A stretch of 64,000 nucleotides of DNA. Source: Acinetobacter rudis. GTDB taxonomy: Bacteria > Pseudomonadota > Gammaproteobacteria > Pseudomonadales > Moraxellaceae. How positions within the stretch are numbered: position 1 is the stretch's first letter; every line of letters starts with the position of its first letter. A model generated the notes under the pieces. It ran no database searches, was not told the origin of the DNA, and worked only from the letters and a program-made list of their open reading frames with translations. Below are positions 1 through 64,000 of this stretch, in pieces. The position numbers and the translations under genes were made by a program. The stretch covers positions 1 through 64,000 of the forward strand of contig NZ_JAVIDR010000002.1 in assembly GCF_031157835.1 (NCBI RefSeq). The letters are read 5' to 3'.

Positions 1-110
1 CCACTATCCAAAACGAAAGTGCTAAACCAATTTGTAGGCAAAATATTGCCCTCTAGATGGACACTACCAACCTGATCTACAACATCATGACCAGTACTAA
101 ATAAACTCAT
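1..110 (-). CDS. Phage protein, N-terminal fragment (cut by window edge)
   Basis: The first 36 residues of a leftward gene are visible, starting MSLFSTGHDVVDQVGS. The start overlaps the stop of the preceding gene as ATGA, so the two are translationally coupled. By position it belongs to the leftward operon that begins at the Cro-like gene, where lambdoid phages keep replication genes, but the fragment is too short to assign a function. The gene continues beyond base 1. Confidence 0.6.
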   Translation of the reverse strand, partial: MSLFSTGHDVVDQVGSVHLEGNILPTNWFSTFVLDS

Positions 111-376
111 ACTGTCACCACCTTAGGCTTAACATAGCCACCAAACGCTTGAACTAAACCAGCATTAACCAAACCAGTAACGATCTGCCCTGCTAACCAT
201 TGATTAATGCGAAAACGCTGTGCCATGGTTTGTGAAAACTCTTCACGTGTAGCTGCTGCATTATTTTCGTCATAACCCTTAGAGCGTAAGTTTTTACGCT
301 TGTGGTCATGTAATTGATTAAGAACCTGCAAAGCAGGCTCAAAGAATGACTGGATACTTTGTTGATCTGTGCTCAT
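107..376 (-). CDS. Hypothetical phage protein
   Basis: A protein of 89 residues, largely charged and helical, with no signal peptide or membrane segment. A basic stretch (HDHKRKNLRSKGYD) sits near residues 24-37, and the second half looks like a compact helical domain. It lies between two phage genes, overlapping the upstream gene by 4 nt and the downstream one by ATGA, which supports it being a real operon member. I do not recognise the family. Confidence 0.7.
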   Translation of the reverse strand: MSTDQQSIQSFFEPALQVLNQLHDHKRKNLRSKGYDENNAAATREEFSQTMAQRFRINQWLAGQIVTGLVNAGLVQAFGGYVKPKVVTV

Positions 377-684
377 GAAACCTCCGCTAATGATTGCTCA
401 GTTTCAGAAAGACGGCGTTTGGCTTTGAGTTCTGCTGTAGTGGCTGCACGTAAAAATTTAGGTGCAACAAGCTTCCTGTAGTCAACCATCACACAACCCA
501 TCACATGATTAATTGCGGCAACACCGATTGTATTTTCATTGATTGGTCCAATGACCTCATGTAATGAATTGCTGGCACAATGGTGCATAATTACCACCAC
601 ATCACCGATCGCATAATCCTGATCAGGGGTGTCTTGTTGATTGCCTAGTGTTGGCTGTTTTGGTATATTTGATTTCATATTCAT
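373..684 (-). CDS. Hypothetical phage protein
   Basis: About 103 residues. A TTG lies slightly upstream, but the first ATG gives MNMKSNIPKQ and is the more likely start. The middle (YAIGDVVVIMHHCASN) looks like a small beta-rich domain and the C-terminus is a charged helix. The stop overlaps the next leftward gene by 4 nt. It follows a bidirectional hairpin at 711-735, so it may be expressed by read-through from the Cro-like gene. Family not recognised. Confidence 0.65.
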   Translation of the reverse strand: MNMKSNIPKQPTLGNQQDTPDQDYAIGDVVVIMHHCASNSLHEVIGPINENTIGVAAINHVMGCVMVDYRKLVAPKFLRAATTAELKAKRRLSETEQSLAEVS

Positions 685-710
685 TGGTCTCAAAATTAAT
701 GAATTACTAA

Positions 711-735
711 AAGCCTGACCTAGACCGTCAGGCTT
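711..735. terminator. Hairpin terminator in the leftward phage operon
   Basis: A perfect 9-bp stem (AAGCCTGAC/GTCAGGCTT) with a 7-nt loop. It is followed by six T on the plus strand and four T on the minus strand. The stop codon of the RHH-like gene lies within its right arm. It separates the two promoter-proximal genes from the rest of the leftward operon, so read-through or antitermination would be needed for downstream expression. Confidence 0.65.
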
Positions 736-1000
736 TTTTATTACCTAAAACTTGCAATGGGTATTTGACCGAACTATCCCCACCACTCCCATCACCGACC
801 ACAATCTCCCTCATTCGCTCATTTCTTTTGATTCGCTCAAGTCCTAAATTAACGATATGCCATTCACCAACAACAGCTTTTTCAAAGAGGATTGCGGCTT
901 GTCTACTCATCTCCATACCGTAATACGCAGAAATATCACGAAGCTTATCCATGATTTCTGGATCATGTTTCGTCCGAAGGTCTTCTTTCTCAAGACTCAT
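728..1000 (-). CDS. Small phage regulator, ribbon-helix-helix-like
   Basis: A 90-residue protein. The first half (DLRTKHDPEIMDKLRDIS, then YYGMEMSRQAAILFEKAVV) fits the beta strand-helix-helix pattern of Arc/MetJ-type repressors. The tail is basic and flexible. It is the second gene of the leftward operon after the Cro-like gene, where lambdoid phages often carry an early regulator. The fold assignment is by pattern only. The stop codon is inside a terminator hairpin. Confidence 0.6.
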   Translation of the reverse strand: MSLEKEDLRTKHDPEIMDKLRDISAYYGMEMSRQAAILFEKAVVGEWHIVNLGLERIKRNERMREIVVGDGSGGDSSVKYPLQVLGNKKA

Positions 1001-1008
1001 AATCTTTC

Positions 1009-1242
1009 CTATGCAATTAACTTCTTAAAACTACTTCGCAATGATGGTCGTAAATCTGTCGCCTTAAACTTGCCGTTGGTTTCAGCTTGTGCACGAAAAG
1101 CAGTATCTGCAGACATTTTTGCTTTTCCTGATAACCATGCATTGACAGATGGTTGCTCAACACCAAGAGCTACAGCAGTAGATGTTTGTGAGCCAAAGAA
1201 CTGAACAAGTTCTTTGTAAGTTTGAATTAATGGTGTGCTCAT
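1009..1242 (-). CDS. Cro/YdaS-like phage DNA-binding protein
   Basis: A 77-residue single-domain protein with a helix-turn-helix (TSTAVALGVEQPSVNAWLSG, residues 19-38) typical of Cro and YdaS-type proteins. It is read divergently from the CI-like repressor with about 118 bp between the start codons, and three palindromic operators lie in that gap. It is preceded by a good Shine-Dalgarno (AGGAGG). It probably acts as the lytic-side partner of the repressor. Confidence 0.8.
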   Translation of the reverse strand: MSTPLIQTYKELVQFFGSQTSTAVALGVEQPSVNAWLSGKAKMSADTAFRAQAETNGKFKATDLRPSLRSSFKKLIA

Positions 1243-1266
1243 GTGCGCGCCTCCTTATTTATAGGT

Positions 1267-1337
1267 AATTTATAGTTATATCTATTATGTGTCAATAGGT
1301 TTGTCTATTTGAACAGTTATAGTTTCAGCTATAAAAT
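1267..1337. promoter_or_regulatory. Prophage immunity region: divergent promoters with three operators
   Basis: Three 16-bp palindromes share the form (A/T)ATAG-N6-CTAT(A/T): 1271-1286, 1294-1309 and 1318-1333, with centres 23-24 bp apart. The leftward promoter reads TTGACA (1295-1290), 17 bp, TAAATT (1272-1267); the first operator fills its spacer and the second touches its -35. A rightward promoter is TTGAAC (1309-1314), 17 bp, TAAAAT (1332-1337), overlapped by the third operator. The same motif recurs at 3414-3454. The layout matches a CI/Cro switch. Confidence 0.75.
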
Positions 1338-1360
1338 ATAGGAATTATTGGAGTATTGTG

Positions 1361-2101
1361 ATGTCTGATTTATCTACTAGACTTAAAGAATCGCGCAAAA
1401 GGTCAGGAAAGAGCCAAGCTGCATTAGCTGAAGAGGTTGGAATGAAACAACCTAGTTATCAGGCTCTAGAGTCAGGTAAAAGTCTAAAATCGTCATTCCT
1501 GCCGCTTATAGCGCAAGCTTTAAATGTTGACCCAATTTGGCTACAAACAGGCACTCAAGAGAAGCCAGTTGCTAATTTCAACATGCAAGACTTTATGAAT
1601 AAGCACAACTTAGCGCAGAAAGATGAATCTGGTTTTGATGTAAATGATATTCAAAGCCCTGTCATTGTTGAGTATGGTGATGGGAATGAGTTTATTTGGA
1701 TCGATGTTGTTGAGGCTAGTTTCTCATGTGGTGAAGGTGAATCAATTGAATTTCACTTTGATGTGATCAATGGAAAACAACCGTTTGCTCCAAACTTCTT
1801 CTACAAGAAAGGGATTGATCCAGCCAATGTAAAAATCATCAAGGCTAAGGGTGATAGCATGGCTGAACGCATATTTGATGGTGATCTAGTTGGTATTGAT
1901 ATGTCTCAAACAAATATCATAGATGGTGAGATCTATGCGGTTTATTTTGCTGGCGAAGGGATGATTAAGCAGGTTTTTAAAGAGGCTGATGGATCACTTA
2001 TTCTTCATAGCCTTAACGATAAGTACAGAGATAAAGTTGTTACCGAAGAAAATGGTGCAAATTTCAAAGTAATGGGTCGCCAAATATGGCGTGCTGGGTA
2101 A
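1361..2101 (+). CDS. CI-like phage repressor, XRE HTH plus S24 peptidase domain
   Basis: About 246 residues. The N-terminal XRE helix-turn-helix (KSQAALAEEVGMKQPSYQALE) is followed by a linker and a C-terminal LexA/CI-type S24 domain. The nucleophile Ser is in KAKGDSMAERI and the general-base Lys in GMIKQVF, so RecA-stimulated self-cleavage is expected. ATG 1361 is preferred over GTG 1358 because TTGGAG at 1348-1353 is spaced better for it. It should bind the three operators immediately upstream and the two at 3414-3454, keeping the prophage silent. Confidence 0.9.
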   Translation: MSDLSTRLKESRKRSGKSQAALAEEVGMKQPSYQALESGKSLKSSFLPLIAQALNVDPIWLQTGTQEKPVANFNMQDFMNKHNLAQKDESGFDVNDIQSPVIVEYGDGNEFIWIDVVEASFSCGEGESIEFHFDVINGKQPFAPNFFYKKGIDPANVKIIKAKGDSMAERIFDGDLVGIDMSQTNIIDGEIYAVYFAGEGMIKQVFKEADGSLILHSLNDKYRDKVVTEENGANFKVMGRQIWRAG

Positions 2102-2132
2102 TGGGTAAGAATTCTTAAAAAAGGAAATCACG

Positions 2133-2432
2133 ATGATAGCAACACTCAATAAATCTAAAACAGCACTAACGATTAATCGCCAAGAATTTAAGCAAGCATT
2201 GGCAAAAATAGACGAAGGAATTGAAAAACAAATCGCCGCACTTAAAAGAGCCAAACAAAGCTACGACCCTGCTGAAATGGCAAACGAGGTCATTAGTGAG
2301 GCAAATATCTTTGAGGCTATTATTGAAGGCTTTAACGAGGCAGAAGGTACTAATCTAAAGCTGGCTGACATTACCAACCTTGAATTGGCTCAAGGTTGGA
2401 TAGATGAGTTTTTGGAAAAGTATTCTGAATAA
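2133..2432 (+). CDS. Hypothetical phage protein downstream of the repressor
   Basis: A 99-residue, mostly helical acidic protein with a Shine-Dalgarno (AAGGAAA) 7 nt before the ATG. It lies 31 bp after the repressor on the same strand, so it is probably expressed in the lysogen. Residues 20-45 (FKQALAKIDEGIEKQIAALKRAK) look like a coiled coil. No known domain is recognised. Immediately after its stop comes a long gene-free stretch rich in hairpins. Confidence 0.65.
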   Translation: MIATLNKSKTALTINRQEFKQALAKIDEGIEKQIAALKRAKQSYDPAEMANEVISEANIFEAIIEGFNEAEGTNLKLADITNLELAQGWIDEFLEKYSE

Positions 2433-2440
2433 CAAATACC

Positions 2441-2821
2441 CCCAAGCACCTAAATGCTTGAGGTTCATTAATTCGAGACTATCAATCTCGAATTGCGACC
2501 TGATAAGTCGCTAAAGGTGATGGTGATGCAGTGAATGCCTTAGGGGCAGTAGCGTGATGCTATAACCAAATTACCTGAGCTGTCGATCCTGCGGTGTGGC
2601 CACACTTTCGGATCAAGCGCTAGGCATGGCGCTATATAAATACACACCAATACTAAACAATTGGTGGACGTCCGCCAGTGAATTACAAGGTTCATGCCAT
2701 GTTTTCATTGACGTTACGAACAAAGAGAGGCTCAAAGTTATCCATAAAAATTAACCTTTATGTGATAGCTGCAATCTTATCTTGGTTCGTGTAGACCGAG
2801 GGGTGGCTGCTACCACCCCTC
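2441..2821. ncRNA. Candidate structured RNA in the prophage immunity region
   Basis: No convincing ORF is present, but many perfect inverted repeats occur in a row. Stem arms are: 2443-2448/2455-2460 (6 bp); 2470-2478/2486-2494 (9 bp, 7-nt loop); 2495-2499/2507-2511 (5 bp, 7-nt loop); 2585-2589/2610-2614 enclosing the palindrome GTGTGGCCACAC (2594-2605); 2616-2620/2629-2633; 2645-2651/2660-2666 (7 bp); and 2798-2806/2813-2821 (9 bp, 6-nt loop). A longer pairing of 2516-2523 with 2567-2576 may close a multibranch loop. The segment looks more GC-rich than its neighbours. Strand and ends are unknown, and it was matched to no family by eye. Confidence 0.45.
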
Positions 2822-2909
2822 ACCTATATTTACAGCACATAAAATAAATAATTTATTCAGATACTGTGAACCCGACGCAGTCCTTTAGAACAGATCGGGT
2901 GGAGAAACT

Positions 2910-3089
2910 ATGAAACAAGAAATTATCGAAGCTTTGGCACTAGAGCTTACTAAAGCAACCATCGCCGACCCTAAAAATGCCGAACTTTGGGTTCAGACTT
3001 ATTTAGAGTCGGAGAGAAAAATTAAGGCAACCATTCCTGAGAAAACAAAACCTGCTGTTGGTGCTAGAAGAATCAAGGGGATGGTTTAA
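2910..3089 (+). CDS. Small hypothetical phage protein, 59 residues
   Basis: A short ORF starting MKQEIIEALALELTKATIAD and ending in GARRIKGMV, preceded by GGTGGAG at good spacing. It is charged and helical with a basic C-terminus. It lies just after the hairpin-rich segment, and a terminator at 3348-3370 would end its transcript. Clean start signals and codon use favour a real gene. Function unknown. Confidence 0.55.
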   Translation: MKQEIIEALALELTKATIADPKNAELWVQTYLESERKIKATIPEKTKPAVGARRIKGMV

Positions 3090-3093
3090 TCAT

Positions 3094-3333
3094 TTAGTCA
3101 TCCAAAATATCAACGGAGCAATTATTTTTAATTGCAAAGTCATTGAGTGTTGTTAGTAATTCTTTAGAGTACTTTGCTGCACAAGTAAAGCGAAATGTAG
3201 AGATACAGTCACCATAAATTACCTGTTCTGCCTTTTTGACATTTTCCTCAATCGCTTTTATGTCATTACCTTGGAGTAGTAATTTCTCTACAATCTGCTT
3301 ACGCCATTCAAATATTTCTTCACTTAAGCTCAT
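3094..3333 (-). CDS. Hypothetical phage protein
   Basis: About 79 residues. The ATG giving MSLSEEIFEWRKQIVEKLLL is chosen because GGAG lies 6 nt before it; a longer reading adds seven residues without a ribosome site. The protein is helical and acidic at its end (SVDILDD). It is the only leftward gene between the repressor block and the early rightward operon and converges on the 59-residue ORF. Family not recognised. Confidence 0.6.
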   Translation of the reverse strand: MSLSEEIFEWRKQIVEKLLLQGNDIKAIEENVKKAEQVIYGDCISTFRFTCAAKYSKELLTTLNDFAIKNNCSVDILDD

Positions 3334-3347
3334 AACAAACTCCATAC

Positions 3348-3370
3348 AACCCACCCTGTGTGGGTTTTCT
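3348..3370 (+). terminator. Rho-independent terminator
   Basis: AACCCAC/GTGGGTT stem with a 5-nt loop, followed by a T-rich run on the plus strand. It would end rightward transcripts from the repressor and small-ORF segment, before the early promoter at 3428-3456. Confidence 0.65.
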
Positions 3371-3413
3371 TTTGTCTATTAAAACATAAAAAAATAAAGC
3401 TCGCCTATAATAT

Positions 3414-3456
3414 TATAGTTAAACCTATTGACTACAATTATAGTTTAACCTATATT
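3414..3456 (+). promoter_or_regulatory. Early rightward promoter with two repressor operators
   Basis: TTGACT (3428-3433), a 17-bp spacer and TATATT (3451-3456) form a good sigma-70 promoter. Two palindromes of the immunity-region type, TATAG-TTAAAC-CTATT (3414-3429) and TATAG-TTTAAC-CTATA (3439-3454), overlap its -35 end and its spacer/-10. The same repressor should therefore shut off the early operon that follows. Confidence 0.75.
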
Positions 3457-3474
3457 TATTTCACCAAGACAACA

Positions 3475-3515
3475 AAAAAGCGCACCGACCTGAGAAATCT
3501 AATGCGCTTTTTCTA
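3475..3515 (+). terminator. Leader hairpin/attenuator before the early operon
   Basis: A perfect 10-bp stem (AAAAAGCGCA at 3475-3484, TGCGCTTTTT at 3503-3512) with an 18-nt loop and a T-rich 3' side. It lies between the early promoter and the first gene. As a terminator in the leader it would require antitermination or act as an attenuator. Confidence 0.6.
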
Positions 3516-3530
3516 AACAACAGGTGAATT

Positions 3531-3992
3531 ATGAACGTAAAAAACCCATCAATCAATCCCAGTACTATAGGTCTTATGTTACGCAGACCGTTTAGTGCGT
3601 TTGTTTTAGCCGTTACGCTGCCAATTACAGGCCTTTTTATTTACAGCGGTAAAGCTAATCAGCAAGTCACCCTTCCTGCTATCTCAGCTTACACACCTTC
3701 AACTTATGGCCTTGAGTCATTAAAGCTTACCAGCCCAACAACTGGCACGGCGATTATCACCCTCGATGATTTCATTCTAAATGTTGATTTCAACTATATA
3801 ACTGTACCTGATAGCTATGGCTCTCATGGTACTGAGTTCACTAACGTTGAAGTTTCAGAACTAAAAGAAATTAAGATCAAAACTCTAGATGGCACAGAGT
3901 TCCGTGACTTCACAAATGCGAATGACCACCAGCAAATCAATGCAATGATCGTTGGTTATATCTTGCAGCATCATTTAGTGGAGGGCGTGTAA
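3531..3992 (+). CDS. Hypothetical phage protein with one membrane segment
   Basis: A 153-residue protein, first gene of the rightward early operon. One hydrophobic segment near residues 22-40 (PFSAFVLAVTLPITGLFIY) is preceded by a basic stretch, suggesting a membrane anchor with the C-terminal part outside the membrane or a non-cleaved signal. The remainder is beta-rich. It is followed immediately (0 nt) by the next gene. Family not recognised. Confidence 0.65.
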   Translation: MNVKNPSINPSTIGLMLRRPFSAFVLAVTLPITGLFIYSGKANQQVTLPAISAYTPSTYGLESLKLTSPTTGTAIITLDDFILNVDFNYITVPDSYGSHGTEFTNVEVSELKEIKIKTLDGTEFRDFTNANDHQQINAMIVGYILQHHLVEGV

Positions 3993-4301
3993 ATGAGCTT
4001 CCGCGAATTTAAAGGCAAAGAAGGTATTAATTACCGTGTACGCCTTGGCCATACCGTTTATGTATCTACATACCAATTGAAGGAAATCTTTGTTGAGCGT
4101 GGCAATACTCTTGTAATGCTATCCCCTGCTGATCTACAAGCCAAGCCTTGGATTATGCGCAACATGCAGCAAGAGATTGGTTATCAGCGTCGCAAAGAAA
4201 TGGCAATCATGCTTGACCAACCTTGCTTTAAACGTGAACACAAGTACAGCCGCAATCAACGTATTGCTTATCACAATGCTAAGTCTAATGGGGTGATCTG
4301 A
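3993..4301 (+). CDS. Hypothetical phage protein
   Basis: A 102-residue basic protein (MSFREFKGKEGINYRVRLGH). The ATG directly follows the upstream stop and the next gene begins 1 nt after its own stop, so it sits in a tight early operon. The C-terminal part (ERGNTLVMLSPADLQAKPW, then a K/R-rich tail) suggests nucleic-acid contact, but this is inference. No catalytic motif is seen. Confidence 0.65.
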   Translation: MSFREFKGKEGINYRVRLGHTVYVSTYQLKEIFVERGNTLVMLSPADLQAKPWIMRNMQQEIGYQRRKEMAIMLDQPCFKREHKYSRNQRIAYHNAKSNGVI

Positions 4302-4302
4302 T

Positions 4303-5418
4303 ATGGCTATTAATATTATTTCTCCAACACAACCTATCACTGTAAATGCAATCAAGGTCTATTTTTACGGTGATCCTGGTATGTATAAAACTACTCTTGG
4401 TATGACTGCAAATAAGGCTCTGATTATCGATGCTGATAAAGGTGCATATCGTACTGGTGTTAACCGACGTGCTGACGTTGTTGTAGCTGAATGCTGGAAT
4501 GATATTGTAAATATCTCTCCTGATGATCTTGAACCATATCAAACAGTTGTTTTTGACACCATTGGCCGTGTACTTGATTTAATTAAATCACACCTTGCGA
4601 ATGATTCTAAAAACACTAAAGGTGATGGCACATTAAAGCTCAATGTCCAAGGTGTTGCTAACAATATGTTTAGCACCTTTGTTAATCGGATCATCTCTAC
4701 TGGCCGTGATGTTGTTTTCATTGCTCACGCTACAGAAGACAAGAACGATAACCTAACACTAATTAGACCTGATCTAGGTGGTAAGAATCGTCAAGAAATT
4801 TACCGTCTGTGTGATGCTATGGCATATCTCTGCTTAGAAACCAACAAGAAAGGTGTTCAAGAACGTGTGCTTAAGTTCCAATCTCAAGAGGGTTATCACT
4901 CTAAAGATGCAGGCGGCTTGGGCAATGTCCCCGTCCCCGATCTGCGTGAAAGTCAACATAGTAATTTCTTAGGTGGATTAATTGAGAGTGTGAAAACCAC
5001 ACTCAATACCATGACACCTGAACAGCAAGAAGCTCAAAAGCTAAAACTTGAATGGGAACAATGGAATAAATCATGTTCAGAAGCCAAGTTTCCAAGTGAC
5101 TTTAACACATTAATGTCAGAGCTTAATCAAGAGCATCCATACTTTAAATCAATGTGGGATTGCATGAAACATTACGCCTACCAGCTTGGTCTAAGCTACA
5201 ACAAGCAAAAATCTAAATGGTTTGAAATGGAGGTTGTTAACACTCTCAATGACCAACAGCGTGATGAACTTCAGGACCTCATATCATCACGTGGACTTGA
5301 TGTTAAATCTGTCTGCGAATATTTCGGTATTGATGCTCTCACCCAAATTGAATCTTCAAAGTTAGAAGCCGTTAAACAAGAAATTGAAAAATATGCCAAA
5401 GAGGTCAATGCAGCATGA
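4303..5418 (+). CDS. RecA-fold phage ATPase (Sak4-like recombination protein)
   Basis: A 371-residue protein. The Walker A loop is GDPGMYKTTLG (Gly23-Lys29-Thr30), the Walker B-like strand is YQTVVFDTIG, and a later strand reads VVFIAHA. This fits the phage AAA/RecA-like group containing Sak4-type annealing proteins. The last 140 residues are a helical extension that is not obviously part of that family. Placement in the early operon, overlapping the next gene by ATGA, fits a role in phage DNA recombination or replication. The Sak4 label is family inference. Confidence 0.75.
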   Translation: MAINIISPTQPITVNAIKVYFYGDPGMYKTTLGMTANKALIIDADKGAYRTGVNRRADVVVAECWNDIVNISPDDLEPYQTVVFDTIGRVLDLIKSHLANDSKNTKGDGTLKLNVQGVANNMFSTFVNRIISTGRDVVFIAHATEDKNDNLTLIRPDLGGKNRQEIYRLCDAMAYLCLETNKKGVQERVLKFQSQEGYHSKDAGGLGNVPVPDLRESQHSNFLGGLIESVKTTLNTMTPEQQEAQKLKLEWEQWNKSCSEAKFPSDFNTLMSELNQEHPYFKSMWDCMKHYAYQLGLSYNKQKSKWFEMEVVNTLNDQQRDELQDLISSRGLDVKSVCEYFGIDALTQIESSKLEAVKQEIEKYAKEVNAA

Positions 5419-6749
5419 ACAATCTAATTTCAGCTCAAGAAGCATTTAACGCAGTAGTGGCAGGTAAGCATGTGCTTTGCCGTGCTGTAGGTGAATTGAT
5501 GGACTTTGATGATCTTGATCAATTCCCTGCAACTATCTTTGCTAAGCCTGATTATGAGTTCTGCATCAAGATTGAAACTATTGAAGTGGCTGGTATTACT
5601 TTTACTAAGCCTTTGGCGCTGGATGAATACCAAGATGGTCAAAAAGTTTATGTGATCTGTACCTATAGCCCATCTATTTATGTATTTAACTTCAAGACGG
5701 ATGCGCTTATTAAGTCAATTAATAGTGGTTTTGTTCAACGTGATGAGGAAAATGCAAGACTGCAATTAAAGGCTCTAAGTAAAGTGTTGGGCCGTGAGTT
5801 AACAATTGACTGTTCTCTGACCCCTCTTGGTGCTGAAGAAAAACCAAAATCATCACGCAAACCTAGAACTAAAAAGGAAACCACTACTGTATTGGATGCA
5901 CCCAATGATGTTGTGGTTGAGGCTTTTAAGGCCACCACTCCTGATAATGTGAAAATTGAAACCAGTGGTGAGATCATTGTTAAGCAAGACAATTTCATCT
6001 CATTCGATTCTGTGAAAGCAGATATGACGGCTGAAAAGTCTTTACGTGATCGAATTGCTGCAGCAGAAAAAATTGAAGACTTGGAGGCTCTATTACCTGA
6101 GCTTAAAAAGTTACATGGTGAATCTGGCCATACAGTAATGACTGCTTATGAGCAAAAGTCACAAAAGCTTAAAGCTTCTGAAAGTCTCGATATAGATAAA
6201 CTTAAAGATCTAACTTTAGCTGCAGAAGAAGCATTAACTGAAAATCAGGTTAAATCAAAGGCCCTAAAAGCTTCCTTTCAGACTGAACTATCTAGGTCTC
6301 AAAATGTTTTAACCGTTGAAAATGTCATAAGCTCGATTAATAAAAATGAAGATTTAACACAAGAGGATAAAGCAGACCTTCTTAAATTGGGTGATCTTCG
6401 TAAAAAAGATATTGTTAATGCTGAGTACGATGAAAAGCTTGAAAATCTAATGTATCGAGCATCAATTGCTGAAACACCAGCAGAAGCAAATGCACAAATC
6501 AGATATACAAAGGGCTGGACTGAGGCGCAACTTGCACCACTACATAGAGCAATCAGCAAACGCCTAACTGAATTAAATAAAGATAGCGTTTCAGATCCTG
6601 CACCTTCTCTCATGCGTGACATTCAAAATGCCCAAGATTTAACAGAGCTTGATGCACTTGAAATTGATGTGAGTTCACGTGCCCCTGATATGCAAAAAGT
6701 ATTAATGGCAGAAATTGTAAAACGCCGCTTTGAATTGGAGAACATGTAG
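5415..6749 (+). CDS. Large hypothetical phage protein, partner of the RecA-fold ATPase
   Basis: 444 residues in three parts: an N-terminal globular region (about 1-135), a basic low-complexity linker (KPKSSRKPRTKKETTT, about 141-156), and a long charged helical region (about 200-444) likely to contain coiled coil. It overlaps the ATPase gene by 4 nt, so the two are co-translated and may act together on DNA. No nuclease or annealing motif was recognised. Function unknown. Confidence 0.7.
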   Translation: MNNLISAQEAFNAVVAGKHVLCRAVGELMDFDDLDQFPATIFAKPDYEFCIKIETIEVAGITFTKPLALDEYQDGQKVYVICTYSPSIYVFNFKTDALIKSINSGFVQRDEENARLQLKALSKVLGRELTIDCSLTPLGAEEKPKSSRKPRTKKETTTVLDAPNDVVVEAFKATTPDNVKIETSGEIIVKQDNFISFDSVKADMTAEKSLRDRIAAAEKIEDLEALLPELKKLHGESGHTVMTAYEQKSQKLKASESLDIDKLKDLTLAAEEALTENQVKSKALKASFQTELSRSQNVLTVENVISSINKNEDLTQEDKADLLKLGDLRKKDIVNAEYDEKLENLMYRASIAETPAEANAQIRYTKGWTEAQLAPLHRAISKRLTELNKDSVSDPAPSLMRDIQNAQDLTELDALEIDVSSRAPDMQKVLMAEIVKRRFELENM

Positions 6750-6751
6750 CC

Positions 6752-6982
6752 ATGAAAAAGATCGTGAAACCTAAAAACCTCATTGCTTTTAAAATTTGGC
6801 TAGAAAAGCTTGGATATTCAGTCAAAGAAATGCAGGACGGACGAGGCTTTAATTTTCGATTTAAAAAAGAGTACGGCATGGTAACAGCGGCATTGACTGG
6901 CAATACATTGGCTCAAAAGCTTGGTGCTGAATTTGAAGATCATTTGACTAGTCCGAATTATCCTGAAGTTATTGGAGTGTGA
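6752..6982 (+). CDS. Hypothetical phage protein
   Basis: A 76-residue basic protein (MKKIVKPKNLIAFKIWLEKL). Two helices are followed by a beta hairpin (GFNFRFKKEYGMVT). It starts 2 nt after the upstream stop, and the ribosome site for the next gene (GGAG) lies in its final codons. Family not recognised; operon position supports a real early gene. Confidence 0.65.
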   Translation: MKKIVKPKNLIAFKIWLEKLGYSVKEMQDGRGFNFRFKKEYGMVTAALTGNTLAQKLGAEFEDHLTSPNYPEVIGV

Positions 6983-6986
6983 AGTA

Positions 6987-7313
6987 ATGAGTACACCTAA
7001 AACCCATGTTCATCACATCCCTGCTCAAAACAATGTTGATTCAATTGATGTCTTTATTACTTGGTATAGAGATCAAGCTTTTCAAATAACTATACGTTGC
7101 TGGGACCATGCTTGGACTGCTTACCGTGGTGGTTGTGGACACGATAGACTAGAAGACTACTTCATAGAATGCTGGTGTGAGCGCGGTATTAAAGAGCATT
7201 TGATTAATCTTTTCATAAGAGCAACTCAATGTAGCAAACGTGAGAAAAAGTGGCTGGCTCAAATCCTTGGGAATATGTGTGAGTACTTTAAGAATCTTGA
7301 GGTGAAGGCATGA
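6987..7313 (+). CDS. Hypothetical phage protein
   Basis: About 108 residues. ATG 6987 (MSTPKTHVHHIPAQ) is preferred over an upstream TTG because GGAG is 9 nt before it. The sequence has many Trp, Cys and His residues (WDHAWTAYRGGCGHDR, then CWCERG), so metal binding is possible, but no named motif is recognised. It overlaps the next gene by ATGA. Confidence 0.65.
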   Translation: MSTPKTHVHHIPAQNNVDSIDVFITWYRDQAFQITIRCWDHAWTAYRGGCGHDRLEDYFIECWCERGIKEHLINLFIRATQCSKREKKWLAQILGNMCEYFKNLEVKA

Positions 7314-7657
7314 CAGGCTTTGAATATATCAATCGAACCTATGGTGTAAATGCCTGTGTTGGTCGTCGTGTTATAGCCAATGGAAAATCTGGTGTCATTA
7401 TTGGTACTAACAATGCTCATATCGCTGTAAATCTTGATGAAGATAAACCAGGTATAAAAACATACTGGCACCCTACTTGGAATATGCAGTACTTGGATTT
7501 AGGCACTGTTAGAAGAATGACTGCAGGACAAAAGCGCTACCAAGAATACCGCAATGCTGATTGGTTCGATGGGACTTTTGCAGAGTGGCTTGGTGTAGAT
7601 AAAAAATCTAAAGAACGTCATTTGTGGACTGAGAAATTGGAGGTGTGGTGTGCTTAA
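7310..7657 (+). CDS. Hypothetical phage protein
   Basis: A 115-residue protein. The N-terminal half (YGVNACVGRRVIANGKSGVI) looks like a small beta-barrel (SH3/KOW-like) domain; the C-terminal half is helical with several aromatic residues (RYQEYRNADWFDGTFAEWLG). It overlaps both neighbours by a few bases. Family not recognised. Confidence 0.65.
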   Translation: MTGFEYINRTYGVNACVGRRVIANGKSGVIIGTNNAHIAVNLDEDKPGIKTYWHPTWNMQYLDLGTVRRMTAGQKRYQEYRNADWFDGTFAEWLGVDKKSKERHLWTEKLEVWCA

Positions 7658-8030
7658 TATTCAAAATGAACATAAAAGCCGAGAAACTTTTGAAAGCCTT
7701 TGGATTCAAAGCAATGGTCACTTTAAGTATTTTGTGTTTTCACAGGAACATGGGAAATACATCCCTACAGGTGTCCGAGACAATCTAACTGACCAAGAGT
7801 TGTTATTCGCATCAATTACGCTAAATACAGCTTATTTGTTTTTCCTTGGTGGAATTAAAACCCAAGCCATACCAGCAGATTTTGTATTGATGCCAAAAAC
7901 TCCAACAGAAAAAATGCTCAGCACCGCTATACATAAATATCTAGAGGTTAATGACCTTTCAATTATTACTAACCGTATGTTTCACGTTTATAACGCTATG
8001 GTTGAGACTATGGGAAATCACAATGCCTGA
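7650..8030 (+). CDS. Phage protein with VLMPKxPT module (paralogue 1)
   Basis: 126 residues starting at GTG, chosen for the TTGGAGG 6 nt upstream. The second half carries FVLMPKTPTEKML and, near the end, MFHVYNAMVETMG. The next gene carries the same pattern (FMLVPKEPTEEML, then VVYKAMIKAAEE). This small module is familiar from accessory phage proteins of unknown role. It overlaps the next gene by 8 nt. Confidence 0.65.
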   Translation: MLNIQNEHKSRETFESLWIQSNGHFKYFVFSQEHGKYIPTGVRDNLTDQELLFASITLNTAYLFFLGGIKTQAIPADFVLMPKTPTEKMLSTAIHKYLEVNDLSIITNRMFHVYNAMVETMGNHNA

Positions 8031-8358
8031 TTTTGAAAATGAGAAAAATCTATTTTTAGATAGCAAGTTGATCAAATCAATCAAGTTTAAAACTCTCGAT
8101 TATTACTTTGATGCCCAACTTCTGGTTTTTAAAGATATTACTTTAAACTTGATGTGGCATGCGTGGCTTGCTTCAGTTCAAAGGGTTGGTTTTATGTTAG
8201 TGCCTAAAGAGCCAACAGAAGAAATGTTAGGAGCTGCATGGGAAGCACCACCAGCGGGAGGGCCTTCAGGTAATAGACGTGTTTTTTATGAAAAACAAAC
8301 CGTTGTTTATAAGGCCATGATCAAAGCTGCGGAGGAGGAAATAAATGAAAATCGATAG
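8023..8358 (+). CDS. Phage protein with VLVPKxPT module (paralogue 2)
   Basis: 111 residues. ATG 8023 (MPDFENEKNLF) is preferred to a much longer out-of-register reading because it gives a short overlap with the upstream stop. The C-terminal part (FMLVPKEPTEEMLGAAWEA, then VVYKAMIKAAEE) repeats the module of the upstream gene, so the two probably arose by duplication. Last gene of the tightly packed early operon. Function unknown. Confidence 0.65.
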   Translation: MPDFENEKNLFLDSKLIKSIKFKTLDYYFDAQLLVFKDITLNLMWHAWLASVQRVGFMLVPKEPTEEMLGAAWEAPPAGGPSGNRRVFYEKQTVVYKAMIKAAEEEINENR

Positions 8359-8414
8359 ACGTATTCGAACATCCCTTTAGGTAATTTTAAAACTATTAAT
8401 TAGGACGTTATTTA

Positions 8415-8475
8415 ACAACGCTCTACAGAAGTAATCGTATTGCTGATCCTCTGCGATTATTTCTGAGAGTGTTGT
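8415..8475 (+). promoter_or_regulatory. Long hairpin in front of the Xis-like gene
   Basis: Arms 8415-8437 and 8454-8475 pair over 22 bp with one bulged A (8425) and two G-U pairs, leaving a 16-nt loop. The right arm ends 14 nt before the start codon at 8490 and close to its TTGGAG ribosome site. It could be a 5'-UTR RNA structure or a DNA dyad for a regulator; it lacks the T-run of a terminator. Confidence 0.55.
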
Positions 8476-8489
8476 ATGTTGGAGTTATG

Positions 8490-8786
8490 ATGGCTAAATA
8501 TGTTTTGACATTTGAATCAGAAAAACCGCCTCAAGTTTTCTTACATGAAGTTGTACCAAATATTGGAAAAGTTATTGAGCTAAAAGCTGAAGAGTTTCCT
8601 AACCGAGTTACTGCAGCTTGGCTTTCGGAACGATTTAATTTATCTCGAAAAACCATTATTACTAAAGTAGGTATGTACAACAGAGGTGATGAAAACAAAC
8701 ACCTCTACGATCCTAAAGAAGTTATGCCAATCTTAGAGAATATCAACATACTGAAAGCCCAACGGGATTCTAGACGTAAGAATTAA
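8490..8786 (+). CDS. Small winged-helix phage protein, possible excisionase or activator
   Basis: About 98 residues from ATG 8490, which follows TTGGAG by 5 nt. The core (VTAAWLSERFNLSRKTIITK, then LYDPKEVMPIL) fits the MerR/Xis type of winged helix. It is the last rightward gene before the attachment site, where excisionase genes are common. No integrase gene lies beside it. An alternative role is late-gene or integration control. Confidence 0.6.
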   Translation: MAKYVLTFESEKPPQVFLHEVVPNIGKVIELKAEEFPNRVTAAWLSERFNLSRKTIITKVGMYNRGDENKHLYDPKEVMPILENINILKAQRDSRRKN

Positions 8787-8811
8787 AAAAGGGCCTCGTG
8801 CCCTTTTCTTT
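8787..8811. terminator. Bidirectional terminator between convergent phage genes
   Basis: AAAAGGGC/GCCCTTTT stem with a 5-nt loop (CTCGT). T-rich runs follow on both strands, so it serves the Xis-like gene on the plus strand and the 107-residue gene on the minus strand. Confidence 0.75.
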
Positions 8812-9134
8812 TATTTAAAACCACTAAGTATTTGAGTTCTTAAAAATGCTGAAACAGCATATTGCTGTAATTCAGCAAAACTCGCAAATTTCGTATTTTT
8901 TTTAACAAAGATATCTAATTCCTCTTGAGGGACCGCTTTTAAATCGTCTTCTGTTTGTACATCAAAGCCAGCCTTTTTAAAAAGATCATTTATGCTTTCA
9001 AAGCAAGTGTGTTCTTTAAGGAACTCCTCAGATATTATCTCTCCAAGAGTTGTTGAATCCTTCCTAGCGAATGACTCAACATTTTTAACAAGCTTATTTA
9101 AACCACCAAAGTCTTGTGTAATTTTTACTGACAC
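8811..9134 (-). CDS. Hypothetical prophage protein next to the attachment site
   Basis: A 107-residue acidic, helical protein (MSVKITQDFGGLNKLVKNVE) with no membrane segment. It converges on the Xis-like gene and is the last gene before the tRNA-derived attachment site. Such edge genes are often lysogenic-conversion or accessory genes, but nothing in the sequence identifies its job. It is preceded by an AT-rich 150-bp stretch with no further ORF. Confidence 0.6.
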   Translation of the reverse strand: MSVKITQDFGGLNKLVKNVESFARKDSTTLGEIISEEFLKEHTCFESINDLFKKAGFDVQTEDDLKAVPQEELDIFVKKNTKFASFAELQQYAVSAFLRTQILSGFK

Positions 9135-9287
9135 AGTCTTTCCCTTTTTTTAAAATAACCAGTGATAAAATAGTAATAATCAAAAATAGTTAAAAAGCAC
9201 ATAAAATAAATATTTTGTTACGATAATTTAGCCCGACACCACGAAGACACCACAAAAATATAAGCAATTGTTTTTTAATATATTTTA

Positions 9288-9337
9288 CAACCTTGCCAAG
9301 GTTGGGGTCGGGAGTTCGAGTCTCCTTTCCCGCTCCA
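9288..9337 (+). other. Prophage attachment site: 3' part of tRNA-Gly(GCC)
   Basis: The 50 nt comprise a full anticodon arm (CAACC-TTGCCAA-GGTTG, anticodon GCC), variable loop, T-arm (GGGAG-TTCGAGT-CTCCT), the 3' acceptor strand TTCCCGC, a T and CCA. The 5' half (acceptor strand and D-arm) is missing, and AT-rich phage sequence stands in its place. This is the classic duplicate core left at the distal end of an element integrated in a tRNA 3' end. The intact tRNA should lie at the other end of the prophage, outside the window. Confidence 0.8.
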
Positions 9338-9348
9338 GATTCAAGAAA

Positions 9349-9377
9349 AGCCTCAAGTGAAAACTTGAGGCTTTTTT
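9349..9377 (+). terminator. Terminator behind the tRNA-Gly fragment
   Basis: A perfect 10-bp stem (AGCCTCAAGT/ACTTGAGGCT) with GAAA loop, followed by TTTTT. It starts 12 nt after the tRNA CCA and is probably the original tRNA-Gly terminator left on the distal side of the integration. Confidence 0.75.
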
Positions 9378-9394
9378 ATTTCATATTTCGCATT

Positions 9395-9496
9395 AAAAAG
9401 TATTTGGGTGCAGATGCAGAAGAATCAATTCATGACCTAACACCTACAATGATAAAAAAATGGTGTGCTCAACGAGCAAAAATAATAAAGCCAAAT
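9395..9496 (+). pseudogene. Tyrosine-integrase N-terminal remnant
   Basis: About 34 codons read KKYLGADAEESIHDLTPTMI and then KKWCAQRAKIIKPN. This matches the style of the arm/core-binding region of phage tyrosine recombinases (DLTP..I..W...RA..IKP). No start codon belongs to it, and the frame closes soon afterwards. It lies outside the attachment site, so it is likely debris of another element that used the same tRNA. The identification rests on pattern memory only. Confidence 0.4.
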
Positions 9497-9534
9497 ATGC
9501 CACCTCTCCAACATCAACGTATTCATCTAAAAAT

Positions 9535-9709
9535 AGCGCCGTGCTTCTCCTGACACTCATTGTATTTAATAATAGTGTCAAGTAACCAAAGCATTAAATC
9601 GCTACCCTACCCTGATTCTACTTGTTGTAGATTAAGATAAGGAATATTTTTAAAGTAAACATTTTTACTTTGGAGAAAACGGACATTTCTATTTTGGACT
9701 TACAACTTA
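9535..9709. repeat. Repeat L, copy 1, abutting pdif site 1
   Basis: This block is clearly similar to 13540-13713. The last 45 bases are nearly identical in both and contain two 20-bp sub-repeats of the form CGGAyATTTyTAyTTTGGAs, 24 bp apart. Both copies end 5-7 bp before the XerC half of a pdif-like site. The layout resembles the end of an IS that targets such sites (IS1202-group elements such as ISAba32 and ISAjo2 are known to do this), but no transposase gene is present. Confidence 0.55.
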
Positions 9710-9737
9710 ATTTCGCATAAGGCGTATTATGTTAATT
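9710..9737 (+). other. pdif-like XerC/XerD site 1
   Basis: ATTTCGCATAA - GGCGTA - TTATGTTAATT: an 11-bp XerC half, 6-bp spacer and 11-bp XerD half. This is as close to the Acinetobacter pdif pattern (ATTTCGTATAA-N6-TTATGTTAAAT) as I can judge by eye. XerC side is on the left. It faces site 2 in inverted orientation across a one-gene cassette. Confidence 0.8.
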
Positions 9738-9757
9738 TTAGAATTTCTAACGAGAAA

Positions 9758-10051
9758 ATGAAAAAATACGTTAAGTTATCACCAGAATTTATGTGTTATC
9801 CCATTTGGATGGAAGAAGGCAATATTTTTCTACCCATAAATCATTATGAATTAAATATTTCCACTGAATTAAAACAAAAAATCGAAGCATGGGATAATCA
9901 ATATCAATCCATTTATGTAGATGATGACCCTTCTGATTCAGAATTTGAAACAGCAATAGATGAAAAAAAATTTATTGAAATAGGACATGAAATAAAAAAA
10001 GCATTACAGCTAGAGTTAGGAAGTAACTACGAGGTGTTTTATCAACCTTAA
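9758..10051 (+). CDS. Unknown acidic protein, cargo of pdif cassette 1
   Basis: A 97-residue acidic protein (MKKYVKLSPEFMCYPIWMEE) with a D/E-rich centre (YVDDDPSDSEFETAIDE). No membrane segment. It is the only gene between two inverted XerC/XerD sites. Size and acidity resemble immunity proteins or antitoxins, but no partner gene lies within the cassette. AT-rich like the Mrr cassette and unlike the nearby lysA/lysR pair. Confidence 0.7.
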   Translation: MKKYVKLSPEFMCYPIWMEEGNIFLPINHYELNISTELKQKIEAWDNQYQSIYVDDDPSDSEFETAIDEKKFIEIGHEIKKALQLELGSNYEVFYQP

Positions 10052-10059
10052 ATTCATCC

Positions 10060-10087
10060 ATTTGACATAAATGGTCTTATGCGAATC
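10060..10087 (-). other. pdif-like XerC/XerD site 2
   Basis: Read on the minus strand: GATTCGCATAA - GACCAT - TTATGTCAAAT. It has one mismatch in the XerC half and one in the XerD half relative to the common form. It starts 9 bp after the stop of the cargo gene and is inverted relative to site 1, as is usual for dif modules. Confidence 0.75.
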
Positions 10088-10110
10088 GCGGATGTTAGAA
10101 CCCATTTAAA

Positions 10111-10280
10111 TTGACTATTTCTTTTTAAATCACATGGTTAAGTTATACCCAAAAGCCTTATTCCTGTGAATAAGGCTTTTATACTCTTCTACATGGTTTC
10201 ATGCCTACTATTTAAACAAAGTTCCATGATTATTATAAAGGCAATATAAACTACTCAGACCATTAAAGCCGCTTAATCAA
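10111..10280. repeat. Repeat R, copy 1, with hairpin
   Basis: Starts 23 bp beyond the XerC end of site 2 and is clearly similar to 14904-15070, which lies just beyond the XerC end of site 4. It contains a perfect 13-bp hairpin (arms 10151-10163 and 10168-10180, loop CTGT) resembling a terminator; the other copy has a degenerate left arm. No ORF is supported. The rest of the gap to 10550 holds only a short ORF remnant. Confidence 0.6.
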
Positions 10281-10408
10281 ACCGTCCAACTTATTGGGGT
10301 CAGATCAAATTTTGGAACTACTCACGAAACTGAAAAATTCGTACTCTAAGATCCATTGATTTTCCGTAAAGTTCTGAATTAACCTTGTTGGAATTGTAAG
10401 TCAAAACC

Positions 10409-10513
10409 TCAAATCCCCTCACCACGAGCGCGTTCAGATAGCCATGTGTGCCAAGGCTGTTCATCTATACGATCAATTAAGTTCACTGCCCTACTGAGGC
10501 GGTTCGGCTTAGA
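10409..10513 (-). pseudogene. C-terminal ORF remnant downstream of lysA
   Basis: An open frame of 34 codons on the minus strand ends in LIDRIDEQPWHTWLSERARG and two more residues before TGA. The composition looks protein-like, and the GC-richer base use resembles lysA rather than the AT-rich flanks. No start is present and a stop lies directly upstream. It is probably the tail of a gene that travelled with lysA and was truncated. Family not identified. Confidence 0.35.
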
Positions 10514-10550
10514 TCAGGGATCACTTAAGTTAATAATTTGTCTAATCAGC

Positions 10551-11801
10551 TTACACTGCCTCCAACGCAAGCAGCTCAGCCACCGTCTGCCTTCGTCGAA
10601 TAAGCCGAGGCTCACCATTTTCCATCAACACTTCAGCAATCAGTGGGCGCGCGTTGTAGTTCGATGACATTGAAGCGCCATATGCACCAGTGTCGTGCAA
10701 CACCAGTAGATCCCCCACCTGCGCCTGCGGCAAAGACCGGTGCAACACCACACCACCATCTCCCTGAGTAAATACATCTCCTGACTCACACAAAGGTCCG
10801 GCAACTACCGTATCTAACTGTAGGCCATTAACCGCTGTGCCATTAGAGTGGATCAACTCCATACCGTGGTAGGCACCGTATAGGGCTGGGCGAACCAAAT
10901 CACTAAAGCCGGCATCCACCATCACAAAATGGTTGGTGCCCTGTTGCTTCGTAGCGCGTACCTCAGTGACCAACACACCAGACTCGGCGATTAAATAGCG
11001 ACCTGGTTCTATTTCTAGTTTCACTGGGTGCCCTAGTAGTTGTTCCACGGCATGGCGCGCTGCATTCCATAATGAAAAGTAGTGCGCTATATCAATCGTG
11101 GGCTCACCAAGCTGATAAGGAACGGATAGACCACCGCCCGCGGAGATAGCGTGCAGGTCCAAACCCTGCGCATTCACTACCTCCACCAACTTTAGCATGG
11201 CACCGCACACTTCTTGCAAGTGCGTGTAGTCTACGCCTGAGCCGATGTGCATATGCAGGCCCTGCAAGGCCAAGCTATTGGACTTAATCTTTTCGCAGGC
11301 GCGTATTAGATCGCCATGCCAGATGCCATGTTTGCTATGCTCGCCACCAGTATTTGTTTTCTTGGAATGGCCATGCCCGAAACCTGGATTGATGCGTAAC
11401 CACACTGGGTGCTCTGGGTTGACCGCACCCAATTGGTCCAGCATGTCCATGGAGCCACAATTCACAGGAATATTTAGTTCCACCACGCGCGCAAGCGTAG
11501 CACGGTCCAGCAGATCAGCCGTGAATACGATGTCTGCGTGCCCGTTGTGCAAGCCCGGCGTAAAACCACTAGCCAATGCACGTTCAATTTCACCCAAAGA
11601 CACCGAGTCCACCACTACGCCCTGTTGCTTCATGAGACGAAGGATATGTGTATTGGAGTTGGCTTTCTGAGCGAAACGCACTATGTCAAACAACCGCAGA
11701 GCAGCAATCTGACGAGTAATGGTATCGGCATCATAGATCCACAACGGGGTACCGAATTTCTGGGCCAAAGGAGCGATGGTAGTGGGAGTAAAAGGATTCA
11801 T
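10551..11801 (-). CDS. lysA: Diaminopimelate decarboxylase
   Basis: 416 residues of the fold-type III PLP decarboxylase family, making L-lysine from meso-diaminopimelate. The PLP lysine is Lys46 in FAQKANSN. HIGSGVDY, EIEPGRYL and the catalytic-cysteine motif GPLCESGD are all present, so it should be active. It is divergent from a LysR regulator, the arrangement known for E. coli lysA/lysR. GC content is visibly higher than in the surrounding island. An Acinetobacter chromosome would be expected to carry another lysA elsewhere, so this is likely an acquired copy. Its start codon lacks a Shine-Dalgarno (see the leader ORF). Confidence 0.9.
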   Translation of the reverse strand: MNPFTPTTIAPLAQKFGTPLWIYDADTITRQIAALRLFDIVRFAQKANSNTHILRLMKQQGVVVDSVSLGEIERALASGFTPGLHNGHADIVFTADLLDRATLARVVELNIPVNCGSMDMLDQLGAVNPEHPVWLRINPGFGHGHSKKTNTGGEHSKHGIWHGDLIRACEKIKSNSLALQGLHMHIGSGVDYTHLQEVCGAMLKLVEVVNAQGLDLHAISAGGGLSVPYQLGEPTIDIAHYFSLWNAARHAVEQLLGHPVKLEIEPGRYLIAESGVLVTEVRATKQQGTNHFVMVDAGFSDLVRPALYGAYHGMELIHSNGTAVNGLQLDTVVAGPLCESGDVFTQGDGGVVLHRSLPQAQVGDLLVLHDTGAYGASMSSNYNARPLIAEVLMENGEPRLIRRRQTVAELLALEAV

Positions 11802-11841
11802 AGATAGATAATAGTAAGCGTAAAAGGATTCATAAATAGAT
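11788..11841. repeat. 32-bp-period tandem duplication over the lysA start
   Basis: A 22-bp unit (GTAAAAGGATTCATAGATAG plus AT) at 11788-11809 recurs at 11820-11841 with a single mismatch, a period of 32 bp. The unit includes the lysA start codon, so two ATG codons followed by AATCCTTTTAC exist in different frames. Confidence 0.8.
11798..11833 (-). CDS. Leader mini-ORF overlapping the lysA start
   Basis: The outer ATG (11833-11831) is preceded by AAGGGGAT at good spacing and encodes MNPFTLTIIYL followed by TGA. That TGA overlaps the lysA ATG as ATGA. The lysA ATG itself has no Shine-Dalgarno. Translation of lysA therefore probably depends on coupling to this 11-residue ORF, which the 32-bp duplication created. 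Confidence 0.5.
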   Translation of the reverse strand: MNPFTLTIIYL

Positions 11842-11902
11842 GATCCCCTTCATAGTCAATTCAATCAATGCTATTGTTATTGTTTAACTATTCAATATTG
11901 AT

Positions 11903-12811
11903 ATGAACTTAACTCATCGCCAGCTGACAATGTTTCGTGCCATCATGTTGCATGGCAATCTAGGGCGTGCAGCTGATGCGTGTGCGTCAAGCCAGCCCAC
12001 TTTGAGTCGCGAACTGAGTCGTTTGGAGCAGTTACTAGGGTTTAACCTTTTTGACCGAGTTCGGGGCCGATTACGACCTACCGTTCGGGCACTCGCGCTG
12101 ATGCAGGAAGTGGAACGCTCATTTATAGGCTTGGAACAGATCGCAGCACGCGCCAATGAATTGCGCACGCAAGCGACCGGTCGCTTGCGCATTGCGTGTT
12201 TGCCAGCATTGGCCCATGCCTTGGTACCACGTGCACTGGTATATCTCTCACATGCATATCCTGAACTAGGAGTCAGCGTCCATCCCTTAGAGTCACCTTG
12301 GCTGGAACAAGCCATGAGTGAACAACGTTTTGACCTCGGGCTGAGTGAAACTCAAAAAGCACCGGTTGGAGTTGCCTTACAGCCCTTACTGAAAGTGAAT
12401 GAAGTAGCTGTTTTGCCACGTGATCACAGCCTGTGCCGCAAGACGCGACTGCAACCACGCGACTTTACAGGTGCGCGCTTTATTAGCCTCGCGGTTGGCG
12501 ACCCATATCGAACCGCCATTGATAGAATGTTCGAGGACGCTAAAATAAATCGCACAACCCTACTTGAAACTACGAGTGCAGTGGCCGTCTGTGCCATGGT
12601 GCGTCAAGGTTTGGGCGTTGCCATCGTAAACCCGTTCACCGCAATGGAACTCAGTGGACCAGACCTAGTAGTGCGGTCGCTTACCGTTTCCATCGGTTAC
12701 CAAGTGAATATGCTTCTTCCTGAAATCGCAGCTCCACACCCTATGCGGGGTGTTCTCGCAGACACCATTCGCAAAGCCAGTGCCGACTGGGACCACCATT
12801 ACTCGCTATAA
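11903..12811 (+). CDS. lysR: LysR-type activator of lysA
   Basis: 302 residues: an N-terminal winged helix (GNLGRAADACASSQPTLSRE, residues 18-37) and a LysR substrate-binding domain (about 90-290). It is divergent from lysA with about 100 bp between them, where an activator responding to diaminopimelate and lysine would bind, as known for E. coli LysR. It shares the higher GC content of lysA, so the two probably moved together. Assignment as LysR proper rests on the pairing. Confidence 0.8.
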   Translation: MNLTHRQLTMFRAIMLHGNLGRAADACASSQPTLSRELSRLEQLLGFNLFDRVRGRLRPTVRALALMQEVERSFIGLEQIAARANELRTQATGRLRIACLPALAHALVPRALVYLSHAYPELGVSVHPLESPWLEQAMSEQRFDLGLSETQKAPVGVALQPLLKVNEVAVLPRDHSLCRKTRLQPRDFTGARFISLAVGDPYRTAIDRMFEDAKINRTTLLETTSAVAVCAMVRQGLGVAIVNPFTAMELSGPDLVVRSLTVSIGYQVNMLLPEIAAPHPMRGVLADTIRKASADWDHHYSL

Positions 12812-12910
12812 GCTCTATAATTTATCGCTATGATTTGCATGTTCAGACCATGCTGTTAAATTAGCTGGTATTTGGGTAAGGAGACTGTTGAGCTGATGCA
12901 GGTTGCAAAT

Positions 12911-13414
12911 TTAATTGTCACCTTCTTTATTAGAATAATGATGATTAGTAATTGAGTAAATGGCTTGCTGTGAGTCATAACGCATTACATGCCTTTCAAA
13001 ACTAAATCCGCTTCTCTCCAACAACTTCACTGATGATTTATTTTTAGTTTGAGTTTCAGCTATTATTTTTTGAAGCTTCATTTCATTAAATGCACAAGAT
13101 AAAACCAAACTAAGTGCTTCTGTGGCATACCCTTTACCCATGAATTCTGGAAGTAATTCATACGAAACTTCGATATCTAAACCATCATGATGATTATCTA
13201 AAGAGATTGTACCAACAAAATCGTGACTCTCAGCCATCCTTATAGCCCATACAGGCAAATCCCGTAATTTTTGAATATCATCCAAAGCACGTAACTCAGC
13301 TACAGAATCTGATAATGGGCCACCCAAAAACTTTCGGGTTATTGGATTTGTATAAATCCCAACCAAATTAGATACGTCAGCGAATAATAAATCAGTCAAA
13401 TAACATTTTTGCAT
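12911..13414 (-). CDS. GNAT N-acetyltransferase, RimJ/RimL type
   Basis: 167 residues of the GNAT fold. The acetyl-CoA loop reads LLPEFMGKGYATEALSLVLS (about 86-105), followed by NKSSVKLLERSGFSFE, the typical end of the domain. The substrate is unknown; this subgroup acetylates protein N-termini or small amines. AT-rich, unlike the adjacent lysR. Degenerate XerC/XerD-like sequences lie on both sides (12833-12861 and 13443-13469), so it may once have been a cassette of its own. Confidence 0.8.
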   Translation of the reverse strand: MQKCYLTDLLFADVSNLVGIYTNPITRKFLGGPLSDSVAELRALDDIQKLRDLPVWAIRMAESHDFVGTISLDNHHDGLDIEVSYELLPEFMGKGYATEALSLVLSCAFNEMKLQKIIAETQTKNKSSVKLLERSGFSFERHVMRYDSQQAIYSITNHHYSNKEGDN

Positions 13415-13539
13415 ATATCTTTGATATAACCCTATGTTCTAAAGCCTACATAATACACATATCCGCAACCCAGTTGCGATACTGGGTTTTGTACTCATTA
13501 CTCAAGCCCATCCCTTAATCGCTCAATATCAACTACGTG

Positions 13540-13713
13540 CATAGCCCCTTGCTCGACACTCGTTGTATTTAATCACGGTATCAGATGACTAAAGCATTCA
13601 TACACTTCTCCGTCCTGAATCTAATGGCTGTAGATTTGGATGGGGGAGTTTTTTAAAGCGGATATTTTTACTTTGGAGAAAACGGACATTTCTATTTTGG
13701 ACTTACATATAGT
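13540..13713. repeat. Repeat L, copy 2, abutting pdif site 3
   Basis: Second copy of the block at 9535-9709. The final 45 bases before the site are nearly identical, including the doubled 20-bp sub-repeat. The upstream part (beginning near GACACTCGTTGTATTTAAT) is similar but diverged. The stretch between the GNAT gene and this repeat holds a small hairpin (AACCCAG...CTGGGTT, about 13468-13489) and a short segment resembling the far end of repeat R, but no gene. Confidence 0.55.
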
Positions 13714-13741
13714 ATTTCGTATGATACCCATTATGTTAAAC
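13714..13741 (+). other. pdif-like XerC/XerD site 3
   Basis: ATTTCGTATGA - TACCCA - TTATGTTAAAC, with the XerC half on the left. It differs from the usual form by one base in each half. It bounds the Mrr cassette on its left and is inverted relative to site 4. Confidence 0.75.
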
Positions 13742-13783
13742 AGAGTGATTTTATTGGAGAAGTAATTTAATCTCTCTGTTACA

Positions 13784-14851
13784 ATGAGTTAAAGAGATTA
13801 CTTTGATGCAAAAAATATTTGGGGAATCCATATAGATCGATCAGTAGGATTAACACCTATAGAACAAAATTATATAGGGATTGGTTGGTCCGAATTAGGT
13901 GATTTATCTAAATTATTACCAAATAGAGATTCGTTTAAGGCTGCTTTAAAAAACAGTCAACCTAATGCAACAGATGCATCAGTAAGAGCTCAAGCTAGCC
14001 CTATCTTCCGATTTACTCATGAAATGCAAATTGATGATTATATTATTTATCCATCAAAAACAGATCGTATGATTTATGTTGGAGTAATTAAGGGCAACTA
14101 CGAATATCACAGTAATTTAGAAGAGGATGAATATAAGAATAGAAGAAATGTTGAGTGGATTACTCCAAATGGAATTCCTAGAAATAGTTTTAGCCAAGCC
14201 ACATTAAATGAGTTAGGTGCTTTCATTAGTATTTTTGCAATTAAATCTCATACTGCTAATGAAATACTAGGCTCTATTGGGTTATTAAATCCTAATCAAG
14301 AAAATATTGATTTATTACCCAATCTAGAAGAAGAGTCAATTGAGCCCCCTGATGATGAAATTGCGACTAAAGCAATTACTGAAACAACTAAAATTTCTAC
14401 AGAAGATTTCATTATCAGAAAATTACATCAAAATTTAAATGGATACCAATTTGAAGAGTTTGTAGCTCACTTATTAGAATGTATGGGGTATGTGGCAAGA
14501 ATTACTCAAAAATCTGGGGATGGTGGAGTTGATATTATTGCCCATAAAGATATTCTTGGTTTTGAACCGCCAATAATAAAAGTACAGTGTAAAAAAACAT
14601 TAACTTCCAATGGATTACCTGAAATAAATCAACTTCTTGGGACTCTAGGTGATGAGGAATACGCTTTATTTGTTAACCTAGGTAGTTATACTATTCAAGC
14701 TAGGAATAAAGCTACAAATAAATCTAAGTTAAGATTAATTGATGGAAAAGAAATAATTAATTTGATTTATAGATATTACGACAGTTTCAGCCCCCAATAT
14801 AGAGCTTTAATTCCTTTGAAAAAAATATTCATACCTGATTTAGGTGAATAA
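13784..14851 (+). pseudogene. Mrr-type restriction endonuclease with stop at codon 3
   Basis: The frame encodes an N-terminal domain (NIWGIHIDRS, then IGIGWSELGDL and FRFTHEMQIDDYIIYPSK) and a C-terminal Mrr catalytic domain (EEFVAHLLECMGY, SGDGGVDI, IKVQCKK) containing the D...QxK nuclease residues. This architecture is known for type IV-like restriction enzymes that cut modified DNA. ATG 13784 is in frame, but codon 3 is TAA; after it the frame is open to 14851 with no ATG until 14024, which would remove about 80 conserved residues. It is probably inactivated or poorly expressed. It is the only gene in pdif cassette 2. Confidence 0.7.
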
Positions 14852-14871
14852 CATTTATGTAATTTATCTAA

Positions 14872-14899
14872 AATTAACATAATACACCTTACGCGAAAT
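14872..14899 (-). other. pdif-like XerC/XerD site 4
   Basis: Read on the minus strand: ATTTCGCGTAA - GGTGTA - TTATGTTAATT. The spacer and XerD half fit the common Acinetobacter pdif form, with one change in XerC. It lies about 20 bp after the Mrr stop and is inverted relative to site 3. Confidence 0.8.
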
Positions 14900-14903
14900 T
14901 AAG

Positions 14904-15070
14904 TTAACTATTTGTTTTAAATCATATTGTTAAGAAACACCTAAATACCTTACTCCTATGAATAAGGCTTTTTTATCCGTTTATGTGGTTTCACGTCCAC
15001 TATTCAATCAGCACTTCACGCTTATTATAAAGCAGACATGAACTACTCAGGCCATCCCTCGCTCAATCAC
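14904..15070. repeat. Repeat R, copy 2
   Basis: Similar over its length to 10111-10280 and placed at the same side of its pdif-like site. The shared hairpin has a diverged left arm here (14942-14975). The following 15071-15252 holds no gene; a stretch near 15100-15140 resembles 12857-12899, another sign of shuffling. Confidence 0.55.
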
Positions 15071-15252
15071 CAGATATCAATTGTGTGTCCATCATTTAAA
15101 TTAGCTTATTTTTTGGAGATAAAATTGTTGAGCTTACGCCCCCATCATGGTTCAACGTTTGTCATTTAAAATAGAAACAAAAAAAGAAAAGGCAACAAAG
15201 AAACTTTAGAGCTTCAGTCTCTTGAATAAAGGATAACTAAACGAACCAGCTC

Positions 15253-16203
15253 TTAATGGTAATTATGCCTCACCATTGATGGTGGAATACCTTTTAAGCG
15301 AATAAAAGCCCTACGCATTCTCTCAGCATTAAGAAACCCACACTGACGTGCAATAATTTGTACTGAGCTATGATCTCCTTTTAAAGCTAAGATTGCAGCT
15401 TCAACCCTAATACGCTCGACTGCCTTTGCAGGTGTTATTCCAACTTCAGAGGTAAAGCATCTCGAAAAATGTCTTGGGCTCATGCACATTTGATACGCGA
15501 GGTCTTCAACCATTAAAGGTTTATCTAAGTTGTTACGAATATAATTAAATAGATCGGAAAACTGGCCATTTCCTACAGCCATTTCTAGTAATTCTGAATA
15601 CTGTGATTGTCCTCCTGGACGTTGATAATATACAACCAATTGATGAGCAACTTGACGTGCAATTTTCTCCCCGAGATCTTCAGTAATCAAAGCCAGAGTA
15701 AGATCTATGCCAGCACTAATTCCTGCTGATGTCCATATATGTTCATCCTTAACATATATACGGTCTGCATCCAGATTAACTTCTGGATAACGCTTTTTAA
15801 AATCAACACTTCGCCCCCAATGTGTTGTGACTTGACGACCTTTTAATAATCCAGCTGCAGCTAATACATATGCTCCAGAACAAATACTCACGACTCTACG
15901 GACAGTTTTTTCAAGTCTTACAATAAAAGCTGTTATTTCTGATTTTGCTACAGCATTTATCACACCCTCACCACCAACAATAACGACAGTGTCTATCATT
16001 TCTTCCTGCTGAATACTAATAAAAGAGGTTGTGAATACAGTTATACCTGATGAGCTTGCTATAGCTCCACCCTCTTGACTGACCAAGACCAGTTCATACG
16101 TTTTTGGCATGAAGCGATTAGCCATTTCAAAAGCAGCAATCGGCCCTGATAAATCAAGTAACTGAAAATTATGAAAAACAACGCAAATTATTTTATGAGT
16201 CAT
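15253..16203 (-). CDS. GlxA-type transcription regulator (DJ-1/PfpI plus AraC HTH)
   Basis: 316 residues. Residues 1-175 form a DJ-1/PfpI amidase-like domain (VVIVGGEGV, and the nucleophile-elbow region SICSGAYVLAAAG). Residues 215-310 carry two AraC-type helix-turn-helix motifs (VEDLAYQMCMSPRHFSRCF). Such proteins are ligand-responsive regulators, commonly of nitrogen or choline-type catabolism. It is divergent from an MFS transporter with about 90 bp between them, so that transporter is the likely target. Confidence 0.85.
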   Translation of the reverse strand: MTHKIICVVFHNFQLLDLSGPIAAFEMANRFMPKTYELVLVSQEGGAIASSSGITVFTTSFISIQQEEMIDTVVIVGGEGVINAVAKSEITAFIVRLEKTVRRVVSICSGAYVLAAAGLLKGRQVTTHWGRSVDFKKRYPEVNLDADRIYVKDEHIWTSAGISAGIDLTLALITEDLGEKIARQVAHQLVVYYQRPGGQSQYSELLEMAVGNGQFSDLFNYIRNNLDKPLMVEDLAYQMCMSPRHFSRCFTSEVGITPAKAVERIRVEAAILALKGDHSSVQIIARQCGFLNAERMRRAFIRLKGIPPSMVRHNYH

Positions 16204-16250
16204 GGCAGAATTAGAGGGATCTATGTCATTTAAACAATAGCTGCTTAGAA

Positions 16251-16285
16251 CATAATGTCAATTAAAAATAATTCATAATGTCAAT
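16251..16285. promoter_or_regulatory. Direct-repeat operator candidate for the GlxA-type regulator
   Basis: CATAATGTCAAT occurs at 16251-16262 and again at 16274-16285, 23 bp apart (about two helical turns) in the same orientation. This is the arrangement AraC-family proteins usually bind. It lies just upstream of the MFS gene. A weaker relative, CTATGTCATTT, is at 16221-16231. Confidence 0.5.
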
Positions 16286-16295
16286 GGAATAATCT

Positions 16296-17462
16296 ATGAA
16301 TAGAAACATTATTTTCTTGGCCCTGTCTCAAGCAGCGATGATGACCATCATTAGTTTAACGCTAGCATCGTCTGCTTTAGTTGGTACTCAGCTCGCATCC
16401 CCAGGTTTGGCAACTATACCGTTAGCAGTCCAATACTTAGGCACTATGGTCATGTTATATCCAGTTGCACGATTCATAGAATTGTTTGGTCATCGTTTGA
16501 CTTTTTGTGGCGGGGCCTTAATCGGAGCAATAGGGTTAATAGGGGCAGCTATTGCTATAAAATTCAACAACTTTATTCTGTTTACTGCAGCTGGTTTTCT
16601 AATTGGGACTTTTGGAGCTGTAGGACAATATTACCGTTTTGCTGCTGTTAATGCCGTGAAACGTGAGCAAAAAAATCTAGCTATATCATTAACTTTAGCA
16701 GGTGGTATCATTGCTGCTATTGGAGGTCCTGCCCTTGCTTTATGGACAAAAGATGCCTTAAGTCCAACATTCTATGCCAGTTTTCTATCACTAAGTGGAG
16801 TGGCATTATTGGGAGCAATTTTAGCTATAGGGCTTAGTCTTCCGCCAATAGCAGCCGTTGATAATCAACATGAAAAACGATCTTGGGCCGAGATCATCAA
16901 AAAGCCTAAATTTATTATTGCAGTACTTGGTGGGGTTTTAGGTTATGCCGTAATGAATCTATTAATGACAGCCACCCCATTAGCCATGTTGCACGCGCAT
17001 TTTAGTTTTTCTGAAACTGCAACCATTATTCAATGGCATATAGTTGCCATGTTTGCCCCGTCTTTTTTTACAGGTACATTGATCCAAAAAACGAGTGTTT
17101 TAACCATTATGCTATTAGGCTGCCTATTAAATTTTTCAGGTATAGTTGTTAATTTAATTGGAAATGAATTCATTCATTTTAAAGTGGCGTTAGTTTTACT
17201 GGGAGGTGGCTGGAACTTTCTTTATGTAGGTGCAACCTCATTACTCACAGAGAGCATTCTTAAAGAAGAAGCCTCTCGTATACAAGCTTTCAATGACACA
17301 CTTGTATTCTTAGGTGTAACCATCGTTACGATGTTATCAGGAACTTTAGTCAATTTATTGGGATGGAAAATAGTCAATTTATATGCAAGCCTTCCTATTG
17401 TAATAATAACAATAGGTTTAATATGGCTATTGAAGCATGAAAGAAAAACAACCATATATTGA
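16296..17462 (+). CDS. MFS transporter
   Basis: 388 residues with about twelve hydrophobic segments, in the inner membrane. The loop between segments 2 and 3 (VARFIELFGHRLTFCGG) has the layout of the MFS signature but is a weak match. The central cytoplasmic loop is short (DNQHEKRSWAEIIKKPK). The closest impression is of the YbfB or drug-efflux-like small MFS groups; the substrate cannot be told. Divergent from a GlxA-type regulator that probably controls it. Confidence 0.8.
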   Translation: MNRNIIFLALSQAAMMTIISLTLASSALVGTQLASPGLATIPLAVQYLGTMVMLYPVARFIELFGHRLTFCGGALIGAIGLIGAAIAIKFNNFILFTAAGFLIGTFGAVGQYYRFAAVNAVKREQKNLAISLTLAGGIIAAIGGPALALWTKDALSPTFYASFLSLSGVALLGAILAIGLSLPPIAAVDNQHEKRSWAEIIKKPKFIIAVLGGVLGYAVMNLLMTATPLAMLHAHFSFSETATIIQWHIVAMFAPSFFTGTLIQKTSVLTIMLLGCLLNFSGIVVNLIGNEFIHFKVALVLLGGGWNFLYVGATSLLTESILKEEASRIQAFNDTLVFLGVTIVTMLSGTLVNLLGWKIVNLYASLPIVIITIGLIWLLKHERKTTIY

Positions 17463-17563
17463 TTTCTTTAGTGTACACAACATAATACTTCATCGTCATT
17501 TATAGTACTTCATTAAGGCAGATCATCTTAATACAAAAAAGTGATTTAATACATGCAAATAAA

Positions 17564-17591
17564 AAGGCCCCGATGAGTTTATCAGGGCCTT
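17564..17591 (-). terminator. Terminator for mdcY
   Basis: AAGGCCC/GGGCCTT stem extended by GAT/ATC, followed on the minus strand by TTTTT. It lies between the convergent MFS and mdcY genes and can also stop MFS transcripts less efficiently. Confidence 0.75.
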
Positions 17592-17629
17592 GTCTTTGTT
17601 ATGACCTAGAAAAGTAAAATGATAATGAC

Positions 17630-18298
17630 TCACTTGCCATAAGTACTGATCGTGGCAATAAAGTCAGTAAACTTCTGCCCTTGAATCACCACATGTTCAC
17701 GTAGGCGTTGTTCAGCTTCAACCTCATTGCCCTCAAGAATTGCTCGAACAATGCCTTCATGTTCAGCAAAAGAATTATGCATACGATTACTTACTCTGAG
17801 TTGTAAACGACGGTAAGGGTGTAATCGTTTATGTAAACTCCCAGCCTGCTCAATAAGAAAGCTATTATGACTGGCTTGATAAATTTGATAATGAAACTGA
17901 CGATTCATCTCATAGTAATTTTCAGAGTCACCTAATTCCACATATTCTGCGCAGCTTTTATGCATACTCAATAATTTTTCTTTTTCATGTTCCTGAATCC
18001 GTCTAGCTGCAAGACGGCCACACATGCCTTCTAATTCAGCCATCACTTCAAACATTTCACACAGTGTCATGGGATTAACTTCTGGCACGATTGCCCCACG
18101 TCTTGGTCTAATTTCAACCAAACCTTCTGCTGCCAATAGTTTCAAAGCCTCACGAATAGGTGTACGAGATGCTCCGTATCTCTCACATAACTCAACCTCA
18201 TCCAATTTCGTTCCTGGCAAAAAGTGTCCAAATATAATGTCATCTTCTATTTTTTTGCTGACCTGTATGGACAAAGGTAAGTCTTTGATTAAATTCAT
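17630..18298 (-). CDS. mdcY: GntR/FCD repressor of malonate decarboxylation, MdcY-like
   Basis: 222 residues from the ATG giving MNLIKDLPLSIQ; a 14-residue upstream extension is possible but starts less plausibly. The winged helix (LDEVELCERYGASRTPIREA) is at about 40-60, and the FCD ligand-binding domain with its metal-site histidines (RQFHYQIY, HEGIVRAILEG) follows. It is divergent from the mdc operon. Acinetobacter calcoaceticus MdcY is known as a GntR-family repressor of mdc genes; I recall its site as ATTGTATACAAT, and TTGTATACAAT occurs just upstream. Malonate would be the likely inducer. Confidence 0.85.
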   Translation of the reverse strand: MNLIKDLPLSIQVSKKIEDDIIFGHFLPGTKLDEVELCERYGASRTPIREALKLLAAEGLVEIRPRRGAIVPEVNPMTLCEMFEVMAELEGMCGRLAARRIQEHEKEKLLSMHKSCAEYVELGDSENYYEMNRQFHYQIYQASHNSFLIEQAGSLHKRLHPYRRLQLRVSNRMHNSFAEHEGIVRAILEGNEVEAEQRLREHVVIQGQKFTDFIATISTYGK

Positions 18299-18308
18299 AT
18301 TACACCAT

Positions 18309-18391
18309 TTTGTATACAATATTTTGTATTTTGAGTACAAATATATTGTTATTTGAATACATTCCCTATATAACTATATCAAAATATAGGG
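18309..18391 (+). promoter_or_regulatory. mdc operon control region: MdcY operator and promoter
   Basis: TTGTATACAAT (18310-18320) matches the recalled MdcY site. A second dyad, TTTGTA-N7-TACAAA (18323-18341), lies next to it. A promoter can be read as TTGTTA (18346-18351), 17 bp, TATAAC (18369-18374). A 9-bp stem (TCCCTATAT/ATATAGGGA, 18363-18392) then folds in the leader. GGAGG precedes mdcL. Confidence 0.65.
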
Positions 18392-18433
18392 ATATTTATT
18401 ACTACTAAAATTTCAGTCCATGGAGGATCGAAA

Positions 18434-18841
18434 ATGATTATTTACGGAACTGCACTACTCGCTATCTGTCATCTACTGGGTGATTACCTAGGTAATACAC
18501 TTGGTATTTTACTTGGTGTAAAAGCAAATGTAGGTGGTGTTGCTATTGCGATGATTTTACTGATTCTGAGCAAAGAACTCCTCGCTAAAAAAGGCTATTT
18601 ACCGCAAGTAACTCAATTTGGTGTGCTGTATTGGTCTGGTATGTATATCCCGATTGTGGTCGCCATGTCTGCAGGACAAAATGTTGTCGCAGCACTTTCA
18701 GGTGGTATGGTCGGGCTTATTGTTGCTGTTGTATCGCTCATTGCAACTGTACTGGTGATTAGAATTCTCAACAAAGTCAGTAATGATTATGAAAGTTTCG
18801 AATGGCCTATTGAACAAAATGACCAAGCCACCAAAGCATAA
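18434..18841 (+). CDS. mdcL: Malonate transporter subunit MadL/MdcL
   Basis: 135 residues with four hydrophobic segments and a short charged tail, in the inner membrane. It matches the small subunit of the two-component MadL/MadM malonate carrier (HLLGDYLGNTLGILLGVKAN near the N-terminus). First gene of the operon, with TGGAGGA before the ATG, and followed by mdcM. It provides malonate uptake together with MdcM. Confidence 0.9.
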   Translation: MIIYGTALLAICHLLGDYLGNTLGILLGVKANVGGVAIAMILLILSKELLAKKGYLPQVTQFGVLYWSGMYIPIVVAMSAGQNVVAALSGGMVGLIVAVVSLIATVLVIRILNKVSNDYESFEWPIEQNDQATKA

Positions 18842-18885
18842 AAGCTTATCACTCCTCATATATAAAGGATTTCAGGAGTTACTGT

Positions 18886-19647
18886 ATGGATGTTTTAATT
18901 CAAGTACTAACTAAAAATGCACTAATTACAGCACTCGCTGTTACAGGGCTCATGATGTTTGTTTCACATCTGCTCTCTAAATATTTGACTCAGGGTAAAT
19001 TACAAAGTTCAGCCATCGCAATTACTTTAGGGCTTGTTATTGCATATTTTGCTGGTGTTTATACCGAAGGCAGCAAAGGTGTTTCTGACATTGCAATTTT
19101 CTCTGGCTTCGCCTTATTAGGTGGTGCAATGCTACGGGATCTTGCTATTGCCTCTACAGCATTTGAAGTTGATGTTAAAGAAGTTAAAAAAGCTGGCAAA
19201 GTTGGCATGATCGCCTTGATGCTTGGCTGTGTAATTCCTTTTGTTGCTGGTGTCGCTGTGGCATGGATGATGGGCTATAAAGACCCGATCTCAATGACTA
19301 CGATTGGGGCTGGTGCAATGACATATATCGTTGGACCAATCACAGGAACCGCAATTGGTGCAAGCTCAGAAGTGATTGCACTTTCAATTGCAATTGGTTT
19401 AATCAAATCTGTATTTTTCATGGTAGGAACGCCCTTACTTGCAAAATTTATGTACCTAAAAAGTCCGCGCTCAGCAATGATTTTTGGTGGTATGGCTGGA
19501 ACAACAAGTGGTACTGCTGCAGGCTTAGCAGGAACAGATGTTCGCCTCGTTCCTTATGGTGCGTTGGTTGCAACATTTTATACCGGTCTAGGCTGTTTAT
19601 TAGGCCCATCTATATTTTTCCTGACAGTCAATGCAATTTTTGGTTAA
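18886..19647 (+). CDS. mdcM: Malonate transporter subunit MadM/MdcM
   Basis: 253 residues with about eight hydrophobic segments rich in Gly and Ala (GGAMLRDLAIASTAFEVDVKE between segments). It is the large subunit of the MadLM malonate transporter. Glycine-rich loops such as GGMAGTTSGTAAGLAGTDVR near residue 205 are probable substrate-pathway elements. Cotranscribed with mdcL, 44 bp apart, with AGGAG before the start. Confidence 0.9.
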   Translation: MDVLIQVLTKNALITALAVTGLMMFVSHLLSKYLTQGKLQSSAIAITLGLVIAYFAGVYTEGSKGVSDIAIFSGFALLGGAMLRDLAIASTAFEVDVKEVKKAGKVGMIALMLGCVIPFVAGVAVAWMMGYKDPISMTTIGAGAMTYIVGPITGTAIGASSEVIALSIAIGLIKSVFFMVGTPLLAKFMYLKSPRSAMIFGGMAGTTSGTAAGLAGTDVRLVPYGALVATFYTGLGCLLGPSIFFLTVNAIFG

Positions 19648-19662
19648 ACACCAGGTGAAGAG

Positions 19663-21318
19663 ATGAATAATATGATCAATAAACGCATTTGGGATAGTCA
19701 AAAAACCAAGCGTAAAGAAAAGCTGGAACTTGCCAAACAAAAGGGCTTTGAAAAACAGGTGATTCATTCACGTGTCATTGAATTACTTGAAACCGTCATT
19801 TCTTGTGGTGATAAAGTTTGCCAAGAGGGAAATAACCAAAAGCAAGCCGATTTTCTCTCAAAAGCATTAAGCCAGTGTAATGCTCAAGTGCTCCATGATT
19901 TGCATATTTTGCAATCTGTACTTGCTCTCCCTAGTCACTTGGATGTCTTTGAAAAAGGGATTGCATCAAAAGTTGATTTCTCTTTTGCAGGGCCACAAAG
20001 CTTACGTCTTGCTCAATTGGTTCAACAACAAAAAATTTCTATTGGTTCAATTCATACTTATTTAGAACTCTATGGGCGGTATTTTATCGACCTGACTCCC
20101 AATGTTTGCCTCATTACTGCACATTCAGCAGATGCTGAGGGTAACTTATATACTGGTGCAAACACTGAAGATACACCAGCCATTGTTGAAGCTACTGCAT
20201 TTAAAAGCGGTATTGTCATCGCACAAGTAAATGAACTTGTAGACAAAGTTCCACGTGTAGATATTCCATCAGATTGGGTTGACTTCTTTATTGTCAGTCC
20301 AAAAAGCAACTACATCGAACCACTTTTTACCCGTGACCCAGCGCAGATTACCGAAGTTCAAATTTTAATGGCTATGATGGTCATTAAAGGTATTTATGCA
20401 CCTTACCAGATTCAGCGGCTTAATCATGGTATTGGCTTTGATACTGCTGCCATTGAATTGCTTTTGCCAACCTTTGCAGATCAACTCAATTTAAAAGGAA
20501 AAATCTGTACCAATTGGGCACTCAATCCACATCCAACCCTAATTCCAGCAATTGAAAGTGGCTTTGTTGAGTCGATCCATAGTTTTGGCTCTGAAGTTGG
20601 GATGGAAGAATATATCCGTAATCGCTCGGATGTTTTCTTTACTGGTACAGATGGCAGTATGCGCTCTAACCGTGCTTTTTCCCAAACCGCTGGACTTTAT
20701 GCATGTGATCTTTTCATTGGTTCTACCTTGCAAATTGATCTACAAGGAAACAGCTCAACGGCAACGGTTGACCGTATAGCAGGTTTTGGTGGTGCGCCAA
20801 ACATGGGCTCCGACCCACATGGCCGACGCCATTCAAGTTATGCGTACCAAAAAGCAGGTAAAGAAGCTGTAGATGGTAAAGCAATTAAAGGACGCAAATT
20901 GGTTGTACAACTGGTCGAAACTTACCGTGAACATATGCATCCTGTTTTTGTAGAAGAATTAGATGCTTGGCAGCTACAAGATAAAATGGCCAGTGATTTC
21001 CCTCCAATCATGATTTATGGAGAAGATGTAACGCATATCGTTACAGAAGAAGGTATCGCAAATTTACTGCTATGCCGTACTGAAGAAGAACGTGAGCAAG
21101 CTATTCGAGGTGTTGCAGGCTATACCCCAGTAGGCATGCAACGTAACCATGACATGGTTGCTGATCTTCGTCGTAGAGGCATTATCCAACGACCTGAAGA
21201 TTTAGCGATTGATCCATCTCAGGCTACGCGTGACTTACTTGCAGCTCAATCCATTAAAGATCTCGTGAAATGGTCTGAAGGCATGTATACCCCACCTAGT
21301 CGCTTCAGAAACTGGTAA
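19663..21318 (+). CDS. mdcA: Malonate decarboxylase alpha subunit (acetyl-ACP:malonate transferase)
   Basis: 551 residues of the MdcA family. It swaps acetyl for malonyl on the ACP thiol, releasing acetate, in the biotin-independent malonate decarboxylase complex. The CoA-transferase-like fold is visible in the Gly-rich AGFGGAPNMGSDPHGRRHSS region (about 370-390). Length matches the family. It is 15 bp after mdcM and 16 bp before mdcC. Confidence 0.95.
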   Translation: MNNMINKRIWDSQKTKRKEKLELAKQKGFEKQVIHSRVIELLETVISCGDKVCQEGNNQKQADFLSKALSQCNAQVLHDLHILQSVLALPSHLDVFEKGIASKVDFSFAGPQSLRLAQLVQQQKISIGSIHTYLELYGRYFIDLTPNVCLITAHSADAEGNLYTGANTEDTPAIVEATAFKSGIVIAQVNELVDKVPRVDIPSDWVDFFIVSPKSNYIEPLFTRDPAQITEVQILMAMMVIKGIYAPYQIQRLNHGIGFDTAAIELLLPTFADQLNLKGKICTNWALNPHPTLIPAIESGFVESIHSFGSEVGMEEYIRNRSDVFFTGTDGSMRSNRAFSQTAGLYACDLFIGSTLQIDLQGNSSTATVDRIAGFGGAPNMGSDPHGRRHSSYAYQKAGKEAVDGKAIKGRKLVVQLVETYREHMHPVFVEELDAWQLQDKMASDFPPIMIYGEDVTHIVTEEGIANLLLCRTEEEREQAIRGVAGYTPVGMQRNHDMVADLRRRGIIQRPEDLAIDPSQATRDLLAAQSIKDLVKWSEGMYTPPSRFRNW

Positions 21319-21334
21319 TTATGGAGTAAATGAT

Positions 21335-21652
21335 ATGGAACAACTCAATTTTAGCCTCCGTTCTGAGCAAGCAGCACAAACAGAACACGATATGATTTGT
21401 GGCGTGGTCGGTTCAGGTAATTTAGAAGTTTTGGTGAGTCCTCTAACACATCAGCACCTCTGCGAAATTTCAGTCAACACCTCCGCTGTAGGCTTTGAAC
21501 ATGTTTGGACTGCGGTACTCACAGAGTTTTGTCATCGACATCAGGTGGGTGGTCTAAAGTTTCAACTTAACGACATGGGTGCAACACCAGCTGTTGTTAG
21601 TTTACGTTTAAGTCAAGCAGTGGCGATGCTCAAGGATGATCAACATGCATAA
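21335..21652 (+). CDS. mdcC: Malonate decarboxylase acyl-carrier subunit delta
   Basis: 105 residues. The prosthetic group (phosphoribosyl-dephospho-CoA) is attached to a serine, here Ser27 in VVGSGNLEVLV. It carries the acetyl/malonyl thioester between MdcA and MdcD/E. Its stop overlaps the mdcD start. MdcB and MdcG, encoded downstream, make and attach the cofactor. Confidence 0.93.
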   Translation: MEQLNFSLRSEQAAQTEHDMICGVVGSGNLEVLVSPLTHQHLCEISVNTSAVGFEHVWTAVLTEFCHRHQVGGLKFQLNDMGATPAVVSLRLSQAVAMLKDDQHA

Positions 21653-22544
21653 AATGATTAAAAAAAGTTTTTATGAACGAACTGCACGTCATCGAATCCA
21701 GAGTCTCGTTGACCTAAACAGTTTTATAGAATTTCTTAAACCCGGTACAGTTGAATTAAGCCCCAATTTAAAGGCACTCGATATCCCTGGTAGTTTTGAT
21801 GATGGTGTAATTATTGGTCAAGCTCAAATTGCGACCAAAGCAGTCCATATCATTGCTCAAGAAGGCCAATTTATGGGCGGTGCAGTAGGTGAAATTCACG
21901 GCGCCAAAATTGTTGGTTTACTGCTTAAAGCCATTCAAGATCAATCTTCAGCAGTCATTTTCTTAGTGGACTCTGGTGGTGTACGTTTGCATGAAGCCAA
22001 CGCTGGACTCATTGCGATTTCCGAAATTATGCGTGCCATGCTCAAAGTAAGAAATGCAGGGATTCCAATTATTTCTGTCATTGGTGGTAGTTGCGGTGCA
22101 TTTGGTGGCATGGGCATTAGTGCTTGTTTAAGCAGTTACATCATCATGTCTGAAGAAGGTCGATTAGCACTTTCAGGCCCAGAAGTTATTGAAACAGTAA
22201 AAGGTGTAGAAGAGTTTGACTCTAAAGATCGTGCCTTGGTTTGGCGAGTAACTGGAGGAAAACATCGTTATCTACTCAATCATGTAGATCAATTAGCCGA
22301 AGATGATACTGATGATATACGCCAGTGCATTATTCACGCACTCAAAGAAAAACCTTCAACACTCGATTTAAACACCTTACAGCAAAATCAACATTCACTT
22401 GAACAACAATACACACAGTGGTTTGGTGCCAAAGATGGTCTAGAAATTTGGAAAAAAATGAATATTGACAATGCTGAACATATTCCAATGCTGAATGCTG
22501 TAGAAGTAATACAAATTAAACAAGGAGTTCGTCATGGAAACTGA
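21645..22544 (+). CDS. mdcD: Malonyl-S-ACP decarboxylase beta subunit
   Basis: About 299 residues from ATG 21645, chosen because AAGGATG precedes it; a start 9 bp earlier is also open. It is a crotonase/carboxyltransferase-fold protein (GQFMGGAVGEIHGAKIVGLL, then DSGGVRLHEANAG and GGSCGAFGGMG oxyanion-type loops). With MdcE it decarboxylates malonyl-S-ACP to acetyl-S-ACP. It overlaps mdcC and mdcE. Confidence 0.92.
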   Translation: MHKMIKKSFYERTARHRIQSLVDLNSFIEFLKPGTVELSPNLKALDIPGSFDDGVIIGQAQIATKAVHIIAQEGQFMGGAVGEIHGAKIVGLLLKAIQDQSSAVIFLVDSGGVRLHEANAGLIAISEIMRAMLKVRNAGIPIISVIGGSCGAFGGMGISACLSSYIIMSEEGRLALSGPEVIETVKGVEEFDSKDRALVWRVTGGKHRYLLNHVDQLAEDDTDDIRQCIIHALKEKPSTLDLNTLQQNQHSLEQQYTQWFGAKDGLEIWKKMNIDNAEHIPMLNAVEVIQIKQGVRHGN

Positions 22545-23250
22545 AGTAATTCTTAAACAACTCTTTCCTCATGATTTACACTACGACATTCAAGGGCACT
22601 TCATTAAAGGGTCAGCACAAACCGCTCAAGGAAAAGTCAGGATTGTAGGTACAGTCAATTCAGCACCAATTAATCAGCAAATTGCAATGCAGATTGCTGC
22701 CGAGGTGCTCGATGTTATTGCTGAAAATGCACAAACTCCTGTGGTCTTTATTGTTGATACTCAAGGCCAAGCATTGTCACGCTCAGATGAGCTTTTATGC
22801 CTTAATCGGACTTTCGCTCATTTGGCTAGTTGTGTCGATTTACTTCGTAGAAAACAGCATCCCAACCTTGCCATTATTTTAGGTGAGGCTGTCAGTGGTG
22901 GCTTCCTTTCCTATGGACTCATGTCAAATCAAGTATTTGCATTAGAAAATAGTCAAGTCAAGGTCATGGATCTTAATGCTATGGCCAGAGTAACTAAAAT
23001 TCCAATAGAACGCCTCAGAGAGTTATCACAAAGTTCAGCTATTTTTGCACCAGGCGTAGAGAATTTTTACAAAATGGGCGCCATTTCTGACATTTGGTAT
23101 GAGCTGAATGAGAAGCTCATCGAACAGACCATCGAACAGCAACGCACACAAATCGAGTGCTACCTTGATGATCAACGTGGGGTTACGGCACAACAACGAC
23201 AAGGTCGTCATTTGTGTCATGACATTGTACAAGCCGTACTTTCAGCTTAA
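22534..23250 (+). CDS. mdcE: Malonyl-S-ACP decarboxylase gamma subunit
   Basis: 238 residues of the carboxyltransferase fold, partner of MdcD. GEAVSGGFLSYGLMSNQVFA (about 117-136) is the typical glycine loop. The start overlaps the end of mdcD by 11 nt with AAGGAG upstream, giving matched synthesis of the two subunits. Confidence 0.92.
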   Translation: METEVILKQLFPHDLHYDIQGHFIKGSAQTAQGKVRIVGTVNSAPINQQIAMQIAAEVLDVIAENAQTPVVFIVDTQGQALSRSDELLCLNRTFAHLASCVDLLRRKQHPNLAIILGEAVSGGFLSYGLMSNQVFALENSQVKVMDLNAMARVTKIPIERLRELSQSSAIFAPGVENFYKMGAISDIWYELNEKLIEQTIEQQRTQIECYLDDQRGVTAQQRQGRHLCHDIVQAVLSA

Positions 23251-23262
23251 GGAGTATGTTGT

Positions 23263-23961
23263 ATGAACCGCCACCATTTAATTTATCTTCAGCCGAACGA
23301 TACCTTTAGTCTGCTAGATTCATCTTTGACAACGTCTGTACAGCAAAAAGTACAGCAGATGATTCAGCAGAATCTCCCCTTTACGGTATGTCGTCAAGAT
23401 ACTGAAGCTTATTTTAAAGTGGCGGCCAACTGTCTAGTACAAGGACAAAAGTTTCGTGTGGCATTAGGCTTAAAATGCACTCCCCAAGTCAGCCAGCAGC
23501 CTCCACTCTTGTCGAGTATTTTGGACATGTTGGATCTCCCCATACAACACATCCTCCAACAGTTCATTCAGCATATGCAGACCTTATCATGTTCAGTGCA
23601 TGTTTATGGTTCCTACGCCTGTCAATATTTATATCAAGAACAGTTTATTCATGCTCAGTCTGATCTCGATCTATTGTTAGAGCTTAGAGATATGCAAACA
23701 TTAGCACAGATTATTCAGGCACTTGCCCAGCTTAAAACCCAACTGCCCATCCGTATTGATGGTGAACTTGCTTTATTACACGGACAAAATATTTCATTTA
23801 ACGAACTACTATTTGCTTTAGATCAGCAACAAGACAGCATCATCGTCAAGGAATTGTATGCGATCAAATTACAAAGCTTAGCCGAACTTTTTGCAGGGAG
23901 CCTTTATGCCTTACAACAATACCACCATAGTCCAAGATCAAGCACCAATACAACATATTAG
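23263..23961 (+). CDS. mdcG: Phosphoribosyl-dephospho-CoA transferase (holo-ACP synthase)
   Basis: 232 residues with a nucleotidyltransferase core: GSYACQYLYQEQFIHAQSDL followed by DLLL, including the GS...D.D metal-binding pattern. It transfers the cofactor made by MdcB onto the MdcC serine. The end overlaps mdcB by about 55 nt. Length fits the family. Confidence 0.88.
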   Translation: MNRHHLIYLQPNDTFSLLDSSLTTSVQQKVQQMIQQNLPFTVCRQDTEAYFKVAANCLVQGQKFRVALGLKCTPQVSQQPPLLSSILDMLDLPIQHILQQFIQHMQTLSCSVHVYGSYACQYLYQEQFIHAQSDLDLLLELRDMQTLAQIIQALAQLKTQLPIRIDGELALLHGQNISFNELLFALDQQQDSIIVKELYAIKLQSLAELFAGSLYALQQYHHSPRSSTNTTY

Positions 23962-24796
23962 TAATCTTAGTAAGCATCTAGATCAGCTGGCTCGATCTGC
24001 ACTATATGATGAAGTCAGTCTAGAACTCAAACCTGGTTTGGTTTGTCCTTCTAGCCAAGGTAGTCATCATGATATGAACCATGCTTTGTTTATCAAAAGT
24101 ATTACTTCACTCAAAGGTTATTATGCTCAACTATGTGAGTATGCTTTTCATGATTATGCTTTTGAAGATATTCAACAAGCAGGCATAAAATGCGAACAAC
24201 GCATGCTGTTAGCCACGAATCAAATCAATACTCATAAAGGGGCAATTTTCAATTTAGGCTTTGCTAGTGCTGGCGTAGGTCGGTGTTTAAGTCTACAACT
24301 CCCCATTAATAGCGAAAATATCTGTAAGCAAATTCAGTTACGTTGGCAACAAGAACTGCTCAACAAACTTGATCGTAATCCTGATAGCCATGGTCAACAG
24401 ATGCGCAAAAAATATGGTATCTCAGGCGCTATAGAACAAGTTGCCTATGGTTTTGACATTGTACAACGCGTTGCTCTACCTTGTTTTCAATCAACCTTGG
24501 CACAGACACAATCAGAACAACATGCTGCTTTGCAATGTTTAATGATACTCATCAGTCAATTGCCTGATACTAATATTGTATGGCGTGGCGGGATGAGTGC
24601 CTTATTTATTGTTCAAGAAATGGCACAAAAATTTATTCATGATGGTGGTGTACTACAGACTAACTGGGAAGATAAACTCAAAAAAATTAATCAATACTTT
24701 ATTAAACATCGACTTAGCCCTGGTGGTAGTGCCGATTTACTTGGTGTAACTCTTTTCTTTCATAAGGTGGAACATGAATTTTGCTGTAATCTTTAG
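23906..24796 (+). CDS. mdcB: Triphosphoribosyl-dephospho-CoA synthase
   Basis: About 296 residues from ATG 23906, which is preceded by GGGAG; a TTG 15 bp upstream is less likely. CitG/MdcB family: SLELKPGLVCPSSQGSHHDM (about 35-55) is the typical N-terminal motif. It makes 2'-(5''-triphosphoribosyl)-3'-dephospho-CoA from ATP and dephospho-CoA, the precursor of the MdcC cofactor. It overlaps both mdcG and mdcH. Confidence 0.9.
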   Translation: MPYNNTTIVQDQAPIQHISNLSKHLDQLARSALYDEVSLELKPGLVCPSSQGSHHDMNHALFIKSITSLKGYYAQLCEYAFHDYAFEDIQQAGIKCEQRMLLATNQINTHKGAIFNLGFASAGVGRCLSLQLPINSENICKQIQLRWQQELLNKLDRNPDSHGQQMRKKYGISGAIEQVAYGFDIVQRVALPCFQSTLAQTQSEQHAALQCLMILISQLPDTNIVWRGGMSALFIVQEMAQKFIHDGGVLQTNWEDKLKKINQYFIKHRLSPGGSADLLGVTLFFHKVEHEFCCNL

Positions 24797-25688
24797 TGGA
24801 CAAGGTTTACAGTCCACTAAACATATCGCTGAAATTAAGCACAATGCAGCGCAATATGGTTTAACGACAGAACTAGCAACTTTATTTGCGCAATTAGAAT
24901 CTGCTGAATCTGAACAAGATGCCATTTTTTCTAATCAATTGGCGCAGCCCTTTATTTTTAGCTTGCAGTATTTAAGATGGTTGCAAGTTAAAGCACATTT
25001 ACCTCAGCCTGAATTTCTCGCGGGATATTCATTAGGCGAGGCCAATGCATTTTGCTGTAGTTCAACACTCAGCTTTAATCAATCCTTTGAATTAATCACA
25101 GTTCGGGCAGATTTAATGACTGAACAAGTGCAGCATACGTCTTGTAGTATGGCTGCAATACAAGGACTCAACCCTCAACAACTCCTTCCACTACTGCAAA
25201 GCACAGCAACACAAATTTCAATTAAACTCAATGAAATACATTATATTATTGTAGGAACGACTCAAGCTGTAGAACAACTTATTGCTGCGGCAAAAGCGCA
25301 AGGCGCACAGCATATCAATAAATTAAAAGTTTCAGTTCCTTCGCATAGCTCTTTTTTGGATAATGCAGCAGAAAAGTTTTCTGCCTATTTAAATACTTTG
25401 CCCCATAGCCAAATGCAGTTTCCAATCATTAGTGCCAGCGCTGGCCAAAAATATTTCACCCATGCACAAGCCACTGAGATCTTATCTCAACAGATCAACC
25501 ATGCTCTAGATTGGCAAAATTGCATGGAAACACTTAAAGAATATCAAGCCGATGTGATTCTTGAAATTGGTCCAGGTAATGCACTTAGTAAAATGATTGC
25601 GGAAGTAATGCCAAATATACATGTGCGTAGTATTGATGACTTTAATCACTTTGATGGTGTAGTACAATGGTTGTCTCGTTTTGAATAA
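24774..25688 (+). CDS. mdcH: Malonyl-CoA:ACP transacylase of the malonate decarboxylase complex
   Basis: 304 residues of the FabD-type acyltransferase fold. IFSGQGLQ at the N-terminus, the nucleophile motif GYSLGEANA (Ser about 87) and VPSHSSFLDNA with the catalytic His are present. It primes the carrier protein with malonyl groups from malonyl-CoA. Last gene of the operon, overlapping mdcB. A weak hairpin (CCCAGC...GCTGGG, 25691-25719) follows. Confidence 0.9.
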   Translation: MNFAVIFSGQGLQSTKHIAEIKHNAAQYGLTTELATLFAQLESAESEQDAIFSNQLAQPFIFSLQYLRWLQVKAHLPQPEFLAGYSLGEANAFCCSSTLSFNQSFELITVRADLMTEQVQHTSCSMAAIQGLNPQQLLPLLQSTATQISIKLNEIHYIIVGTTQAVEQLIAAAKAQGAQHINKLKVSVPSHSSFLDNAAEKFSAYLNTLPHSQMQFPIISASAGQKYFTHAQATEILSQQINHALDWQNCMETLKEYQADVILEIGPGNALSKMIAEVMPNIHVRSIDDFNHFDGVVQWLSRFE

Positions 25689-25747
25689 TACCCCAGCTGA
25701 ATCATAAATTGATTGCTGGGATAATACACTCTCGCGATCAAAACAGC

Positions 25748-26491
25748 TTAAGCACTGATCTCTTGTGCATAGTGCTTTTTAACCAAATGCAATAAATCTA
25801 TCGCATCTTGAAAATTGGTTATGCTCTGGTGGGGTATGTTCTGCTGTACACAGTAATGAATCAAACGAGACTTTGCCAACACCATATCAGCCTTAGCTGA
25901 GACGCAAAAATCTGAATTACCATCACCAATATACAATACCTGTTGTTGTTGCTGTTGTTTATATAACAACTGACACTTACAGTTTGCGCTTGCCTTTTCA
26001 CAACCAGATTGGAACCATGGTGTTTCTAGACGCCATTGACGCTCACCCTGTTGCACCAAACGGTTAGCAAAAATAGGTAAATGTGCCAAATCATAGCGGG
26101 CTAAAATAGAACGTATTGACCAATCCAAGCCATCACTAACAATATGTATAGGCCAACCTAAGCGACTGACTTCCGACACAAATTTTGGAAATTGTGGATC
26201 AATCTCGATCGTTTTTAAATGCTGTTCAAGTTGCTCAGCAGACATATCAAGCAATGCAACTTGACCTTGCATACACTCTCTAGAACCAATTTTTCCATTT
26301 TCCCAATCTTCTTCTAAACGCTCCCAACCTGGTTGGCCAAAACGCTCTAATAAAGTATCCGTGACATCACTTAGACTAATTGTTCCATCAAAATCACATT
26401 GTACAACCCAATCAACTTGTTGCTCAGACTGAGTCACAAAATCAACAAAAGGTCGCTGAATATTAGATAAAATTAAATTATGGCTGGTCAT
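25748..26491 (-). CDS. HAD phosphatase, MtnX/PHOSPHO1-like
   Basis: 247 residues of HAD subfamily IB: motif I CDFDGTISLSDVTD (about 32-45), motif II IHIVSDGLDW, a Cys-rich CEKASANCKC insert, and motif IV YIGDGNSDFC. This places it near MtnX-type 2-hydroxy-3-keto-5-methylthiopentenyl-1-phosphate and pyridoxal-type phosphatases. A run of six Gln (KQQQQQQVLYIG) sits just before motif IV. Its start overlaps the adaptor gene of the efflux operon by 14 nt, so they are co-transcribed. Substrate unknown. Confidence 0.78.
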   Translation of the reverse strand: MTSHNLILSNIQRPFVDFVTQSEQQVDWVVQCDFDGTISLSDVTDTLLERFGQPGWERLEEDWENGKIGSRECMQGQVALLDMSAEQLEQHLKTIEIDPQFPKFVSEVSRLGWPIHIVSDGLDWSIRSILARYDLAHLPIFANRLVQQGERQWRLETPWFQSGCEKASANCKCQLLYKQQQQQQVLYIGDGNSDFCVSAKADMVLAKSRLIHYCVQQNIPHQSITNFQDAIDLLHLVKKHYAQEISA

Positions 26492-27386
26492 AAAAACTCA
26501 CTACTACGTTTTGTCCAACCCGAGTTATAGGCTGAGTACTAAATTCTAAAATACATTCCACAACACGCCCTGCACCTTGCTGCGTATTGTCCTGTAACTG
26601 ACTATGAATAAATATCGGACTAATTCGTGTCACACGCGCTGTTGCCAAATCAACACGTCCATTGTCGTTATCTACTTGGATTTTTGCAGGCATCCCCACT
26701 TTCACAGACTGTAAAAAACTCTCGTTTAATTCAGCACGAACGATCAATGGCTTTTGTGGTAATAAAACCAATGCTTCTTGTCCATGTGTAAGGAATTCAC
26801 CAGTGTGAGTATTCAATTTGACAATTGTGCCTGCAAATGGCGCTCGCAAATCCAGTAAGGCGCCACGTGTTTTAATCTGATTAAACTTACTTCTAGCCAA
26901 ATTGTACTGTGCCTGAGCTGTACCCACTTCAGTTTGCAGTTGTTGTAAAGCCAATTGAGCTTCATCACTTAATTGCATTTGTGCGGCACCTGCTTGAGCA
27001 GCCAGATTCAACCGCTTAACTTTTTGCTCTAGCTCTGGAACTTGCTTTTGCAATCCTTGTAACTCTGCATTAGCCACTGCCATCTCGCTTAAAGAGACAT
27101 TTTTTTCGGCATCAAACATGCGTTTGTCTTGTTGAATCAACAATTGCCCTTGTTCAACTTGTTGACCTTCACTTACCAATACCTGAGTGACATTGCCCTC
27201 TGTAGAGAAAGATAAAGGCATTAACCCGCCTTCAACATCTATTTTTCCGCGTGCAATTGCTGCAGGTTGTTTCACTTCTGCTGCTGATCCAAGCTTGGCT
27301 TTAGATGTGTCATCTTGACATGCTGCAAGTAATCCAGCTGTAATCAATACAGCGATCTTCATGCTTTTTGGCAAATTTAGATTCAT
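26478..27386 (-). CDS. Periplasmic adaptor (HlyD/membrane-fusion) lipoprotein of an ABC efflux system
   Basis: 302 residues. The N-terminus is a lipoprotein signal ending in LLAACQDD (Cys lipidated). A biotinyl-lipoyl half (GNVTQVLVSEGQQVEQGQLL), a long alpha-hairpin (about 95-180, coiled coil) and the second lipoyl half (LRAPFAGTIVKLNTHTGEFL) follow, then a beta-barrel domain. It would link the inner-membrane ABC transporter to the outer-membrane channel encoded in the same operon. Confidence 0.85.
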   Translation of the reverse strand: MNLNLPKSMKIAVLITAGLLAACQDDTSKAKLGSAAEVKQPAAIARGKIDVEGGLMPLSFSTEGNVTQVLVSEGQQVEQGQLLIQQDKRMFDAEKNVSLSEMAVANAELQGLQKQVPELEQKVKRLNLAAQAGAAQMQLSDEAQLALQQLQTEVGTAQAQYNLARSKFNQIKTRGALLDLRAPFAGTIVKLNTHTGEFLTHGQEALVLLPQKPLIVRAELNESFLQSVKVGMPAKIQVDNDNGRVDLATARVTRISPIFIHSQLQDNTQQGAGRVVECILEFSTQPITRVGQNVVVSFYDQP

Positions 27387-28123
27387 AGCTTTTGCCCTGA
27401 ATGTTGATTATCTGATGCATAACTGTCTTTTTGAATGATTCCATCCTCCATATACAGTAGCCTATCAGCATGCTGAATTAAGCGCGGATCATGACTCACA
27501 CAAAGAATCGTAACGCCACGCGTTCTGGCAATATGATGCAAAATATTAATCACACGTTGACCACTTTCTGCATCTAGCGCACTTGTCGGCTCGTCAGCAA
27601 ATAACAGTTGTGGTGCTTTTGCTACAGCACGAGCAATTGCAACTCGCTGTCTTTCACCTCCAGACAACTGTGCAGGTCGCATATCGGCACGATGTAACAT
27701 TCCCACTTCTTCAAGTGCATCTATAGCCAATTTTTTACTTTCTTGTTCACTTATACCCAAATAACCAAGTGGCAATTGGACCTGTTCTACTGCGGTTAAA
27801 GCTGGAAACAAATTAAAACCTTGGAAAACAAATCCCGTATGTTTTAACCGAAATGCATCCATTTCAGCGCGATTAAAACCACTTAAATCCACCCCCATGG
27901 CAAGCGCCTGACCGCTGTCAGGACGTTGTAAGCCAGACAATAAGGATAATAAGGTACTCTTACCACAGCCTGAAGGACCTGAAATTAGCGTCAACTCACC
28001 AGGATATACAGTCAGAGATAAATCACGTAATACCTGAACGGTCAGCGTTCCTGATATAAAAGATTTACTCAGCTTTATTGCTTGTAAAACAGGCTTGTCT
28101 GTTGCGAAAGAAGATGCTTGCAC
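27383..28123 (-). CDS. ABC transporter ATPase, MacB/LolD/DevA-like
   Basis: 246 residues. Walker A GPSGCGKST, signature LSGGERQRVA, Walker B LLFADEPTSALD and H-loop CVSHDPR are all intact. It belongs to the type VII (MacB/LolD) family whose permeases do not carry substrate through the bilayer but work mechanically. It overlaps the adaptor gene by 4 nt and follows the permease gene. Confidence 0.9.
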   Translation of the reverse strand: MQASSFATDKPVLQAIKLSKSFISGTLTVQVLRDLSLTVYPGELTLISGPSGCGKSTLLSLLSGLQRPDSGQALAMGVDLSGFNRAEMDAFRLKHTGFVFQGFNLFPALTAVEQVQLPLGYLGISEQESKKLAIDALEEVGMLHRADMRPAQLSGGERQRVAIARAVAKAPQLLFADEPTSALDAESGQRVINILHHIARTRGVTILCVSHDPRLIQHADRLLYMEDGIIQKDSYASDNQHSGQKL

Positions 28124-28141
28124 TATTTACTCACCTTTGAA

Positions 28142-29278
28142 TCAACGTAGTAATAATGAAGGGTCAACACGTAACTGACTCCTCATCGCAGATAAACTTG
28201 AGAGTAAAACCATCACAATAATCAAAAGTACACAAGCCACAGCTGCAATCGGTGTCATCGCAACAGGAACCTGATAATGCTTAGCAATATTGAGTAACAG
28301 CGTACTAACCACGGCTGCAAAACTTAATCCAGCAGCACCAATCCATAATGATTGCTCAATGACAACCCAAGCCAATGAACGTCGACTCGCACCAAGTGCG
28401 TTTAAGGTCGCATACTCACGACTATAACTATTAATGACGGTTTTCAATGCTTGACTGGTAATCATCACACCGACCAAACACACAAGACCCGCCATAAAAA
28501 GCACAGCCACACCAGCACCAGTATCTAACAACCAGTAACGCTGTGAACGCAAAGCAAAGTCATCGGCAGACCACATTTCATAACGTCCGAATCGTTTGTC
28601 GGGCTGTGAAAATCGTGTTAGAAGTTCAGGAAGTTGTTCGGGTTGTTTTAGCCGAGCGAGATAATAAGTACTGGCTTCAGAATTCGCCAAACCTGCAATT
28701 TGTAACGCACTTTCCTTGGAGGACAATATGTTTACGCCACCAAGACCACGTAAGCCCTTGAGTAAGCCCACTATACGAACGGGTTGTTGATTAATCCAAG
28801 CACGTTCTCCAAGCTTGCTGCCTAGAGTATTTAAATCAGCAGGGTCTACAATAACAGCACCAGGCTCACGCAACTTTGCTCTTAAATCTTCTGGCAGTAG
28901 TTTTGAAAACATCAATGCCTGAGGTTGTGTAGAAATTCCAGAAAGATAGACAGATACACTGCCCCCCTCAGTATTCGGGGAATACCATTCACCATCTACC
29001 CACTGATAAGACTCTACTTGTCCAATCGCTGGGTCCATTTGTAAACGCATTTTGACATCTGCATCAATCATACGACCATAATTGACACTTTGTGTACCTG
29101 GATATCCTACCCATACATCAGCAGAAGAAGCTTTAATATAAATCGCTGCACTACCAAAAATACCCAGTACTAATGCTGTTTGAACAATGAGTAAAACACC
29201 AGCAAATCCAACAGAAAGACCCACAGGTATAAAACGGCGCCATTCATAAATTAGCGTTTTCCGTGCCAATGAAATCAT
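28142..29278 (-). CDS. FtsX/DevC-type ABC permease
   Basis: 378 residues with one N-terminal membrane segment (about 15-40), a large periplasmic domain (about 45-255) and three C-terminal segments, the DevC/FtsX topology. With the separate ATPase it resembles DevBCA-type tripartite exporters rather than MacB, in which both parts are fused. The start overlaps the outer-membrane gene by 4 nt. Substrate unknown. Confidence 0.85.
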   Translation of the reverse strand: MISLARKTLIYEWRRFIPVGLSVGFAGVLLIVQTALVLGIFGSAAIYIKASSADVWVGYPGTQSVNYGRMIDADVKMRLQMDPAIGQVESYQWVDGEWYSPNTEGGSVSVYLSGISTQPQALMFSKLLPEDLRAKLREPGAVIVDPADLNTLGSKLGERAWINQQPVRIVGLLKGLRGLGGVNILSSKESALQIAGLANSEASTYYLARLKQPEQLPELLTRFSQPDKRFGRYEMWSADDFALRSQRYWLLDTGAGVAVLFMAGLVCLVGVMITSQALKTVINSYSREYATLNALGASRRSLAWVVIEQSLWIGAAGLSFAAVVSTLLLNIAKHYQVPVAMTPIAAVACVLLIIVMVLLSSLSAMRSQLRVDPSLLLR

Positions 29279-30693
29279 TGTTTTTCCTCAGCTTTAGTCG
29301 CTAATGATGTGGTCATTGCAGATAATGGCGCTCCACCTAAAGCCTTATATAAAGTCACGACCGCTATAGCTTTGTTAAATCGAGATTCTGTTAACTCTGA
29401 CTCAATTTCCAACATTTGGGTTTGACCTGCCAAGCCGTCATAGTCACTCGATAAACCTAGTTTTTTCAAGTTTAACTGCATCTGTGCTAAACCTTTCTGT
29501 TGAGCTACGGCATCATCAAATGCATGAATACGTTGATCTTGATAAGCTAAAGCAGACAAAGCTTCTTCAGTTTCACTTACTCCAGCTAAAACAGTTTTTC
29601 GATAGCCGATCAGTGCTGCTTGTAACTCATGTTCTTTGGCGTGTTTTTCATTACGACGTTGTCCCCAATCCCACAAAGGGATATCAATCACGGGGCCAAA
29701 ACCAGGTGTACTACGTCCACCCATATAATTATAGTTATCTGTCACATTGTAAGATAAGAGTAATGAGCCACTCAAAATCAACCGAGGATAAAGTGCAGCT
29801 CGTGCAAGTCCAACCTCACCTGCCGCTTGTAAGACATCTGCTTCTGCTTGACGAATATCTGGACGTGTACGCAGTAAATCTGCAGGCATCTGCTTGAAAT
29901 GAATTGTTGGAATTGAAGGACTGGAGCGCCCTAACTGAGCTATAATGTCCGTTCTATTTTTTCCAGTCAATAATGCCAAAACACGAGCTGATTGATCTTG
30001 AATCTGGGTTAAATCAGAGTATTTTGCTTGTAAACGCGCAACTCTTAATTTTGAATCTAATTGCTCCTGAACAGTCGCAATATGTGCTTTTTGTCGAATT
30101 GAAATCAAATTCTGTAATTGCGTTTCAAGCGCTAATTGCTGTTTAACCAACTCAAGCTGTTGATTGGTATAACTGTACCGCAAATAGCTTTCTACTATAC
30201 TTGCCACAGTGGCTATACGAACAGCCTGTTCACGTGCCTCTGCAGATAAAATAACGGCTTCGCCAATTTGTTTACGATATTCAGACTCACCATACAAGCT
30301 CAGTTCCCATGTCATATCCACACTTGCATGAATAAAATTTTCACGCGCTGCTGCATCTTGTACTGGCTGAACACCTGCTGTTACTTGAGGAAAATATTGT
30401 TTACTCAATTGTCCATTTAAGCGTCTGGCTTTGAGCAATAATTCACTGGCCTGTGCAATATCAAGATTATGCTTCAAAGCTTCATCAACCAATTGATCTA
30501 AGGCAGGATCATGAAAACTTTTCCACCATGAACGTAATGCAATCAGTTGCCCTTCTGATGAAGATTGAGCATCCCAATAGCTTAGTACAGTTTGTGGTAA
30601 AGCAGGTTTTTGAGGACTGACACAGCCTTGTAAACCTGCCAACAAAAGAATCAATAAAAAGCCATTCTTGAAAGTATATTCCTGAGTGATCAT
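29275..30693 (-). CDS. TolC/NodT-type outer-membrane efflux channel
   Basis: 472 residues. A lipoprotein signal (LLILLLAGLQGCVSPQ) is followed by two outer-membrane efflux repeats made of long helices and beta hairpins (RTRPDIRQAEADVLQAAGEV and LYPRLILSGSLLLSY are typical NodT-family motifs). First gene of the operon outer-membrane protein - permease - ATPase - adaptor - HAD phosphatase. The 430-bp region upstream to the tRNA terminator has no gene and no strong signal beyond AT-rich sequence. Confidence 0.88.
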   Translation of the reverse strand: MITQEYTFKNGFLLILLLAGLQGCVSPQKPALPQTVLSYWDAQSSSEGQLIALRSWWKSFHDPALDQLVDEALKHNLDIAQASELLLKARRLNGQLSKQYFPQVTAGVQPVQDAAARENFIHASVDMTWELSLYGESEYRKQIGEAVILSAEAREQAVRIATVASIVESYLRYSYTNQQLELVKQQLALETQLQNLISIRQKAHIATVQEQLDSKLRVARLQAKYSDLTQIQDQSARVLALLTGKNRTDIIAQLGRSSPSIPTIHFKQMPADLLRTRPDIRQAEADVLQAAGEVGLARAALYPRLILSGSLLLSYNVTDNYNYMGGRSTPGFGPVIDIPLWDWGQRRNEKHAKEHELQAALIGYRKTVLAGVSETEEALSALAYQDQRIHAFDDAVAQQKGLAQMQLNLKKLGLSSDYDGLAGQTQMLEIESELTESRFNKAIAVVTLYKALGGAPLSAMTTSLATKAEEKQ

Positions 30694-31130
30694 TGATTCT
30701 TTACCACAGCCTAATTCGTAATTGAGTTACTTTACTTGAGAAATGTTGCCCAGCCATCAAGTTTATGTGTAGATTTGATGGAGTATTTGGGGTTATTGTT
30801 ATCGCTTTCATTATATGCAAAACCGATTTCATTGTCAGATAAATTTAATAGTTTTTAAATTCAAAAAGATATTTGATATAACAATCATTACACTCAATTA
30901 AAATTACATTTCCATCCAAATCACAATCTTAACAATTAAAAACATTTGCGCACATTTGCACCAGCCACAATTTCAAGAAATAATTTTAGAGATAACAACG
31001 ACTTTGCTTTTTAATTATTTCTAATCAATCTTTTTTTAATAATAAGGTGCTGTACTCACCACTAAATTATTAGATGAATTTGAGTCCAAATCTTATTCGT
31101 ATGCTGACTTTTTAAATTACTGATACAAAA

Positions 31131-31158
31131 AAAGCCCAACTCAATAAAGTTCGGCTTT
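31131..31158 (-). terminator. Terminator of the initiator tRNA gene
   Basis: AAAGCC-C-AACT/AGTT-C-GGCTTT stem with one C-C mismatch and a 6-nt loop, followed by seven T on the minus strand, 12 nt downstream of the tRNA. Confidence 0.75.
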
Positions 31159-31169
31159 AATTTTTACAT

Positions 31170-31246
<77 letters not shown>

Positions 31247-31259
31247 TCAATGTGGTGAC

Positions 31260-31288
31260 TTTATACGTGGTATATAAGAAAAAATCAA
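31260..31288 (-). promoter_or_regulatory. Promoter of the initiator tRNA gene
   Basis: On the minus strand TTGATT (31288-31283), 17-bp spacer, TATAAA (31265-31260), 13 bp before the tRNA 5' end. Between this and the ECF gene at 31492 there is no ORF and no riboswitch that I recognise. Confidence 0.7.
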
Positions 31289-31491
31289 GGTTAGTACATT
31301 TACATGGTTAATAACCACACAAATTTTAGGTTTTAAGTAAAAACAATGCTTAATATTCTCATTTAAATAATAAGAAAATCAGACATTGATACCGTGATTC
31401 AGACATATGCAGCAACTGAGCCATGCATAGCATTGAGACTAATAATCAAATGCAGTAGATTCTCAATTGCATTTACATTGAGCTAAACACT

Positions 31492-32103
31492 GTGAAAAAT
31501 TTAAATATTAAAGATCTCTCCATTATAGGCGTACTTTCTACTCTCGCTTTTATTTGTAACTCACTTGTAGCTACATTTATTACACCACTTCTCGGAGACA
31601 TTGGTATTTATGCACACGTTGGGCCTTCTTTATTATTGGCAGGGATTATCTTTATCGTCATTTTAAAAAAGATTGCTAAACCAGGCTGTTTTTTTCTATT
31701 TGGCGTCGTATTTTCAATTTTATTTAGCTTAATGGGCCTTTGGCAAATGAGCTTTGTGATTATTCCTGCAACGCTCATTGGAGAATTCATTTTAGCTGGT
31801 CATGGCTATGAATCTAACTTACGTATTGTGCTTGCCTATACTGTTTATGGTGCTATTTATAGTTTACACCCAGGTTTTTTTGTGTGGATTTTAGGTCAAG
31901 CTGGTTTAATGAGTCAGTTTCCTGAAATATTTACTGAAGCTGATGCAATTGCACACGTTGCCAAATATACCAACTTTAGCTTTGTTGCTCAGATACTCAT
32001 TTACACCTCTTTATTTGCTTGTGCAGGTGGCATATTAGGTATAACTCTATATCAAAAATTCTTCACTGAAGATAATAAAACCAGTGTATTGGATCAGATA
32101 TAA
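31492..32103 (+). CDS. ECF transporter S component, MptD family
   Basis: 203 residues with about six membrane segments. The pattern (STLAFICNSLVATFITPLLG, then LVFGV-type helices) fits the MptD/TIGR02185 group of putative ECF substrate-binding subunits. It starts at GTG with a weak ribosome site. The next two genes supply EcfT and a fused double ATPase, so this is a complete group-II-type ECF importer. The substrate is not deducible; vitamins or metals are usual. Confidence 0.75.
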   Translation: MKNLNIKDLSIIGVLSTLAFICNSLVATFITPLLGDIGIYAHVGPSLLLAGIIFIVILKKIAKPGCFFLFGVVFSILFSLMGLWQMSFVIIPATLIGEFILAGHGYESNLRIVLAYTVYGAIYSLHPGFFVWILGQAGLMSQFPEIFTEADAIAHVAKYTNFSFVAQILIYTSLFACAGGILGITLYQKFFTEDNKTSVLDQI

Positions 32104-32769
32104 ATGATGAAACTAGATCCACGCTGTGTTTTTATTTTAATGCTTATGGCAGGCATTGGATTAGCAAGTTTACCTACTGCATTTTATTTTGCTGCTCTGC
32201 TATTGACCATCATTACTGCAATATTGCAAAAACGATCAACGCTCTATAAGTACCTCATTTATGGTGTCATCACTTATTCGCTACATCTGTTATTAATTTA
32301 TTCGGAGTCCTCAATCGCTTTTAAATTTTTTGGCATGTTAAGTTTTTTCTTATATCGCTTTACTATTATTTTAATACTTGTCGATTTAATGCGAAGTTAT
32401 TCTACAGGCCATTTAGTTGCCGCCTTAATTAAACTACGCATTCCACTTAAGGTCATTATTCCACTCGCAATTGCCTTACGGTATTTCCCAGACTTTACCG
32501 AGTCCATGGCTAATATTCGTGACAGTATGAAAATTCGCAAATTTAAAGTGGGCTTCTTACACCCCTATCGCTCATTTCGATATCTGAGTATTCCCTTAAT
32601 TTATAAGGCACTGAATACAGCAAGTGATATTGCCGAATCAATTACAACAAAAGGAATCGAATACCAAGGTCAACGTAGTTGTTACCACGAAGTAAGTTTC
32701 AAAGTTCAAGACCTACTTGTACTTTTCGCATTTTTATCAATATTAGTGGGTGCTCTATGTTGGAACTAA
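32104..32769 (+). CDS. ECF transporter T component
   Basis: 221 residues, inner membrane, EcfT/CbiQ family. The coupling motif region reads SMKIRKFKVGFLHPYRSFRY and the later helix ALNTASDIAESITTKGIE carries the Ala-Arg-Gly-like coupling element (ITTKGIE). It directly follows the S-component stop and overlaps the ATPase start by 13 nt. Confidence 0.8.
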   Translation: MMKLDPRCVFILMLMAGIGLASLPTAFYFAALLLTIITAILQKRSTLYKYLIYGVITYSLHLLLIYSESSIAFKFFGMLSFFLYRFTIILILVDLMRSYSTGHLVAALIKLRIPLKVIIPLAIALRYFPDFTESMANIRDSMKIRKFKVGFLHPYRSFRYLSIPLIYKALNTASDIAESITTKGIEYQGQRSCYHEVSFKVQDLLVLFAFLSILVGALCWN

Positions 32770-34187
32770 AAAATATTAACTTCCGTTACCAAGGCCAAGA
32801 AACAGGTTTAAAAGATATTCAACTCAAAGTTGATACAGGTGAACTTGTCGTACTAACAGGTCGTTCAGGTTGTGGAAAAACCACGCTGAGTAAGATTATT
32901 AATGGTCTTATTCCGAAATATTACCCAGGTGAATTAAGTGGTGACGTTCTAGTGCAAAACCAATCAATTCATCAGATGGCTGCTGGTGAACTCGGAAAAT
33001 GGATTGCTAATGTTTTTCAAAACCCAAAATCGCAATTTTTTTCTACTATTGTTGAAGATGAAATTGCTTTAATTGGAGAAAATTTTGGAATACCACAAAA
33101 AGAATTAATACATCGTGTACGTCGTGCCTGCCAGCTCTTAAACATTGAACATTTAATGTCGGCTGAGGTACATAAACTCTCATCAGGAGAAAAGCAAAAA
33201 GTTGCAATTGCATCTACGCTCGTCTATGACACTCCTATCATTTTGCTGGATGAGCCTAGTGCAAATTTGGATTTAAAATCTTCTTATGAACTTGGCGAAA
33301 TTCTGAAACAATTAAAACAAATGGGTAAAACCATTATTATTTCAGAACATCGCTTATTTTATCTTAAAGATATTCTTGATCGCTTGGTTATTATGCAACA
33401 TGGAGAAATTAGCAAAATTATTTCTTCAGAAGAATTAGCGAGTTTTGATCCAACTGAATACACACTACGGCCTCTACAATATCACTCCCTCACTGCTGAA
33501 TCAGAAATAACCACTACAAAGGCTAAACTTGAATTATGCCAAAATTTAACTATTCAACATCCCAAACAAGTTTTATTAAATCAGCTTACACTGCCTTATT
33601 ATCAAGGTGAAATCATTGCTATTTTGGGTAAAAATGGTATAGGTAAAACGACATTGGCACGTCAACTTTGTGGTTTAAATAAAATCAAAACTGGGCAGGT
33701 TTGCACTGGACAGAATATAAAACAGCGCCTCGCAAATAGTTATTATGTCATGCAAGATACTGACTCACAGCTATTCTTTGATACCATTGAACAAGAATTA
33801 TTAGCTGGGCAAACCCAAATCGAACAATTGCAATTCGCCAAGCAATTATTACAGCAACTCGATCTATGGGATATGCGCACCAAACTGCCACAAATGCGCT
33901 CAGGAGGAGAAAAGCAGCGGATTTGTATTGCTGCTGCCTGTGTTCAACAAGTCCCTTTTTTAATTTTAGATGAGCCCACCTCTGGTCTAGATTATGCCCG
34001 AATGTTAAATGTAGCGCGCATACTAAAAAATAAGGCACAGACAGCAACAATTTTTATTATTAGTCACGATTATGAGTTTATTTTAAAAACTTGTCATCGA
34101 GCAATTCTATTACAAGAAACCACCTCAGCGTTAATTACGGTGAAAAGTAATGAACAACGTATTTTAAACTTTTTAACTACCGAATAA
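32757..34187 (+). CDS. Fused double ATPase (EcfA-EcfA') of the ECF transporter
   Basis: 476 residues from the internal ATG giving MLELKNINFRYQGQE. Two complete ABC ATPase domains: Walker A GRSGCGKTT and GKNGIGKTT, signatures LSSGEKQKV and RSGGEKQRI, Walker B ILLDEPSANLD and LILDEPTSGLD. Both sites look active. The longer upstream reading is only the shadow of the EcfT gene. Confidence 0.88.
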   Translation: MLELKNINFRYQGQETGLKDIQLKVDTGELVVLTGRSGCGKTTLSKIINGLIPKYYPGELSGDVLVQNQSIHQMAAGELGKWIANVFQNPKSQFFSTIVEDEIALIGENFGIPQKELIHRVRRACQLLNIEHLMSAEVHKLSSGEKQKVAIASTLVYDTPIILLDEPSANLDLKSSYELGEILKQLKQMGKTIIISEHRLFYLKDILDRLVIMQHGEISKIISSEELASFDPTEYTLRPLQYHSLTAESEITTTKAKLELCQNLTIQHPKQVLLNQLTLPYYQGEIIAILGKNGIGKTTLARQLCGLNKIKTGQVCTGQNIKQRLANSYYVMQDTDSQLFFDTIEQELLAGQTQIEQLQFAKQLLQQLDLWDMRTKLPQMRSGGEKQRICIAAACVQQVPFLILDEPTSGLDYARMLNVARILKNKAQTATIFIISHDYEFILKTCHRAILLQETTSALITVKSNEQRILNFLTTE

Positions 34188-34193
34188 ATCGCA

Positions 34194-34227
34194 CAAAGCC
34201 TGTTTAAAGTTACAGGCTTTGTTTTAG
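34194..34227. terminator. Bidirectional terminator between the ECF and carnitine operons
   Basis: A perfect 11-bp stem (ACAAAGCCTGT/ACAGGCTTTGT) with 8-nt loop and TTTT on the plus-strand side, between convergent genes. Confidence 0.8.
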
Positions 34228-34241
34228 TCAAATACGATGTT

Positions 34242-35201
34242 TTATAAATCGAGCGTAATTTCTGTTCCTTTGGCTCGTGATACACAGATCATCATACTTT
34301 GTTGTGAAGCTTTTTCATCATCATCTAAGTATTGATCAAAATGCAGTGCCTCGCCTTGTAAAATTGCAGTTTCACATGTGCCACACACACCCTCACGACA
34401 TAAACACTCAACATCAATATTTAAAGCTTCAATAGCTTGTAAAATGGTTTGCTCCGCCATAACTTCAATACGTTGATTTGATTTTGCCAAAATAACCGTA
34501 AAGGCCTCGGCATGTTCAGGAGCTGTCGATGCAAACTGTTCCCAGTGAATATATTCATCACGGTAACGATGCCGATGACATGTTGCAATCACGGCATCAA
34601 TCATAGGCTTTGGCCCACATACATAAATATGTGTTGCTTGAGGTTGACTTGCAATCAATTGATCTAGATTTAACTGCCCCCCCTCACTATCAACATAACT
34701 ATATACATGTGATGCGTGTTGACCTTGCTTGAGCTGGTCTAAGAGTGCTGCATGTTCTGGAGAACGAAATGCATAGTGTAATTCATAGTCTACGCCACGT
34801 TCTGCGAGCTCATCGAGTTGTGGAATAAAAGGGGTAATACCAATACCACCAGCAATTAAGATATGTTTATTCCCTGTTTCAGCTAAAGCAAATAGATTTT
34901 TAGGCGATGAAATCTCAAGTTTAAAATCTTGCAAACACTGATCATGCATAAAAACCGATCCGCCCTTACCTTCAATATCTTTACGTACACAAACCTGATA
35001 TGTCGATAAATCTTGGGGACTACTCATTAATGAATATGCATTTGACAGTTTGTCATTCATTTTCACGATAACATGACTGCCACCAGTAAAAGCTGGGAAA
35101 TTCGCACCATCTTGACGCTTAAAAGTAAAACGTTTGATTAAAGGTGTAAGTTGCTCTATTGCTGTCACAACAGAGGGAAACATTTGATAACTGTCAGTCA
35201 T
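34242..35201 (-). CDS. cntB: Carnitine monooxygenase reductase CntB
   Basis: 319 residues of the PDR/VanB type: N-terminal FMN- and NADH-binding parts (HILIAGGIGITPFIPQL, YVCGPKPMID) and a C-terminal plant-type 2Fe-2S domain (CLCREGVCGTCETAIL with the C-x4-C-x2-C pattern, then a later Cys). It passes electrons from NAD(P)H to CntA. Last gene of the carnitine cluster. Confidence 0.9.
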   Translation of the reverse strand: MTDSYQMFPSVVTAIEQLTPLIKRFTFKRQDGANFPAFTGGSHVIVKMNDKLSNAYSLMSSPQDLSTYQVCVRKDIEGKGGSVFMHDQCLQDFKLEISSPKNLFALAETGNKHILIAGGIGITPFIPQLDELAERGVDYELHYAFRSPEHAALLDQLKQGQHASHVYSYVDSEGGQLNLDQLIASQPQATHIYVCGPKPMIDAVIATCHRHRYRDEYIHWEQFASTAPEHAEAFTVILAKSNQRIEVMAEQTILQAIEALNIDVECLCREGVCGTCETAILQGEALHFDQYLDDDEKASQQSMMICVSRAKGTEITLDL

Positions 35202-35367
35202 CGTTTAATCCTGATATTGACTAAAAAGTGCTGCCACAGCAGTCTTTTAATTTGCATAATCTTTATGTGTTGCACCACATAATGCCGAACACATTCACTT
35301 CTTTAGATCTGTAGATGAATTACATCTACAGACCAAATAACTTAAATACCTTTCTCATATCCCAGTG

Positions 35368-36819
35368 TTAAACACCCAAGCAGAGATACTTCATGGTCAT
35401 AAACTCTTCTAAACCATATTTAGAACCTTCACGACCAATACCTGATTGTTTTACCCCACCAAATGGCACCACTTCATTGGAAATGGCCGTAGAGTTCATG
35501 CCCACCATGCCATATTCCAACTGTTCTGAAACTTTGAAAATCCGTGAAATATTCTCGGTATAAACATAAGCGGCTAAACCATAAATGGTGGCATTGGCCT
35601 GCTCAATGACTTCTTCATCTGTTTCAAAGGCAATTAAAGGTGCAACAGGGCCAAAGATTTCCTCAGCAACGATCTCCATCTGCTGTGTAACACCAGTTAA
35701 AACTGTAGGTTCATAGAAGTTTTGCCCCAAAGTATGGCGCTGACCACCGCATGCAATGCTTGCACCTTTACTGCATGCATCATCAATGAGTTTCTGTGCT
35801 TTTAACAACGCTTTTTCATTGATAAGTGGGCCAATTTGAGTCCCCTCATCTAAGCCATTACCAACTTTTAGGGCTTTGACAGCAGCAACAAAATTTTCTG
35901 TAAAAGCTTGATACACTCGCTGATGTACATAAATACGGTTAGCACACACACAAGTTTGTCCAGCATTGCGATACTTTGCCAAAATTGCGCCTTGTACTGC
36001 TTTATCTAGGTCGGCATCTTCAAATACAATCAGTGGCGCATTACCCCCTAGTTCTAAGGCAAGCTTTTTCACCGTAGAAGCACATTGCTGCATCAACAAA
36101 CGCCCAACAGGGGTTGAACCAGTAAAGGTGAGTTTTTTTACTTTTTCATGTGTAGTAAAAACTGAACCAATCGCTTCTGATTTACCTGTAATCACATTAA
36201 TAACACCCGCAGGAATACCCGCTTTTTCAGCAAGTTTTGCAATTGCCAAAGCACAGTATGGTGTTTCATTTGCAGGTTTGATAACGATTGTACATCCAGC
36301 AGCTAAGGCTGGCGCCGCCTTACGTGTGATCATTGCAAGTGGGAAATTCCACGGCGTAATTGCAGCAACAACGCCAATCCCTTCTTTGGTCACTAAAAAA
36401 CGTTGTCCTGCATTTGTCGTTGGAATGACATCACCATAAACACGCTTGCCTTCCTCTGCAAACCATTGAATAAAAGAAGCAGCATACTTCACCTCACCCA
36501 ATGCCTCTGCCAAAGGTTTTCCTTGCTCAATAGTCATGATTCGCGCAAGATCTTCTGCATGTTCTAGAGTTAACTTATGCCAAGTAAGCAGTAAATCTGC
36601 ACGAGCCTGTGCAGTTAATGCTTTCCATTCTGCCAACGCCTGATGAGCACTTTCGACCGCTTGTACGGCCTCTTGTTGCCCCATATTAGGGATAGAACCG
36701 ATCTGTTCACCCGTTGCAGGATTGCTCACCCACAGCCGATCTTGATCGTGTGCATCTAGCCACTGCCCATGAATAAAGGCGGTTTGCTGAAATAACGTAT
36801 TGTTTTGTAATGCTTGCAT
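35368..36819 (-). CDS. NAD(P)-dependent aldehyde dehydrogenase, malic semialdehyde type
   Basis: 483 residues of the succinate-semialdehyde dehydrogenase group. PWNFPLAMITRK, TFTGSTPVGR, catalytic Glu in LELGGNAPL and catalytic Cys in NAGQTCVCANR are present. In this setting it should oxidise malic semialdehyde, the carnitine fragment released by CntA/B, to malate. Assignment from context; the sequence alone would say GabD-like. Confidence 0.85.
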   Translation of the reverse strand: MQALQNNTLFQQTAFIHGQWLDAHDQDRLWVSNPATGEQIGSIPNMGQQEAVQAVESAHQALAEWKALTAQARADLLLTWHKLTLEHAEDLARIMTIEQGKPLAEALGEVKYAASFIQWFAEEGKRVYGDVIPTTNAGQRFLVTKEGIGVVAAITPWNFPLAMITRKAAPALAAGCTIVIKPANETPYCALAIAKLAEKAGIPAGVINVITGKSEAIGSVFTTHEKVKKLTFTGSTPVGRLLMQQCASTVKKLALELGGNAPLIVFEDADLDKAVQGAILAKYRNAGQTCVCANRIYVHQRVYQAFTENFVAAVKALKVGNGLDEGTQIGPLINEKALLKAQKLIDDACSKGASIACGGQRHTLGQNFYEPTVLTGVTQQMEIVAEEIFGPVAPLIAFETDEEVIEQANATIYGLAAYVYTENISRIFKVSEQLEYGMVGMNSTAISNEVVPFGGVKQSGIGREGSKYGLEEFMTMKYLCLGV

Positions 36820-36898
36820 GGTTATATCCTTCGATGACCATTTTAGACAGAAAGATAAGAATGGGCTTATCTCTCATATCTAAAATAATTCAGCTTGA

Positions 36899-38041
36899 TT
36901 ATTGGTGATGTTTTGCAACTAAACTTTGGAAGTACGCAATGCCATGCTCACTAATACCCGAACGTTGCTGATCCGTCATAATACGGCCTTGACCACGATA
37001 ACCTCTTGATTTCAAACCACGCTGTACACTTTCAACCAAATTTAAATCTTCAGGACGGAAGACATGTTTGTACCACTCAATCAAATCTTTTTGTTCTTGA
37101 GTCAACTCTTCATTTAAGAAGTAAATATCATAGTGTTGTAAGGTTGTTTCTTCATCGACTGGAAACTCATAAATGACCGTCATGAAATCACCACCAGGTG
37201 GCACATTAAACATTGTACTTGGCCAAGTCCAAAAACCACTAAACGAAGGGTCTTTAACAGAAGGATCTAATTTAAATGATTTTTCAGAAGAACGTGCATA
37301 ACCAAATTGCAACGTCCAATTTTCATGAATAGTATGCCAGTACTTATCTACCTGTACTGAATCTGAGAAGCCAGGATGCGCAGGACCGCAGTGATAACAT
37401 TCCATATAGTTATCTACAATAATTTTCCAGTTCGCTGCGGTGTCAGTAACAAAGCGCGCTGCCAATTTCAGTTCCTTCACAACTTTACATGCTTCATTCA
37501 GTTTTTCAGCAAAGCCTGGTAGTTGATCAGCAACACAAGTGGCGTCAGGGTCCATATTAATAAAAATAAAACCACCGCATTCTTCGACTTTAAGCGCAAC
37601 TAAATTGGAACCTTCTTTATCGAAGTTTGCAACATTTTCACAGTTACGTGCCAAGGCCAATGAGCCATCTAATTTAAATGTCCATGCATGATATGGACAA
37701 GTAATGACATTTTTAGATTTACCTGCACCCGTTAATAATTCATGTCCGCGATGTGGGCACACATTGTAAAATGCACGAAGCACACTATCTTTGCCACGAA
37801 TAACAATGATATTTTCACCAATAATTTTACGAGTAAAATATTGGTTTGGATTAGCGACTTCACTGTAATGACCAACGCAAATCCAACTCTTTGCAAAGAT
37901 ACTGTCTTTTTCTTTGTTAAAAACCTGTTCAGAGGTATAAAACGTCTTTGGCAGCGTCCATGCGTTATCCGCATCCTGACAAAAATCTTCAGGTAATGTC
38001 TCTATTGCGTCTACAGTCGCAATCTTTTTTAGTGAATTCAA
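36899..38041 (-). CDS. cntA: Carnitine monooxygenase oxygenase subunit CntA
   Basis: 380-residue Rieske oxygenase. The 2Fe-2S site is CPHRGH (about 95-100) and CPYHAW (115-120). The mononuclear iron site is NYMECYHCGPAH, with Glu214 in place of the usual bridging Asp; a bridging Glu is a known hallmark of carnitine-cleaving CntA. With CntB it cleaves L-carnitine to trimethylamine and malic semialdehyde. Confidence 0.93.
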   Translation of the reverse strand: MNSLKKIATVDAIETLPEDFCQDADNAWTLPKTFYTSEQVFNKEKDSIFAKSWICVGHYSEVANPNQYFTRKIIGENIIVIRGKDSVLRAFYNVCPHRGHELLTGAGKSKNVITCPYHAWTFKLDGSLALARNCENVANFDKEGSNLVALKVEECGGFIFINMDPDATCVADQLPGFAEKLNEACKVVKELKLAARFVTDTAANWKIIVDNYMECYHCGPAHPGFSDSVQVDKYWHTIHENWTLQFGYARSSEKSFKLDPSVKDPSFSGFWTWPSTMFNVPPGGDFMTVIYEFPVDEETTLQHYDIYFLNEELTQEQKDLIEWYKHVFRPEDLNLVESVQRGLKSRGYRGQGRIMTDQQRSGISEHGIAYFQSLVAKHHQ

Positions 38042-38061
38042 AACGTTCTCCTCACAAAAAA

Positions 38062-38991
38062 TTAAATTTTCAGTTCTTTCAAATAGGGATGTAAAAATTT
38101 GAGTAATGCCTCATAGACTTGAGCAGTTGCCGCACAATCTCGTAATAAAGGCAAACAATTGCCACGCAGACCTTGTCCGGTTTCAACTTCTAAATGCTGT
38201 GTTTGCGATCTCAATTGGGTAAGCAACGCAGCATTTGCCTGAGCACAGAGGTCATATTCAGTTAATGCCACAAAGCTATTAGGTACGGCTTGGTCAATTT
38301 TAGGCACATCTCGTTTTGCATGTTCAGCACAAATGCCTGTCCACTCTTGCATAAGCTGCTGATTTTCAAGTTGATAAATCAAACTTGGCTGAACATTCGC
38401 CTGTAAGTTTTGCGGCATAAAAGATGGAAATAACAAGGCTAATGCTTGAGGTTGTTGGTCGGCCATCAGCATTTGCTGCATTTGTAACGTAGTTGCTACA
38501 GCAGAACCATCAGCAGCAATAACGACTTGTTCAGGTTGAATATTCCACTGCTCCGCCTGTTGCTGTAGTTGCTGATAAACTTCAATACAGTCTTGTAAGC
38601 CTTGCTGCCAATCAAACTCAGGCACCAAACCATACTCAGGTAGAAAAACTTTTACTTTTAAATCACGTGCCAATTGCCGAGCAATATATTCATGTGAATC
38701 AGCACTACCAACAACATTTCCACCACCATGGATATAAAAAATCCATGCTTGTTGGCTTTGTTCCTGACATGCCACATGTTGAAATACTCGCATGTTAATA
38801 CAGTGACTACTCAGCGCGAGATTAAAATCCTCAACTTGCATTTCCTCTGTCCGTGGTAGAGTGTAATGTTGTTGAAAAGCATCATAAGCTGCACGTAAAG
38901 AATCTATATGTTGATCAGCAGGACTATAAACACCGCTCCAATAATCAAACAATTGCATTTCTTCAGTTAAAATCTGATCAATACCCATCAT
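38062..38991 (-). CDS. Alpha/beta-hydrolase of the carnitine cluster, atypical active site
   Basis: 309 residues resembling hormone-sensitive-lipase-type hydrolases: the oxyanion motif FYIHGGGNVVGS is intact. The nucleophile elbow, normally GDSAGG, reads AADGSAVATT, and the usual His region near the C-terminus reads LRGNCLPLLRD without His. It may act on acylcarnitines or another carnitine ester, or be a non-catalytic relative. It overlaps the transporter gene by 4 nt. Confidence 0.65.
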   Translation of the reverse strand: MMGIDQILTEEMQLFDYWSGVYSPADQHIDSLRAAYDAFQQHYTLPRTEEMQVEDFNLALSSHCINMRVFQHVACQEQSQQAWIFYIHGGGNVVGSADSHEYIARQLARDLKVKVFLPEYGLVPEFDWQQGLQDCIEVYQQLQQQAEQWNIQPEQVVIAADGSAVATTLQMQQMLMADQQPQALALLFPSFMPQNLQANVQPSLIYQLENQQLMQEWTGICAEHAKRDVPKIDQAVPNSFVALTEYDLCAQANAALLTQLRSQTQHLEVETGQGLRGNCLPLLRDCAATAQVYEALLKFLHPYLKELKI

Positions 38992-40640
38992 ATGGATGTC
39001 CTTTTATTCTCAGTATTCAACTTCGTTTTCAATACATTCGGAAGCAGTGGTTCATTATTTTGTTGAATGAACTTTAAGGTCTCAGTCTTTTCACCTTGCT
39101 CAATCATATGGGCTGGCAATTTTGCATAATCTTCACGCAGCCATCTCACCAAACCAAATGTTTGTATCAGGATAATCACAATAAATGGTAGTGCAGTCAC
39201 AATTGTTGCTGCTTTCATCGTATCCAAAGGTGCTTTAGAAAAGATCATGGCCAAAGGAACTAAAGTTAACATCACGCACCAGAACAAACGGATATTCGGT
39301 GATGGGTCTTGGCCCTCTTCTAACCCTCTAGAACATGTTGCAGAAACTGCATAGCCCACTGCATCCATATGTGCAGCTAAAAAAATCACCATGATGCCAA
39401 GGAAAATCCACATCATTAATGTGCCCCCAGGTAACAGACTCAATAACTGAGAAATTGCCACCTCACCACCTTGGGTACTCAATATTTCAGGAACATTCAC
39501 GGCTCCATGAATAAATTGATAAATGCTGTAATTTTCAAAGATGCCAAAGAAGACCCACATTCCTGCACTTCCACCTAGTACCATTGCAAGCAATACTTCC
39601 TTGATGGTGCGCCCTTTAGAAACACGGGTCACAAATAATGCAACACCAGGTGCATAGGAGGTCCACCATAACCAATAAAATACCGTCCATTCACGGGTAA
39701 ATTTGCCATCACCTAATGGGTCGGTGAATAGACTCATACTGACAAAGTTACTGAACATTACGCCAATACTAGTAATGGTGTTATTTAAAATAAATTGTGT
39801 TGGTCCAAAGAAGAATACATAAACAGCAAAAGCAAGCACGGCGTAACACACCATAGAACTTAAACGCTGCATGCCTTTATCCATTCCAACATATGAACTC
39901 AAAGCAAAAAGTACAGATACAAACAGAACAATAATGGCATTGGTCATAAAGGTATTCGGAATACCCGTGAGAGCCGATAAAATATTGGTAAAAGTAATCG
40001 CTGTTAATACTAAAGAAATCGTCAATGCACCAAACATACAAAGCAAGAACATTAAATCAATAGCACGACCGACCACGCCAGTTGCTTTAAAGCCCGTAAT
40101 CGATTCCATAATGGCTGCTAAACTTAAGCCTTTATTTTTACGAACATGAAAGCTATAACACACTGAAATAGATGCTAAGGCATAAATTGACCATGCACTA
40201 ATCGTCCAGTGGAACATGGTATAAGGCACACTATATTTTAAGGCATCGGCTGATTGTGGCTGAATATTCAAACCTGGGGTTTGATAATAATAGGCCCAAT
40301 CCAAAAACCCCCAATATAAAGTAGATGACCCTAGTCCAGCCAAGATGAACATAAAAATCCAAGATGCTGTACTATACTCGGGCTTTCCTTCACCTAACTT
40401 AATATGGCCAAATTTACTAAACGCTAAACCGATAACAAAGACACAAGCAAAAAATCCAAATAACAATACAGGAGCTGAAAAAATAGAAGTGCTCCAAAAT
40501 AAAATCTTTTCTGCAAATGCAATCGATTCTTTTGAATAAATTGCCAGTGCAAGTACAGATAGGAAAACAATAGATAAGCTAATTGTGGCCAATACCTTAT
40601 CCATCTTCACCTTAACGGTTTGATTACCATCCATATCCAT
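38988..40640 (-). CDS. BCCT-family transporter for carnitine or betaine
   Basis: 550 residues with twelve membrane segments. The segment-8 motif WTVFYWLWWTSYAPGVALFV is the typical BCCT substrate and coupling region. Located inside the carnitine catabolic cluster, it most likely imports L-carnitine and related quaternary amines. A start a few residues later is possible. Confidence 0.9.
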   Translation of the reverse strand: MDMDGNQTVKVKMDKVLATISLSIVFLSVLALAIYSKESIAFAEKILFWSTSIFSAPVLLFGFFACVFVIGLAFSKFGHIKLGEGKPEYSTASWIFMFILAGLGSSTLYWGFLDWAYYYQTPGLNIQPQSADALKYSVPYTMFHWTISAWSIYALASISVCYSFHVRKNKGLSLAAIMESITGFKATGVVGRAIDLMFLLCMFGALTISLVLTAITFTNILSALTGIPNTFMTNAIIVLFVSVLFALSSYVGMDKGMQRLSSMVCYAVLAFAVYVFFFGPTQFILNNTITSIGVMFSNFVSMSLFTDPLGDGKFTREWTVFYWLWWTSYAPGVALFVTRVSKGRTIKEVLLAMVLGGSAGMWVFFGIFENYSIYQFIHGAVNVPEILSTQGGEVAISQLLSLLPGGTLMMWIFLGIMVIFLAAHMDAVGYAVSATCSRGLEEGQDPSPNIRLFWCVMLTLVPLAMIFSKAPLDTMKAATIVTALPFIVIILIQTFGLVRWLREDYAKLPAHMIEQGEKTETLKFIQQNNEPLLPNVLKTKLNTENKRTSI

Positions 40641-40674
40641 AAATCCTTATATGATGAAACTTGATCTGGATTGA

Positions 40675-41766
40675 TCAGTCCCTGTTCGCTATCAATGATG
40701 CTATTGCATCGCCAACTTCATCCGTTTTTGCCTGCCCACCAACATCAGCAGTCTTTGGTCCATGCACTAAAACATGTTCAATCGCCTGCATAATATCTTG
40801 GCTGGCTTGTTCAAATGCACGATCGCCATCACCTAAAAATTCGAGCATCATCGCCCCAGACCAAATCGCTGCAATTGGATTGGCAATATTTTTACCAGCA
40901 ATATCAGGCGCTGAACCATGTACAGGCTCAAACAAAGAAGGGAAATGACGTTCAGGGTTTAAGTTGGCAGAAGCAGCCAAACCAATCGTGCCAGTACAAG
41001 CAGGACCGAGATCTGACAAAATATCGCCGAATAAGTTTGATGCAACCACAATGTCAAAACGCTCTGGTTGCAACACAAAACGAGCCGCTAAAATATCAAC
41101 ATGCTGTTTATCAGCAGTAACTTCTGGATAATGTGTAGACATTGCATCTACACGCTCATCCCAATACGGCATACTCACGGCTAAACCGTTTGATTTAGTT
41201 GCAGCAGTAAGTTTTTTTGCATCACGAGACTGTGCCATTTCAAATGCGTATTTTAAAATACGATCTACGCCATGACGGCTAAATACGGCCTCTTGTAATA
41301 CTATTTCCCGATCTGTCCCCTCAAAAGCCTTACCACCGATTGCAGAATATTCGCCCTCACTGTTTTCACGTACAACATAAAAATCAATGTCACCAGGCTG
41401 CTTATCTGCAAGTGGTGATTTCACACCAGGCATTAAACGAACAGGTCTTAAATTCACATATTGGTCAAAGCGACGGCGGAACTGTAACAAAGACCCCCAG
41501 AGTGAAATATGATCTGGCACTTTTTCAGGCCAACCCACCGCCCCAAAGAAAATGGCATCGTAACCTTGTAAAATCTCAAACCAATCATCTGGCATCATTT
41601 GACCATGTTGTAAATAATAGTCACAACTGGCCCAATCAAAATAATCAAACTGCACATCAATATGTTGTTTATTCGCTGCAGCCTTTACTACCTTAATCCC
41701 TTGTGGTAAAACCTCTGAACCGATTCCATCGCCTGCAATCGCTGCGATTTTCCAAACTTTGGTCAT
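40675..41766 (-). CDS. D-malate/tartrate dehydrogenase (decarboxylating)
   Basis: 363 residues from the ATG giving MTKVWKIAAIAGDGIGSEVL; the GGGAG just upstream favours it over an upstream in-frame ATG. Isocitrate/isopropylmalate dehydrogenase family, with VRENSEGEYS and the metal/substrate site DILSDLG. In the carnitine pathway malate from malic semialdehyde would be oxidised to pyruvate and CO2, so D-malate is the likely substrate. Confidence 0.85.
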   Translation of the reverse strand: MTKVWKIAAIAGDGIGSEVLPQGIKVVKAAANKQHIDVQFDYFDWASCDYYLQHGQMMPDDWFEILQGYDAIFFGAVGWPEKVPDHISLWGSLLQFRRRFDQYVNLRPVRLMPGVKSPLADKQPGDIDFYVVRENSEGEYSAIGGKAFEGTDREIVLQEAVFSRHGVDRILKYAFEMAQSRDAKKLTAATKSNGLAVSMPYWDERVDAMSTHYPEVTADKQHVDILAARFVLQPERFDIVVASNLFGDILSDLGPACTGTIGLAASANLNPERHFPSLFEPVHGSAPDIAGKNIANPIAAIWSGAMMLEFLGDGDRAFEQASQDIMQAIEHVLVHGPKTADVGGQAKTDEVGDAIASLIANRD

Positions 41767-41866
41767 AAAAACTCCCTTTTGCATCTACGCTTACTCCGTC
41801 CAGCTAAGATGCTTTTTCGGGCATTAAAGATCAACAAGGTAATCATTAACCCAATGGACACGAATC

Positions 41867-42850
41867 GTGAATAATCTGCCTAATCTTTCAGACTTAAAGG
41901 TCTTTTGTGTTGTTGCTAAAAGGAAGAGTTTCGTTGCTTCAGCCGATGAGCTTGGGGCATCGCCTGCATATGTCAGTAAACGAATTAATATATTAGAAAC
42001 CAATTTAAACTGTACTTTATTTCACCGCAGTACGCGCCATGTCAGTCTTACCGAAGATGGCAAACTTATTTTGGAGAGAGTTTCAAATATTCTTAATGAG
42101 TTCGATGAATTAAGTGATTTAATTAATAACCCACAAAATACACCTTCAGGACGAATTGATATTGTCAGTAGTTTTGGGTTTGGCCGCTGTCATGTTGCGC
42201 CTATTTTATCCAAGCTCATGACAATGTATCCCGAATTAGATATTCAATTTAATACGATTGATCAAACAGTAGATCTAATCCAACATAGCTTAGATTTAGA
42301 TATTTTTGTGGGAAACGAGATTTCCCCCAATATGATTGCCAAACGACTTTTATCAAATTTCCGCATTTTATGTGCTTCACCTCGTTATTTACAAATAAAT
42401 GGCGAACCCGATGATTTAGATGAATTAGCGAATCATCAGTTCCTCGCAATTCGCGAACGAGATCAATCACGCCACGTATTAAAACTCCGTAGCCCAATGG
42501 AAGATGTGTGCGTTTCTATCAGCCCGAAGTTTATCTCCAATAATGGTGAAATCATCAAACAACTCGCAATGGATGATCAAGGCATTATGTTATGTTCAGT
42601 ATGGGATGTTATGGAGGAACTACAAAATGGTCAGTTACAACACGTTCTCACCAGTTATTGGCAAGATGCAGATATTTGGGCGGTCTACCCTTCACGTTTA
42701 AGAAGTTCGTCTAAACTTAAAACCTGTATTTTATTTATACAAACTGAACTGCTCAATAAACTGCAATTTTTAAATATGCTCATTCGAGGTAAACCGATTT
42801 TACCTAAAGTGGAAAATATTAATCTGTCACGAGATAAAGTTTTCCTTTAG
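41867..42850 (+). CDS. LysR-type regulator of the carnitine cluster
   Basis: 327 residues starting at GTG. N-terminal winged helix (KSFVASADELGASPAYVSKR, about 20-39), then the ligand-binding domain. It is divergent from the D-malate dehydrogenase gene that heads the carnitine operon, with 100 bp between them, which is the standard position for its regulator. Ligand not deducible; carnitine or malate are candidates. Confidence 0.8.
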   Translation: MNNLPNLSDLKVFCVVAKRKSFVASADELGASPAYVSKRINILETNLNCTLFHRSTRHVSLTEDGKLILERVSNILNEFDELSDLINNPQNTPSGRIDIVSSFGFGRCHVAPILSKLMTMYPELDIQFNTIDQTVDLIQHSLDLDIFVGNEISPNMIAKRLLSNFRILCASPRYLQINGEPDDLDELANHQFLAIRERDQSRHVLKLRSPMEDVCVSISPKFISNNGEIIKQLAMDDQGIMLCSVWDVMEELQNGQLQHVLTSYWQDADIWAVYPSRLRSSSKLKTCILFIQTELLNKLQFLNMLIRGKPILPKVENINLSRDKVFL

Positions 42851-42861
42851 TCCGTAGCCCA

Positions 42862-42909
42862 AAACGATAGGGCCATTTAAACCTTTGCGTTTAAATACCC
42901 TTATCGTTT
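42862..42909. terminator. Compound hairpin between convergent genes
   Basis: Outer arms AAACGATA...GGG and CCC...TTATCGTTT enclose a perfect 8-bp inner stem ATTTAAAC/GTTTAAAT with a 6-nt loop. It lies between the LysR gene and the porin gene and can act in both directions. Confidence 0.65.
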
Positions 42910-42933
42910 AAAGATCAACTTATTAATGTAAAA

Positions 42934-44115
42934 TTAAAAATAATAACCGACAGCTAAATACAATAATTTATTCCACTTGTTGTTATCACCCTCAGCTAAA
43001 GCTTTGCTACTTCCCCCAATCATTGCATCATTGCGTGATAATATATATTCAAGCTGTACCCCAATCTTTTTATAGTTCATTGCAACACCAGTAATGATTC
43101 GATTGGAATCTTTATACCCAGACTGATCTTTAAAAAACTGGCTATATGAAATATAAGGCTTGATGCCTTTAATGCCTTTAAACTCGTCCTGAACAGCGTA
43201 ATTTAATTCTGCCATCGCATATTGACCATCATTAGCGATATTATAAGAATAATCAAATGCACCCAATGTTGAACTATTTGGCATCAGTTGATCCTTGTTA
43301 TTGATCTTCTGTTGCCCAGCAAGTAGCATCATTTGCCAATTTTGATAATTGGTAGTGCTAAAAATATTCCAATTGGTTTTATGTCCAGTAGAGTCCGTTT
43401 TTTTATTATCTAGTTGAGAATACCATACGGAAGCCCCCACTTGAGTATTGGCTTGATGCTCAACATCCCAAACAAAATTCTTTGCAGCTCGAGCGACCCA
43501 CATATTCTTTTCTTCAATATATGTGCCCTGTTCAAGATCATCAGCCTCAACAAAGTTACCAGTATAACGACTTGAATCTTTTGAAGTACCTTTGAAATTA
43601 CCACCATCTGTAGGATAAAACCCTAGTGTTAACTGATAATCATCATTTTTGAATTGATATTTCAACCCTAAATTATGTACATCTTCATAGCCAAGCGTAT
43701 TAAATAAAGTTTCATAATAACTACTTCCCCAGAAGCGCCCAAAACCAAAATCTACAGCCTGTAAACCAGCACTCACGGTTTGTTGAGGATCAATCTTATA
43801 GCCTAACCAAGCACTATGTAAAAATACTGCATCACATAAACGGTCATACTGATAACAGCGTATGTCGGACTGTGCCAACCACTGCGGATTTTCATAATTG
43901 AGTACTAATTTTAAATCAGCCAACCGCCAGTCATTATTTTTGCCCTCACTCGATGCATCTGCAAAATCTTTACTTTGAAAACGTGTACGCACTCCCCCAG
44001 AAACAGAAAACTGCCCTGATTGTGCTTGCCGATCTCCCCATACCAAGCCATCAGCATAGCTTAATGTACTTAGTGTTAACCCCATAGTTGAAATCAAAAT
44101 CCCTAAATTCTTCAT
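42934..44115 (-). CDS. Outer-membrane porin-like beta-barrel protein
   Basis: 393 residues with a signal peptide (MKNLGILISTMGLTLSTLSYA, cut before DGL) and alternating amphipathic strands ending in LLYLAVGYYF, a C-terminal aromatic as required by the BAM machinery. Two Cys (RCYQYDRLC, about 105-113) may form a disulfide. It follows the carnitine regulator in the opposite sense and may feed that pathway, but it has its own promoter region. Not a classic OprD match. Confidence 0.75.
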   Translation of the reverse strand: MKNLGILISTMGLTLSTLSYADGLVWGDRQAQSGQFSVSGGVRTRFQSKDFADASSEGKNNDWRLADLKLVLNYENPQWLAQSDIRCYQYDRLCDAVFLHSAWLGYKIDPQQTVSAGLQAVDFGFGRFWGSSYYETLFNTLGYEDVHNLGLKYQFKNDDYQLTLGFYPTDGGNFKGTSKDSSRYTGNFVEADDLEQGTYIEEKNMWVARAAKNFVWDVEHQANTQVGASVWYSQLDNKKTDSTGHKTNWNIFSTTNYQNWQMMLLAGQQKINNKDQLMPNSSTLGAFDYSYNIANDGQYAMAELNYAVQDEFKGIKGIKPYISYSQFFKDQSGYKDSNRIITGVAMNYKKIGVQLEYILSRNDAMIGGSSKALAEGDNNKWNKLLYLAVGYYF

Positions 44116-44411
44116 AATAAACGTCCGTGATTAAAAGATGTATACGTTGAATATAAATCCCGCTGCAATCAATGTATGATCTATAAACTTTACCTTCACA
44201 CTCCGTGTTCAATGCAAGTCACTTTACACTTTAAAAGCTCAATGAAATAAAACTATATTTATCGTAATTTTTAAAATCAATATAATTATTCATATGAATG
44301 CATCTGTCACAGACATCGTTATAGCAACAGATTATATAATCTATAGATCATCTATTTAAAATGCAGATGAAAATTAAATTAAATGTTTACTAATAATATA
44401 TTTTATCCATT

Positions 44412-45329
44412 TTAAAATAACCGAGTCGCCTTCACTTTTTTCAGTTTTTCAAAAAATAATGACAAAATCATATTGGGTTTAACTCCTTTTTTAGTCACCA
44501 TACATATGCGTGTACTATATTGAAACTGCTCAGGTAATACTGCTTTCATACTTCCTTCTAGCAACCATTTTTTAGCAAAATGGTCAGGTAAAAAACCCAT
44601 AAACTGGCCAGTTAGAATGAGAAATGCTATGCCTTCACGATCACTTGCATTTGCTGTACTTCGCATTTTTTGGTGTAGTTGTTGAGCTGCTTGTGGAATG
44701 CTGTAACTAGGCATAACTGTATGGTATTTTAACAACTCAGTTGCTTGTATCGATTGTGTTTGTTTAAACAAAGGATGGTTATGTCCACAATACAAATAAT
44801 TATTTTCTTCATATAAATCAAAATAATCCAAACCAGATAAAGGTGTCATTAAAGGCACTGCACCTACATGTAAACGACCATCCATAATTTTACATTCAAT
44901 GTCGGATACGGTGCTCATACTAATATTGATACGAATATCTCTACTCTCGGCGGTTAATTCAGCCAAGCTCTGAGTAATATAAGAACTCTGCATGGTCACT
45001 AAATTATTAATAAGACCAATATTAAACTCACCCTTTAATTGTTTCTGAATCTGGTTTGCCTGTATTCGAAAATCTTCAATTGCTGCAAATAACACCTCAA
45101 CGTTTTTTAAAATTTCCTTGCCTTCTGGCGTAATTGCAAAACCCGCCCGCCCACGTTGACATAGGCGCATGCCTAAACGACCTTCTAAATCACTCATATG
45201 TAAACTGATGGCTGATCGACTAATCCCTAAGATGCTTTCTGCTGAAGTAAAATTGCCACTCTCGCATACAGTCTTAAATATCCTAAGAAGTTTTATATCA
45301 AAATCAGATACTTGGTTAAATTTGCTCAT
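44412..45329 (-). CDS. LysR-type regulator of the beta-alanine cluster
   Basis: About 305 residues from the internal ATG giving MSKFNQVSDFDIKLL. The winged helix reads GNFTSAESILGISRSAISLH. The effector domain follows (about 95-300). It is divergent from the omega-transaminase gene with about 107 bp between them, so it probably regulates that operon. The 296-bp gap on its other side, to the porin gene, holds AT-rich promoter-type sequence only. Confidence 0.8.
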   Translation of the reverse strand: MSKFNQVSDFDIKLLRIFKTVCESGNFTSAESILGISRSAISLHMSDLEGRLGMRLCQRGRAGFAITPEGKEILKNVEVLFAAIEDFRIQANQIQKQLKGEFNIGLINNLVTMQSSYITQSLAELTAESRDIRINISMSTVSDIECKIMDGRLHVGAVPLMTPLSGLDYFDLYEENNYLYCGHNHPLFKQTQSIQATELLKYHTVMPSYSIPQAAQQLHQKMRSTANASDREGIAFLILTGQFMGFLPDHFAKKWLLEGSMKAVLPEQFQYSTRICMVTKKGVKPNMILSLFFEKLKKVKATRLF

Positions 45330-45436
45330 ATTGATATAGGTATTAATTTTCAAATCTAAAGATGTATTAGTTTGAATATATCTAACACAAAAATATCAGT
45401 ACTATCAATGAAAAGATCACACAATGGAGTGCTAAC

Positions 45437-46768
45437 ATGTCAACTAATACGGACATTAATACCTTAAACTTTCGTTCACACTGGATGCCTTTCTCTGCGA
45501 ACCGTAACTTTCATCAAGATCCTCGTATCATAGTTTCAGCCAATGGCGCCTATTTAAAAGATCAACATGGCCGTGAAGTCTATGATTCCCTTTCTGGTTT
45601 ATGGACTTGTGGCATTGGGCACTGTGTACCTGAAATTACTCAAGCAGTCAGTCAACAATTGGCGACGCTTGACTATTCTCCAGCTTTCCAATTTGGGCAT
45701 CGCTTGTCATTTGAACTTGCAGAACGTATTACACAGTGGTTACCTGGTCAACTCAATCACGTATTTTTCACTGATTCTGGTTCTGAATCAGCAGATACTG
45801 CAATCAAAATGGCCAAAGCGTATTGGCGCATTCAAGGTGCAGCGAGTAAAACCAAAATCATTGGTCGTGCACGCGGTTACCACGGCGTCAATATTGGTGG
45901 CAGTAGTGTTGGTGGTATTGGTGGTAACCGTAAAATGTTTGGGCAATTATTAGATGCTGATCATATTCCACATACCCTACAAGCAGACAAAGCTTTTACT
46001 CGCGGTATGGCAGAAGATGGCGGTATTGCTTTAGCAGATGAAATGTTAAAACTGATTGAATTACATGATGCTTCAAATATTGCAGCATTAATTGTAGAAC
46101 CTGTATCTGGCTCAGCTGGTGCAATTGTCCCACCAAAAGGATATCTCAATCGCCTACGTGAAATATGCGATCAACACAATATTCTCTTGATTTTCGATGA
46201 AGTCATTACTGGCTTTGGTCGTTTAGGTACGAAATCTGGTGCAGAGTATTTTGGCGTAACCCCTGATATCTTATGTTTTGCCAAACAAATAACCAATGGT
46301 GTCATTCCAATGGGTGGCGTTGTAGTAAACAGTACAATCTATGACACCTTCATGCAGCAAAATCTTCCTGCACATGCAGTTGAATTTACACATGGTTATA
46401 CCTACTCAGCACATCCTGTTGCCTGTGCTGCAGCACTTGCCACATTAGATGTGATTGAAAATCAATCCATGATTGAACAAGCTGCTGAACTAAGTTCAGG
46501 TTTTGAGAATAGCTTGCACCAACTCAAATCAAGCCCTCATGTTGTCGATATTCGTAATTGTGGTCTGATTGGTGCAGTACAAATTCAAGCGCGTGATGGT
46601 GATCCATCTATTCGTCCTTTTGAACTGGGTATGCGTCTCTGGAAAGATGGATTCTATGTACGTTTTGGTGGAGATACACTGCAGTTTGGCCCAATGTTCA
46701 ATAGTAAGCAATCTGATTTAGATCGTGTATTTGACGCTGTGGCTTCTCATTTGCAAAAAATTGATTAA
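45437..46768 (+). CDS. Omega-amino acid:pyruvate aminotransferase (beta-alanine type)
   Basis: 443-residue class III PLP aminotransferase. DSGSESADTAIKMA, the PLP-ring Asp in LLIFDEVITGFGRLG and the PLP Lys in CFAKQITNG are present. The residues FRSHWMPFSANRNF at the N-terminus are typical of beta-alanine:pyruvate transaminases. With the next gene it would take beta-alanine to malonic semialdehyde and then acetyl-CoA. Confidence 0.88.
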   Translation: MSTNTDINTLNFRSHWMPFSANRNFHQDPRIIVSANGAYLKDQHGREVYDSLSGLWTCGIGHCVPEITQAVSQQLATLDYSPAFQFGHRLSFELAERITQWLPGQLNHVFFTDSGSESADTAIKMAKAYWRIQGAASKTKIIGRARGYHGVNIGGSSVGGIGGNRKMFGQLLDADHIPHTLQADKAFTRGMAEDGGIALADEMLKLIELHDASNIAALIVEPVSGSAGAIVPPKGYLNRLREICDQHNILLIFDEVITGFGRLGTKSGAEYFGVTPDILCFAKQITNGVIPMGGVVVNSTIYDTFMQQNLPAHAVEFTHGYTYSAHPVACAAALATLDVIENQSMIEQAAELSSGFENSLHQLKSSPHVVDIRNCGLIGAVQIQARDGDPSIRPFELGMRLWKDGFYVRFGGDTLQFGPMFNSKQSDLDRVFDAVASHLQKID

Positions 46769-46853
46769 TACGGACTAGTAAGAAGTAAGAATCACGCATA
46801 AAACAACTCAATATTTAAACCAAATAGCATTACAACGATATTAAGGAAGATTC

Positions 46854-48350
46854 ATGGATATTATTGGTCATTTCATTAATGGGCAAATCGACACTCAGTC
46901 GACACGGACACAAGCTGTTTATAATCCCTCAACAGGTGAAAGCACCAAACAAGTGGCTCTCGCAAGTGCTGCAACGGTTGAACATGCCATTGCAGTTGCT
47001 AGTGCAGCCTTCCCTGCTTGGCGAGATACTCCTTTGATTAAGCGTGTCCGAATTATGTTTCGGTTTAAACAACTCCTAGAAGAAAATAGTGAAAAAATTT
47101 GCCAGCTCATTGGTCAGGAACATGGCAAAATTTCACATGATGCGATGGGTGAATTACAACGAGGCATTGAAAATGTTGAATATGCCTGTGCCGCAACTGA
47201 ATTTTTAAAAGGTGAATTCAGCAAAAATGTCGGACCGGATATCGACTCTTGGAGTGAGTTCCAACCTCTAGGTGTGGTTGCAGGCATCACTCCTTTTAAT
47301 TTCCCTGTTATGGTGCCGTTATGGATGTTCCCTATGGCATTGGTCTGTGGCAACTGCTTTATTTTAAAACCATCAGAACGTGATCCTTCATCCACTTTAT
47401 TTATTGCTGAGTTACTCAAACAAGCTGGTTTACCCGATGGTGTCTTTGCATTAGTCAATGGTGATAAAGAGGCTGTTGACACTTTACTACACGATCCACG
47501 TATTCAGGCAGTGAGCTTCGTGGGTTCTACTCCAATTGCTGAATATATTTATACAACAGCAACTGCAAATGGTAAACGTTGTCAGGCACTCGGTGGTGCC
47601 AAAAACCACGCCATCGTGATGCCAGATGCAGACCTAGATAACGTCGTAAATTCACTCCTTGGTGCTGCTTTTGGCTCATCAGGTGAACGCTGTATGGCAC
47701 TTTCTGTTGCAGTGGCGATTGGTGATGAAATTGCAGACCAGATGATTGAAAAAATCAGCATGGAAATGCAAAAACTCAAATTTGGTGCTTATTCAGATCA
47801 ATCTAATGATTTTGGTCCATTAATTACTGCAGCTCACCAAAGCAAAGTTGAAGGTTATATTGACAGTGCTGAACAACAAGGTGCCAAAATTGTTGTTGAT
47901 GGTCGTCAAGCTAAAGTACAAGGCTATGAACAAGGTTTCTTTGTTGGGCCAACTTTAATTGATGCTGTACGGGCAGATATGATTAGCTACCAACAAGAAA
48001 TCTTTGGCCCAGTATTACAAGTTATTCGTGTAGATAGTATGCAAGCGGCAATGCAACTGATTAATGACCATGAATATGGTAACGGAACTTGTATTTATAC
48101 CCGTGATGGTGAGGCAGCACGCTACTTTAGTACACATATACAAGTAGGCATGGTTGGAATTAACATTCCATTGCCTGTACCTGTCTCTTATCATAGTTTT
48201 GGTGGCTGGAAACGTTCTCTCTTTGGTGATCTAAGTGCCTACGGTCCAGATGGTGCGCGTTTTTATACACGCCGTAAAACAATTACCCAACGTTGGCCTG
48301 CTGCAGATGTACGAGAAAAAACTCAGTTTGCAATGCCAACACTGAATTAA
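46854..48350 (+). CDS. mmsA: Methylmalonate/malonate-semialdehyde dehydrogenase (CoA-acylating)
   Basis: 498 residues. TPFNFPVMVPLWMFPMAL, the CoA-acylating-family Cys motif GSSGERCMALSV and the C-terminal KSLFGD-like RSLFGDLSAYG are characteristic of MmsA. It converts malonic semialdehyde to acetyl-CoA and CO2. It lies 85 bp after the transaminase on the same strand. Confidence 0.92.
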   Translation: MDIIGHFINGQIDTQSTRTQAVYNPSTGESTKQVALASAATVEHAIAVASAAFPAWRDTPLIKRVRIMFRFKQLLEENSEKICQLIGQEHGKISHDAMGELQRGIENVEYACAATEFLKGEFSKNVGPDIDSWSEFQPLGVVAGITPFNFPVMVPLWMFPMALVCGNCFILKPSERDPSSTLFIAELLKQAGLPDGVFALVNGDKEAVDTLLHDPRIQAVSFVGSTPIAEYIYTTATANGKRCQALGGAKNHAIVMPDADLDNVVNSLLGAAFGSSGERCMALSVAVAIGDEIADQMIEKISMEMQKLKFGAYSDQSNDFGPLITAAHQSKVEGYIDSAEQQGAKIVVDGRQAKVQGYEQGFFVGPTLIDAVRADMISYQQEIFGPVLQVIRVDSMQAAMQLINDHEYGNGTCIYTRDGEAARYFSTHIQVGMVGINIPLPVPVSYHSFGGWKRSLFGDLSAYGPDGARFYTRRKTITQRWPAADVREKTQFAMPTLN

Positions 48351-48513
48351 TCTATTGAGGGGCAAACATGATGGATGCCCCTCATTGCTTGTTAAGCGCT
48401 CAATATTTTTTGCTGCATAACTTGGAACTTGATATTTTGCAGATCGATAAACTCAGGAGAGCGTAGTTAGGAATACCCAATTTAACTATAAGAAATCATT
48501 TTAAGGAATCAAA

Positions 48514-49917
48514 ATGGCTCAACCTAATAATTTTCAACCTAAGCTTGTTGAAGGATTAACAAACAAGCAAATCGTGATGATCAGCATTGGCGGTGTAATT
48601 GGCGCAGGACTCTTTATTGGTTCCTCAGCAGCTATTGCAAAAGCTGGCCCTGCAGTTATCCTGTCCTATCTTATTACCAGTATTGTGGTTTTTTTCGTCA
48701 TGCGTATGCTTGGCGAAATGGCTGTCATGCAACCAGATACGGGGTCTTTTTCTACCTATGCCAGTAAGGCCATTGGCGACTGGGCAGGTTGTACAATCGG
48801 ATGGTTATATTGGTGGTTTTGGGTATTGGTTATCCCTGTTGAAGCAATTGCAGGTGCTGAAATTTTACATGCTTGGTTCCCCGCATTACCAACGTGGAGT
48901 TATGCATTACTATTTGTCATCCTTTTAAGTTTCGCCAACCTATTTGAAGTCAAAAACTTTGGTGTTTTCGAGTTTTGGTTTTCAACCATTAAAGTCATTG
49001 CCATTTTACTGTTTATTATCATTTGTGGTTCAGCAGTATTTGGTTTTTGGCCACTTGCAGACGTCAGTGGTATTGCAAATCTGTATCAAAATGGCGGCTT
49101 TATGCCTTATGGATTTGGCGGCATCATGGGTGGAATTTTAATTACTGCATTTTCTTTTTTTGGTGTAGAAATTTTATCAATTGCAGCTGCAGAATCAGCA
49201 AACCCAGCAGAAAAAATCCGCCGTGCAACCAATCTTGTAATCTATCGTATTATTTTATTCTTTGTCGTTTCAATTTTTCTTGCCGTTGCGCTAGTAGATT
49301 GGCGTTCTGCTGGTTTTAAAGAATACGGTACATTCCAATATGTACTCATGACATTAAATGTACCTGGCACTAAACTCATTATGGACAGTGTAGTTTTTGT
49401 GGCTGTTGCAAGCTGTATGAATGCCGCACTTTATACTGCATCTAGAATGCTGTTTTCATTAGGTGCACGTAAAAATGCCCCAGCATTTGTTACTAAACTA
49501 ACACCGAATAATGTTCCTCGCGTCGCAGTATTATTATCTTGTGCAGTAGGTATATTAGGCTGTGCAGCCAACTACTTTTTCCCTGGGCAAGTCTTGACAT
49601 TCTTACTCTCTACTACTGGTGCTATTGCTTTGCTGGTCTACTTAGTGATTGCAATCTCACAATTACGATTACGTAAACGCTGCGAAGCACAAAATATAGA
49701 AATCCCTTATAAAATGTGGTTCTTCCCGTGGATTACATGGTTAGTCATTGTGACAATTCTTGCGGTTTTAGGATATATGTTCTTCTCACCTGACTATCGC
49801 TATGAAACACTCATGTCCTTAGGTGTCAGCCTTATGGTGGTTGTATTTAGTGTAATTGCTACACGTAAAAATAAAGCCAATGCAGCAGCCCAGTCTGATA
49901 TTCATCCTACAGTTTAA
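48514..49917 (+). CDS. Amino-acid permease, APC family (GABA permease-like)
   Basis: 467 residues with twelve membrane segments. The N-terminal IGGVIGAGLFIGSS motif and PAVILSYLI are typical of the AAT/GabP group. Being third behind the beta-alanine catabolic genes, it likely imports beta-alanine or a related omega-amino acid. A 160-bp gap before it could hold a separate promoter. Confidence 0.85.
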   Translation: MAQPNNFQPKLVEGLTNKQIVMISIGGVIGAGLFIGSSAAIAKAGPAVILSYLITSIVVFFVMRMLGEMAVMQPDTGSFSTYASKAIGDWAGCTIGWLYWWFWVLVIPVEAIAGAEILHAWFPALPTWSYALLFVILLSFANLFEVKNFGVFEFWFSTIKVIAILLFIIICGSAVFGFWPLADVSGIANLYQNGGFMPYGFGGIMGGILITAFSFFGVEILSIAAAESANPAEKIRRATNLVIYRIILFFVVSIFLAVALVDWRSAGFKEYGTFQYVLMTLNVPGTKLIMDSVVFVAVASCMNAALYTASRMLFSLGARKNAPAFVTKLTPNNVPRVAVLLSCAVGILGCAANYFFPGQVLTFLLSTTGAIALLVYLVIAISQLRLRKRCEAQNIEIPYKMWFFPWITWLVIVTILAVLGYMFFSPDYRYETLMSLGVSLMVVVFSVIATRKNKANAAAQSDIHPTV

Positions 49918-49929
49918 CCCTAAACAAAA

Positions 49930-49955
49930 AAGTCCTCTTTAGCTAAAGAGGACTT
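49930..49955. terminator. Bidirectional terminator
   Basis: A perfect 26-bp palindrome centred on AGCT, with A-run before and T-rich sequence after, between the convergent permease and CoA-ligase genes. Confidence 0.8.
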
Positions 49956-49977
49956 CATTTGTACATACACTTTAATA

Positions 49978-51615
49978 CTAAGCGAAAAGTTCTCTTAATT
50001 TAAATTTCTGAATTTTACCTGATGCCGTCATTGGAAACTCATTCATGATCTCCAATCGTTCTGGTAAATACTGCATGGCAAGCTGATGTTGTTTTAAAAA
50101 GTCTGTGACTTGTTCTAAATTTAAGCTTTGCTCTGTTTGTTTTAATTTCACTACCGCGCAAGCACGTTCACCTAGACGCTCATCTGGATAAGCCACCAGT
50201 GCTACTAAAGCAATATTGGGGTGTTGATATAATAAGGATTCAATTTCCATTACTGGAATATTTTCTCCACCTCGTATAATTACATCTTTATTGCGCCCAC
50301 AAATTCGAATGTATCCATGTTCATCTTGAAAAGCGATGTCACCACTGTCAAACCAATCTTCATGATCAGTATCGTTTAAATGTGGTCGTTTTAAATATCC
50401 ACCAAAATTAGAACAAGCTCGGACAATTAACCGGCCAGCCTGATTAATTGCTTTAATTTGTCCATTATCATCAACAATTTTTATTTCAACACCAGGCAAT
50501 GCAACACCATCTGTATTAAAAGCACGTTCTTCATGATCTTCAGGTAAAGTCGTGGCAACACCACCTGTTTCAGACATCCCCCAAGCAGAAATAATGGTTG
50601 CCTGCAAATTTAAACGTGCTTTTTTCACTAAGGCAGGAGGAATAGGTGCTCCTACACATACAAATGTTTGTAATGATTGAACAGCAGTGGGTGGTTTTAA
50701 TAGTGCTGCTTCGGCCAAATCATTTAAAAATGGTGTAGAAGCTTTTGTATAAGTCACTTGATGTTTTTCAATAAGCGCTAAGGCTTTGTCTGCATCCCAA
50801 ATATCTTGTAATACAACTTTCGCATTTAAATAAATTGGCATCACAACGCCATACAAAAAGCCGGTTTGATGCGCAAGTGGTGTAGACATTAACTCAACTA
50901 CATGTTGATCCAAATGTAAACGTTGAGCATAAGGAACTAAATTAGCAAATAAGGTATTTGCTGTATGCATAACCCCTTTGGGTTCTCCAGTCGTACCTGA
51001 TGTAAAAATAATTTGAGCGACATCATCTGGTCCAATAACCTGCTGATGCAAAGTCTGTAAATGCTGTGGGTCTTGTTCTAAGCCATGATCTAATAATAAA
51101 GCAGAAAAACTATTAGAACCTTGCCCACCAATAACGACTACATGTTCTAGATGCTCTAATCCAGCTTGCAGTTTGGAAGCCAGTTGCTCATGATCAAATT
51201 TCTTAAATTGTTTTGCAACAATCAACACCTTAGACTCACAATGTTGCAACATAAAACTAAGTTCACGCTCACGAAAAATCGGCATCAAAGGGTTAAATAC
51301 TGCACCAATACGACGACAGGCAATGTAAAGTAAACTAAATTCCCACCAATTGGGTAACTGACACGAAACAACATCATTCTTTTTTATTCCCAATTGTTTT
51401 AAACCCAGTGCTATTTTATTTGAAAGGGTAAAAATATCGCGGTAACTAAAACTTTCTTCCGTATCTGTTTCAGCTTTATAACTGACCAAGGCTTGTTTAT
51501 CTGGATTACAGCGAACAGCCTCATCCAAAAATTGCAAAATCGTTTTATTCAGCCAATAGCCTTTTTCTAACATCTTCTCACGACGTGGTGGCAGTAATAC
51601 AGCATCAAACTCCAT
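49978..51615 (-). CDS. AMP-forming acyl-CoA ligase (cyclohexanecarboxylate-CoA ligase-like)
   Basis: 545 residues of the ANL superfamily. P-loop IFTSGTTGEPKGV, the adenine-site SAWGMSETGG, the hinge Asp in DWFDSGDIAF and the C-terminal Lys in TASGKIQKFK are intact. Overall resemblance is to AliA/medium-chain or cyclic-acid CoA ligases. A MarR gene upstream and an aromatic-acid-type MFS beyond that suggest activation of an imported cyclic or aromatic acid. Further pathway genes are absent here. Confidence 0.82.
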   Translation of the reverse strand: MEFDAVLLPPRREKMLEKGYWLNKTILQFLDEAVRCNPDKQALVSYKAETDTEESFSYRDIFTLSNKIALGLKQLGIKKNDVVSCQLPNWWEFSLLYIACRRIGAVFNPLMPIFRERELSFMLQHCESKVLIVAKQFKKFDHEQLASKLQAGLEHLEHVVVIGGQGSNSFSALLLDHGLEQDPQHLQTLHQQVIGPDDVAQIIFTSGTTGEPKGVMHTANTLFANLVPYAQRLHLDQHVVELMSTPLAHQTGFLYGVVMPIYLNAKVVLQDIWDADKALALIEKHQVTYTKASTPFLNDLAEAALLKPPTAVQSLQTFVCVGAPIPPALVKKARLNLQATIISAWGMSETGGVATTLPEDHEERAFNTDGVALPGVEIKIVDDNGQIKAINQAGRLIVRACSNFGGYLKRPHLNDTDHEDWFDSGDIAFQDEHGYIRICGRNKDVIIRGGENIPVMEIESLLYQHPNIALVALVAYPDERLGERACAVVKLKQTEQSLNLEQVTDFLKQHQLAMQYLPERLEIMNEFPMTASGKIQKFKLRELFA

Positions 51616-51810
51616 TTACTTACTCCTTGTTGTTATTCAGTAATACGCTTTACTATTTTAAAACATGGGCTTGTTTTAACTTTAATATCGCTTGTTATGG
51701 CGTATTTATACTCATATCAACATGAAGTAGCTGCTTTTCTAAGTCAAGCTACTTAATTACTTAAGTAATTTAATATTTTTCAAATCAATCTAACTGAATG
51801 GTCTTTAGGT

Positions 51811-52302
51811 CTAATTATCCTGTGAATGCGGCTTTAATTCGACAGTTTGCATATTTTGATTAATTTTATTCATCAAATGTAGAAAGGCAATTTTATCATC
51901 GAGAGATAACCCAGCGAGTGCTTGACGATAAAACTCATACGTCTTCTCTTGCAAATCAAACCAGTATTCCCACCCCTTTTCTGTCAATTGTACAATTTTA
52001 ATTCGACGATCCTGCTCATCAGAAGTACGCTTCACATATTGATCACGTTCCAAACGTTTCAATATTCCATCTAGGTTCTGTCTGCTAAAACCTAAGTAAT
52101 GCGTTAAATCAGAAAATGACATCCCTTGTTCAACAACTTCACGTGATAAAGCTCCCAATACAGACCAATGCGCTGTAGAAACTCCCATTTCTTTGCTACT
52201 TTGACGATCAAGAATAATCCCTGCCTGAAACAATCTAAAAAACAAACGATTATGTACAGCGTATAAAGACTGATCGACCTCTGGGATCGCTTTAGATGTC
52301 AT
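51811..52302 (-). CDS. MarR-family regulator
   Basis: 163 residues with the MarR winged helix (MSFSDLTHYLGFSRQNLDGI, wing DEQDRRIKIVQLTEKG). It lies between the CoA-ligase gene (same strand, 195 bp downstream) and a divergent MFS transporter. Such regulators often respond to aromatic CoA thioesters or free acids, and this one probably controls both neighbours. Confidence 0.85.
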   Translation of the reverse strand: MTSKAIPEVDQSLYAVHNRLFFRLFQAGIILDRQSSKEMGVSTAHWSVLGALSREVVEQGMSFSDLTHYLGFSRQNLDGILKRLERDQYVKRTSDEQDRRIKIVQLTEKGWEYWFDLQEKTYEFYRQALAGLSLDDKIAFLHLMNKINQNMQTVELKPHSQDN

Positions 52303-52779
52303 TTTTATTCATACTCTTCACATTTAATTTTTAGCAGCATAACTGATTACAGCACAATTGCAGCGAATTTAAATAATAAAAATCACCTCAAAGCCAGACC
52401 TCATCAGCACTTAACAACAAATCAATAAAAGTCATTTTAAATTTTATGTAAATATATTGATATATTATCATATATCCAAAACACAACTTGGTTTATAAAA
52501 ACTTCACTATCAGTGAAAATAACGCGAGGAAATTAAAAAGAGAAACATATCAACCAACAACTATATTAAATAAATATATATTGTTATTTTTCAATCAATT
52601 ATAAAAAATAAATTTTTTATTTATATCAACATATTGACTATAAAATAAATCCAATCTAGTTTTATGAGGTGTTATTTTGATCAAAACACAAGATAAACAG
52701 CCCCTTTAAGGAATAAAGAGGCAAAATAATTTCAAACAAGCTTATGTAAATAACATGACATGTTTAAAGGACTATTTTT
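52303..52779. promoter_or_regulatory. Long AT-rich divergent control region of the MarR and MFS genes
   Basis: There is no gene in 477 bp. Candidate MarR operators are TGATA-TAT-TATCA (52458-52470) and TCAACATATTGA (52626-52637). The second overlaps a possible -35, TTGACT. Both are weak palindromes in very AT-rich DNA, so they are suggestions only. Confidence 0.35.
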
Positions 52780-54087
52780 ATGCAGTACATAGATGTACAA
52801 CAAAATATTGATAGTGCGCCACTAAGCCTATTTCACTATAAGGTTTTATTTTGGTGTTTTCTTATTATCGTCATAGATGGTTATGACATTGCAATTGCTG
52901 GTGCTGCATTACCCTCAATTATGTCTGATATGGGTGTAACTGCGGCAACCGCAGGATTCATGGCCAGTTCTGCAATGTTCGGTATGATGTTTGGTGCAAT
53001 CAGTGGTGGAATATTATCTGAAAAAATAGGTCGAGTTAAAACCATTGTCATCTGCGTATTCATTTTTAGTTTATTTACTGCACTGGCTGGATTTACCCAT
53101 GATCCTGTAACTTTTAGTATTCTACGTTTTATTGCCGGTCTTGGAATTGGTGGTGTATTACCCAATATTATTGCGCAAATGACTGAGTTTTCACCAAAAA
53201 AATTACGTAGTTTTTTAACAACACTCATGTTCTCTGGCTATGCAGTTGGCGGAATTGTAGCAGCTTTAATTGGTAAGCAATTTATTGCTCAGTTTGGTTG
53301 GCAAATTGTATTCTTTGTTGCAGCAGCACCATTAATCACTATTCCATTTTTATTAAAGTTCATGCCTGAATCTATTAGTTTTTTAATGAAAAAAGACAGT
53401 GAGCATGAAATTAAAAACACGCTAAAGCATATTAATCCTGACTTTAATATGCATCCAGAAGCCAAAATTGCCAAAGTAGAGACATCAACTTCCACAGCAG
53501 CGCCTGTTGCTCGCTTATTTCAAGATGGTCGTGGCTTTAGTACCTTAATGTTTTGGGTAGCCTATTTTACTGGCCTATTTATGATGTATGCACTTAGTAC
53601 ATGGCTCACTAAACTGATGTCTATGTCTGGCTATAGTCTGGGTTCAGCATTAAGTTTTGTTATTGCGCTTAACGTAGGTGCTGTTATAGGTGCAAACTTG
53701 GGGGGATGGCTAGCAGATAAGTTTAATATCAAATGGGTATTGGTCATTATGTATGCCTTAGGTAGTGTATTCCTCTTTGGCATGACTTTTAAACTCTCTA
53801 CAGAGCTGCTTTATATTCTGATTGCTTGTGTTGGTGCTTGTACCACAGGTGCGCAGTTAATCGCCTATGCTTATACAGGCCAATTCTACCCTGGTGACAT
53901 TCGCTCTACGGGTATTGGTGCTGCTTCAAGTGTTGGTCGTTTAGGTGCAATCTGTGCCCCACTCATTATTGGCTATATTGTCATGTTAAACTTACCGCTA
54001 CAACAAAACTTCTTAGTTATTGCCTCAGCAGGTATTATTGGTGCAATTGCTTTGGCTTTTATTAACCATCATAAATCAGCAAATTAA
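52780..54087 (+). CDS. MFS transporter, aromatic acid:H+ symporter family
   Basis: 435 residues, twelve membrane segments. DGYDIAIAGAALPSIMSDMG in segment 1 and GILSEKIGRVKTI in the 2-3 loop match the AAHS group (PcaK, BenK, VanK, MucK) that is common in Acinetobacter. It is divergent from the MarR gene and probably imports the acid that the CoA ligase activates. Exact substrate unknown. Confidence 0.88.
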   Translation: MQYIDVQQNIDSAPLSLFHYKVLFWCFLIIVIDGYDIAIAGAALPSIMSDMGVTAATAGFMASSAMFGMMFGAISGGILSEKIGRVKTIVICVFIFSLFTALAGFTHDPVTFSILRFIAGLGIGGVLPNIIAQMTEFSPKKLRSFLTTLMFSGYAVGGIVAALIGKQFIAQFGWQIVFFVAAAPLITIPFLLKFMPESISFLMKKDSEHEIKNTLKHINPDFNMHPEAKIAKVETSTSTAAPVARLFQDGRGFSTLMFWVAYFTGLFMMYALSTWLTKLMSMSGYSLGSALSFVIALNVGAVIGANLGGWLADKFNIKWVLVIMYALGSVFLFGMTFKLSTELLYILIACVGACTTGAQLIAYAYTGQFYPGDIRSTGIGAASSVGRLGAICAPLIIGYIVMLNLPLQQNFLVIASAGIIGAIALAFINHHKSAN

Positions 54088-54118
54088 TCGTCATATAAAA
54101 GTGATTCTTGTAAAACCT

Positions 54119-54149
54119 ATCCCTGCTCTTCTGCAGGGATTTTCTGTTT
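54119..54149 (+). terminator. Terminator of the AAHS transporter gene
   Basis: ATCCCTGC/GCAGGGAT stem with a 6-nt loop, followed by TTTCTGTTT. Confidence 0.75.
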
Positions 54150-54294
54150 ATAGATAAGTAATCCCTACCACAAGTTATGATTTAATATCAGATATTCTAT
54201 TATAAATATCTAAATACTATTATTTCTCAATACAATAATATATCTTTGAGCAAAATGTTATTAATGACAATATGGAAATTAGAGGATGGGGCTA

Positions 54295-54717
54295 ATGAAT
54301 CAACTCAAAAAAGGGACACTATTTCTTTTAGGTGTTTGTCTATTTATCTCACCACTAGCTCAGGCAAATTATGGTCATTATGAAAGAAATGGTAAAGGCT
54401 TCCTAGTCGATTTACGTACCATCCAACCACTGAATAAGCAAAAGACAAAATTTAATGTAAGCGCAGATTTAATTGGTTTTATCGAAAGTAATGATATTCC
54501 CAAAAGCATGCTCAATCAGGTAAACAGTAGAGCCAATTTACTGATTGACTGTAAAGCCAAAACCCTAGCCTTTCAAAGTGTACAAGTCATTCATAAACCA
54601 GATGGCCGTATATTGATGGAAAATGATCAACCAAACTTTAAAATGAGCTCAAGCAAAAGTGATAGCCTAGAAGGCTACATGATTGAAGATTTATGTAAAT
54701 CTGCTGCAAAACTTTAG
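54295..54717 (+). CDS. Small secreted protein, surface-adhesin-E-like
   Basis: About 140 residues from ATG 54295 (AGAGGA 9 nt upstream; an ATG 9 nt earlier has no room for a ribosome site). A signal peptide ends LAQA before NYGHYERNG. The mature protein has two Cys (LLIDCKAK and EDLCKSA), a likely disulfide, and the small beta-rich pattern of surface-adhesin-E-like proteins frequent in Acinetobacter. Role unknown. Confidence 0.65.
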   Translation: MNQLKKGTLFLLGVCLFISPLAQANYGHYERNGKGFLVDLRTIQPLNKQKTKFNVSADLIGFIESNDIPKSMLNQVNSRANLLIDCKAKTLAFQSVQVIHKPDGRILMENDQPNFKMSSSKSDSLEGYMIEDLCKSAAKL

Positions 54718-54751
54718 CTTAAACATCTAATTACAGCTCAATATAATCAAA

Positions 54752-55351
54752 TCACATCATTAAGATCGGAATCAAAGATAGAGCCAATAATAGCCCCATA
54801 CTACGATTAAAAATCTGCATACGGTTACCTATTATCAAAAATTGAGCTAATTTATCTCCAAGTACAGCCCACAGCAGTACACATGGAAAACCCACAATCA
54901 TATAAAGTGCTGCAATTGAGATAATTTCGATTATCTCGGTCATATTGTAAGTGTAGCTTGTTACTGCCCCCATGAGTACAATCCAAGCCTTAGGATTAAT
55001 CCATTGGTAAATTGCTCCTTTCCAAAAACCAAGTGATTTAAGCATTATTTTATTATCATTTTTTATGCTGCCAGCTTGGGCTATTAAATATGCCAAATAT
55101 AAAATATATAAACTACCACAGACTTTAAGGACTGGAATCACAATAGGAAAGCGTATAAAGACTTGGTTTACTCCTAAAGCAACCACTATAAACATAATAC
55201 TAAAGCCAAAACAAATACCAATCACTAAAGGTATCGTTTTCTTCAAACCAAAATTTACCCCTGAACTAAGTACAAGTAAGTTATTTGGCCCTGGCGTGAT
55301 TGAAGTTACGAAGGCATATAAAATAAATGCAAAATATAAACTAAGTTCCAC
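54752..55351 (-). CDS. LysE/RhtB-family amino-acid exporter
   Basis: 199 residues with six membrane segments. The signature TSITPGPNNLLVLSSGVNFG lies at the N-terminus, and QWINPKAWIVLMGA is the typical second conserved segment. It would export amino acids or related small molecules across the inner membrane. Single gene; the 200 bp before the NUDIX gene hold no other ORF. Confidence 0.88.
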   Translation of the reverse strand: MELSLYFAFILYAFVTSITPGPNNLLVLSSGVNFGLKKTIPLVIGICFGFSIMFIVVALGVNQVFIRFPIVIPVLKVCGSLYILYLAYLIAQAGSIKNDNKIMLKSLGFWKGAIYQWINPKAWIVLMGAVTSYTYNMTEIIEIISIAALYMIVGFPCVLLWAVLGDKLAQFLIIGNRMQIFNRSMGLLLALSLIPILMM

Positions 55352-55555
55352 CTCACCCCCTATTTATAATAATTCATCTTATAAACAATTAGACGATAAA
55401 AAGATAATATGCAAAACAACAAGAGAATATTGAAGTCACCACGACTAAAATGTTCTTAGATATTCTTGCCTTTAGAAATAATAAAATTTTGGCAGCACTA
55501 TTATAATATAAGAGACAAAAACAATGGTCTTTGTAGTTATAGGAGTAAATAGCAC

Positions 55556-56029
55556 ATGTCCGAGACTTTAAGTGTAGCAACAATTGTTGGTGTAGGTGTC
55601 ATGTTATTAGACCAAAACCAAAATGTATTACTAGGGCTACGTATTAAAGCAGGTGAAGAACATACATAGTGCTTCCCTGGTGGAAAAATTGAAGCAGGAG
55701 AAACGCTTGAACAAGCAGCAGCAAGAGAGTTTTACGAAGAAACAGGATTAGCTTTAAATATCCATGATATCAAAGCATTTACTCTACTGGTGGAACAAAA
55801 TACTCCCTATATTCACACAACGGTAGGACTATTTTGTCAGTTAGATAATGATCAGTTGAAAGAACAAATTGCAGTTACTGAGCCTCATATTTTCCAAAGT
55901 TGGCGTTGGTTCCCCTTATCAGATTTACCAAGTAACTTATTCCCTGCATCTAAAGTAATGCTCAACATATGGAAAAAAGAAAGACATGATGAGCGTTGGG
56001 CGAGTTACCCTATCCATCATCAAATATAG
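55556..56029 (+). pseudogene. NUDIX hydrolase interrupted by an amber codon
   Basis: From ATG 55556 (AGGAG upstream) the frame reads MSETLSVATIVGVGVMLLDQ and continues to GEEHT, then TAG (55667-55669), then CFPGGKIEAGETLEQAA and REFYEETG, the Nudix box. Relatives have Trp before CFPGGK, so TGG to TAG is the likely change. The remaining frame is intact to 56029. It is either a recent pseudogene or read through at low level. Confidence 0.8.
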
Positions 56030-56207
56030 ACAAAGATCTCAACAATGCATTCTAAATAGCGCATCAAATAGAATAACCAAGTAATAGCGATTCATTCCTA
56101 GATTACTCCCATGAGAAGTTTGCTATTTGATTACACTATTTACTTAATATATTCATCCTAAAAATTTAAATGACATCATAGCGTCATTTATTCATCGCAC
56201 AATTGTG

Positions 56208-56247
56208 TAAAAAACACCCTTGTTAACGCATGATTTAACAAGGGTGT
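56208..56247 (-). terminator. Terminator of the DcaP-type porin gene
   Basis: A perfect 13-bp stem (ACACCCTTGTTAA/TTAACAAGGGTGT), with TTTTTT following on the minus strand. Confidence 0.85.
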
Positions 56248-56254
56248 AAACTGT

Positions 56255-57538
56255 TTAGAAGTTGTACATTGCAACCGCATTTAAACGACTATCTTTACCG
56301 GTCTTACTATCCATAGTTGCAGTAGAGAAAGTTTGACGTTCACCATATACATATTCTAGGCCAAAGCTAAGTGGTTGTACTGGGCTATAGAATACATTCC
56401 CCCACCCTTGCCAAATATCTTTGTTTACTTTGGTTTTGTCTGTGAAGTAGCCAAGATAATCTTTGTTATTATCTGCCTTCATATAACCAAAACCTAAAGT
56501 TCCACGCCATTGTTGATTAAACTTCTGTGTTACACCAACGTTAATAGAATCAAAGGCATTGGTTTCCTTAATATTCTTATTAGCATCAGTCACAAAACCT
56601 TGGTTTGAGTTATAGATAAAACTACTATCACCATCAACATGATAATAGTCCGCCTTTAACGTTGTGCTTGGAGTAATATCGTATTTCGCTCCTAAGCCCA
56701 CACCCCAAGCCATTTCATTATCTTCATTGGTTTTTTTATCATGCAGCATCGCACGTGCACCAATCGAGAAGTTATCAGCAAACTTATGTGTTACACGTGC
56801 AGTCAAAGCTGGTAAGCGCATCTTCATATCCGCTTGACCATCTTTAGGATCTTCCAGTGCCATAATCAAACTGGTATTTGGATTAAACTTATTGGTATAA
56901 CGTACTTGAGGTGTACGTTTAACAGATTGTCCCACATAGCCCATGGCATCAATGGTTTCTGCCATATAATCTGGTACTGCAAAGTTTGACCAAGTCTGAC
57001 CAATGAGCCAATCATCATAAGTCATATAAGCATGACGAATGCGTAAGGAGTCATTACTGCCAAGGAAATCAACTTCGATTTTACCAGCAACATCACCTTT
57101 TTGAGTCGCTGTTTTAAAATCAAGACCTAAACGTGTAGCAGACAAAGTAGATCGAAGACGATCTTTACCATTGTCACCTGACAATTCAGCAGTTGCTATT
57201 TGGTTATAAGGCGTACCACCTGTCGCCCCTTCAAACTGGTAACCGGCATCTGCACGAACGTTACCATAAATATTAAATTCAGCCCCACCAGCTGTAAAAC
57301 CTAAACCTTTTCTTGCTGTTGTATCAACTTTTACAACTGGAGCAACCACCTTAGTCGCTTGAACATCATAAACAATCGCTTGTTTTTTCTGTTCCGTTTG
57401 TAATTGTTCTATCATTGCACGTAACTGACTGACTTCGTTACGCAATTGAGTGACTTCCGAATTCGCTGCAGCGTGAGTAACCCCAGAAAAACTCAAACCC
57501 AATGCAACAGCCAAAGTATTTAACTTTAGTTTATTCAT
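56255..57538 (-). CDS. dcaP: DcaP-type trimeric outer-membrane porin
   Basis: About 427 residues from the ATG giving MNKLKLNTLAVALGLSF; an upstream TTG is less likely. Signal peptide to THA, then an N-terminal coiled coil (VTQLRNEVSQLRAMIEQLQ) that trimerises the porin, then a 16-strand-like barrel ending in AVAMYNF. DcaP porins of Acinetobacter take up dicarboxylic acids and related anions, and may admit some beta-lactamase inhibitors. Confidence 0.85.
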   Translation of the reverse strand: MNKLKLNTLAVALGLSFSGVTHAAANSEVTQLRNEVSQLRAMIEQLQTEQKKQAIVYDVQATKVVAPVVKVDTTARKGLGFTAGGAEFNIYGNVRADAGYQFEGATGGTPYNQIATAELSGDNGKDRLRSTLSATRLGLDFKTATQKGDVAGKIEVDFLGSNDSLRIRHAYMTYDDWLIGQTWSNFAVPDYMAETIDAMGYVGQSVKRTPQVRYTNKFNPNTSLIMALEDPKDGQADMKMRLPALTARVTHKFADNFSIGARAMLHDKKTNEDNEMAWGVGLGAKYDITPSTTLKADYYHVDGDSSFIYNSNQGFVTDANKNIKETNAFDSINVGVTQKFNQQWRGTLGFGYMKADNNKDYLGYFTDKTKVNKDIWQGWGNVFYSPVQPLSFGLEYVYGERQTFSTATMDSKTGKDSRLNAVAMYNF

Positions 57539-58201
57539 AAGCAATTTCTTCCTGTGCTTAATAATTAGTCAATTCCTGACTCAGTGATCAATCCATGCCA
57601 TTGTTATGCGCAATATAATCATCTCGATTAACTGCTTATATTATTTGCTGATTCCTTCAGCCGATAATATACAACTGTACGCAAATAAATTGCCTGATTA
57701 GTGTAATAAAAAAAAGGACTATTAGACTAAAGTATTTCCAAATAAAACTACTTAAGTAGTGAAAGACAAAAGAATTATTCCTAACCAATTGTTCAAAGAA
57801 TATAGTAAATAGATTTCTTTTTTGAGCCTGTGTTAGGTATGGATTTATACTTTTAGGGTGGAGTGTTGAGCAAATGATGAACAGTGTTCATCAAATGGTG
57901 ATTTGAATTGACATTATTTACAAAGTCTTGCTCTGATCTCCTATTGAGTAGTCTATACAACAACGTAACACCCAGATGAGTGAGTCTAAATCAAAGATAA
58001 ATTGAACAACCATAAATTCAAATACAATCGGACTTTATCAATCAACCGATATTATATTGTTGTATTATCTCTGACATATTAAATATGTAAGATCAATTTG
58101 ATAAATTCTGAATAAATTTACAATACTTACCACTTCCTATACTCATGTCATGTTTTAGATAAAATAGATAGTTTAATATCTAAATCTTTATAGAACAAAA
58201 C
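57539..58201. promoter_or_regulatory. 660-bp AT-rich gap with a 19-bp palindrome
   Basis: No gene is supported. A perfect dyad TGATGAACA-G-TGTTCATCA lies at 57875-57893, the form expected of a TetR-type operator. The rest looks like promoter DNA for dcaP on one side and the 3' trailer of the surface-polymer operon on the other. Confidence 0.5.
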
Positions 58202-59713
58202 CTATAGTATTTCAGAGTTTAATTTATTTAAAAAATTAATCCACAGATTTGAAACATGGTTAAATGAATAGTTCTTCATTACATATTTTGTATTCTTAGT
58301 ATAGTTTAGCTTATGCTTAAAATAAAAATCGATAATTGCTTGTGCTAACTTGTCGATATTTCCATTTTCAACTAAAGTACCATTTACGCCATCTTCTATG
58401 ATAGAAGATGGGCCATACTTTATATCATATGCAATTACAGGAGTACCTTGCTCTAAGCTATCAAGTATAGAAATACAAAAACTTTCCACAGTACTTGTAA
58501 CTAATGTTAAATCCGAATTAAAAAGTTCTGATTGAATATCATAACTATAATTCTTAAAAAAAACACAATCTTCGAGTCCTTCTTGTTTAATTTTCTCTTC
58601 TAACTGTTTTTTTAGATCAACATTTCCCATACCAAAAAATTCAAGTTGTGCTTGAGGTATAAATGCTCTGACAATTTTCATTGCCAAAATCATATCAATA
58701 TGGCGTTTTTCAACTGAAATTCTTCCAATAGATAAAATCCTAAAATGATCATTTATCGTATCATCAAGGTTAACTCTATAATTATTAATATAACTTGGAG
58801 GGATCACATGTGTAGAGAAAGATACATCAAATCTAGATAGCAACTCTTCATGTTGAACTGACGAAGAAACAACACAAGCATCAAATTGTTCAGTATTTTC
58901 CAATAGATATTTATAATTATAATTAATCCTATTGTTATTAATTTCATTTGGGTTACTTGTATGAGTGCTATGTACAATCGATACCTTTTTCAAATTTCGA
59001 TGTTTAATCGGTCCAACAATAGGATTATAAATACGATTTTTATCGATAAAAAAGACAGTTGGCCCATTAATTATACTTTTTAACCAATACCTATATAATT
59101 CCAGTTCAGAGTTAAAGAAGTAAATAGAATCTCTATCTTTCAAACAATAATGCTTTAAATCATTATCTAAATTAACAGTTAGATAAATCTCCCCCTTATG
59201 ATTAAAGTAATTTTCCTGAATAGTTTTCCCATTAAATAAAATAATTTCTTTACTTTTATAACCCGTAAAATCATAAATTTCTCTACGAATTTTTCGTCTA
59301 TTCTGATCAAAATAGTTTATATATGAAATTCTAGCAGTTTTTTCAAAACATCGAACATACATTGTGTATTGAGCACTACAACTAACTCGATAATCATAAG
59401 GAACTCCTTCGACATGTGAAAAAACTGCGTTAATCAATCTACATTTTAAATCATCTAGATCATATTTGTGATCTTCATTAAAGTTCTGATAGTAACGATA
59501 AAAATTTAAAAAATGCTCCTCAGTAATTTTGTGAAACATTATTATTCTAGATAGATCACTACTAAAGTTTAAAGTTACAATTGTTGGAGATAAGCCACTC
59601 TTTTTAAACAAAAAAAATCTGCGTAGAGAAGCGTGCTCAATACCAGTTAACTTATAGTTTAAGGGAGCATTTAAAAAATAAAGATTGCTAGAAATCATCG
59701 TTGAACACATCAT
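58202..59713 (-). CDS. GT4-family glycosyltransferase, TagE/poly(glycerol-phosphate) glucosyltransferase-like
   Basis: 503 residues. An N-terminal half with TGIEHASLRRFFLF and a C-terminal GT-B Rossmann half (RILSIGRISVEKRHIDMILA, then the donor-site motif ESFCISILDSLEQGTPVIAY) are typical of retaining GT4 enzymes. The overall shape recalls TagE-type enzymes that glycosylate polyol-phosphate chains. Last gene of a leftward, very AT-rich operon. Acceptor unknown. Confidence 0.78.
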   Translation of the reverse strand: MMCSTMISSNLYFLNAPLNYKLTGIEHASLRRFFLFKKSGLSPTIVTLNFSSDLSRIIMFHKITEEHFLNFYRYYQNFNEDHKYDLDDLKCRLINAVFSHVEGVPYDYRVSCSAQYTMYVRCFEKTARISYINYFDQNRRKIRREIYDFTGYKSKEIILFNGKTIQENYFNHKGEIYLTVNLDNDLKHYCLKDRDSIYFFNSELELYRYWLKSIINGPTVFFIDKNRIYNPIVGPIKHRNLKKVSIVHSTHTSNPNEINNNRINYNYKYLLENTEQFDACVVSSSVQHEELLSRFDVSFSTHVIPPSYINNYRVNLDDTINDHFRILSIGRISVEKRHIDMILAMKIVRAFIPQAQLEFFGMGNVDLKKQLEEKIKQEGLEDCVFFKNYSYDIQSELFNSDLTLVTSTVESFCISILDSLEQGTPVIAYDIKYGPSSIIEDGVNGTLVENGNIDKLAQAIIDFYFKHKLNYTKNTKYVMKNYSFNHVSNLWINFLNKLNSEIL

Positions 59714-59732
59714 TTAGAAATTAATATGCGTA

Positions 59733-61298
59733 TTAGTACAAAAATTGGTGATAAAGTCTTAACCCATTTAAAAGCATTGCTTTTTGACGATCAGGACGAT
59801 CACTATGTAGTGGAAGCATTGAAAAAAAGAGCAACACCACTAGAGGCATAACCTCTTTAACAGTTAAACCATCAATCTCAAAATCTGAAATATATTTATC
59901 TATAACTTGTTGAACTCTAGAATCGATATCAAAAACGATTTGAATAGAACCATTTGCTGACTCCTCAATGCTATAATAACCAGAGATAATGTAATCATAC
60001 ATACCTACAATAGAGTGAGTTAGCTTGGCAAAATCGTATTTTATATCACCTAAAATAGTCATTTTAGCATTATAGTTCATTCCTCTCGGATCAATAACTT
60101 TTATGCGATCTCCACGTGAGTCATATAAAATATTACTAAAGCATAAGTCACCATGCATTACTCCATAAAGTTTTTTTAATTGTAATACTTTATCAATACA
60201 TTCATTTAGAATTTCTTCTAGAGTAGGTAGATTGGTATTTTTAAAATTAAATTTTTTATGAATATCTATATTATTTTCAGATAAATATTGAAGAAATCTA
60301 TTTTTAGACTTAACAACATACAAACTTTCTAAATCTAAATCAATTTCTTCGGTTTGAGATAAACTCATATCATCAATTAAGGATGAGTCCATAAATTTAC
60401 TAAATTTATCTAAAATTTTACTCCATTGAAAAATATCATTTTTACCATGTACATATAATTCATTTAATGGCATATAAGGTAAATATTCTATTTCATAATA
60501 ATAAGAATCATTTTGCTCCCCATGTTTAACTAATATTGGAATATATTGTCTTAAAACAGATGGTATATTTTCGTACCATAGAGCTTCTGCTCTGATTTTT
60601 TCAGAGGGAGAGCCTCTTTTTTGAACGATGCCATTTTCAATATTCAACACATTAAACGCACGTTGTGTTGTAATGTTAGCTCTAGAGTTAAAATATGTAT
60701 TTGTATGACCTACATCATACCATTTATTAGTTTCAAGAAAATCGAGAGAAATATGTTCCCTATAATATTTAACAGCATCAACAAAATTATCCCTATTAAT
60801 AGTTAATGCTCTTAACAAATAACTAATCGATGAAAAATTAAAGAAGCCACTCCATACCAATGAGAACCAATCTGTTTGCTGTACAACCTCCCAATTATAA
60901 TTGTCTGTACTTCTTGAAACAGTTAAGAAATCTTGACCAGTCAAGTTATTGAAATCAGAAAAGTATGTATCTCCATGGAGTAAGTATAAGCTCTCATCTT
61001 TAAACGAATTACCAGTAGTATTAATAAAATAAAGCAAAGACTCACATAAATTAAATGCATCAGGAATAAAAGTAATTTGAATTTTTAATGATTCAAATAT
61101 TTTCCACTCATAGTTAGATACAATATAACTTTCAGGTAAAGTTAGATATATTTCTTCATCAGGAAAATCCTGATTCAATCTACCCACTTGTAGCTCAATT
61201 AATTTTTTATTACCTATAGGCAATAAACATGGTGGTATTTTTCCCAATTCAATCTGAAACTCAGGAATAACATATGCACCCGAAGCAATTAAAATCAT
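59733..61298 (-). CDS. Fusion of nucleotidyltransferase and APH-type kinase domains
   Basis: 521 residues. The N-terminal 240 resemble a sugar/choline-type nucleotidyltransferase (GKIPPCLLPIGNKKLIELQV, metal-site LLHGDTYF). The C-terminal 280 are an aminoglycoside/choline-kinase fold with the catalytic loop GVMHGDLCFSNILYD, metal motif IDPRG and GDIKYDFAKL. It could phosphorylate a small alcohol or sugar and activate it as a CDP- or NDP- derivative. It overlaps the next nucleotidyltransferase gene by 4 nt. Substrate unknown. Confidence 0.75.
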   Translation of the reverse strand: MILIASGAYVIPEFQIELGKIPPCLLPIGNKKLIELQVGRLNQDFPDEEIYLTLPESYIVSNYEWKIFESLKIQITFIPDAFNLCESLLYFINTTGNSFKDESLYLLHGDTYFSDFNNLTGQDFLTVSRSTDNYNWEVVQQTDWFSLVWSGFFNFSSISYLLRALTINRDNFVDAVKYYREHISLDFLETNKWYDVGHTNTYFNSRANITTQRAFNVLNIENGIVQKRGSPSEKIRAEALWYENIPSVLRQYIPILVKHGEQNDSYYYEIEYLPYMPLNELYVHGKNDIFQWSKILDKFSKFMDSSLIDDMSLSQTEEIDLDLESLYVVKSKNRFLQYLSENNIDIHKKFNFKNTNLPTLEEILNECIDKVLQLKKLYGVMHGDLCFSNILYDSRGDRIKVIDPRGMNYNAKMTILGDIKYDFAKLTHSIVGMYDYIISGYYSIEESANGSIQIVFDIDSRVQQVIDKYISDFEIDGLTVKEVMPLVVLLFFSMLPLHSDRPDRQKAMLLNGLRLYHQFLY

Positions 61299-62011
61299 AT
61301 TTTACTACCAGAAATTTTTTCTAAAGTCTCTATATACTCTTGAGGTGTGCCACAAAAATCTATATCTGAAATATCAACAAGATTAAATTTAATGTGCTTA
61401 TTTCTAGAAATATAGTCATTGTATAAAGGCGCTATATAAAGCTCTTCATTAGAATATTCCAATAGTTTATTAGCAACAATTTCTTTAAATAGTTCTGAGG
61501 ACTTAAAATAGTAAAGTCCATCACTACATAAGTCTGAAATTCTATTTTTCTCAGTTGTTTTCTTTACCGTATAATTGATGCCTTCCTCAACAAATGACCA
61601 ATGCACTCCCTCCCCTTTAAAAACCTCTAAATATCCATCACACTCAAGATAATTAGTCATTTTTACAAAATTATTAAGTTTAGAGTCTATATTAAATATG
61701 AATAGCTCATCTTCAAGTGCGTTTTCTAAACCAAGAAATACTGTATGTGCTTGACCTTTAGTATCATGATTTAGCTTCACAATTTGAAAATTTTTAATAC
61801 CAAGTTTCTCTGCACGTGTTTTAACAAACACATCTGTATCAAATTTATCTGATACAACAAAGATAAATAAATCAGTTTCAAAATATTGTTTAAAAGAAGA
61901 TACTGACCACTCAAAAACTGTCTGATGATCAAGAGCAAGCATATATTTGGGTAATGTATAACCTGCATTAAAAAATCGAGAACTTAGCCCTGCCATGGGT
62001 ATAACTATCAT
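61295..62011 (-). CDS. Nucleotidyltransferase (surface-polymer precursor)
   Basis: 238 residues. The N-terminal MIVIPMAGLSSRFFNAGYTL followed by PKYML is the standard NTP-transferase signature (GxGxRF...PK). FIFNIDSK is the metal-binding strand. It would activate a phospho-sugar or phospho-alcohol. Encoded between the HAD gene and the fused kinase, overlapping the latter. Confidence 0.82.
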   Translation of the reverse strand: MIVIPMAGLSSRFFNAGYTLPKYMLALDHQTVFEWSVSSFKQYFETDLFIFVVSDKFDTDVFVKTRAEKLGIKNFQIVKLNHDTKGQAHTVFLGLENALEDELFIFNIDSKLNNFVKMTNYLECDGYLEVFKGEGVHWSFVEEGINYTVKKTTEKNRISDLCSDGLYYFKSSELFKEIVANKLLEYSNEELYIAPLYNDYISRNKHIKFNLVDISDIDFCGTPQEYIETLEKISGSKI

Positions 62012-62021
62012 AACAAACCGA

Positions 62022-62387
62022 CTACCTATTAATTAATTTACAAATTTCTTCATATGATAAATTACAAAATTCATCAGGTCTGATAGCTTTATCATCGACA
62101 TAAAATCCATCAAAACCGCACCATGGTTTAGCAATATAGATTTCATCAAATGGAATATTATGTTTATTTAACCACTCAATAATAATAGGTAAAGTATGAG
62201 CGGTAATTTTCCCAACATTACCATCATATGTTCTCATATTACGACTTGTAGAAAAGCAAATTTCAAAACCCGCTAGTTTATATTCCCTAATTTTTTCAAC
62301 AATATTAACATTAGGAATAGAGTTTTTATAATCTCCTTCCACAGTAGTACAAATCGTATCATCAATATCAAAAATAAGGCGTTTCAT
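62022..62387 (-). CDS. HAD hydrolase of capsule type
   Basis: 121 residues, a minimal cap-less HAD: motif I FDIDDTICTT, motif II FSTSRNM, Lys in IAKPWCGFDGFYVDDKAI with the acidic motif DD. Small HADs of this type are common in capsule and O-antigen operons, next to nucleotidyltransferases, and probably dephosphorylate the precursor. It is 10 bp from the neighbouring nucleotidyltransferase gene. Confidence 0.82.
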   Translation of the reverse strand: MKRLIFDIDDTICTTVEGDYKNSIPNVNIVEKIREYKLAGFEICFSTSRNMRTYDGNVGKITAHTLPIIIEWLNKHNIPFDEIYIAKPWCGFDGFYVDDKAIRPDEFCNLSYEEICKLINR

Positions 62388-62391
62388 AAAA

Positions 62392-64000
62392 TCAAACCTC
62401 TAAAGTTATTAAATCATCTGATTTCATATTCGAGGAAATAAAATCTTTTAGTGATTTATAATAATTTTTTTCACCAAGATCATATAAAAATAATTTTACC
62501 AATATTTTCTCACTCTCAACCATATCTTTTAATTTATTTTTAATATATATAATTGAATGCATATTAAAATTTAAGTCATCAATATTAATATTATTAAAAT
62601 CATTACCAAAAGAGTAACTTAAATATTTTTTTAATTTAAATTCACTATAAGAAAACTTTATTGATATTATGTAAAATAAAATAATAATACGTTTCATCAA
62701 CAAAGAATCAATAGATCTATTCACATAATAGTTTATGTAAAATAAAGTCAATCTTTTTACTTCATCAAAATTAATAGGTTTCAACCTCTCAGATATCCAT
62801 AAACGCAACAGAACAAATATTGCATAAATATTACCTGTTTTAGCTGGAGACATTAGCATTAATTCTGATTCTTCAATATTATTTAAATTCTGTTTCCAAA
62901 TCTTAAATAAATCAGATTCAATTTTTATTGAGTTAACCAATGCTAACCAATCTTGACTATTCACATTTAATTGTCTTAAATGATTAAAATCACACTCACC
63001 ATGATTAACAAACCTTGATGGATTTAACGGTCCATTCTCCAAAGGTTTAAACCACTTAACATCAGTACCATAAAATTTATTTTTATTTAAATTCCAAACC
63101 TCCATATAATCACTATAGGACATATTAAATTCAGCTGTCACCCCATCAGAAATTAACTTACGTATATAATACATAAATTTGTCATAACTTAAATCTTTAG
63201 TCATTTTTCCATTAATCATATCATCTAAAATTTTTTGATCCCTGATAGATGAGCCAAGCACTGTTGAAATTAAACCATCTCCATAATTGGTAAACAAATT
63301 ATAGAAACTCATTGGTTTATCTTCTCTCTTTTTTAATTCACCCATATACATGATATTAAAATGTGTATGGAGTATCATTACATATAAAGAATACACCTTA
63401 TAATCAATCTCTGGAAAAAAAGATAAGTTTTTATTTTTATTAACATATTCTTTCAATATCTTTATTTTATTTGTAAATAAAGATAACTCTTGATACTGTC
63501 TTAAAATTGGAAATTCTTTTAAAAATGGATTTTGATACCATTGTGCATTTGCAACAATTGGTTTGTGATAAAATAACTCATTGACTTCAAAATTAATCAA
63601 TTTTGATAAATCTCTATTTTTACCTAAAATCGTAAAATCTAGCATATGCAGTAATCTTACTGTCTTAGGTCCAAATACAGTAATTTTACTATCAAATATT
63701 TTTGGAAATTTACCAAGCTCTTTAACAGGAATATCATATTGATCAAATATATTTAAACGTTCCATTTGATTAATATAATTAATACTTCTGTCAGTTCTAA
63801 CCCTTAAAATAAAATCCTCTTTGGGAATAACATCCAGTGCTGCATGTAATTGACGGCTTTGTCTCCAGAAATTAACACTTAAAGTTGCTGCAGACTGAAG
63901 ATCTTCCTTAATAATATTATTCTCTATTACATAAATATTTAAGGATTCTAATATATTCCTTAAATCTTCATATCTATCAATTTCACCTATCCATGTTGAA
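62392..64000 (-). CDS. WavE-like surface polysaccharide protein, N-terminus beyond window
   Basis: The reading frame runs without a stop from the window edge to 62392, so the Met at 63765 is internal, not a start. The extra 78 codons begin STWIGEIDRYEDLRN and continue to VNFWRQSRQLHAALDV, then FILRVRTDRSINYINQ; this pattern (STW...RQ...L...K/RxRTD) is typical of WavE-family lipopolysaccharide-synthesis proteins. The rest is a long helical, Lys/Asn-rich region. Extremely AT-rich. Possibly a glycosyltransferase; the activity is not proven. Confidence 0.65.
   Translation of the reverse strand, partial: STWIGEIDRYEDLRNILESLNIYVIENNIIKEDLQSAATLSVNFWRQSRQLHAALDVIPKEDFILRVRTDRSINYINQMERLNIFDQYDIPVKELGKFPKIFDSKITVFGPKTVRLLHMLDFTILGKNRDLSKLINFEVNELFYHKPIVANAQWYQNPFLKEFPILRQYQELSLFTNKIKILKEYVNKNKNLSFFPEIDYKVYSLYVMILHTHFNIMYMGELKKREDKPMSFYNLFTNYGDGLISTVLGSSIRDQKILDDMINGKMTKDLSYDKFMYYIRKLISDGVTAEFNMSYSDYMEVWNLNKNKFYGTDVKWFKPLENGPLNPSRFVNHGECDFNHLRQLNVNSQDWLALVNSIKIESDLFKIWKQNLNNIEESELMLMSPAKTGNIYAIFVLLRLWISERLKPINFDEVKRLTLFYINYYVNRSIDSLLMKRIIILFYIISIKFSYSEFKLKKYLSYSFGNDFNNINIDDLNFNMHSIIYIKNKLKDMVESEKILVKLFLYDLGEKNYYKSLKDFISSNMKSDDLITLEV

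Follow-up and report, generated by a model that had tools for sequence, protein, structure and literature searches.

Introduction

Phages are known to carry accessory genes in moron slots, which lie beside lysis or integrase genes. Chromosomal dif modules have already been published, namely the terC and add modules in the accessible part of PMC6449649, and, in that of PMC12907356, the dif module island of strain M10, in which nine modules form a chain with most of the chromosomal resistance genes inside. An OXA-58 dif module has been recorded in a Proteus mirabilis prophage (Girlich 2017, as cited in the part of PMC6449649 available). According to the available portions of two further reports, A. 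baumannii plasmid cassettes formed no excisable modules by assay (PMC11705084), and module pairs and cointegrates are able to rearrange (PMC13141974). IS1202-family elements lie, as a rule, 5 bp from the XerC arm of a pdif site (PMC10132070).

Here, two pdif-bounded cassettes were analyzed in a 64-kb stretch of DNA (hereafter the window, meaning the whole stretch). With a probability of roughly 0.7, we regard them as D-type chromosomal dif modules that lie in the debris of prophage lysis regions, in what were formerly docking slots.

Results

Xer sites. Sites were scored at 22 arm positions against the XerC/XerD arm consensus. This consensus is in agreement with the site table in the accessible part of PMC13141974. 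Four 28-bp sites of XerC-N6-XerD form were located at 9710-9737, 10060-10087, 13714-13741 and 14872-14899, where the preliminary description had placed them, and these four were the only ones in the window scoring 18 or more of 22; the chance rate estimated from 20 first-order Markov simulations was 0.05 (19+) and 0.20 (18+) per 64 kb. Site 1 (C/D, plus strand) reads ATTTCGCATAA-GGCGTA-TTATGTTAATT, agrees at 22 of 22 arm positions and recurs as the same 28 bp in a contig of another genome (G029:C42). Site 2 (D/C, minus strand) reads GATTCGCATAA-GACCAT-TTATGTCAAAT from C to D (19/22), and the G029 homologue has a site at the same position. Site 3 (C/D, plus strand) reads ATTTCGTATGA-TACCCA-TTATGTTAAAC (20/22), and site 4 (D/C, minus strand) ATTTCGCGTAA-GGTGTA-TTATGTTAATT from C to D (21/22); off-consensus arm bases are thus present in sites 2, 3 and 4. 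The order C/D, D/C, C/D, D/C makes two inverted pairs, as had been claimed. An inverted 28-bp pair around the cargo, by which a dif module is defined, was found for both cassettes, and on the basis of their sequence they are dif modules of D type, with the XerD arms inside. A looser site pattern (two mismatches or fewer) gave 23 matches in the whole genome, as against 9 with a reversed-pattern control. The genome contains a XerD candidate of 357 bits, above the family cut-off, and a best XerC candidate of 322 bits, under the cut-off of 335 bits, which just 2 of 14 control genomes reach.

Cassette 1. The first site pair encloses a single gene, as noted previously; formerly called unknown, it is now predicted to encode a CdiI-like immunity protein of 97 aa (9758..10051, plus strand) from its match to the CdiI structure 7m5f_A (E=1e-17). 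A search of Pfam and NCBIfam with this protein gave no family above its cut-off. In Pantoea, a hemagglutinin-repeat (CdiA-like) gene is overlapped at its 3' end by a homologue, and no hemagglutinin-repeat gene was found before the homologue in the Duffyella and Leptospira records examined; in the window the gene is an orphan with no CdiA-like partner alongside. A search for the same cassette with its sites elsewhere, which had been proposed as a check, succeeded for cassette 1: an ungapped alignment to G029:C42, a contig that carries Rep3 and MobA, showed 333 of 377 bases identical (88%), starting at the first base of one pdif and stopping within the second. Beyond these ends, identity falls to 9-20/50 per 50-bp block. 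The two other homologues, one in G027 and one in G150, lacked sites of 18+/22 in the 7-8 kb examined.

Cassette 2. The second site pair encloses the gene previously described as a restriction endonuclease gene, and its product (13793..14851, plus strand) was assigned as an Mrr-type nuclease (Mrr_cat, 7e-25) of the PDC-S02 candidate defence family, the PDC-S02 match (1.2e-126) covering open-frame residues 8-349 and profile positions 4-330 of 334. Expression is doubtful, because the frame has no ordinary start codon before 14024 (~77 codons). Relatives amounted to one protein match among 174 other genomes (29% identity) and matches in 38 plasmid records, every one under 60%. No second pdif-bounded copy was present among the homologues found in the 174 genomes and the plasmid records; the relatives in G053 and G162 had no 18+/22 site in the scanned stretches, the G162 contig stopping inside the gene. 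The preliminary interpretation is on the whole supported, with cassette 1 recurring between exact boundaries in G029:C42; for cassette 2, no pdif-bounded homologue was present among those found.

Chromosomal setting. The cassettes lie on a 412-kb contig with a tRNA-Met gene and with what are presumably mdc-type genes, named from their translations. The stretch 17628-18990 is 80% identical to one beside tRNA-Gly genes on a 3.85-Mb contig of another genome, and by this synteny the contig is chromosomal, as had been supposed. The further statement that the cassettes lie among chromosomal genes holds for the contig but not for the immediate surroundings, which are mostly phage-lysis and IS debris together with acquired-looking genes. 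The 3' part of a tRNA-Gly gene (9289..9341, plus strand), at which the chromosome resumes, is probably a prophage attachment scar; 9289-9380 matches the terminal part of a G174 tRNA-Gly(gcc) gene at 88%. Between the cassettes are a lysA-like PLP decarboxylase gene (minus strand) paired with a LysR gene (plus strand) at 10526..12811 (51% GC; 90% to G029:C39 and G043:C45) and, between phage relics, a GNAT acetyltransferase gene at 12911..13414 (minus strand; Acetyltransf_3, 3.4e-22). The lysA-LysR pair forms a pdif module on a plasmid-type contig elsewhere and has no adjacent sites in the window, and an 87% copy of the GNAT gene adjoins Rz1 debris in G082:C72. Comparison with related genomes, proposed for finding cassette-free alleles, was successful in part: in G174, tRNA-Gly is followed after ~300 bp by GntR homology and the entire 8-kb region is absent, but none of the genomes compared had an allele in which one cassette alone was missing. 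In seven further genomes, nothing of the island adjoins the GntR gene and there is no matching tRNA either, so that no clean junction is shown by them.

Flanks of the cassettes. To the left of cassette 1 lies a 3' fragment of an Rz1-like spanin (lysis) gene (relic A, 9532..9642, minus strand), which matches other Rz1 genes, both intact and relic, at 69-82% in DNA and was recovered with a phage Rz1 protein query (2.5e-8, 2 stops). The corresponding fragment at cassette 2 (relic B, 13533..13642, minus strand) is 78% identical to relic A across the joint 153-bp flank. Two 5' fragments of Rz1, also on the minus strand, were found at 12857..12900 and 15097..15151, and both match the 5' half of intact Rz1, the former at 80% (gene of L048) and the latter at 81%; the window holds such fragments only and no complete lysis cassette. 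Next to the relics are terminal remnants of IS1202-family elements on the plus strand, at 9643..9704 (ISAjo2-type) and 13653..13707, so that at both C/D sites an IS end with terminal ACA (9704 and 13707) lies 5 or 6 bp, respectively, from the XerC arm. The full 1.5-kb IS with transposase and target duplication is absent, ~55-62 bp being left. The remnant at 9643..9704 is the IS end that adjoins an ISNCY-family transposase gene in pMMCU2 and pGX3-1. With 9560-10240 as the query, 577 plasmid records matched, with 29 of the 30 matches listed running from base 9644 on; 576 of the 577 records are from Acinetobacter, which points to Acinetobacter as the host. By these matches, each left flank consists of debris from a phage Rz1 gene and the end of an IS1202-family element.

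The right flank occurs as copy A (10106..10263, plus strand; 77% to a G082 copy) and copy B (14900..15095, plus strand), which are 75% identical over 157 bp. Copy B is 79% identical to G082:C127 and 82%, site included, to C22:116 kb, and gave no match against 72,556 plasmids at E 1e-3. Its end is the 3' end of a second short minus-strand ORF, for which a PHROGs search found no match. No similarity between the two cargo genes was detected by BLAST; thus common flanks enclose unrelated cargo. The flank identity figures leave out G082:C100 (L136), where the left flank and the right-flank type are those of the window, the cargo is different and the second site scores just 15/22. The idea of the left and right flanks as one interspersed repeat element was dropped, the left part being Rz1 gene debris and an IS end.

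Lysis genes of related prophages. Rz1 was found at 87 places in related genomes, and 80 of them were scanned for sites, in stretches reaching at most 4 kb upstream and 6 kb downstream of the match. The name Rz1 is based on overlap with Rz and on weak PHROGs spanin matches (1.2e-4, 6.8e-4), the best match (phrog_2425) being without function; in L048 and L257, the Rz/Rz1 spanin genes follow an endolysin gene. The survey gave 24 sites at 16 places, as against 1 in a reversed-pattern control, and no 19+ site in the scanned stretch at the other 64 of 80. A 19+/22 pdif lies 9-27 bp after the Rz1 match at 4/80 places, and at 5/80 the 6 kb downstream contain a pair in the order C/D, D/C; at one of these five pairs (G001), the adjacent Rz1 is broken, with 4 stops. 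The first pdif abuts the Rz1 terminator in G043, G004 and G099. In the G043/L257 and G099 prophages, in which tail and lysis genes are in place, the pdif pairs lie between Rz1 and the integrase gene. In G159, Rz1 is separated from the C/D site by an IS end and two IS1202-type transposase genes (73% and 89% identical to the one of pGX3-1), an arrangement that ties the Rz1-IS-pdif order of the window to a prophage with lysis genes in place.

A 54-kb viral contig from a metagenome also has a pdif pair, close to genes of endolysin type and a UmuC gene, and a consensus scan of IMG/VR gave at least 7 stretches with two or more 19+ sites among the 120 listed, a figure that is not a frequency. Matches of the right site to 'Acinetobacter phage MD-2021a' were rejected as phage evidence, since in the record examined the four annotated genes encode a sulphate transporter, a helicase, an uncharacterised protein and a Tn21 resolvase. 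Several genes were named by eye from their translations and are presumed to be PAAR, LexA-like, UmuC (in G004 and G162) and DusA genes, P2-like genes in L234 and L389, ParA-like, XRE, methylase and endolysin genes in L390, and an endolysin gene in L391.

The canonical prophage right flank is weakly matched on 9 plasmids (71-83% over ~74-105 bp) and is therefore not strictly phage-specific; that notion was dropped, although the window copy matched none. Homology between the window-type and the canonical right flanks was considered and set aside, the BLAST similarity not being significant (E 1e-3). The Rz1 fragments of the window are oriented opposite to Rz1 in the canonical, G043-type slots, and this, together with the dissimilar right flank, indicates that the window loci are not simple copies of such a slot.

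Discussion

In the docking-slot reading, the likeliest course is that host XerC/XerD joins one pdif of the resident slot to a pdif with a similar spacer carried by an incoming replicon (a Rep3 plasmid or another phage), and that the cointegrate so formed is resolved at another pdif, leaving a different module between unchanged flanks. Excision of a single module is unlikely, given that no excisable modules arose from the A. baumannii plasmid cassettes in the portion of PMC11705084 available. Cassette 1 would then supply an orphan immunity against a CDI toxin, and cassette 2 would in the past have supplied an Mrr-type defence nuclease. From their decayed look, the copies in the window are now probably fossil for the most part.

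The modules may instead have come straight from a plasmid, the receiving chromosome having contained dead prophage debris beforehand; phages would then have carried nothing, and the phage flanks would be incidental. Such an origin fits the IS1202-family ends at both C/D sites, which are frequent on plasmids, the homologues of cassette 1 and of the lysA-LysR pair on Rep3/MobA contigs, and the chromosomal dif modules described with no phage link in the accessible parts of PMC6449649 and PMC12907356. We nevertheless consider it the less likely origin in view of the pdif pairs between Rz1 and integrase in otherwise furnished prophages (G043/L257 and G099), the pair on the metagenome viral contig, and the right flank common to window A, window B and G082:C127. 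Joint recurrence of both flanks, twice in the window and partly in G082, could also mean that flank, cargo and flank form one composite repeat, such as a transposon-like element, with the pdif sites as passengers. This is very improbable: G029:C42 has cassette 1 and its pdif sites but none of the flanks, which contradicts it for that cassette, no transposase gene lies in the repeat, the IS1202-family end aside, and the cargo is unrelated from copy to copy. Misassembly of plasmid sequence into a chromosomal contig is hardly credible either; the assembly is a draft of 56 contigs, and similar sites occur on separate, shorter contigs of the same genome, but the repeats on both sides of the cassettes are divergent (75-78%) and should not collapse in assembly, and no plasmid rep or mob gene was seen by eye among the ORFs listed from 9700 to 15000. 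Chance dif-like sequences, although the region is AT-rich and 14-16/22 matches are many by chance, are refuted by four 19+/22 sites in 5.2 kb as against 0.05 expected per 64 kb and by the exact boundary homology of cassette 1 to G029:C42.

The position of cassettes right beside prophage lysis genes suggests phages as a second vehicle for dif cassettes, by which modules may have been moved. More tentatively, and with somewhat less than even confidence, we propose that Acinetobacter temperate phages keep a standing Xer slot, with one pdif on the last lysis gene's terminator and another towards the integrase gene; that phages and plasmids exchange anti-competitor and defence cassettes there through host XerCD, making phages a second, packaged vehicle; and that chromosomal modules are leftovers of the slot after prophage decay. 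If a phage-borne slot exists, a module could be packaged and injected with no plasmid transfer required, and chromosomal modules far from any plasmid would be accounted for. Such a slot would also point to genes of interbacterial conflict and of phage defence as natural cargo for dif modules, besides the known resistance genes.

Like the window cassettes, the plasmid pdif modules of Acinetobacter (D modules in Hall nomenclature, in the part of PMC13141974 available) have the inverted C/D...D/C arrangement with XerD arms inside, small cargo, exact boundaries and variable spacers, and an IS1202-family element lying 5-6 bp beyond the XerC arm (PMC10132070). Unlike them, the window copies are chromosomal and flanked by phage lysis-gene relics, and related prophages have theirs beside the Rz1 terminator. 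The reports of chromosomal modules likewise describe additional dif-like sites on Acinetobacter chromosomes, together with pdif-like modules, but in their accessible parts a prophage is mentioned once in PMC6449649, for Proteus, and nowhere in PMC12907356. The Proteus mirabilis OXA-58 case, as cited in that part of PMC6449649, concerns a different genus and a single resistance-module insertion, not a recurring slot with varied conflict-gene cargo. Chromosomal modules and one prophage insertion are already in print; a recurrent phage docking slot, as proposed here, did not come up among the papers listed in the literature searches. Phage moron slots share with the present loci the toxin, immunity and defence-type accessory genes between lysis cassette and integrase gene; unlike in those slots, the cargo here is bounded by Xer sites and could therefore be exchanged without phage recombination functions.

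pdif sites and their pairing

The preliminary description had reported four 28-bp XerC/XerD sites, and all were recovered at 9710-9737 (+), 10060-10087 (-), 13714-13741 (+), and 14872-14899 (-) (sites 1 to 4), in the arm order C/D, D/C, C/D, D/C, which makes two inverted pairs enclosing cassette 1 (sites 1 and 2) and cassette 2 (sites 3 and 4). Against the pdif consensus, arm matches were 22, 19, 20, and 21 of 22, respectively, and these were the sole window positions scoring at least 18/22. By chance, 0.05 matches of 19 or more were expected per 64 kb (20 first-order Markov simulations of the window). The consulted part of the site table in PMC13141974 is consistent with the consensus used, and under the Hall nomenclature, as described in that part, both cassettes are D modules, with XerD arms inward.

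The spacers are unlike within each pair (GGCGTA/GACCAT for cassette 1, TACCCA/GGTGTA for cassette 2). Because the spacers of outer sites 1 and 4 are 1 base apart and both sites lie within an inverted repeat (39 bp, 95% complementarity), these two would be the likeliest pair to recombine today, inverting 5.1 kb; inversion between sites sharing 5/6 spacer bases is reported in the consulted part of PMC13141974. The main dif of this genome is probably the site at C33:69336 (spacer TGTATA).

Chromosomal setting

The assembly consists of 3.57 Mb in 56 contigs, and the window opens a 412-kb contig. Its positions 17628-18990 (a GntR gene and the next gene) are 80% identical to a stretch on a 3.85-Mb contig of genome G174, and the cassettes are accordingly placed on the chromosome, as had been proposed. 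In G174, the GntR homology comes after three tRNA-Gly genes, the last of which corresponds in its 3′ part to 9289-9341 of the window. Because the distance from this tRNA-Gly to the GntR homology is 317 bp in G174 vs 8.3 kb in the window, the G174 allele lacks the entire island. Of the cassette-free alleles in relatives, to which the preliminary description had looked for evidence of mobility, one was thus found for the island as a whole, and none missing one cassette alone was found. At the GntR gene of G082, G036, G041, G115, G124, G104, and G137, neither adjoining island sequence nor a matching tRNA was detected.

Cargo of the cassettes

The 97-residue product of cassette 1 matches the solved CdiI structure 7m5f_A (E=1e-17). 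In Pantoea, the gene of a homologue shares 4 bp with the end of a hemagglutinin-repeat gene of 10.8 kb, which is the position of CdiI; homologues on Duffyella and Leptospira plasmids had no hemagglutinin-repeat neighbour within 4-5 kb. Homologues were found in 3 of 174 other genomes at E 1e-5 (G029, G027, and G150). That of G029 lies on G029:C42, a 21-kb contig that also encodes Rep3 and MobA, and is bounded by pdif sites spaced 350 bp apart, as in cassette 1. The two sequences are identical at 333/377 positions without gaps, and their alignment opens with the first C/D-site base and stops within the D/C site; outside it, only 9-20 of 50 positions are identical per 50-bp block. Cassette 1 is therefore confirmed as a pdif module by a counterpart with exact ends on a plasmid-type contig. 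The G027 homologue has 73% identity and one stop, and that of G150 has 29% identity; no site of 18 or more was present in the 7-8 kb around either, and therefore one of the three homologues is a clean module.

The product of cassette 2 is an Mrr-type nuclease, matched over nearly the full profile by the PADLOC candidate PDC-S02 (1.2e-126). The match extends back to residue 8 of an open frame. This frame begins behind a stop at 13790 and lacks any ATG, GTG, or TTG up to 14024; the ATG at 13806 belongs to another frame. A relative in G162 (73% DNA identity) opens with an ordinary ATG, and the cassette 2 gene is probably damaged at its start, as judged from the reading frame. The G162 relative adjoins genes resembling phage UmuC and LexA-type genes; its 3.6-kb contig, which stops within the gene, has no pdif site of 18 or more.

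Shared flanks of the cassettes

Cassettes 1 and 2 resemble each other in their flanks (78% identity over 153 bp on the left, 75% over 157 bp on the right), whereas their cargos have no BLAST similarity. The outer part of the left flank is the minus-strand 3′ end of an Rz1-like spanin gene. Elsewhere in the same genome, an intact Rz1 gene comes after those for endolysin and Rz (L048). In PHROGs, the spanin match of the Rz1-like gene was weak and the best family was one without function; a phage Rz1 protein retrieved the fragment left of cassette 1, in which there are two stops, at 2.5e-8. An IS1202-family end makes up the inner part (about 60 bp); in both pMMCU2 and pGX3-1, this sequence also adjoins a transposase gene of the ISNCY family. 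The IS ends terminate in ACA at 9704 and 13707, 5 and 6 bp, respectively, outside the XerC arm, which fits the placement of IS1202-family elements beside the XerC arm described in the consulted part of PMC10132070. Because the Rz1-IS junction is the same in both copies, the flanks point to one ancestral slot (a pdif-bounded place beside Rz1) whose cargo may have been exchanged.

The right flank comprises a terminator-like hairpin and then the 3′ end of a second short minus-strand ORF, for which no PHROGs match was obtained. The two window copies and a copy in G082:C127 are 75-79% alike, and the copy beside cassette 2 had no match in 72,556 plasmids at E 1e-3.

Sites near Rz1 in related prophages

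A survey of 175 genomes, including that of the window, gave 87 Rz1 places in 50 genomes, of which 80 were scanned for sites. Sites of 19 or more were present at 16 places and absent from the scanned stretch at 64; of the 24 sites, 15 lay downstream of Rz1 and 9 upstream, and a reversed-pattern control gave 1. A site followed the Rz1 match by 9-27 bp at four places (G043, two in G004, and G099), and a C/D then D/C pair lay within 6 kb downstream at five (G043, G004:C257, G099, G159, and G001). The G001 place, with host-type genes upstream and an Rz1 broken by 4 stops, is regarded as a relic.

The Rz1 of a 46.8-kb viral contig (L257) is identical to that of G043:C32. Along this contig, tail genes are followed by holin, endolysin, Rz, and Rz1, and a C/D-like site abuts the Rz1 terminator; beyond it come two small ORFs, a D/C site, one more small ORF, and an integrase. 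In G043:C32 (L308 7020-8075), the clearest slot, the prophage integrase adjoins a dusA-like gene; prophages and islands are known to attach at dusA. Slot cargo consists of two small ORFs in G043 and a 171-aa ORF in G004. In G099 it is one pdif-bounded module between the prophage Rz1 and integrase on the chromosome (L364 4210-6760), with a PAAR-like protein (by eye), one unassigned ORF, and a TsiV-type T6SS immunity protein (2e-57). The eight cargos compared had no BLAST similarity to one another; directly outside the D/C site, 101-167 bp are common to G043, G004, G099, and G001 at 77-85%. In G159:C16, two tandem transposase genes of IS1202 type, with 73% and 89% identity to the one in pGX3-1, follow the Rz1 terminator (L319 4350-7298), and an IS end lies a few bases ahead of the C/D site. 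This is the window's Rz1-IS-pdif order, in a prophage retaining endolysin and Rz, and the tandem genes between Rz1 and the C/D site indicate that IS1202-type elements hit phage-borne pdif sites too.

Inverted pairs were also found on viral contigs L389, L234, L388, and L390, where the sites are possibly outside the phage proper, and in the part read of a 54-kb metagenome viral contig, one site lay by an endolysin-type gene and one by a UmuC-type gene. L390 (IMGVR_UViG_2565957075_000005; 39 kb) has ParA-, replication-, and endolysin-like genes and is possibly a phage-plasmid; its pair encloses regulator- and methylase-like genes.

Because the window-type right flank has no significant similarity to the canonical prophage one, the Rz1 fragments of the window face the opposite way, and 9 plasmids match the canonical flank weakly, the window loci are modules amid phage lysis-region relics but not demonstrated copies of the G043-type slot.

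Other accessory genes

Between the cassettes, a lysA-like and LysR pair (10526-12811) has 51% GC vs 29-41% in ten other measured stretches, and no site is nearby. On G029:C39, a contig with Rep3 and MobA, the pair forms a C/D-D/C module; in G043:C45 it is enclosed by two same-orientation sites that share the spacer GGTGTA, which could permit direct excision (copies elsewhere: L141 4387-6943 and L142 3516-6067).

Single accessory genes were also observed between repeated 3′ ends of Rz1 and of the second ORF, with pdif sites interspersed, at L137 1985-3382 (G082:C53) and L047 2039-3490 (G000:C22, 115-116.5 kb, in the window's own genome); these arrays look like serial accretion of phage morons. 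A GNAT acetyltransferase gene (12911-13414) lies between Rz1 fragments in the window, and a copy with 87% DNA identity adjoins Rz1 debris in G082:C72, a stretch with no pdif site of 18 or more; the gene is another moron of the same debris.

Relation to known systems

The finding of the preliminary description stands: the window carries two dif D modules on the chromosome, amid decayed lysis regions of prophages, and one module, cassette 1, has an exact counterpart on a plasmid-type contig. In the titles and opening abstracts of the open-licence papers listed by the literature searches, no description of phage-borne dif-module slots was found. Among the parts of the sources consulted, extra dif sites and some dif modules are known from Acinetobacter chromosomes (PMC6449649, PMC12907356), a P. 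mirabilis prophage with an OXA-58 module at a XerC/XerD site is cited (Girlich 2017, in PMC6449649), pdif modules on plasmids and on prophages are handled separately (PMC13125923), and plasmid cassettes were not excised in an assay (PMC11705084). Chromosomal dif modules are thus already known as a kind, and the new part is their recurring link to prophage lysis genes, together with the conflict-gene cargo.
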